Shown here: positions 1-32,183 of the stretch, piece after piece
Layout: each line of letters begins with the position of its first letter
How positions within the stretch are numbered: position 1 is the stretch's first letter
NCBI GenBank assembly: GCA_012513855.1
Contig: JAAZBK010000315.1
Location: forward strand, 1 to 32,183
Length of the DNA stretch: 32,183 nucleotides
DNA from: Acidimicrobiales bacterium
Lineage (GTDB): Bacteria; Actinomycetota; Acidimicrobiia; Acidimicrobiales; Iamiaceae
Direction of reading: 5' to 3'
Translations under genes and position numbers: made by a program
Notes under the pieces: model-generated
Told to the model about the DNA's origin: nothing
The model's input: the letters and a program-made list of their open reading frames with translations, nothing else
Databases searched by the model: none

Positions 1-2
1 AG

Positions 3-392
3 GTGATCGACCGGACCGGCGCCCTGGAGAGGGTGTGCATCGGCTCCTTCTCCGACGAGCGCATCGAGCGCCTCAAGGCTGCGTTGGGGCCCAAACTGTG
101 CACCTCACTCGGGCCGAAGGGGGTGGCGCGGCTCCGCGCCGGTTCGTTCGGGCTGCCGTCGGGCCGGGTCGAGGGGGCCTGCGTCCAGGTACCGCACCGG
201 TTGAAGGGCGTCCGCCTGGTCGACGACCGGTTCGTGTCGCGGGCCCACGCCGCCGGGCTGCAGGTGCACGTGTGGACCATCGACGACCCGGCCGAGATGC
301 ACGAACTGCTCGACCGGGGCGTCGACGGGATCATGACCGATCGGCCGGCCACCCTGCGCGAGGTGCTCGAGTCCCGCGGCGCCTGGTTCTAG
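3..392 (+). CDS. Glycerophosphodiester phosphodiesterase (GDPD) family, C-terminal part; CDS enters from the left edge
   Basis: Translation ends ...AAGLQVHVWTIDDPAEMHELLDRGVDGIMTDRPATLREVLESRG, the typical GDPD C-terminal 'V..WT.....M..L...GVDGI.TD.P' motif; ORF open at the window start. Confidence 0.85.
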   Translation: MIDRTGALERVCIGSFSDERIERLKAALGPKLCTSLGPKGVARLRAGSFGLPSGRVEGACVQVPHRLKGVRLVDDRFVSRAHAAGLQVHVWTIDDPAEMHELLDRGVDGIMTDRPATLREVLESRGAWF

Positions 393-1774
393 GACCCGCT
401 CGGCAGCAACACGCCCGGGTTGCAGATCCCGTCGGGGTCGAGGGCTCGCTTCACCGCGACCATGGCGGAGACGTCGGCGGGCCCCCTGGCCAGGTGGAGC
501 CAGCGGCGCTTGGCCCGGCCGATCCCGTGCTCGGCCGAGATGCTGCCACCCCGATCGGCCACGTCGACCAGGACGGCCTCGTCGACCGAGTCGTCGCCCG
601 GCTCGATGCCGGTGACGTTCACGTGGACGTTGCCGTCGCCCGCGTGGCCGAAGCACCAGGTCCGAGCCTCGGGTGCCACCGACGCCACCAGCTCTGGCAC
701 CTCGGTCACGAAATCGGCGAGGGATCGCGGAGGCAAGGTGACGTCGAGCTTGTGGGCGGGGCCGACCCGGGCGATGGCCTCGGTGTGGAGCTCCCGGTAC
801 CGCCAGAGCTCGCGACGCTGACGTTCATCGGTGGCCACCACCACCTCGACCACGCCGTCCATCGACGTCAGCACCCCGTCGAGCAGGGCGTGCGGATCCG
901 CCCTAGACGCCACCTCCACCAGCAGGGTCGCCGGTGCCGGTGTGGCGAAGGGAACCATCAGACCCATCGATGAGCAGACGAGCGCCAGTCCGGCATCGAC
1001 CATGAGCTCCACGGCTTCCAGCTCCACCACCTCGCGGCGAAGGGTGGTGGCCGCCGACACCGCCGAGCCGATCGACCCGAAGGCGACCAGAACGCAGGAT
1101 GCGGGCGCCCGCGGCGGTACGAGCCGCAACCTCGCTCGGGTGACGAGACCGAGGGTGCCCTCGCTGCCGCAGAGCAGCGCACCCAGGTCGTAGCCGGTGT
1201 TGTCCTTCTCCACCGCCGGCAGGTGGCTGATCACCTCGGAGGTGCCGAGCACGGCTTCGACCCCCAACAGCTGGCGTCGGGTACCACCGTGGCGGATGAA
1301 GCGGAGACCGCCGGCGTCGGTGGCCACCGATCCCCCGACGGTTGCGGTGTCCCTGGCCGACCAGTCGACCCCGTACTGCCACCCCGCCGCCGCGGCCGCC
1401 GCCTGCACGGCCCCGATGGTGGCCCCCGCTCCGGCGGTGAGCTGGCCCGAGGTGGCGTCGATGTCGTCCACCCCGTCGAACCGGGTGAGGTCGACCACCA
1501 CTCCGCCGTCGAGGGGCACCGCTCCCCCGACCAGGCCGGTGTTGCCGCCCTGGGGGACCAGGGCCACGCCCAACTCCCGGGCGGCGGCCACCAGAGCGGC
1601 CACCTCGGCCACGCGGCCGGGCCTCACCACAGGTGCGGGGCGGGCCCGAAAGCGCCCGGTCCAGTCGACCGAGCGCGAAGCGGTGAGGTCGGGGTCGGTC
1701 AGCACGTGGGTGCGGCCGACTATGCCGACCGCCCGTGCGACCATGGCGGCCACCGGCTCGGAGGAATCGACCAT
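389..1774 (-). CDS. FAD-binding oxidase / FAD-linked oxidase (GlcD/D-lactate dehydrogenase type)
   Basis: RPGRVAEVAALVAAARELGVALVPQGGNTGLVGGAVP (FAD_binding_4 PP-loop) and C-terminal HAGDGNVHVNV...ISAEHGIGRAKRRWL motif. Start at ATG 1774 (MVDSSEPVAAM) chosen; the ORF extension to 2212 has no family similarity. Confidence 0.93.
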   Translation of the reverse strand: MVDSSEPVAAMVARAVGIVGRTHVLTDPDLTASRSVDWTGRFRARPAPVVRPGRVAEVAALVAAARELGVALVPQGGNTGLVGGAVPLDGGVVVDLTRFDGVDDIDATSGQLTAGAGATIGAVQAAAAAAGWQYGVDWSARDTATVGGSVATDAGGLRFIRHGGTRRQLLGVEAVLGTSEVISHLPAVEKDNTGYDLGALLCGSEGTLGLVTRARLRLVPPRAPASCVLVAFGSIGSAVSAATTLRREVVELEAVELMVDAGLALVCSSMGLMVPFATPAPATLLVEVASRADPHALLDGVLTSMDGVVEVVVATDERQRRELWRYRELHTEAIARVGPAHKLDVTLPPRSLADFVTEVPELVASVAPEARTWCFGHAGDGNVHVNVTGIEPGDDSVDEAVLVDVADRGGSISAEHGIGRAKRRWLHLARGPADVSAMVAVKRALDPDGICNPGVLLPSGS

Positions 1775-1924
1775 GGAGATCGGTCTAGTTCGTCGGAGTT
1801 GCGCGTTCGCCACCCGTGCCGGCCGGCCTGTGTACGACCTGTGCACGACCATGTGAGGATCGGGTGGCTTCCTGGGGAGAACTGGAAAGGTTCGGGGACA
1901 ACCCTGTGAACTGAGGGATATCGC

Positions 1925-2300
1925 TTGACCGAGGTCCCGAGCGGGTCCATGGTGGGCCTCGTCAGGAACGCAGCGAGCGATCCGGACACCGGGCAAGAAG
2001 CCCCCGGTCACCAGCCAGCGGTTCGCCGCAGGGCAGAGGTCGAGGGTGGTCCGAGGTCCAGGTCGGTCGAGTGCACCAGACGCCGGTTCGGAACCGGTCG
2101 CCGGTCCCTCGGGACAGGTGGACGGAATCGGGCCGGGAGCCGATCCCGGCTCGGAGCCCATCGCCCTCGGGTGGTGGACACCGAGTGCAGGTTCGATCGG
2201 CGGGTCACCCAACGGTCGCCTCCGGGCGAGCGGAACGGGAGCCCGAACGGTCGGCCCCGAGGAGCTGGCTGGCGCAAGCCGGTCGGTTACTCGGGGCCAC
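1925..2300 (+). ncRNA. Candidate structured RNA / 5' leader, unknown family
   Basis: Dense series of local hairpins read on the + strand, including 2253-2298 (GGCCCCGAG/CTCGGGGCC outer stem, inner helix capped by a GCAA tetraloop), 2132-2150 GCCGGGA-GCCGA-TCCCGGC, 1987-2007, 2018-2029, 2083-2097, 2217-2228. No convincing coding frame. Confidence 0.35.
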
Positions 2301-2401
2301 CACCGTTTTCGCCCTCGTGACGTTCGTCATGGGACCTCGAGGGTCGTCCGCGTCGCGGTAGTCCGAACGCCCCACCGACAGGGCCATTCGACCCGTATCG
2401 G

Positions 2402-2419
2402 GACCCTTCCGGGAGGGTC
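2402..2419 (+). promoter_or_regulatory. Hairpin in the leader upstream of the first SBP (possible attenuator or processing site)
   Basis: GACCCT TCCGGG AGGGTC, perfect 6-bp stem (extendable by T-G and C-G); no T-tract follows. Confidence 0.3.
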
Positions 2420-2519
2420 GTTCGGCTCAAAGTGCTGAAGACGGTTCAAGATCGGGTCCCAGCATCCGTATGTTCACCTAAGGGTCATCAGCTGAGTACC
2501 GACCCGGGGAGGCATCATC

Positions 2520-4223
2520 ATGGGCAGACTGACCCGATCGGCCGTCGGCGCCCTCGCGATCCTGTCGCTCGTGGTGGCCTCGTGCGGAGGCGACGACGAC
2601 GCGGCCGACCAGAACCCGTCGGTCGACATCGGCGGCGAACCCGTCGAGAGCGGCTTCCCCGCTGACCCCGAGCCCCAGCGCGGCGGACAGCTCGTCTACG
2701 GCCTCGAGGCCGACACCGACAACTTCTGCCTCCCCGAGGCCCAACTGGCCATCTCGGGCATCCAGGTCGCCCGGGCGATCTTCGACCCCCTGGTGGTGCC
2801 CGACGGCGAGGGCGGGTACTCCCCCTACCTGGCCAAGTCGGTGACACCGAGCAACCAGTACAAGACCTGGACCATCGAGCTGCGGCCCGGCGTCACGTTC
2901 CACGACGGCACGAGGCTCGACGCCACGGTGGTGAAGAACAACCTCGATGCCTACCGCGGCCAGTACGAGGGCCGGAACTCGCTGTTGCTCGCCTTCGCGT
3001 ACAGCGACATCGCCGACGTGCAGGTGCGAGACGAGCTGACGGTCGTCGTCACCACCAAGGTGCCGTGGGTGAAGTTCGACGCCGCCCTCTACAACTCGGG
3101 CCGGGTCCTGATGGTCTCCCAGTCCCAGCTCGACGCGTCCACGGAGTCCTGCGCCACCGAGCCGGTGGGCACCGGCCCCTTCGTCCTGAGCTCCTGGGAT
3201 CAGGGGAGCAGCATGAAGCTGAAGCGCAACGACCGCTACTGGGTCAAGGCTCCCGACGGCAAGCCCTACCCGTACGTGGGGGCGCTCGAGTTCCGTCCCA
3301 TCTCCAACGACGAGGAACGGGTGGCCGAGCTGCGCCGGGGCGACATCAACATCATGCACTCGAGCTCGTCGTCTGACATCTCTGGGAACCTGACCCAGCT
3401 GCGCGACGCCGGGGCCATAAACCTGGTGGTCAGCCGGGAGTACACCGAGACGATGTACTTCATGCTCAACGTCGACTCCACGCCGTTCGACGTGCGGGAG
3501 AACCGGGTGGCGGTGGCCCAGGCCATCGACCGGGAGAAGATCAACGAGGTCGCCAACCTCTCGTTCCCCGAGCTGGCCGACGGCCCGTTCGCCGAAGGCG
3601 TGTCCGGCTACCTGGAGGAGAACGGCTTCCCGGCCCACGACGCGGAAGCTGCCAAAGCCCACGTCGCCGAGATGAAGGAGAGCGGGGGCGACACCGCGTT
3701 CCGCCTCCTGTCCAGCAACAACCCGTCGACGATCCGCGTCTCGGTGCTGGCCAAGCGCATGCTCGAGGACGCCGGCTTCACCGTGGAGCTCGAGGTCGAG
3801 CGCCAGGTCGACCTGATCTCGCGTGCCATCAGCGGCGACTACGACATGTTGTTCTTCCGGAACCAGCCCGGCGACGACCCCGACAGCAACCGCATCTGGT
3901 GGTACGGCGGCGAGGACGGCGCGTCGAACCTGGTGAACTTCGGACGCTTCGACGACGACGTCATCGACGAGAACCTCGACATCGGCAGGCAGAACCCCGA
4001 TGAGGCGGCCCGGCAGGCGGCCTATGAGACCGTCAACCGACGCATGGGCGAGCAGGTCTACAACATCTACCTCTTCTACCAACCGTGGGCCGTGGCGATG
4101 TCGTCTGACGTGCACGGCGTCTTCGGCCCGGAGCTTCCCGCCGGTGACCCTGCCTCCAAGCGCCTCGTCACCGGTCATCCCCTGCTCGGCCTCTGGATCG
4201 ACGGGAGCACCGCAGGCGGCTGA
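2520..4223 (+). CDS. ABC transporter substrate-binding lipoprotein, family 5 (peptide/nickel-type) - paralogue 1
   Basis: Lipobox LVVASC; RGGQLVYGLEADTDNF, TWTIELRPGVTFHDGT, VGTGPFVLSSW, NQPGDDPD motifs; RBS-like GGGGAGG upstream of ATG. Confidence 0.95.
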   Translation: MGRLTRSAVGALAILSLVVASCGGDDDAADQNPSVDIGGEPVESGFPADPEPQRGGQLVYGLEADTDNFCLPEAQLAISGIQVARAIFDPLVVPDGEGGYSPYLAKSVTPSNQYKTWTIELRPGVTFHDGTRLDATVVKNNLDAYRGQYEGRNSLLLAFAYSDIADVQVRDELTVVVTTKVPWVKFDAALYNSGRVLMVSQSQLDASTESCATEPVGTGPFVLSSWDQGSSMKLKRNDRYWVKAPDGKPYPYVGALEFRPISNDEERVAELRRGDINIMHSSSSSDISGNLTQLRDAGAINLVVSREYTETMYFMLNVDSTPFDVRENRVAVAQAIDREKINEVANLSFPELADGPFAEGVSGYLEENGFPAHDAEAAKAHVAEMKESGGDTAFRLLSSNNPSTIRVSVLAKRMLEDAGFTVELEVERQVDLISRAISGDYDMLFFRNQPGDDPDSNRIWWYGGEDGASNLVNFGRFDDDVIDENLDIGRQNPDEAARQAAYETVNRRMGEQVYNIYLFYQPWAVAMSSDVHGVFGPELPAGDPASKRLVTGHPLLGLWIDGSTAGG

Positions 4224-4327
4224 AGGCCCGTCGCTGAGGCGCCCGTGGCGGTGACGACCGTCGCAGCGCGCCGATTTGTTCCGGTGCTCGCTTGAGCAAA
4301 GCCGCCTTCGAGCCGAAGTGCTAGGTC

Positions 4328-6064
4328 ATGCACTGCCTTCCCCCGCACGACCGCCAGCGACCGCCCACGTCATCGGACCGCCGGTGGCGATCGAGGCTCG
4401 CCACCTTGTTGGCGGCATCCACCCTGCTCGTGGCCGGCTGCGGCGACGACTCCTCCGGTGGAGCGGTGGCCCAGCGCTCCGACCTGCGCATCGACCAGAT
4501 CGGCGAAGCCGTCGAGAGCGGCCTGCCGGAGGATGCCAAGCCGGTTCGCGGCGGGCAGATCGTGTACGGCCTGGAGGCTGAGACGAGCCACTTCTGCCTG
4601 TCGTCAGCCCAGGTTGCGGTCTCGGGCATGCAGGTGATGCGAGCGATCTACGACCCGCTCGTGGTCCCCGATGCCGAGGGGAACTACCGGCCGTACCTGG
4701 CCGACTCGGTCGAGCCCGACGCCACCTACGAGACGTGGACGATCAAGCTCCGCCCCGGGATCGTGTTCCACGACGAGTCTCCGCTCACCGCCGAGGTCGT
4801 GAAGAACAACCTCGACGCCTACCGGGGTGAGTACCCGGGCCGCAGCTCAGACCTGTTCCTCTTCGCCTTCGACAACATCGAGTCGATCTCGGTGGTGAAC
4901 GAGCTCACCCTGAAGGTGAGCACCAAGGTCCCCTGGGTGGCATTCCGGGCCGCCCTCTACAACTCGGGCCGCGTCGGGATCATGGCCCAGGCGCAGCTGG
5001 ACGCCGACGTCGATCGGTGCGAGACGCATCCGGTGGGCACCGGACCGTTCGAGTTCGTGTCGTGGACCTACGGCGATTCCTTGAACGTGGTCAGCAATCC
5101 CGACTACTGGCAGGACGCTCCCGACGGAGAGCCCTACCCCTACGTCGACGCCATCGAGTTCCGTCCCATCCCCAACGCCGATCAGAGGTTGAGCGCACTG
5201 GTGCAGGGCGACATCAACATGCTTCACACCTCGGTGATCTCCGACATGGTGAGCAACCTGCCAGACCTGGTGGCGGACGGAGCGGTGAACACCCTCGTCT
5301 CCGACGACTTCACCGAGACCGCCTACACGATGTTCAACGTCGCCGAGCCACCGTTCGACCGGCGTGAGGCCAGGATCGCGTTCGCCCACGCGGTGGATCG
5401 GAACAAGCTCAACGAGGTGGCCAACAAGGGCGGCGCCGCCCTGGCCGACGGCCCCTTCCCGCCCGGGGTGCCCGGCTACGTGGAGGAATCGGGTCGACCC
5501 GGATACGACCCGGAGAAGGCCAAGGCCATGGTGGCCGATCTGAAGGCCGAGGGCGTCGACATGTCGTTCACCTTCCTCGACACCGCGGATCCGGCCAGCC
5601 TCCGGGCCACCGTCCTGGCCGTGGAGATGCTCGAGGAGGCCGGGTTCGAGGTGAAGCTGGTGATCGAGGACGAGGAGACGCTGATCGAGCGCGCGATCGC
5701 CGGCGACTTCCAGGCCGCGGCCTTCCGAAACCAGCCCGGCGACGATCCCGACATGAACTACATGTGGTGGTACGGCGAGGGGAACCCGGTGAACTTCGCC
5801 CGCTTCGACGACCCCGTGATCAACGAGGCCCTGAGGAAGGGCCGCAGCGAACCCGACGAGGAGGAGCGCCGCGAGCTCTACGAGGCGATCCACCAGCAGA
5901 TGGCGCAGGAGGTCTACTACTCCTACAACTGGTACGTGCCGTGGGCCGTCGCCGAGGCTGCCAACGTCCACGGCATCCTCGGTCCCGACCTCCCGAGCGG
6001 CCACGCATCCAGCACCCGCCTCGGAAGCGCCCACCCCCTGCACGGCGTGTGGATCTCGAACTGA
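4328..6064 (+). CDS. ABC transporter substrate-binding lipoprotein, family 5 - paralogue 2
   Basis: Lipobox LLVAGC; closely parallels paralogue 1 over its full length (VYGLEAETSHFCL, KNNLDAYRG, VGTGPFEFVSW, NQPGDDPD). N-terminal start uncertain. Confidence 0.93.
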   Translation: MHCLPPHDRQRPPTSSDRRWRSRLATLLAASTLLVAGCGDDSSGGAVAQRSDLRIDQIGEAVESGLPEDAKPVRGGQIVYGLEAETSHFCLSSAQVAVSGMQVMRAIYDPLVVPDAEGNYRPYLADSVEPDATYETWTIKLRPGIVFHDESPLTAEVVKNNLDAYRGEYPGRSSDLFLFAFDNIESISVVNELTLKVSTKVPWVAFRAALYNSGRVGIMAQAQLDADVDRCETHPVGTGPFEFVSWTYGDSLNVVSNPDYWQDAPDGEPYPYVDAIEFRPIPNADQRLSALVQGDINMLHTSVISDMVSNLPDLVADGAVNTLVSDDFTETAYTMFNVAEPPFDRREARIAFAHAVDRNKLNEVANKGGAALADGPFPPGVPGYVEESGRPGYDPEKAKAMVADLKAEGVDMSFTFLDTADPASLRATVLAVEMLEEAGFEVKLVIEDEETLIERAIAGDFQAAAFRNQPGDDPDMNYMWWYGEGNPVNFARFDDPVINEALRKGRSEPDEEERRELYEAIHQQMAQEVYYSYNWYVPWAVAEAANVHGILGPDLPSGHASSTRLGSAHPLHGVWISN

Positions 6065-6086
6065 CCGGGTAGCGGACGTCGGTGGC

Positions 6087-6112
6087 CGCACACCCCGCGT
6101 GACCGGGGTGCG
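6087..6112 (+). terminator. Hairpin just downstream of SBP paralogue 2
   Basis: CGCA[CA]CCCCG-CGTGAC-CGGGGTGCG, 9-bp stem with 2-nt bulge, 23 nt after the stop; no T-tract. Confidence 0.4.
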
Positions 6113-6232
6113 ACGCAGCGCCGCGTTCGCACCCGCTATGGTCACCGTCACGCCAAGAGGCCGTGGTCACGTCGAAGTGCCAGGGTCCGCCGGCCACCGG
6201 CCACAGTGCGATATCAAGCAAGGGGATCCTGT

Positions 6233-8008
6233 ATGTCAATCCGAGCGTCACGCTCACGCCGTCGTGCCCGTTCAGGGGCAGCTCTGCTGTTGGCCGCGAG
6301 CCTGTTGGCCGCGGGTTGCGGCGGCTCCAAGTCAGACGACGAATCGAACTCGACCGACCCGACCGCTCAGGGGAACGGCGACGACGGTCTCAACGTCGAG
6401 GCCGGCGAGTCCGGTCTCGAAGAAGCCGGCGAGCCCCAGCGCGGCGGCAAGCTGGTCTACGGGATCGAGGGCGAGTCCAGCGCCGGCTGGTGCCTCTCGG
6501 AGGCCCAGCTCGCCATCTCGGGGATGATGGTGGCCCGGGCGTTCTACGACACCCTCACCGTGCCCAACGCCAACGGCGAGTACGTGCCGTACCTGGCTCA
6601 GGACGTCACCCCCAACGACGACTACACGCAGTGGACCATCACCCTCCGCGAGGGCATCAAGTTCCACGACGGCACCGACCTCACCGCCGAGGTGGTCAAG
6701 AACAACCTCGACGCCTACCGCGGCGCCTACGAGGGGCGGGCCTCCACGCTGTTCCTGTTCGTGTTGCAGGACATCGACTCCACCGAGGTCACCGCGCCCG
6801 ACACGGTGCAGGTGAACATGAAGCGCCCGTGGGTCTCGTTCCCGGCGTTCCTGTTCAGCTCCTCGCGCATGGGGATGATGGCCCAGGCCCAGCTCGACGC
6901 CGATCCCGCCGGTTGCTCCGAGCACCCGATCGGTACCGGTCCCTTCGAGTTCGTCAGCTGGACCCAGAACCAGCAGATGACCGGCAAGGCGTTCGCCGAC
7001 TACTGGCAGATCGCCCCCGACGGCGAGCCCTTCCCCTACGTCGACGAGATCGAGTTCCGGCCGATCCCCGACGGCACGGTGCGCAAGCAGGCCATCCAGA
7101 GCGGTGGCATCAACATCATGCACACCAGCGACGCCGAGCAGATCCAGAACGACTTCTTGAAGATGCGCAACGACGGTGACGTCAACCTGCTCGTCTCGGA
7201 GGCCCAGGCCGAGGTGTCGTTCATCCAGATGAACAGCACGATCCCGCCGTTCAACGACGTGCGCATGCGCCGGGCCCTGGCCATGGGCTCTGACCGCGAA
7301 GACGTGAACCAGCAGGTCAACGCCGGCCTGCCCACGGTGGCCACCGGCCCGTTCGCTCCCGGTACGCCAGGCTTCCTCGAGGATGCCGGCTTCCCCGAGT
7401 ACGACCCGGAGACGGCCAAGGCCCTCGTGGAGGAGTACCTGGCCGAGAACCCGGATCAGCCTGCTTCGTTCACCCTCCTCGCCACCACCGATCCCACCGT
7501 TCGCAAGATCGCCCAGCTCATCCAGCAGCGGGCTCGCGACATCGGTGTCACGGTCGAGATCCAGAGCGTCGAGCAGGCCACCCTCATCGACAGCGCCATC
7601 GCCAAGAACTACCAGGCAATGGTGTTCCGCAACTACCCCGGTGGCGACCCCGACCAGAACTACGTGTGGTGGTACGGCAACGCCAACCCGGTCAACTTCG
7701 GCGGCTGGGACGACCCCGAGCTCAACGCACTGCTCGACGAGGGCCGCGAGACAGCCGACCCCGACGAGCGTGAGAAGATCTACCAGGACGTGAACCGGAT
7801 CATGGCGGAGAAGGTCTACGGCATGTGGTCGTGGTACACGCCTTGGGCCATCGTGCTCGACGACACGGTCCACAACGTCTTCGGTCCTCCGCTGCCCGGC
7901 GACGATCCGTCGCAACCGGGCGACGCCACCACCGACGACGACGCTCGCCGTCCCACACGCGGTCTGGCCGTCGGCCACCCGCTGATCGGCCTGTGGATCG
8001 AGCAGTAG
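6233..8008 (+). CDS. ABC transporter substrate-binding lipoprotein, family 5 - paralogue 3
   Basis: MSIRASRSRRRARSGAALLLAASLLAAGC signal/lipobox; RGGKLVYGIEGESSAGWCL, FHDGTDLTAEVVKNNLDAYRG, IGTGPFEFVSW. ATG 6233 preferred to 6206 (AAGGGGA upstream). Confidence 0.94.
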   Translation: MSIRASRSRRRARSGAALLLAASLLAAGCGGSKSDDESNSTDPTAQGNGDDGLNVEAGESGLEEAGEPQRGGKLVYGIEGESSAGWCLSEAQLAISGMMVARAFYDTLTVPNANGEYVPYLAQDVTPNDDYTQWTITLREGIKFHDGTDLTAEVVKNNLDAYRGAYEGRASTLFLFVLQDIDSTEVTAPDTVQVNMKRPWVSFPAFLFSSSRMGMMAQAQLDADPAGCSEHPIGTGPFEFVSWTQNQQMTGKAFADYWQIAPDGEPFPYVDEIEFRPIPDGTVRKQAIQSGGINIMHTSDAEQIQNDFLKMRNDGDVNLLVSEAQAEVSFIQMNSTIPPFNDVRMRRALAMGSDREDVNQQVNAGLPTVATGPFAPGTPGFLEDAGFPEYDPETAKALVEEYLAENPDQPASFTLLATTDPTVRKIAQLIQQRARDIGVTVEIQSVEQATLIDSAIAKNYQAMVFRNYPGGDPDQNYVWWYGNANPVNFGGWDDPELNALLDEGRETADPDEREKIYQDVNRIMAEKVYGMWSWYTPWAIVLDDTVHNVFGPPLPGDDPSQPGDATTDDDARRPTRGLAVGHPLIGLWIEQ

Positions 8009-8062
8009 GTTCACGACAGCAGTTCCACGACGACACCGTGTCGAGCGTGGATGTCTAGTTGC

Positions 8063-8102
8063 GGTGGGTCGACCGGCTGCTCGCCAGCCGGTCGACCCCA
8101 CC
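8063..8102 (+). promoter_or_regulatory. Long intercistronic hairpin between SBP 3 and the permease gene
   Basis: GGTGGGTCGACCGGCTG-CTCGC-CAGCCGGTCGACC(C)CACC: 17 paired positions, one bulged C, 5-nt loop, ending 13 nt before the permease ATG. Confidence 0.7.
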
Positions 8103-8115
8103 TCGTAGGGGAAAG

Positions 8116-9075
8116 ATGCGCCTGATCGCCCAACGTCTCATCCAGTTGGTCGTGGTCTTCGTGGTGGTGACGCTGTTCACCGCCGGTTTGATCAGCCTGG
8201 TACCGGGCAAGCCAGAGAACCTGGTCATCCCGTTCGACAACACCCCAGGTCAGACCCTGCGGCAGGAGTTCCGGGAGTCGAACAACCTCGACGATCCGCT
8301 GCCGGTCCGATGGGCCAAGTGGGCTGGCGACTTCGTCCAGGGCGACCTGGGCAACTTCTACAGCGCCAGCGGCGGCACCCCCGTGCGCACCCGGTTCGAC
8401 CAGTCGTGGCCGGTCTCGGTCAGCCTGATCCTCTACACCCAGGTGCTGTCGCTGCTGGTGGCCATACCGCTTGCGTTGTGGGCCGCCTACCGGTCCGGGC
8501 GCTGGACCGACAAGATCATCAACACCTTCGCCTTCGGAGCCATCTCGTTGCCCAGCTTCGCGGTGGCCCTGCTCCTCACCTACTACCTCGGCGTGCAGAT
8601 GGGGTGGGTACCCACCCAGGGCTACGTGAGGTTGACCGAGGATCCCGGCGAGCACTTCAGACACGTGATCGTGCCGGTCCTGGCACTGTCGCTCGGCCAG
8701 ATCGCCGTGTACATGCGCCTGCTCCGCTCCGACCTGGTGGCCACCCTCCAGGAGGACTTCATCCTGATGGCCAAGTCGAAGGGCATATCCAACGGGCGGG
8801 TGCTGTGGCGCCACGCCCTGCGGCCGTCGAGCCTCACGCTGCTCACCGTCACCGGTCTGAGCATGGGCAACCTCATCGGCGGAACCCTCGTGATCGAGTT
8901 CCTGCTCGGCATCCCGGGCCTGGGCGTCCTCATCGGCGAGACCGTCCTCCGCCGCCAGTACGAGGCCCTCCAGAGCCTGGTGGCGGTGGTGGCCATCGCC
9001 TTCGTACTCATCAACTTCACCGTCGACGCGCTCTACTCGGTGCTCGACCCACGGATCAGGGAACGCACCACATGA
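8116..9075 (+). CDS. ABC transporter permease, DppB/OppB-like
   Basis: MRLIAQRLIQLVVVFVVVTLFTAGLISLVPG; RLLRSDLVATLQEDFILMAKSKGISNGRVLWRHALRPS (EAA-like loop). Start ATG 8116 after AGGGGAAAG. Confidence 0.94.
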   Translation: MRLIAQRLIQLVVVFVVVTLFTAGLISLVPGKPENLVIPFDNTPGQTLRQEFRESNNLDDPLPVRWAKWAGDFVQGDLGNFYSASGGTPVRTRFDQSWPVSVSLILYTQVLSLLVAIPLALWAAYRSGRWTDKIINTFAFGAISLPSFAVALLLTYYLGVQMGWVPTQGYVRLTEDPGEHFRHVIVPVLALSLGQIAVYMRLLRSDLVATLQEDFILMAKSKGISNGRVLWRHALRPSSLTLLTVTGLSMGNLIGGTLVIEFLLGIPGLGVLIGETVLRRQYEALQSLVAVVAIAFVLINFTVDALYSVLDPRIRERTT

Positions 9076-9998
9076 CCCTCTCCACCGCCACCGAGGCGGC
9101 CGTGGCACCAGCGGTGCCCGAGGACGCCGACGAAGTAGCGCCGAAGAAGCGGCTCCCGATCGGAGCCTGGCTGTCGATCGCCTGGCTCGTGCTCGTGGTG
9201 TTCCTCGCCCTCTTCGCCGACCTCCTCCCCCTCCACGACCCCAACGTCTCGGTCGCATCCAAGGCGGAACTGGCTCCCGGTGAGGAAGGCCTGTGGCTCG
9301 GGGCCGACGGCAGCTCGCGCGACATGCTCTCCCGCACCATCTACGGCGGCCGCAACTCCCTCGGCATCGCCGTGGGCGCGGTGACGATCGGGTTCGTGAT
9401 CGGTGGCCTGCTCGGTCTCTTCAGCGGCTACTTCCGCAACTGGATCGGCAAGTCGCTGGCAGCCCTGTTCGACATCCTGCTGGCCATCCCCGCCCTGGTG
9501 CTGGCCCTCTCGCTGGTGTCGGTGCTCAAGGGCGACCCCGTCCAGGCCCCCGACGCGTTCCGGCTGCCCACCATCTTGATCCTGATCCTCGCGCTCGGCG
9601 TCGTGTCGATCCCGCTGCTCGCCCGGATCACCAGGGGCAACACGATGGCGTGGGCGCAGCGGGAGTTCGTCACCGCGGCGCGGGCCCAGGGCGCCACCAA
9701 CGGCCGGATCCTCTTCCGGGAGATCCTGCCCAACGTCCTCCCGGCCATGGCCTACATCGCGTTGCTGGGCGTCGCCATCGCCGTGGTGGCCGAGGGCGGC
9801 CTGGCCATCCTCGGCGCCAGCCTCGATCCGCCCGCCGCCACCTGGGGGATCATGATCAACGACGGCAAGTCGGCCATGGAGGACGCACCGTTCATCATGT
9901 TCACCCCGATCGTCGCCACCTTCCTCACCGTGATGGCGCTCAACTACCTGGGCGACCTGATCCGCGATCGCTTCGACGTCCGTGAGAGTGCCCTGTGA
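9072..9998 (+). CDS. ABC transporter permease, DppC/OppC-like
   Basis: GADGSSRDMLSRTIYGGRNSLGIAVGAVTIGFVIGGLLGLFSGYF ... REFVTAARAQGATNGRILFREILPNVLP; ATGA overlap with the upstream permease stop. Confidence 0.94.
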   Translation: MTLSTATEAAVAPAVPEDADEVAPKKRLPIGAWLSIAWLVLVVFLALFADLLPLHDPNVSVASKAELAPGEEGLWLGADGSSRDMLSRTIYGGRNSLGIAVGAVTIGFVIGGLLGLFSGYFRNWIGKSLAALFDILLAIPALVLALSLVSVLKGDPVQAPDAFRLPTILILILALGVVSIPLLARITRGNTMAWAQREFVTAARAQGATNGRILFREILPNVLPAMAYIALLGVAIAVVAEGGLAILGASLDPPAATWGIMINDGKSAMEDAPFIMFTPIVATFLTVMALNYLGDLIRDRFDVRESAL

Positions 9999-11077
9999 GC
10001 GAGAACCAGACCGACCACGCCAACCAGCCGGTGCTGGAGGTCCGCGACCTCGTCACCCAGTTCTCCTCCGAACGGGGCACCGTCAACGCCGTCCGTGGGG
10101 TGTCGTTCGACCTGTACCGCGGCCGGACCCTGGGCGTGGTAGGCGAATCAGGCTCGGGCAAGTCCGTCCTCTCGCGTTCGGTCATGGGCCTGATGCCCGG
10201 CAACGCCACCCGGACCGGAAGCGTGAGGTTCGAGGGCTCGGAGGTCCTCAACGCGTCCCCGAAGGTCATGCGGTCGTACTGGGGCCAGAAGATGTCGATG
10301 GTGTTCCAGGACCCGATGACGGCTCTCAACCCGGTGCTGCGCATCGAGCGCCAGATCACCGAGTCGCTCCACGAGCACATCGACATGTCGAAGGCGCAGG
10401 CCAAGGACACCGCCCTCGCCCTCCTCACCTCGGTGGGCATCCCCGAGCCCGCCCGGCGAATGCGCCAGTACCCCCACGAGATGTCGGGCGGGATGCGCCA
10501 GCGCATCATGATCGCCATCGCCCTCGCCTGCGGGCCCCGCATGCTCTTCGCCGACGAGCCCACCACCGCCCTCGACGTCACGGTCCAGGCCCAGATCCTC
10601 GATCTCCTCCAGTCCATGCAGCGCGACCGGGAGATGTCGATGATCCTGGTCACCCACGACCTGGGCGTGGTGGCCGGCCGGGCCGACGACATCGCGGTGA
10701 TGTACGCCGGCCGGATCGTGGAGAAGGCCCCGGCCGAGCGGCTCTTCGCCGGGATGCGCCACCCCTACACCCAGGCGCTGATGCGCTCGATCCCGAAGCT
10801 GGAGATGCCCAGCCACACTCGGCTCGACGCCATCGCCGGTCGCCCACCAGACCTGGTCAACCTTCCCGAGGGGTGCTCGTTCGCACCCCGCTGTCCCAAC
10901 GCCCAGGAGAAGTGCCTGGTCGACGATCCGGCCCTCACCGCCGACGACGATCATGCCGATCACGTCTTCGCCTGCCACTTCCCGGTGAACGAGGTCGTGG
11001 TGGCGGCACCGGGCATCCGGGTCGACGGCCAGCCACCACGGATCGCCCACGATCCGTCCCTAGGAGGATCCGCCTGA
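9995..11077 (+). CDS. ABC transporter ATP-binding protein, DppD/OppD-like
   Basis: Walker A GESGSGKS, signature MSGGMRQR, Walker B MLFADEPTTALD, C-terminal cysteine-containing oligo/dipeptide ABC region (EGCSFAPRCPNAQEKC...ACHFP); GTG start overlapping the upstream stop. Confidence 0.95.
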   Translation: MSENQTDHANQPVLEVRDLVTQFSSERGTVNAVRGVSFDLYRGRTLGVVGESGSGKSVLSRSVMGLMPGNATRTGSVRFEGSEVLNASPKVMRSYWGQKMSMVFQDPMTALNPVLRIERQITESLHEHIDMSKAQAKDTALALLTSVGIPEPARRMRQYPHEMSGGMRQRIMIAIALACGPRMLFADEPTTALDVTVQAQILDLLQSMQRDREMSMILVTHDLGVVAGRADDIAVMYAGRIVEKAPAERLFAGMRHPYTQALMRSIPKLEMPSHTRLDAIAGRPPDLVNLPEGCSFAPRCPNAQEKCLVDDPALTADDDHADHVFACHFPVNEVVVAAPGIRVDGQPPRIAHDPSLGGSA

Positions 11078-12114
11078 TGGCAGGCATCGGCAAAGCCCAC
11101 CTCCGCCCGGAGGGAGAAGCCTTGCTGCGGGTCGAGGACCTCGTGGTGGAGTTCCCCGCCGGTCGCGGCCGGAAGGTGAACGCGGTGACCGAGGTCAGCC
11201 TCGACGCCCTACCGGGCGAGACCCTCGGGCTGGTCGGCGAGTCGGGTTGCGGCAAGTCGACCACCGGCAAGGCGATCATGCAGCTCCCGTCGCCCACCTC
11301 CGGCACGGTGGTCTTCGACGGCACCGACCTCACGGGACTGGGCGAGTCCCAGCTCCGCGAGGTGCGCACCCGATTGCAGATGATCTTCCAGGACCCGATC
11401 TCCTCGTTGAACCCGCGGCGTCGGGTCGAGGCCATCGTGGCCGAGGGACTCGACATCTGGAAGAGGGTCAGCGGAGACGACAAGACCGCCAAGGTCGACG
11501 ACATGCTCCTCACCGTCGGGCTCGATCCCGCCGTGGTCCGCGGCCGCCGTCCCCACCAGTTCTCCGGCGGACAGTGCCAGCGCATCTCGATCGCCCGGGC
11601 GGTCATCACCGAACCCCAGCTCATCGTCTGCGACGAGCCGGTGTCCGCTCTCGACGTGTCGGTCCAGGCTCAGATCCTGAACCTGCTCGAGGACATGAAG
11701 GCCCGCTACGGGCTCACGATGATCTTCATCGCCCACGACCTCGCGGTGGTCAAGAACATCTCCGACCGCGTGGCGGTTATGTACCTCGGACGACTGTGCG
11801 AGGTCGGCGATCCCGACGTGCTCTACGCCCGGCCCGCCCACCCGTACACGGCGGCTCTGCTGAGCGCCATCCCGGTGCCCGACCCCACCGTGAGGCCCGA
11901 GACCCGCCACACCCTCGGCGGCGAGATCCCCTCGCCCATCTCGCCGCCGTCGGGCTGCCGGTTCCGCACCCGCTGCCCCCGCGCCGACGACATCTGTCGC
12001 GACGAGGTGCCGGTGATGACCCAGATCGACGACGACCACTTCGTGGCGTGCCACCACCCGCTCGCCCCTGGCGAGTCGGTCACCGAGGTCGAACTGGCGG
12101 GAGCGTCCGCCTGA
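11077..12114 (+). CDS. ABC transporter ATP-binding protein, DppF/OppF-like
   Basis: Walker A GESGCGKS, signature FSGGQCQR, Walker B LIVCDEPVSALDVSVQAQILNLL, C-terminal GCRFRTRCPRADDIC...ACHHP; start overlaps the dppD-like stop (TGATG). Confidence 0.95.
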   Translation: MAGIGKAHLRPEGEALLRVEDLVVEFPAGRGRKVNAVTEVSLDALPGETLGLVGESGCGKSTTGKAIMQLPSPTSGTVVFDGTDLTGLGESQLREVRTRLQMIFQDPISSLNPRRRVEAIVAEGLDIWKRVSGDDKTAKVDDMLLTVGLDPAVVRGRRPHQFSGGQCQRISIARAVITEPQLIVCDEPVSALDVSVQAQILNLLEDMKARYGLTMIFIAHDLAVVKNISDRVAVMYLGRLCEVGDPDVLYARPAHPYTAALLSAIPVPDPTVRPETRHTLGGEIPSPISPPSGCRFRTRCPRADDICRDEVPVMTQIDDDHFVACHHPLAPGESVTEVELAGASA

Positions 12115-12152
12115 CCCGAGCGCCCCGCCTCCACCCCGACGTCAGGCGCGCC

Positions 12153-12653
12153 ATGCTGCTCGACGCCGCGGAGGCGCTGATGGCGGAGCTCGATCCGCTC
12201 ACGGTCTCACTGGAGCAGGTGGCGGCCGCGGCCGGCACCTCCCGCCCGTTGCTGCACGCCTACTTCGGAGATCGCCGCGGTCTGCTCGACGCGGTCCAGG
12301 TCAGGGTGGTGCGACGGCTCGATGAGTGGGTCGAGCACGGCCTCAAGCGCTCACGCACCCCGCGGGAGGCGCTCCTCGCGATGGTCACCGCCACCTTCTC
12401 CTTCGTCGACCAGGAGACCGACAGCTGGCGGGTCCTGATGGCCAGCGGTGGTCTCGACCACCCCGACCTGCACGCGGTCCGGACCCGCTGGTCCGATGCA
12501 CTGGCAGACGCCGACCCGTCACCATCGCTGGGTGCCCAGGCGGCCGTCGGTGCTCTCCTGTCGGGAGCCGGCGGATGGGTGGCGCGCGGCGAGGAGCCGG
12601 GCGCGGTGGCGGCCGTCCTCGGACGGCTGCTTCGACCCGAACCCGCTCCCTGA
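12153..12653 (+). CDS. TetR/AcrR family transcriptional regulator (start uncertain; may begin at CTG 12111)
   Basis: LLDAAEALMAELDPLTVSLEQVAAAAGTSRPLLHAYFGDRRGLLDAV = TetR helix-turn-helix. Upstream in-frame residues LTRAPRLHPDVRRA look like part of helix 1. Confidence 0.85.
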   Translation: MLLDAAEALMAELDPLTVSLEQVAAAAGTSRPLLHAYFGDRRGLLDAVQVRVVRRLDEWVEHGLKRSRTPREALLAMVTATFSFVDQETDSWRVLMASGGLDHPDLHAVRTRWSDALADADPSPSLGAQAAVGALLSGAGGWVARGEEPGAVAAVLGRLLRPEPAP

Positions 12654-12711
12654 GGCTCGCTCCTCGGGTCCGCGTGAGGTCGCCCGGTGCTCGACCTGGC
12701 AGGATTGAGCC

Positions 12712-13185
12712 ATGGCCAAGCCCCCCGCGATGGAAATCGACACCAACACGATCTACACGGTCACCCTCGGCACCCCGAAGGGCACGATCGTCATGGACCT
12801 CGATCCCCGGTTGGCGCCCAACTCGGTCAACCACTTCGTGGTCCTGGCCCGCCAGGGCTTCTACACCGGCCTCACGTTCCATCGCGTGGTGCCCGAGTTC
12901 GTGATCCAGGGCGGCGATCCCGAGGGAACGGGACGGGGCGGCCCCGGCTACCGCTGGAACGACGAGCCGGTGACGGGTGAGTACACGCTCGGGGCGGTGG
13001 CCATGGCCAACGCCGGCCCGAACACCAACGGCAGCCAGTTCTTCATCTGCATCGACGACTGCACCCGCAAGCTCGACAAGGCCTACAACCTGTTCGGCTA
13101 CGTCACCGAGGGGATCGAGGTCGCCCAGGCGATCACGGTCGGCGACACCATGGACACCGTCGAAGTGTCCGAACGCCCCGCCTGA
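12712..13185 (+). CDS. Peptidyl-prolyl cis-trans isomerase, cyclophilin type
   Basis: GTIVMDLDPRLAPNSVNHFVVLARQGFYTGLTFHRVVPEFVIQGGDPEGTGRGGPGYRWNDE...AMANAGPNTNGSQFFIC. Confidence 0.97.
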   Translation: MAKPPAMEIDTNTIYTVTLGTPKGTIVMDLDPRLAPNSVNHFVVLARQGFYTGLTFHRVVPEFVIQGGDPEGTGRGGPGYRWNDEPVTGEYTLGAVAMANAGPNTNGSQFFICIDDCTRKLDKAYNLFGYVTEGIEVAQAITVGDTMDTVEVSERPA

Positions 13186-13199
13186 TCCGCTCCACCTCC

Positions 13200-14834
13200 T
13201 TGGAGCTCAACCTCGCCGACGTCCACGAGGCCATCGCCGACGCGTTCCCGGACCGTCCGTGCCTGATCTGGCGCGGCCGAACCTGGACCTGGGCCGAGAC
13301 CACCGATCGAACGAGGAGGTTCGCCAACCTCCTCCTCGAGCACGGCCTCACCCGCAGAGGCGATCTCGCCGACTGCGCCCAGTGGGAATCGCCTCACGCC
13401 CACGTGGCGCTCTACGCCACCAACGGCAACGCCTACCTCGAAGCCATGATCGGCGCGTTCAAGGCAGGCGCCGTCGGGGTCAACATCAACTACCGCTACG
13501 TGGCCGAAGAGCTCGCGTACGTGCTGAACGACTCCGGGGCCGCCGCGGTGCTCTACCAGGGGAGCTTCGCGGCCACCCTCGCAGAGGCCCTTCCGCTGCT
13601 GGAGCACGAACCGCTCCTGATCCGCGTCGACGACGGGACACCTGACTCCTTGCTGCCGGGAGCGCTGGACTACGAGGAGGCGCTGGCCCGGTCGTCGAGC
13701 GCCAGACCCGACGTCGAGTGGCGACCGGACGACCTCTACATCCTCTACACCGGTGGCACCACCGGGTACCCCAAGGGCGTCCTCTGGCGCCAGGCCGACT
13801 TCCTCGTGGCCGCCCTCGGGATCACCGGTCCCGGTGGCACCGAGATCGCCGCCCTCGACGAACTGGTGGAGATCGCCCGACGTCGTCACCTCCGAGCGCT
13901 TCCCGCTCCGCCCTTCATGCACGGGGCAGCCCACTGGAACGCACTGAGCTGTTGGATCGGTGGCGGGGCCGTGGTCATCCAGGACGACACCGACCGACTC
14001 GACGCAGCCGACGTGCTCGACACCTGCGAACGCCACGGCGTGACCTCGATCCTCATCGTCGGCGATGCCTTCGCCCGCCCCATCGTCGACGAGCTCCGCC
14101 GGCGACCCCGTGAGCTGTCCTTGCGCCACCTGCTCACCGGCGGCGCGATCCTCTCCCCCGCGGTCCAGGCCGAGCTGCTGGAGCTGCTCCCCGATCTGAA
14201 GATCGTCGACGTCCTCGGGTCGTCGGAGACCGGACGGCAGGCGGTCGCCACCGCCTCGGGGTCCGAGCCCGACGGGGCCGGCCGGTTCAAGCCGGCCAGC
14301 ACCGCCGTCGTGCTCGACGAGGACCGCTCCGGCCTGGTCCCCCGAGGCGATCAGACCGTGGGTTGGCTCGGTCAGGGCGGTCGGGTGCCCCGCGGCTACC
14401 TGGGCGACCCGACCAAGACCGCGGCGACGTTTCCCGAGGTGGCCGGGCGGCGATGGGCCATCGCGGGAGATCGGGCCCGCTGGCGGCCGGACGGAACGAT
14501 CGAGTTGCTCGGCCGGGAGTCGGTCACCATCAACACCGGCGGCGAGAAGGTCTTCGCCGAGGAGGTCGAGCAGGCGCTGAAGGCCCACCCCGGGGTCTTC
14601 GACGTCCTCGTGGCGGCCAGGCCGAGCGAACGTTGGGGCCAGGAGGTGGTGGCGGTGGTCGCCCCGCGTCCCGACCACCACGTCGACCTCGAATCGCTGC
14701 GCCAGGTCGCGGGCGAGCACCTTGCCCGGTACAAGCTGCCGAGGGCCGTGGTGCTCGTCGACGCCGTCAAGCGGAGCCCCAGCGGCAAGCCGGACTACGC
14801 GTGGGCTCGGTCCGTGGCCTCGGAAGCGGGCTGA
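13200..14834 (+). CDS. AMP-dependent acyl-CoA synthetase/ligase (FadD-like)
   Basis: P-loop-like YTGGTTGYPKGVLWR, GSSETGRQ, INTGGEKVFAEEVEQALKAHPGVFDVLV, SPSGKPDYAWAR; TTG start. Confidence 0.95.
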   Translation: MELNLADVHEAIADAFPDRPCLIWRGRTWTWAETTDRTRRFANLLLEHGLTRRGDLADCAQWESPHAHVALYATNGNAYLEAMIGAFKAGAVGVNINYRYVAEELAYVLNDSGAAAVLYQGSFAATLAEALPLLEHEPLLIRVDDGTPDSLLPGALDYEEALARSSSARPDVEWRPDDLYILYTGGTTGYPKGVLWRQADFLVAALGITGPGGTEIAALDELVEIARRRHLRALPAPPFMHGAAHWNALSCWIGGGAVVIQDDTDRLDAADVLDTCERHGVTSILIVGDAFARPIVDELRRRPRELSLRHLLTGGAILSPAVQAELLELLPDLKIVDVLGSSETGRQAVATASGSEPDGAGRFKPASTAVVLDEDRSGLVPRGDQTVGWLGQGGRVPRGYLGDPTKTAATFPEVAGRRWAIAGDRARWRPDGTIELLGRESVTINTGGEKVFAEEVEQALKAHPGVFDVLVAARPSERWGQEVVAVVAPRPDHHVDLESLRQVAGEHLARYKLPRAVVLVDAVKRSPSGKPDYAWARSVASEAG

Positions 14835-14835
14835 G

Positions 14836-15741
14836 GTGGCCCGATCGGGTCGGAGCCGGTCGCTCCGCTTCACCCGCCCGTTCGACCTCGTGGGCACGCT
14901 GAAGGGTGTTCTCCAGGGGCCCGACAGCCTGGTCGGAAAGGTGGTCGACGGCGACGTCTGGCGGGCCACCCGCTCCCCCGCCGGGCCCTGCACGGTGAGG
15001 TTGCGGCTCCGTGGCAACCAGCTCGATGCCACCGCCTGGGGCGACGGTTCGGAGGCGGCGCTCGACGCGCTTCCGAGCCTGGTGGGTGCACACGACGACG
15101 ACTCCGACTTCGTCCCACGCCACGACCTGGTGGCGGAGCTGTGGAGCACCCATCGCGGCGTCCGGGTCCCCCGCTCGGGTTCGGTCACCGAGTCGCTGAT
15201 CACGTCGGTCCTCGAACAGCGCGTCACATCCTTCGAAGCCCATCGGGCCCAGGTCCAGATCGTCGAGCGCTACGGAGGACCTGCACCCGGCCCCACCGAC
15301 CTGTACCTCCCTCCTGATCCCGAGGTGCTGGCCGGAGCGGCTCCCTACGACCTCCACCTGGTGGGGGTCGAGAGCGACCGGGCCGACACGGTCAGGCGGG
15401 TGGCGGCCAGCGCCCGGCGGCTCGACGCGCTGTCCCTCCTCCCCCCGGCGGAGGCTCACGAGCGCCTCCGCGAGGTGGCCGGCGTCGGTGCGTGGAGCGC
15501 CGCCCGCGTGGCGCTCGTGGCGCTCGGAGACGCCGACGCGGTACCGCTCGGCGACGCCCACCTCCCCGCCGACGTCACCCACGCCCTGACCGGGCGCGCG
15601 GTCGATGACGACGAAGCGATGCTCGAGGCGCTCGAGCCCTACGCCGGCCACCGGGGCCGGGTCATCCGCCTGCTCGACGCCGCCGGGGTGCGTGCCCCCG
15701 AGCGATCCCCCCGCTACGCCCCCCAGGACCCCAGCCGCTGA
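14836..15741 (+). CDS. HhH-GPD superfamily DNA glycosylase (AlkA/3-methyladenine DNA glycosylase II-like)
   Basis: SVTESLITSVLEQRVTSFEAHRA ... LREVAGVGAWSAARVALVALGDADAVPLGDAHLP (helix-hairpin-helix plus catalytic Asp region); GTG start directly after the synthetase stop. Confidence 0.82.
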   Translation: MARSGRSRSLRFTRPFDLVGTLKGVLQGPDSLVGKVVDGDVWRATRSPAGPCTVRLRLRGNQLDATAWGDGSEAALDALPSLVGAHDDDSDFVPRHDLVAELWSTHRGVRVPRSGSVTESLITSVLEQRVTSFEAHRAQVQIVERYGGPAPGPTDLYLPPDPEVLAGAAPYDLHLVGVESDRADTVRRVAASARRLDALSLLPPAEAHERLREVAGVGAWSAARVALVALGDADAVPLGDAHLPADVTHALTGRAVDDDEAMLEALEPYAGHRGRVIRLLDAAGVRAPERSPRYAPQDPSR

Positions 15742-15750
15742 CGGTCCCGG

Positions 15751-15786
15751 TTCGACCCGGCTTCGCCGCCGGCGATGACCCGGGTC
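15751..15786. terminator. Possible terminator hairpin after the glycosylase gene
   Basis: GACCCGG...CCGGGTC inverted repeat; no T-tract. Confidence 0.3.
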
Positions 15787-15818
15787 AGCCTGTGGACAAC
15801 TTCTCCAATCCACAGGCT
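15787..15818. repeat. Perfect 10-bp inverted repeat containing a DnaA-box-like sequence
   Basis: AGCCTGTGGA-CAACTTCTCCAA-TCCACAGGCT; left arm junction TGTGGACAA is the complement of TTGTCCACA. Confidence 0.7.
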
Positions 15819-15881
15819 TGGCCCCCTCGTTCCCCACAAGGGACCTGTCGTAGGTTCGAGGTGGGAAGAAGGAGGGACCTG

Positions 15882-16130
15882 ATGGCCAGCTACCAGATCA
15901 CCCTGAAGGACCGCACCACCGAACAGATCGACGGTGCCGACGCCTACCAGCAGGAAGGCCAGATGACCACGTTCTTCTGCACCGCGTCGGGGCGGAACGT
16001 GGTCGACACGTGGAGCACGCGGGTGGCGAGCTTCCGCACCAGCGAGCTGGTGGCCATCCGGCGGATCGCCTCGTCGGAGGTCGACTCCGACTCCACCTTC
16101 GGACTGGTCGCTCCCCTACGCACCGCGTGA
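15882..16130 (+). CDS. Small hypothetical protein (82 aa)
   Basis: ATG preceded by a strong AAGGAGG RBS; MASYQITLKDRTTEQIDGADAYQQEGQMTTFFCTASGRNVVDTWSTRVASFRTSELVAIRRI... Confidence 0.75.
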   Translation: MASYQITLKDRTTEQIDGADAYQQEGQMTTFFCTASGRNVVDTWSTRVASFRTSELVAIRRIASSEVDSDSTFGLVAPLRTA

Positions 16131-16378
16131 TGGTCCCCCACCCCGGCACCGAGGCGCGCGATCCTGGCTTCGTGCCCCTGACCGAACCCGTGCCCGACAC
16201 CCTCGACTTCACCTGTCCCCGCTGCGGCGAGCAACGACGGGAGGCCTGGTACGGCCCCTGCGACCAGTGCCGGGCCGTGCTCCGGGCCGAGGTCCACGGC
16301 GAGGCCCGCGCCGTCGAGTCGGAGGACTACGTCCCCAAGATGAACGTCACCCCCAACGCGGTGGCCACCAAGGACTGA
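16130..16378 (+). CDS. Small zinc-ribbon protein
   Basis: CPRCGEQRREAWYGPCDQC (CxxC-x11-CxxC); ATG overlaps the stop of the upstream gene by 1 nt. Confidence 0.75.
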   Translation: MVPHPGTEARDPGFVPLTEPVPDTLDFTCPRCGEQRREAWYGPCDQCRAVLRAEVHGEARAVESEDYVPKMNVTPNAVATKD

Positions 16379-16405
16379 CACCGCCACGTAGCGCACGGCG
16401 GGCGT

Positions 16406-16432
16406 CGACGAGGCGGCGACGAGGCGGCGACG
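16406..16432. repeat. 11-bp tandem duplication in the convergent intergenic region
   Basis: CGACGAGGCGG x2 followed by CGACG. Confidence 0.8.
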
Positions 16433-16434
16433 CG

Positions 16435-18003
16435 TCAGCCGGCCGCGACGGGGAACAGGGCCACCCCGGAGGGTTCGAAGGCCTCGGTGGCCTCGGCCAG
16501 GACCTGGGGTGCCCGAGCCCGAGCCAGCACGTTGAACAGTGCCGGGCAGATGCTCCGGTGGGTGTCGTAGGAGGTGCTGTAGACCAGGAACAGGTTCCGC
16601 CCGGCCGCCCGGTCCGACAGCTCCGCCCCGAACTGCTCGGGATCGGTGGCGTCGATCCGCTCCTGGTAGTCGACCCAGTCGACTCGTTCGGGTGGGTCGA
16701 AGGCCGGGTAGGTCACCTGCTCCAGTTCGACGTCGAGGGCCCGTGAACCTGAGGGTCCGAGCTGGTCGGGGCAGTAGGCCACCAGATCGCCGGGCTGGGC
16801 CACCGCCTCGATCGCCTCGGCGTTGCGGGCCGCGTCGGTGCGCTCGGTGGTGACGTTGCGCACCAGCCCCACGGCCGACAGGCCCACGATGCCCACCAGC
16901 GCCACCGCCGTGAGCCACCTGGGTCTGAACTGGGCCAGGCCGATGCCCGCGAGCACCACCACGAGGGGATGTATCACGGCGGCGTATCGGCTGGCGAAGG
17001 TGGCTCCGCTCGCATAGCCGGCCACGCAGGCCAGCGCGAGGGTGCCGCCCACCAGCGCGGCCGGCACCCTCGCCGAGCGGCGGGCCCGCAGGTCGAGGTC
17101 GAGCCGGAACGGCCCGGCCGATCGAGCCACGAGGCCGGCGACGGCGAGGAACACCAGACCCCAGCCGAGCACGGCGGCCTCGCCGGTGACGCCACCACCG
17201 AAGTCGATCACCATCACCGAGACGATCTCGGCCGGGCGCATCGGCCGGGCCCACGGCGTTCCGGTGTGCTGGCTCTGGTACCACAGGTGCGGGAGCCAGG
17301 GCAGGAAGGTGAGACCACCCACGACGATGGCGCCCAGCACCTTCAGCGGCGCTCCCGCCTCGTGGGTGCGCCGCGCTCGACGGCGCCTCACGAAGGTGGC
17401 CAGCAGCAGCAGGCCGGCGACACCCGCGAACCACATCGACCAGTAGTGGGTCCACAGGAGGAGTCCGGTGCTTACCGCCACGCCCACCAGGCGCAGTGGG
17501 GTGGGCCGGATCATGGCCGCCCGGCCGCACAGGAACCCGACCAGGGCGAGCACCGCCATCATCGAGTACATGCGGGTCTCGGTGCCGTAGCGCACGGCGA
17601 AGGGAGACAGCGCCGCCAGGATCGTGGCGCACCAGGCAGCCGTGGGCCCGGCGAGCTCTCGGGCCGTGTACCAGACCAGGGGTATGAGCAGCACCGCCCA
17701 CAGGCCCGCCAACGCCCTGACGGCCACGTCTGAAGAACCGAAGACCTCCATCCAGCCGTGGAGGAGCACGTAGTACAGCGGTGGGTGCCCGTCGTGGCGC
17801 AGCGCGTCGGTCAGCTCGCCCAACGGAAGGCTGGCGATGTTGACGCTGAGCGCCTCGTCCAGCCACAGGGCCGAGCGGGCCGTGAACCGGAACACCACGC
17901 CGACGATCACCGCCACGACGCCCACCACCACCAGCCAGGGCGAGGGGGCGTCGGCGTCGGCGTCGACCTCGACGTCGCCGGGGGGTGGGGAGCTAGCGAC
18001 CAC
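16435..18003 (-). CDS. Glycosyltransferase family 39-like (GT-C, PMT_2) multi-pass membrane protein
   Basis: ARSALWLDEALSVNIASLPLGELTDALRHDGHPPLYYVLLHGW: classical first-loop DE and HPPLYY motif plus many hydrophobic segments. Confidence 0.85.
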   Translation of the reverse strand: MVASSPPPGDVEVDADADAPSPWLVVVGVVAVIVGVVFRFTARSALWLDEALSVNIASLPLGELTDALRHDGHPPLYYVLLHGWMEVFGSSDVAVRALAGLWAVLLIPLVWYTARELAGPTAAWCATILAALSPFAVRYGTETRMYSMMAVLALVGFLCGRAAMIRPTPLRLVGVAVSTGLLLWTHYWSMWFAGVAGLLLLATFVRRRRARRTHEAGAPLKVLGAIVVGGLTFLPWLPHLWYQSQHTGTPWARPMRPAEIVSVMVIDFGGGVTGEAAVLGWGLVFLAVAGLVARSAGPFRLDLDLRARRSARVPAALVGGTLALACVAGYASGATFASRYAAVIHPLVVVLAGIGLAQFRPRWLTAVALVGIVGLSAVGLVRNVTTERTDAARNAEAIEAVAQPGDLVAYCPDQLGPSGSRALDVELEQVTYPAFDPPERVDWVDYQERIDATDPEQFGAELSDRAAGRNLFLVYSTSYDTHRSICPALFNVLARARAPQVLAEATEAFEPSGVALFPVAAG

Positions 18004-19261
18004 GACCGGCGACGCTATCGAGCAGGCCCTTGAACCTCTGCAACGGCCGCTCGAGCAGGTACCAGCTCACCGCGGCCACGGCGAGGGCGCCGGCCATGGT
18101 GATCACCAACAGGAGCACGACGTGGGGCGGGTCGAACCGATCGGGCAGCCAGCCGTCCCAGCCGCCGGCACCGGTGAAGGGGTCGGGCGGTTGGTCGACC
18201 AGGCGCTCGAGCACCCCCACGTGCCACAGGTAGAGCCCGTAGGAAACGGTGCCCACCCAGACGAGGGGTCGCCACGTCCACGCCCTGCGAAGCAGCCCCT
18301 CGTCCTGAGGGCCGAACACGGCCGGAACCAAGAGGAGCACCGCGCACGCCGTGAACGAGACCTGACGTCGTTGCCAGGACCAGCCCTGGTGCCCGACGGC
18401 GAAGTCGACGCCGCCGACGAGGTAGGCGTACAGGAGGAAGACCGTCACAGCGCCGCCCCACCAGATCCACGCCGGCCGGGCCACGGCGTCGATCCTCGCC
18501 CGCGGCCCCGGGTTCGATGCCGCCCAGGCGGAGAGGACGGCCAGCAACATCCCCGCCGCGAAGAGGTCGAGGTTGGTGGGCAGCCACTGGAACGAGAGCG
18601 CCCGGTTCTCCCCGGCCCAGGTGGGAGCGGTGGCACGAGCGACGGGTCCCAGCAGACCGAGGACCGCTACGGCGGCCGCCACCGTGAGGGCCCGCTGACG
18701 TTCGCCCGTGCCTGCAGCCCCCCTGCTGGCGACGAGCCACCTCACCGCCGCGGCGAAGGGAGGAACCAGCAGGTAGAAGCAGAGCTCGGTGCTGAGGCTC
18801 CACGCCGGCACCAGGCCGGCCAGGGCGGTGTAGCGGTCGAAGGGTTGGAGGAATAGGTAGTGCCGCCACCACTTGTCTCCCAGGTCGAAGTTGCCCATCG
18901 CCCAGAGCACCGTCAGTGCCACCCAGTAGGCCGGGACGATTCGCAGGATCCGACGCCACCAGAACGCCGCCGCCCGTTGACCGGGGCGGCCGGCGATCAA
19001 CGCCACCGCATGAGGACGGAAGATCAGGAAGCCCGAGAGCACGAAGAAGACCGCCACGCCGGCGTCCATGACCGCTGCAGGGGTTCTGAGCAGGCCCGCA
19101 CGGGGGCCCGACACCGAGGCCACGTGGTGGACCACCACCATGGTGGCGGCGAGGGCGCGGATCGATTCGAGTCCAGCGAAATGGTGGCGCCGAGCAGTCG
19201 ATTCGATAGCGTCGGTCCGATCGTGAACCGTCGGGGAACTGGCCGACGCGGCCCCTGTCAC
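17993..19261 (-). CDS. Acyltransferase 3 family (OafA/YrhL-like) membrane protein
   Basis: HHFAGLESIRALAATMVVVHHVASVS...VMDAGVAVFFVLSGFLIFRPH...WRRILRIVPAYW...ARTPAWSLSTEL-type motif (PAWSLSTELCFYLLVP); GTG start. Confidence 0.92.
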   Translation of the reverse strand: MTGAASASSPTVHDRTDAIESTARRHHFAGLESIRALAATMVVVHHVASVSGPRAGLLRTPAAVMDAGVAVFFVLSGFLIFRPHAVALIAGRPGQRAAAFWWRRILRIVPAYWVALTVLWAMGNFDLGDKWWRHYLFLQPFDRYTALAGLVPAWSLSTELCFYLLVPPFAAAVRWLVASRGAAGTGERQRALTVAAAVAVLGLLGPVARATAPTWAGENRALSFQWLPTNLDLFAAGMLLAVLSAWAASNPGPRARIDAVARPAWIWWGGAVTVFLLYAYLVGGVDFAVGHQGWSWQRRQVSFTACAVLLLVPAVFGPQDEGLLRRAWTWRPLVWVGTVSYGLYLWHVGVLERLVDQPPDPFTGAGGWDGWLPDRFDPPHVVLLLVITMAGALAVAAVSWYLLERPLQRFKGLLDSVAGRGR

Positions 19262-19349
19262 GGTCTCCCCGCACGGGGCGGCCGGTGGTCACCTGCGACG
19301 AGCACGAGGTCGAGTCTGCCACGCCTACACCGAGGATCATCACACCGCC

Positions 19350-20924
19350 ATGCCGTCCCCCGACTCCCGCACCGAGAGCCTCGACGACGTAGTGAGCCAT
19401 GATCACGAGGTGGTGATCGTGGGTGCCGGCCCGGCCGGGCTCACCGCCGCGTTCCAGTTCCAGAAGGCCGGGGTCAGTTCGACCATCCTCGAGGCCGACA
19501 GCCAGGTCGGCGGGATCTCCCGCACGGCCCAGCGCGACGGGTGGCGGTTCGACATCGGTGGCCACCGCTTCTTCACCAAGGTGCAACCGGTGGAGGACCT
19601 CTGGCACGAGATCCTCCCCGACGAGGACTTCCTGATGCGTCCCCGCAAGAGCCGCATCTTCTACGAGGGCAAGTACTACGACTACCCGATCAAGGCCACC
19701 AACGCCTTCATCAACCTCGGTCCCGTCGAGGCCGTTCGCTGCGTCGCGTCGTACGCGTGGGCTCAGATCCGTCCGCCCAAGGATCAGACCAACTACGAGG
19801 GTTGGCTGGTGGCCCGCTTCGGCTGGCGGCTGTACCGGACCTTCTTCAAGACCTACACCGAGAAGCTCTGGGGCGTTCCCGTGAGCGAGATGCCGGCCGA
19901 CTGGGCCGCTCAGCGGGTGAAGGGACTGTCCCTCGGCAACGCCATCGTCAACGCGCTTATGCCGAAGCGGAACCAGAAGGAGATCACCTCCCTCATCGAG
20001 GAGTTCCAGTACCCCAAGTACGGGCCCGGGATGATGTGGGAGGTGTGCCAGGAGAAGGTGGAGGCCCAGGGCTCCAAGGTCGTCACCGACACCCTGGTCA
20101 CCAAGATCGAGCACGCCGACGGACGCGCCACCTCGGTGGTGGCGACCTCCGCCGACGGCACCACCACCGAGTACCCCTGCACCGAGGTCATCTCCTCGAT
20201 GCCCATATCGCACCTGCTCGAGGCGATGGACCCGCCCGTCCCGGCCGAGGTCAAGGCCGCTGCCGCAGACCTGCGCTACCGCGACTACCTGATCGTGGCC
20301 CTGGTGCTGCCCGATGAACTGGTCGACTTCGACGACAACTGGATCTACATCCACGATCCCAACGTCCGCACCATGAGGATCCAGAACTTCGGATCGTGGT
20401 CGCCGTACATGGTCAAGCCCGGGTTCAACACCCTGGGCCTGGAGTACACGGTCTGGGAGGGCGACGACGAGTGGTCGTCTCCCGACGACAAGCTCGTCGA
20501 ACGAGCCAAGCGCGAGCTGGAGCAGTTGGGCCTGGCCAAGGCCGGCCAGATCCAGGACGGCTTCGTGGTCCGCCAGGCCAAGGCCTACCCGATCTACGAC
20601 GATCGCTACCGCGCCAACGTCGACGTCCTCCGCGCCTGGCTCGCCGAGAACACCTCCAACGTCCACCCCGTGGGCCGCAACGGCATGTTCCGGTACAACA
20701 ACCAGGACCACTCCATGTTCACCGCCATGCTGACGGTGGAGAACATCCTCGACGGCACCACCCACGACGTGTGGGAGGTCAACGTCGAGGAGGAGTACCA
20801 CGAGGAGAAGGGCTCCTCGCTCCCCGAGCTCGGACAGAACCGGCCTCCGGGTAGCCACGGGACCGGCCGCGATGCGCCGGTGATCAGCCGGGAGACGCTC
20901 GAGAGGCACCAGCCCTCCAACTGA
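19350..20924 (+). CDS. NAD(P)/FAD-dependent oxidoreductase (amine-oxidase / UDP-galactopyranose mutase-like)
   Basis: HEVVIVGAGPAGLTAAFQFQKAG Rossmann GxGxxG, DSQVGGISRTAQRDGWRFDIGGHRFFTKVQPVEDLWHEIL; exact start uncertain. Confidence 0.88.
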   Translation: MPSPDSRTESLDDVVSHDHEVVIVGAGPAGLTAAFQFQKAGVSSTILEADSQVGGISRTAQRDGWRFDIGGHRFFTKVQPVEDLWHEILPDEDFLMRPRKSRIFYEGKYYDYPIKATNAFINLGPVEAVRCVASYAWAQIRPPKDQTNYEGWLVARFGWRLYRTFFKTYTEKLWGVPVSEMPADWAAQRVKGLSLGNAIVNALMPKRNQKEITSLIEEFQYPKYGPGMMWEVCQEKVEAQGSKVVTDTLVTKIEHADGRATSVVATSADGTTTEYPCTEVISSMPISHLLEAMDPPVPAEVKAAAADLRYRDYLIVALVLPDELVDFDDNWIYIHDPNVRTMRIQNFGSWSPYMVKPGFNTLGLEYTVWEGDDEWSSPDDKLVERAKRELEQLGLAKAGQIQDGFVVRQAKAYPIYDDRYRANVDVLRAWLAENTSNVHPVGRNGMFRYNNQDHSMFTAMLTVENILDGTTHDVWEVNVEEEYHEEKGSSLPELGQNRPPGSHGTGRDAPVISRETLERHQPSN

Positions 20925-20941
20925 GACCGAGCTGGCGGGGG

Positions 20942-20988
20942 CTGCCTGGAGGCAGACCGACCCGCGCTATCGGGTGGGTCGCTGGGCA
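20942..20988. terminator. Hairpins at the convergent gene end
   Basis: CTGCCTGGAGGCAG (20942-20955) and ACCCG-CGCTAT-CGGGT immediately after, between converging CDSs. Confidence 0.4.
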
Positions 20989-22337
20989 TCGGACAGGTCG
21001 TGACCGGCCGGATCGCCCGGGCCGGCATCTGTCCGGTCGACCGCCCGCACCTGCCTGGCCACCTCGGCGGCGAGGCAGGCCGATGCCACGATCAGCAGCG
21101 GGATCACCGGAACCTTGAACCGGCTGTCGCCGAAGAAGGCCAGGGGAACCGCCGCGGTCATGACCGCAGAGCCCACCAGCAGCAGATCCTCGGGGCGCCG
21201 GCGGCGCAGCAGGAAGACGAGCCCGACGGCCCCCGTTGAGGCCACGGCCCAGTAGACCACGTCTGCCGTGTAGGAGAGCCTGGCCTCGGTGGCCTCGGGG
21301 ATGAAGCGATCGGTCCGGTACGACTGGACCGCGAGGATCCCGTCGTGGTCACCGTCGCGCAGCCACATGTACCAGAAGCGTCGCCAGGTGAGCCACGGCT
21401 CCCGACCCGGGTCCTCGCGGATCGCGTCCAGGGCGATCCTGGTCTTCTCCCGGTCGGCAGCGATCTCGGCCGCCGGTCCGTCGAGGAAGTTGTGCTCGGT
21501 TGCGCACTCGTCGCGAGCGCTGAACGCGCCCGTGGCCCCCGGGCCGTGGCCGATGCAGAGGTTGTCTCCCGTGTTGGTCGACATCCACACCAGGTCGTCC
21601 ATCCGCAGGGCGTTGCGCACCGTCCACGGGGCCATGCACGCCACCACACCCGCCACGAGCAGCGCCCCCTGCACGAGCGCGCGCCGCCTGTCGCGGTGGC
21701 TCCACCACCAGACCCCCACCGCCACCGGGAGCACGGCCAGCGAGATCGGCCGCACCATCACAGCCAGGCCGAGCAGCAGACCCGCCAGCAGCGCCCGCCG
21801 GTTGGTGATGTCGTCGGGCCACCGACGTCCGAGGCACGCCACCAGGAACGCCATGAACAGCGCGTTGTAGAGGGTCTCTCCGAGCACCGCTCCGGAGTGG
21901 AAGATGAGGTTCGGGTACACCGCGAGCACCACGGCCGCCACGGCCCCCGCCGACGGGCCGGCCAGACGACGGGCCACCAACGCAGCGAGCACCACGGTGG
22001 CCGCGCCGAGGATCGACTGGGTCACGGCCGCCACCGTCCAGACCTGGTCGGTGAACGGCTGGGTGAACCACGTGAGGATGCCGAGGAACCACGGGTAGCC
22101 GGGCGGGTAGTACGCGGTCGGGTGGCCCGACCAGGGCTCGATCATGCCCTGGCCGTCGGCGATCACCCGCGCGTAGCCCACGTACCGGGCAGGGTCGAAC
22201 AACCCCTGAGGTTCCCGGGTCGCGTAGCGGACCCAGGCGAGTCGGAGCACCAACCCGACCAGGGCGGCGGCACCCACCAACGGGCGGAACCGCGCCTCCG
22301 CCCGGGATCGCTGCGAAGTGGGGGGACCCGGGGTCAC
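20967..22337 (-). CDS. Glycosyltransferase family 39-like (GT-C) membrane protein
   Basis: GLFDPARYVGYARVIADGQGMIEPWSGHPTAYYPPGYPWFLGILTWF; VYPNLIFHSGAVLGETLYNALFM; GTG 22337 overlapping the upstream GT2 stop. Confidence 0.85.
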   Translation of the reverse strand: MTPGPPTSQRSRAEARFRPLVGAAALVGLVLRLAWVRYATREPQGLFDPARYVGYARVIADGQGMIEPWSGHPTAYYPPGYPWFLGILTWFTQPFTDQVWTVAAVTQSILGAATVVLAALVARRLAGPSAGAVAAVVLAVYPNLIFHSGAVLGETLYNALFMAFLVACLGRRWPDDITNRRALLAGLLLGLAVMVRPISLAVLPVAVGVWWWSHRDRRRALVQGALLVAGVVACMAPWTVRNALRMDDLVWMSTNTGDNLCIGHGPGATGAFSARDECATEHNFLDGPAAEIAADREKTRIALDAIREDPGREPWLTWRRFWYMWLRDGDHDGILAVQSYRTDRFIPEATEARLSYTADVVYWAVASTGAVGLVFLLRRRRPEDLLLVGSAVMTAAVPLAFFGDSRFKVPVIPLLIVASACLAAEVARQVRAVDRTDAGPGDPAGHDLSDAQRPTR

Positions 22338-23092
22338 GCGGGCCGGCGGCGAAGCGCGCCGGCCAGGATCGGCTGCAAGCGGGACAGGCGTAGCCGCAAG
22401 CCCCAGGCCGTGACCCGGGTGAGCGACTCGACCATGATCGCCACCGACATCTTCGAGGCGCCGTGGGTTCGGTCGACGAAGGTGATCGGATGCTCCTGGA
22501 GGATCCCGTTCTCGGCGACGAGCCGCAGCGCCAGTTCGCTCATGAACGCGTAGCCGTTCGAACTGGTGGTCTCGGGGTGGATGGCCGCCAGGGCCGCCGA
22601 CCGGTAGGCGCGGTAGCCCGACGTGACGTCGTGCACCGGCAGCGCCAGCACGGCAGCCGTGTACCGGTTGCCGTAGCGGCTCAGCATCCGCCGGTGCAGC
22701 GGCCAGTTGGGGGTGGATCCACCCTGCACGTAGCGGCTGCCGATGGCGCAGTCGACCTCGCCGGCAGCCACCAGGCCGATGAGCGCCGGAAGCTCCGCGG
22801 GATCGTGCGACAGATCGCAGTCCATCTGCACGATGACGTCGTAGGGCCGGGCCAGCGCCCAGGAGAACCCCTCGCGGTACGCCGCCCCGAGGCCTTCCTT
22901 GCCCGCACGGTGCAGGACCGTGATCCGACCGAGCTCGTCGGCGATCTCCTCGGCCAGCTTGCCGGTTCCGTCGGGGCTGTCGTCGTCGAGCACCACGATG
23001 TCGGTGTCGGGCACCTGGGCCCGCACCGCCCGCAGGAGTGGGCCGATGTTCTCGGCTTCCTGGTAAGTGGGGACGACGACGACGCTGCGCAC
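22334..23092 (-). CDS. GT2 polyprenol monophosphomannose (dolichol-P-mannose) synthase-like
   Basis: VVVVPTYQEAENIGPLL...VVLDDDSPDGTG...QMDCDLSHDP...VDCAIGSRYV; GTG 23092 start preferred (ATG 23125 also possible). Confidence 0.9.
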   Translation of the reverse strand: MRSVVVVPTYQEAENIGPLLRAVRAQVPDTDIVVLDDDSPDGTGKLAEEIADELGRITVLHRAGKEGLGAAYREGFSWALARPYDVIVQMDCDLSHDPAELPALIGLVAAGEVDCAIGSRYVQGGSTPNWPLHRRMLSRYGNRYTAAVLALPVHDVTSGYRAYRSAALAAIHPETTSSNGYAFMSELALRLVAENGILQEHPITFVDRTHGASKMSVAIMVESLTRVTAWGLRLRLSRLQPILAGALRRRPA

Positions 23093-23210
23093 CCCGCAAC
23101 GATAACTGCGACCCCCACGCGCCATCCCATGCGGGCTCGGCTCCGGCTCCGGAGTGGGGCCCCGGACTGGCCGGATCGCCAGAACCGGTGGCAGGGCGCG
23201 GGCGGCTTCT

Positions 23211-23225
23211 TACACTCGTCCGGTG
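23211..23225 (+). promoter_or_regulatory. Putative -10 element of a leaderless promoter
   Basis: TACACT (23211-23216), 6-nt spacer, GTG start at 23223; no Shine-Dalgarno sequence. Confidence 0.5.
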
Positions 23226-25139
23226 CTCCTCGTCCGAAAGGTCCTTCCCTGGTCGCTCCTCCTCCTGGTGACGATCCTCCCGGTGGTGGGCGGTCTCGTC
23301 CAACGCCAGCGCGACGGCTGGTACCCCGAGAGCGACGACGCCACGATCGTGTTGCTGGCCGACGACACGCTCCGGGGAGATCCCCCGCTGGTGGGGATGA
23401 TCTCGACCGGCGGTGCCCACCTGAGCGATCCCGAGCTGCACCACCCCGGCCCCCTCGAGCTGTACCTCGTCTCACCCGTCACCACGCTCCTGGGCCCCGA
23501 CCTCGGGGCCGGGCTGGCGGCCACCCTGATCGCCACCGGCTCGGTCGCGGCCCTGGTGGCCGGGTTGTACGCCATCGGTGGGCGGGGCCTGGCCACCGGG
23601 GGTTTCGTCACCGCAGCCCTGATCCTGTGGGGGATCGGTGGCGACGCCCCCACGTCGGTGTGGAACCCCTACGTGGTCCTCATGCCCTTCGCCTCGTTCC
23701 TGGTCCTCTCGGCCGCCGCGGTGGCCGGCCGCAGGTGGGCTCTGGCCGGTGCCGTGGCGTTCGGATCGTTCGTGGCCCAGACCCACCTCAGCTACGCCGG
23801 TCTGGTGGGGCTGGTCGTGATCTGGCTGGCCGGCACCACCGCCTGGTCGCTCCTCCGACGACGGCGACGGGTGGGTGCGCCCGAGGCGGTCGCGCTCATG
23901 GTCGGGATCGTCCTGTGGCTTCCGCCGCTGATCGATCAGGCGCGTGGCGAGCCGGGCAACCTGGGCCAGATCTGGCGCTCGTTCACGGGGGGAGGGAGCG
24001 CGACGGTGGGCCTCGCCGGCGTGGCCGAACTGGGCCGGGTGGTGGGGCTGCCCATCGGCGGCATGCGGCCGCGGGGTGAGCTGATCCGGGTGCTGGGAGG
24101 GCCGTCGGTGGTCGGCCTGATGGCGCTGGTGGTGGTGTCGGCCGCCCTGGGGGCGCTGGTGCTCGCGGCCGCCATCCGCCTCCGGCCCGGGAGCGTTCAG
24201 AGCCTCGGGGTCGCCGGCACCGCTGCCGACGTGGTGGCTGTGGGCTCGACCGCCGCCGTGGCGCTGCTTGCGGGCGTCCTCACCGCATCCCGCATCCCCC
24301 TGAGCGAGGGGATCCAGTACCAGTACTACGGGCTGTGGATGTGGCCGCTCGCCGGCGTGACCTGGACCCTCCTGGCCTGGTCCGCCTGGCACCTCCTGCC
24401 CACCCGTCGGCGCGAGCGGGTCGTCGCGGTCGTGGGCCGGAGCTGGGCCCCCCTGCTGGCGGGTGTGGCGGTCCTCGTCACGTCGACGCTTCCACGGCCG
24501 GGCACGTGGGAGCCCTGGAGCGTGCACCGGCGGATCGCTGGCGATCTGGCCACGCAGGTCAGCGGGGCCGACGTCACCGGGCACGGTGCTGTCCTGGTTC
24601 GGTTCCGGGGCGCCACGCCGTACCTCTCGACGGGATCGGCGGTGGTCACGGCCATCGCCGCCTCCGGAGCCGAGGTGTTCGTCGACCCGGGCGCTCCGAC
24701 GCCCGTGTTCCCGTGGCGGGAGGGCCGCCGATACACCGACCAGGCGATCGGCCGCGAGGTGTGGGTGGTGGGAGGCCCGGATCGTCACCCCGACGTTCCG
24801 GCCGGAGCCGACCTCATCGCCACGGTGGCCACCCTCGACGACGCAACCGCGTCGGCGGTGGACCGTCGATGGTCCGACGCCCGGACCCGCGTGGCCGGTG
24901 GTGTCGAACGGGGCCCCCGCGACACGTCGGGGCCGGCCGACGTCGATCGCGTGGTGCAGGCGTTGGCCGATCCTGTGGCCGCACTCGACAGCGGCGATCT
25001 CGTCGGGCTGGTGGCTCGGGGCCTGGTGTCGGTGCCGGGCATGAGCGCCGACGAGCTGTTCCGCCTGGAGCGGATGCGGTCCCTGGCTGGTGAGGGCTCG
25101 GTGTCGCTCTACCTGGTCACCGCGGAGCAGCGCCGGTAG
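23223..25139 (+). CDS. Multi-pass membrane protein, candidate GT-C-like glycosyltransferase (paralogous to the C-terminal half of 28236-31142)
   Basis: WYPESDDATIVLLADDTLRGDPPLVGMISTGGAHLSDPELHHPGPLELY; W-NPY..LMPFASFLVL; VAQTHLSYAG; LPPLIDQARGEPGNLGQIW. Confidence 0.7.
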   Translation: MLLVRKVLPWSLLLLVTILPVVGGLVQRQRDGWYPESDDATIVLLADDTLRGDPPLVGMISTGGAHLSDPELHHPGPLELYLVSPVTTLLGPDLGAGLAATLIATGSVAALVAGLYAIGGRGLATGGFVTAALILWGIGGDAPTSVWNPYVVLMPFASFLVLSAAAVAGRRWALAGAVAFGSFVAQTHLSYAGLVGLVVIWLAGTTAWSLLRRRRRVGAPEAVALMVGIVLWLPPLIDQARGEPGNLGQIWRSFTGGGSATVGLAGVAELGRVVGLPIGGMRPRGELIRVLGGPSVVGLMALVVVSAALGALVLAAAIRLRPGSVQSLGVAGTAADVVAVGSTAAVALLAGVLTASRIPLSEGIQYQYYGLWMWPLAGVTWTLLAWSAWHLLPTRRRERVVAVVGRSWAPLLAGVAVLVTSTLPRPGTWEPWSVHRRIAGDLATQVSGADVTGHGAVLVRFRGATPYLSTGSAVVTAIAASGAEVFVDPGAPTPVFPWREGRRYTDQAIGREVWVVGGPDRHPDVPAGADLIATVATLDDATASAVDRRWSDARTRVAGGVERGPRDTSGPADVDRVVQALADPVAALDSGDLVGLVARGLVSVPGMSADELFRLERMRSLAGEGSVSLYLVTAEQRR

Positions 25140-26824
25140 AGGTGGAACCACGGCGCCCCGTCGCGGTCGCCGTAGCGCCCCACCTCGCAGAACAGCTCGT
25201 CGACCACCTCGTTCGGTTCGTTGGAACCGGGATCGCGCGAAGTGTTGGGCTCGTCCCAGTTCGACCACACGTTCGAGAGGATCAGCCAGTCGGCCGATGC
25301 GACCTCGGCGGCCAGTCCGGAGTCGTCGCGGTTGGCCACGCCAGGATCCATCTCGATGTAGCGGGTGGCCGGCACCAGGTCGGGGAACAAGAAGTAGAAG
25401 AACGCGTCGGAGTAGGGGGTGAACCGCATGTCGACCGGACCGACCAGCAGCCGCTCCCCCGGCTCGGCCATCTCACCCAGGTCTGCCACCAGCTCGTTGG
25501 CCGCGGCCGCGGCCTCGGGCGACCCGTAGTAGAAGTTCCGGCCCTCGTGGTTCACGGGATACCCGAACACGTTGCGCCCGAAGCTCTGACCCGCCAGGTC
25601 GACGTAGGTCCGCAAGGTGTAGTGCGGGATGACCGCCACCAGGATCAGCACCAGCGGCGCCGAGGCCATCGCCCAGCGCTTGAACGGCGCGGCGCTCCAG
25701 CGGCGGGGCAGCAGCTCGAGGACCGCCACGGGAAGCAGGGCCATCGGCACGCAGCTAACCCACGCGAAGTGGGCGGTGTCGGGCCTCTGCATCGCCTGGG
25801 TGAGCATGCCCACGCCGAACAGTCCCACGGCGCGGAGGAGCGTCGCTCGACGATCGCCGGGTCGACGGCGGGCAGCCCAGATGCCCACCCCGGCCACGAA
25901 CAGCGCGCTGAGCGGCACGAGGTAGAACCACATCGCCACCTGCTGGGCCGACGTGGGCGACGGCAGCGCCCACCCGAGGGTGCGCAGACCGGCGGCCTTC
26001 TGGAGGAAGCCGTCGAGCTCGGACCACGACGGCGGTACCGGCAGCGATCGGCCGGGCCGCAGCATGAACACCGGTTCCAGGAACATGCCCTCGAACGCCG
26101 GCTTGAAGCCGGCCATCGCCAGGTGGACGACGATCGGTGCCACGCCGGCCACCAGGCCGGCGACCAGCGGCTTGAGCCGGTCGACGGTGGGCTTCCACAC
26201 CGAGGCCAGGAGGCCAAGCCCGAGCGCCAGCACCAGGTCGGGCCGGTAGAGCAGCGCGAACCCGCCGAGGAGACCGGCCGTGATCATCCGTCGTCGGCTC
26301 GGCTCGGGGCCGGCCGACGCGGCCAGGTAGACCGACCACAGCGCGAGCGCCACGCCACCGTTCCAGGCCAGCGCGGTGAGGCCGATGGGCGGGACCACGA
26401 TCACCAGCGACGCGAGCGCGCAGACCAGACCGGTTTTCCGGCCCCAGTGCCGGGCCACGGCGTAGACGCCGAACACGATGCCCATGTGCTGGACCAGGCC
26501 GAACAGGCGCTCGGTGGCGAGCGACGTGCCGAAGACCTCGAAGGTCCCGGCCAGGACCCACAGGCTGCCCGGCCCGTACAGGTGCAGGAAGTCACGGTTG
26601 GGAACCGATCCCCTGAGCACCTCCTGGGGGAAGACCAGCATGAAGCCCTCCTCCATGGGAGGTCCCTGGTACCGCATGAGACCCCGCAGGGGCAGGGCGA
26701 AGGCGGCCAGGATGAGCACCACGGCCACCACCTCGGCCGCGTCGATCCCGTTCCAGCGCCGGTTCCAGCGCCGCGCTTCGGCGGGAGGGGCCGGCGTGGT
26801 GGTGGGGGTAGCTGCCACGGTCAC
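25109..26824 (-). CDS. Multi-pass membrane protein, GT-C-like (family unclear)
   Basis: MRYQGPPMEEGFMLVFPQEVLRGSVPNRDFLHLYGPGSLWVLAGTFEVFGTSLATERLFG plus repeated TM segments and a soluble C-terminal domain. Confidence 0.7.
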   Translation of the reverse strand: MTVAATPTTTPAPPAEARRWNRRWNGIDAAEVVAVVLILAAFALPLRGLMRYQGPPMEEGFMLVFPQEVLRGSVPNRDFLHLYGPGSLWVLAGTFEVFGTSLATERLFGLVQHMGIVFGVYAVARHWGRKTGLVCALASLVIVVPPIGLTALAWNGGVALALWSVYLAASAGPEPSRRRMITAGLLGGFALLYRPDLVLALGLGLLASVWKPTVDRLKPLVAGLVAGVAPIVVHLAMAGFKPAFEGMFLEPVFMLRPGRSLPVPPSWSELDGFLQKAAGLRTLGWALPSPTSAQQVAMWFYLVPLSALFVAGVGIWAARRRPGDRRATLLRAVGLFGVGMLTQAMQRPDTAHFAWVSCVPMALLPVAVLELLPRRWSAAPFKRWAMASAPLVLILVAVIPHYTLRTYVDLAGQSFGRNVFGYPVNHEGRNFYYGSPEAAAAANELVADLGEMAEPGERLLVGPVDMRFTPYSDAFFYFLFPDLVPATRYIEMDPGVANRDDSGLAAEVASADWLILSNVWSNWDEPNTSRDPGSNEPNEVVDELFCEVGRYGDRDGAPWFHLYRRCSAVTR

Positions 26825-28239
26825 GCCACGGCTCCTTCCGGGGGTGGGACGTGCCGCCGGGCGCGGACCTTCTCGACGACCGCGGCGAGCGTCACGGCCG
26901 AGAGGACCACCACCGCCATGTCGAGCGGTGTTCGAAACCGGTTACCCCCGTAGGCGTAGACGGCGCTGACGCTCACGGTGAGTGCCAGCCCGACGAAGGG
27001 GATGATGGTCGTGCCACGCCTCCGCAGCAGCACCAGGCCCGGGATCGAGAGGGCGAGGGCCGCCCACCAGGTCCAGACGCTGGCCACGCTCACGGCGCGG
27101 GACTTGCCGTCGATCTGGTCGAACGAGGCGTTCTGGAACGGCGCGTACAGGTTCCACGCCCGTCCGAGGCGGGCAGCCACCACCACCGGCACCCGGTCGA
27201 GGTTCTCTCGGGCGTAGCGGCGACCGTGCTCGCCCCACGCCTTGGCCCGCTGGGAGGCGTCGCCCGGCGGCTCCTGGCCGCCGTAGTACCGGTGCCTGAG
27301 CTCCTCCTGCCACGGGTAGAACCAGAAGCCGAGGAACCGTCCGTCTTCGACCTGCCCGTAGGCGTAGGGGTTGTTGGCGTAGACGAGCAGCTCGTCGCTG
27401 TTGGTGGAGATGGGGACGAACTCCTCGAACTGGATCACGTTGCGGATCGTCCAGGGCGCGATCACCACGGCGCAGGCCAGCCCGGCCAGGACGAGGTCGC
27501 GGACGTTGGCCCGGTGGTCCCGGACCCCGTCCCCATCCCCTGGCGCTCCTGGCGCTCCTGGCGCTCCTGGCGCTCCTGACGGTCCCGCGGCTCTGCCTCG
27601 ACGCAGCAACAGGAGCGGCACCACCAGCGTGAATGAGAGGATGATCCCCTCGCCCCGGGTGAGCGCCGCCAGCCCGAGGAGCGCGCCCGTGATCAGCGCC
27701 CACCGCGGTCCGGGCTCGCGCCACGCTCGGATCCCCGCCCACACGGTGAAGCCCACCAGGGCCGCGAACAGGCCTTCGGGCCAGAGCTGGCCGTCGATCG
27801 ACCACAACGGCGGGTAGGCGGCGGCGATGGCGGCCGCCACGAGGCCGACCCTCCGACCGGCTGCCTCCCTTCCCACCAGGCCGGCCGCGACCACGGCCAG
27901 GACACCGGCCAAGCAGCTCATGATCTTGTGGGCGAGGAGGGTGTCGAAGCCCAGCACCGACGGAATCGCGAGCCAGATCGTGAACAGCGGCGGGTGGATG
28001 GCCACCGGCTCGAACCGTCCGGTGTCGTCGTACAGGTAGGGGTCGGGGAAGCCGTGGCCGGCCACCAACATGTTCGCCTGACGGTGGTAGAAGTCGGGAT
28101 CCGACGGACTACCCGGCGTGTGGCCGGCGATGTTCGCCAGGAGGGTGAGCCGGAACACCAGCGCCACCAGCGCCACGACGGTGAGGCCCAGTGCGAACCG
28201 TGAGCGATGTCCTCTCAGCAACGTTCGGGTCACGGTCAC
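26821..28239 (-). CDS. Glycosyltransferase family 39-like (GT-C) membrane protein
   Basis: SPSDPDFYHRQANMLVAGHGFPDPYLYDDTGRFEPVAIHPPLFTIWLAIPSVLGFDTLLAHKIMSCLAG; ATGA overlap with 25109-26824. Confidence 0.85.
   Translation of the reverse strand: MTVTRTLLRGHRSRFALGLTVVALVALVFRLTLLANIAGHTPGSPSDPDFYHRQANMLVAGHGFPDPYLYDDTGRFEPVAIHPPLFTIWLAIPSVLGFDTLLAHKIMSCLAGVLAVVAAGLVGREAAGRRVGLVAAAIAAAYPPLWSIDGQLWPEGLFAALVGFTVWAGIRAWREPGPRWALITGALLGLAALTRGEGIILSFTLVVPLLLLRRGRAAGPSGAPGAPGAPGAPGDGDGVRDHRANVRDLVLAGLACAVVIAPWTIRNVIQFEEFVPISTNSDELLVYANNPYAYGQVEDGRFLGFWFYPWQEELRHRYYGGQEPPGDASQRAKAWGEHGRRYARENLDRVPVVVAARLGRAWNLYAPFQNASFDQIDGKSRAVSVASVWTWWAALALSIPGLVLLRRRGTTIIPFVGLALTVSVSAVYAYGGNRFRTPLDMAVVVLSAVTLAAVVEKVRARRHVPPPEGAVA
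27541..27577. repeat. In-frame 9-bp tandem repeat (x4)
   Basis: GGCGCTCCT x4 (27542-27577), encoding (GAP)n on the minus strand inside a GT39-like protein loop. Confidence 0.95.
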
Positions 28240-31142
28240 AACCCGGGCAACGGTGCGTCCGACACGAACACGGCGGTGGCCTGACCCACGGCGAGCATGC
28301 GCGACAGCATGTCGAAGGACTCCCCCACCACGCGAGGTTCGTTGAGCCCGATCCAGATCGAGGTCGGGATGCCGTCGGCCACCTCAGGCAGGCCGTCGGA
28401 GCGGAGCTGGTCCATCACCTGTCGCTGGAGGTCGAGGTACTCGAGGCGTTCCGCCTCGGTGCGGTGGTCGTCGTAGGCGAGCTCTCTGGCGCCTGGGATC
28501 TGGCGCGCCTGGTCGATCTTGGCGTCGCCGCTCACCACCGTCACGAACGCATCTGCCTCCGCGTCGAGCATGACCCGGTGCGGTTCGATGGCTGCCGACC
28601 GCCACGGGTGGGCGCCCACCTCGAAGCCTCGCCGCTCCAGTTCGAGCATGAGCCCGAAGCCGTTGCCCCCCAGGGCATCGGGGTCGACCCAGTTCATGAA
28701 GTACCGGAGAGACGGGTCGAGTTGCTCGGCCACCGGCGGAGCCAGGGCCCCGACGGTCCGCGAGTAGCGCATGTCGGGGGGCTCCACGCCGCTGGCCGTC
28801 CACGCGAACGACGCCGTCGACACGACCACCAGAGCCGCCAGCCCCGAGGCGACGGCCTGATGGCGCAGGATCGGGAACCGGGAGCCGTCGGGCCGGCGGA
28901 GGAGCGAGGCGCTCCAACCGACGGCCAGCACCATCAGCGCGGTGATGACCCAGAACCATTCGACCAAGTAGAGCAGGCGCACGGAGTCCAGCCGCATCGC
29001 CCAGAACCCGGCACAGGCGAGGAGGACGGCCAGCACCGCGTCGAGGCGCAGCAGCAGACCGTGCCGTCGCCGCCACGCCAGCGCCGCCGACCCGACCCAC
29101 GCTGCCAGCAGGGCCAACCCCGGTAGCACGGTCGACTGGACGCGGCGGGTGCCGAAGAGCCAGTTGCCCACCGGATCCAGTTGGGTGAGTACGATCCGGG
29201 CGCCGTTGCGGACGCCGATGACCTCGCCGGTCTGGGCGTCGTAGGTCTCGAGCAGGATCGAGATGTTGCCGGGGTCGTTGGTGAGCTGGTCGATCGCCGG
29301 AGGCGTCCACATGAGCCCTCCGACCAGCACCGCGATGCCGAACCAGAGCAAGGGGCCGATCCGCCCTGCGGGTGGACCGGGAGGTGCTGGTACCCACCGG
29401 TCGGGAACCAGGGCACCCGCCAGGGCCACCGCGAGCCCGGCGACCACGGCTGGGGCGTAGCCCACGTGGCACTGGACGCAGAAGCTGCCCGCCGCCACCG
29501 CAACCGGTAGGAACCCCCAACGACGACAGGCGACGGCCCAGCACGAGACGGCGAAGACCAGGAACGGCAGCAGCGGGATGTAGGGGTTCCACGGCTGGGT
29601 GAGCGCCACCGCCCCGTACGACCGCATGAGCACCGCTCCCACCACCGCCAGGGAGAACCCGAGGAACCAGCCGCCGAGCCGCCGGCCCACCTCCACCGCC
29701 AGCGCGTACGCCCCGACCACCACCAGGGCCACGCTGGCCTGGTACGCCCAGGAGCTTCGTCCGAGGAGCCACCACGCCGGCCACGTGATCCAGAACATCG
29801 CCGGACCGGGGTGGTTGCCCTGCTGCTCGAACGTGCCGATGCGGCCCGCCGGGCCCACCAGGGGAGGATCCGACCAGAAGCTGAGCTGGCGCATGGTGGC
29901 CTGGGCCAGATCGCCGATCGGGTACCACGTGTCCTGGGCCAGTGCCGCCACCGCAACGGCCATCGGCAGAGCGCCCACCGCCACCGCTCCCCACAGCACC
30001 GGCCGGCGATGGTCCGACATCCACGCCCAGGCGCGGTCGGGCAGGGTCGGCCGGCGGGGCTCGACCGCTCTGCCCCGGCGGTAGCGGCTCTCCACCAGGC
30101 GGTAGGAGACCTCGGTGAGGACCGCCGTGACCACCAGGCCCACCACCACCCGCAGCCAGACCGGCTGATCACCGATCCGGCGGGCGACGGTGAGGAACAC
30201 CGGGACGTGCCAGAGGTAGAGGCTGTAGCTGCGGTCTCCCAGCAGCTGGAGCGGCTCGAACCCGACCACCGTGGCCACCGGGCCGCTCTCGTCGAGCAGC
30301 ACCGACCCGACCACGGCCACGGCGGCGAGCGCCACCGCCGACAGGCCGAAGTTGCGGTACATGTTCACGTCGCCGGTCTCCGACAGGGTGCTGGCCACGC
30401 CGAGCACCGCCACGCCGGCCACCGACGGGATCCGGAGCCAGCGAGCAGGGCCCGCGAGGGCCCCGTGGTGGACGAGGAGGGCCAGGACGCAGCCGGCGAG
30501 GATCACGTCGATCCGGGTGTCGGTGCGGAGGTAGAGCGGCAGGTAGTGGGCCTGGTCGGTCCACATGACCGCCCGATGGAGACCGACCGCGACCATGAGG
30601 GCCACCAGGATCCCGACCTGGCCCTTCCACGGGATCCGGACGCTCCGGAGGGCGAGGAGGGCCAGCGGCCACAACACGTAGAACTGGGCCTCGATGGCGA
30701 GCGACCAGGTGTGCGACAGCTCGATCGGGTACGCCCAGCCGGCGGCCTGCTGCCAGTTGGAGAGGTAGGTGAGGGTCCCGGCCGAGCTGGTTGCGAGGTC
30801 GCTCCACGAGAGCTGGCCCGCGCCGGAGCCGACCCGGTCCGTCCCGATCAGCAGCACGGCCACCGCGGCCACCACGGCGAGCAGCGCCGGGAACAGACGC
30901 CACAACCGGCGGAGGCCGAACCGTCCGAGGGCGATGGTGCCGGTGGAGTCGAGCTCGACCAGGAGCAGCCGGGTGATGAGGAACCCGCTCAGGACGAAGA
31001 ACAGGTCGACGCCCACGAAGCCGCCCGGGAGCAGGCGCGGACCCCACCCGGCGGTCAGGTAGCTGGCGTGGTAGGTGACCACCAGCAGCACCGCGGCGCC
31101 ACGGATCCCGTCCAGGCGACGGATCCGGGAGTCGGGAACCAA
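28236..31142 (-). CDS. Fusion protein: N-terminal acyltransferase 3 (OafA-like) domain and C-terminal GT-C-like membrane domain (about 968 aa)
   Basis: N-term RRLDGIRGAAVLLVVTYHASYL...GGFVGVDLFFVLSGFLITRLLL...SHTWSLAIEAQFYVLWP; then DTWYPIGDLAQATMRQLSFWSDPPLVGPAGRIGTFEQQGNHPGPAMFWI... in one continuous frame. Start near TTG 31142 (or CTG 31151). Confidence 0.8.
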   Translation of the reverse strand: MVPDSRIRRLDGIRGAAVLLVVTYHASYLTAGWGPRLLPGGFVGVDLFFVLSGFLITRLLLVELDSTGTIALGRFGLRRLWRLFPALLAVVAAVAVLLIGTDRVGSGAGQLSWSDLATSSAGTLTYLSNWQQAAGWAYPIELSHTWSLAIEAQFYVLWPLALLALRSVRIPWKGQVGILVALMVAVGLHRAVMWTDQAHYLPLYLRTDTRIDVILAGCVLALLVHHGALAGPARWLRIPSVAGVAVLGVASTLSETGDVNMYRNFGLSAVALAAVAVVGSVLLDESGPVATVVGFEPLQLLGDRSYSLYLWHVPVFLTVARRIGDQPVWLRVVVGLVVTAVLTEVSYRLVESRYRRGRAVEPRRPTLPDRAWAWMSDHRRPVLWGAVAVGALPMAVAVAALAQDTWYPIGDLAQATMRQLSFWSDPPLVGPAGRIGTFEQQGNHPGPAMFWITWPAWWLLGRSSWAYQASVALVVVGAYALAVEVGRRLGGWFLGFSLAVVGAVLMRSYGAVALTQPWNPYIPLLPFLVFAVSCWAVACRRWGFLPVAVAAGSFCVQCHVGYAPAVVAGLAVALAGALVPDRWVPAPPGPPAGRIGPLLWFGIAVLVGGLMWTPPAIDQLTNDPGNISILLETYDAQTGEVIGVRNGARIVLTQLDPVGNWLFGTRRVQSTVLPGLALLAAWVGSAALAWRRRHGLLLRLDAVLAVLLACAGFWAMRLDSVRLLYLVEWFWVITALMVLAVGWSASLLRRPDGSRFPILRHQAVASGLAALVVVSTASFAWTASGVEPPDMRYSRTVGALAPPVAEQLDPSLRYFMNWVDPDALGGNGFGLMLELERRGFEVGAHPWRSAAIEPHRVMLDAEADAFVTVVSGDAKIDQARQIPGARELAYDDHRTEAERLEYLDLQRQVMDQLRSDGLPEVADGIPTSIWIGLNEPRVVGESFDMLSRMLAVGQATAVFVSDAPLPGL

Positions 31143-31147
31143 CCGGA

Positions 31148-31864
31148 TCAGCGCCCTCGGAAGCGGATCCGGGCGAGGATCCCGAGGGCGGCCACGCCGT
31201 CGGTCCACTGGATCTTCTTGCCCTCCTCGCGACCCCGGGCCCGGTACGAGATCGGGACCTCGAAGATCCGCTCTCCCCGCTTCAGCAGCTTGCCGGTGAG
31301 CTCGGCCTCGATGCCGAAGCCGTCGGACCGGAGGTCGACGGCCCGCCACGTGGCCGTGGGTGCCACCTTGAGGCAGGTCTCGATGTCGGTCAGCCAGGCG
31401 TCGAAGAGGAACGACGCCCACAGCGCCAGCATCTTGTTCCCCAGCACGAACCAGAACGAGTACGCGGCGTGACCGCCGTAGGAGCGGGCGCCGTAGACCA
31501 CCCGGGCGTCTCCTTCGAGGATCGGCTTGACCAGCGCCGGGAAGTCGGCGGGGTCGTACTCCAGGTCTGCGTCGAGGATGGTGAGCAGGTCTCCGGTGGC
31601 CTCGGCGATGCCCCGACGCAGCGCAGCGCCCTTGCCCTGGTTCGGGTTCTGCACGTAGAGGGTGACCTGGCCCGAGTCGACCAGGTCGGCGATGGTGTCG
31701 ATGCAACCGTCGGTGGAGCCGTCGTCGACCACCACCACCTCGGTGGGCAGCGGCATCTCCACGGCCAGCATGCGCTCCAGCGCGGTGCGGAGCGTGTCGC
31801 GCTCGTTGTAGACGGGCATGACGATCGTGAGCGACGAAGGCGCGACCGATGGTGCGGGAGACAT
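31148..31864 (-). CDS. GT2 glycosyltransferase (dolichyl-phosphate sugar synthase / GtrB-like)
   Basis: [15 protein letters not shown]...[10 protein letters not shown]...[12 protein letters not shown]...[10 protein letters not shown]...[36 protein letters not shown]. Confidence 0.92.
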
Positions 31865-31871
31865 GTCGACC

Positions 31872-32181
31872 TCAGTACGGCCAGGTCTCGGGATCGTGCC
31901 CCAAGAACCTGGTGAGACGGCCCAGTCGGGCGACGATCAACGCCTTGATGACCACGTTGCGGGCGAACCAAGGGAGCTGCGCGGCCTGCCGCAGGGCGTT
32001 GCGAGCCCGGTCTGCCGGCGACAGCGACTCGCGGCGGTAGTGGGTCATCGACTCCGACCGGCCCAGGTAGCGGAAGTCGCCACCGGTGAACAGCGACGCG
32101 GCCAGCGCGGCGGTGACCCCCACCGACGAGAAGGAGTCGTGGATCAGGAGGTCTCCGCCCGGCTTCACCTTGGCCCCCCAC
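31872..32181 (-). CDS. Class I SAM-dependent methyltransferase-like, C-terminal fragment (enters from the right edge)
   Basis: [26 protein letters not shown]...[21 protein letters not shown]; 'KPGG.LLIHD' resembles Methyltransf_24-type post-strand motif; truncated. Confidence 0.55.
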
Positions 32182-32183
32182 CG

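Follow-up and report, generated by a model that had tools for sequence, protein, structure and literature searches.

An acyltransferase-3 domain fused in frame to a predicted GT-C-fold membrane module in an envelope-glycan gene cluster of Acidimicrobiales

Acyltransferase-3 (AT3) proteins have been described as stand-alone domains, as AT3-SGNH proteins, as AT3-alanine racemase proteins and, in eukaryotes, as fusions to other domains (PMC7448272, PMC9558356, PMC9833829). The R-x10-H and RxxR motifs of the AT3 domain are essential in OafB (PMC9833829), and the hand-over of the acyl group to its acceptor and the need of AT3-only proteins for a separate partner are open questions in the field (PMC9558356). 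GT-C glycosyltransferases, which carry a small extracytoplasmic domain after transmembrane helix 1, use lipid-linked sugars at the outer face of the membrane, and a GT2 lipid-sugar synthase supplies several such systems (PMC11127046). As the AT3 literature cited above names other partners and no GT-C partner, a fusion of the two enzyme types is indeed as unusual as the original prediction for this locus had supposed, and no description of the combination was found in the literature searched, with subscription papers and the Pfam architecture list outside its scope.

The fusion lies in a window comprising the whole 32,183-nucleotide stretch analysed from contig JAAZBK010000315.1 of an Acidimicrobiales assembly (GCA_012513855.1). 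The minus strand from 31142 to 28236 is a single open frame of 968 codons, TTG to TGA, encoding a fused AT3/GT-C protein of 968 aa (28236..31142) with full-length relatives. The TTG is a plausible, tentative start codon guessed from spacing, because the GT2 gene upstream stops 5 nt short of it and the TGA of the fusion overlaps the GTG start of the following PMT_2 gene (GTGA). A conserved internal start giving a separate GT-C protein was considered and rejected, since the codon for M375 is ATG in the window, GTG in G299 (L046) and GTT in G133 (L047).

The N-terminal half is a complete AT3 domain (residues 1–349, 30096..31142, minus strand), in keeping with its original assignment as an OafA-type acyltransferase. 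Pfam PF01757 (Acyl_transf_3) matches residues 9–342 with an E-value of 1.8e-27 (96.7 bits against a cut-off of 31), and both AT3 motifs are found, R14-x10-H25 in TMH1 and RLWR (RxxR, residues 79–82) at TMH3. About ten long helices, predicted to be transmembrane, occupy residues 6–355 of the full-length model (pLDDT 76), the AT3 part of which weakly matches human HGSNAT with acetyl-CoA (8vkj, probability 0.99 but E 0.078); a 2025 paper unites HGSNAT and AT3 in one superfamily (PMC12423673). The C-terminal half gave no SGNH/GDSL match in a test in which other AT3 proteins of the order do match. Between the halves, sequence and codon comparison delimit an Arg-rich, predicted cytoplasmic linker (residues 350–381, 30000..30095, minus strand) with low pLDDT at 357–363. 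The point at which the C-terminal module was originally thought to start (RAWAWMSDHRRPVLWG, residue 370) falls in this linker, just ahead of the module's first helix.

Residues ~380–968 have no match in Pfam (E up to 10), NCBIfam or PDB sequences (phmmer), and the matches returned by a PDB profile search with this half look like chance. The assignment of the module (residues 382–968, 28239..29999, minus strand) therefore draws on structure prediction and conservation. An AlphaFold2 model of the C-terminal half (m0db777f73aec) was built from an 8-sequence alignment, with a mean pLDDT of 76.9 and a pTM of 0.79, and its secondary structure includes a C-terminal soluble alpha/beta domain (residues ~809–968, 28239..28718, minus strand). 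When this model was compared with the PDB by Foldseek, the best 17 matches were all GT-C enzymes, with ArnT first (E 1.6e-7 and 7.4e-7), followed among these 17 by STT3/OST, ALG12, AftA, ALG9, PglB, Emb proteins and ALG3. The TM-scores are moderate (0.2–0.54), and the likeness is therefore at the level of the fold only. GT-C enzymes were matched again by the separately predicted full-length model, in which it is uncertain how the two domains lie to each other (pTM 0.59). The C-terminal half is thus predicted to adopt a GT-C fold, the character that the original prediction had given it.

Across 31 members of the GT-C family W406, P408, G430, P445-G-P, W518-N519, Q557, H559, W612, N626, Y725, W729 and R856 are invariant, and D411, H444 and R717 are at least 90% conserved, so that H444-P-G-P, W518-N-P and Q557-x-H559 stand out as motifs of the module. 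The catalytic acid of GT-C enzymes sits just after the first helix. D411 sits just after the module's first helix, in the first outer loop, and from this position may serve a catalytic role; the loop (residues ~415–446) has a pLDDT below 50 in both models, which is too low for catalytic geometry. Because the family is absent from Pfam, the putative transferase activity of this half is proposed from its fold and conserved Asp and not from a characterised relative. A PMT_2 match is returned by one of the 31 relatives (1.4e-4), and hhalign of the family against the neighbouring PMT_2 proteins gave a weak alignment (probability 11%, E 0.003) in which HPGP is aligned with HPP. The fused GT-C half belongs to a family that is common in Acidimicrobiales and goes unrecognised by both Pfam and NCBIfam.

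The setting is an envelope-glycan cluster. It begins with a Methyltransf_24 gene whose 3′ part alone is present, the contig end cutting it (31872..32183, minus strand), followed by the upstream GT2 glycosyltransferase gene (31148..31864, minus strand), a conserved neighbour of the fusion that is nearest to AglJ and dolichyl-phosphate hexose transferases, far below cut-off, and is a candidate maker of a lipid-linked donor. Beyond the fusion lie the PMT_2 (GT-C) gene that overlaps its stop codon (26821..28239, minus strand; PF13231, E 3.8e-12), a second GT-C-like gene with a weak PMT_2 match (25109..26824, minus strand; E 1.1e-4) and, on the other strand, a free-standing homologue of the GT-C half (23154..25139, plus strand; 33% identity over 283 aa, E 1e-23). 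The order continues with a second GT2 gene of the polyprenyl-P-sugar-synthase type (22334..23125, minus strand), a PMT_2 protein, a PRK07208-type FAD oxidoreductase (19350..20924, plus strand; NF005548, E 1.7e-237), a second AT3 and a further PMT_2 protein. From the methyltransferase to the FAD oxidoreductase the gene order is identical in G299 (L084) and G133 (L088).

As the source MAG is a fragmented draft (540 contigs, 88.7% complete, 4.2% contamination) and the window is one of its contigs, an artefact was a serious possibility at the outset: a stop codon could have been lost in assembly or sequencing, or the frame could be a decaying pseudogene. Yet the same fusion is present over its whole length in two other MAGs, G133 (66% identity) and G299 (63%; 63–67% overall), and both keep the order methyltransferase, GT2, fusion, PMT_2, GT-C. 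This full-length recurrence rules out chance. In both halves of the three complete fusions, differences at third codon positions (0.46–0.51) outnumber those at second positions (0.18–0.24), which is a coding pattern. The linker (~32 residues) diverges faster than either half, yet it stays open and keeps nearly the same length (31–32 aligned codons in the three complete fusions), and the fusion frame contains no internal stops. Because independent assemblies carry the same fusion, we dropped the artefact and pseudogene reading, which we now regard as extremely improbable; the assembly-created fusion that the original prediction had named as its own undoing was not borne out, and the AT3/GT-C fusion of about 968 aa that it described is a real gene. 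In a further genome (G301) the halves lie at two contig ends (L048 and L050), one reaching residue 311 and the other starting at residue 367, as would a fusion gene broken by assembly, and this genome probably carries one.

A search for the same domain architecture, as originally proposed, found a junction-spanning match only in G000, G133 and G299 among the 24 genomes of the family, and no other in a 397-genome phylum sample, a sample in which rare cases can be missed. In that phylum sample the class Acidimicrobiia was the sole source of strong matches to the GT-C family, and no record in a plasmid collection covers both halves. Other AT3 genes of the order with long frames were considered as further AT3-GT-C fusions and rejected, as none carries the GT-C family. 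In a Pfam test of eight of them, most showed SGNH/DUF459-type C-termini (apparently doubled in three), one paired AT3 with a second AT3 in tandem and one had no recognised partner.

Related loci suggest how the halves came together. Two genus-mates (G250 and G298) carry an AT3 gene at the same place after the GT2 gene, then the GT-C gene tail to tail on the opposite strand, then PMT_2. In G160, G303, G269 and G002 the GT-C gene is reversed relative to the methyltransferase-GT2 pair, adjoining it or one gene off, without this AT3. Of the two GT-C copies in G210, one is reversed and the other follows GT2 directly and points the same way; the GT-C gene has therefore switched orientation more than once. 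In a tree of the GT-C half the fused sequences and the probable fourth (G301) form one clade (100/100) beside those of the split genomes G250 and G298; the AT3-half tree is unresolved, and a single origin is accordingly argued from the GT-C-half tree and gene order. With unfused, convergent AT3 and GT-C genes at this very site in G250 and G298, a single origin of the fusion, within part of one Acidimicrobiales genus, is the most likely history. In the ancestor a reversed GT-C gene would have followed the AT3 gene downstream of GT2, and an inversion in place would have turned it and joined the halves in frame. A less economical alternative is that G250 and G298 descend from a fusion that an inversion later split.

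The split adjacent genes that the original prediction had suggested looking for are thus found, as the convergent pairs of G250 and G298 and, in another family of the order, as genes that overlap stop to start with the GT-C gene first (ATGA in G192, TGATG in G019). These two arrangements together support a functional partnership. Of 20 extra GT-C neighbourhoods, 3 (L135, L147 and L150) also have an AT3 gene no more than ~1.1 kb from the GT-C gene, and many genomes carry the GT-C gene with no AT3 nearby, so that the GT-C protein does not need AT3. The linkage is therefore recurrent but far from obligatory. Since polysaccharide loci are rich in both gene types, proximity alone is weak evidence; the fusion and the genes that overlap stop to start weigh more with us.

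The likeliest function, which we hold at a probability of roughly 60%, is the concerted decoration of one extracytoplasmic envelope glycan by acylation and by glycosylation from a lipid donor. On this account the AT3 domain would draw its acyl group from acyl-CoA in the cytoplasm and offer it at the outer face of the membrane. Its tenth helix would end in the cytoplasm, where the Arg-rich linker would run into the first helix of the GT-C module; ten AT3 helices and an Arg-rich linker would, by the positive-inside rule, place that module in its normal orientation. The GT-C half, with D411 in its first outer loop, would transfer a sugar from a polyprenyl-phosphate donor, which the neighbouring GT2 protein would make, to a glycan acceptor at the outer face. 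Because AT3 and GT-C enzymes both work at this face, the fusion brings together reactions that share a compartment, and the tether may keep both active sites on one side and in a fixed ratio, with glycosylation and acylation of a single glycan as the joint outcome. Such coupling, which the original prediction had placed on one lipid-linked substrate, is plausible in view of the gene linkage, the shared sidedness and the context. More tentatively, and at somewhat less than even odds, we propose that one polypeptide both adds a lipid-linked sugar to a glycan and acylates that same glycan, as the first AT3 protein with a built-in GT-C enzyme, drawn from a nearly Acidimicrobiia-specific GT-C family.

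The fusion could be real but incidental, with two enzymes acting independently in the envelope and a tether that is tolerated without coupling. Its occurrence in no more than three or four genomes, all from a single genus, the fast divergence of the linker and the frequency with which the GT-C half occurs alone would all be expected from such a history, but the fusion has been kept while the proteins diverged to 63–67% identity, and the halves are convergent in two genus-mates and overlap stop to start in two genomes of another family; we regard an incidental fusion as a fair but less likely alternative. A different possibility is that the GT-C module is inactive as a transferase and serves AT3 by binding glycan or as a scaffold, occupying the position of SGNH in OafA-type proteins, a view for which the position of the family outside Pfam, the poorly modelled first outer loop and the need of fused AT3 proteins for an extracytoplasmic partner domain (PMC7448272) can be cited. 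However, D411, HPGP, WNP and QxH are nearly invariant in 31 members that are mostly unfused, and active GT-C enzymes have the overall fold predicted here, which makes an inactive module improbable.

The fusion suggests that in a few uncultured Acidimicrobiales two envelope-sugar decorations whose enzymes are separate in relatives may be made together outside the cell. As a natural fusion it puts forward GT-C glycosyltransferases as a candidate class of AT3 partners, and a ready comparative set exists within a single order, where the two genes occur fused, convergent or overlapping stop to start.

Among described proteins OafA, OafB and OatA share with the fusion an N-terminal AT3 domain with R-x10-H and RxxR and a second, C-terminal module with a working face that here, too, would lie outside, whereas the partner here is a polytopic module of predicted GT-C fold and not SGNH. 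AT3-SGNH proteins use an eleventh helix; the roughly ten helices modelled here are what an AT3 domain lacking it should show, and since they would run into a cytoplasmic linker, the fusion would need none. VanT-type proteins likewise join AT3 to an unrelated enzyme, but that partner is a soluble racemase with an unrelated role. ArnT (GT83), STT3/PglB, ALG12, AftA and Emb proteins resemble the C-terminal half in predicted fold, in a conserved acid of the first outer loop and in the expected lipid-linked donor, while differing from it in that no sequence-family match exists (16% identity to ArnT by structure alignment) and that it is fused to AT3. Three-component glycosylation systems (Gtr; GT136, PMC11127046) similarly have a GT2 gene of the lipid-sugar-synthase type adjoining a GT-C gene; in contrast to these, no flippase gene was identified here and the GT-C enzyme bears an acyltransferase. 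What is new relative to all of these is GT-C as a fusion partner of AT3, and a GT-C family that lies outside Pfam.

On the forward strand of the window, a free-standing homologue of the GT-C half of the fused protein is found at 23154-25139 (+), carrying the signatures YPESDDAT and HHPGP, and this gene is kept at the equivalent position in L046 and L047, two other loci with the complete fusion, and in a further locus, L081. The same strand holds three consecutive family-5 extracellular solute-binding protein genes (window 2520-8008, +); after them come genes for the permease and ATPase components of an ABC transporter of the oligopeptide type.

A dense AT3/GT-C cluster of genome G061 (L083:1218-10116) runs AT3, GT-C homologue, AT3 on one strand, followed by the reversed GT-C gene and another AT3. 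In G210 two GT-C gene copies lie tail to tail adjoining the GT2 gene (L095:6571-10222), one of them co-directional with it. Stop/start overlaps with the GT-C gene preceding AT3 are present in L135 (ATGA, around 5900-6010) and in L150 (TGATG, around 5900-6020), where the AT3 frame of 692 aa has room for an SGNH-like C-terminus.

AT3-AT3 tandems in one open frame are found in two genomes of the order (L105:1-3336, +; L109:220-3156, +). Finally, in L108:1672-4608 (+), L112:927-3638 (-) and L113:2116-4821 (+) AT3 is followed by a C-terminal part of ∼500 residues that looks like two SGNH/DUF459-type domains in succession.
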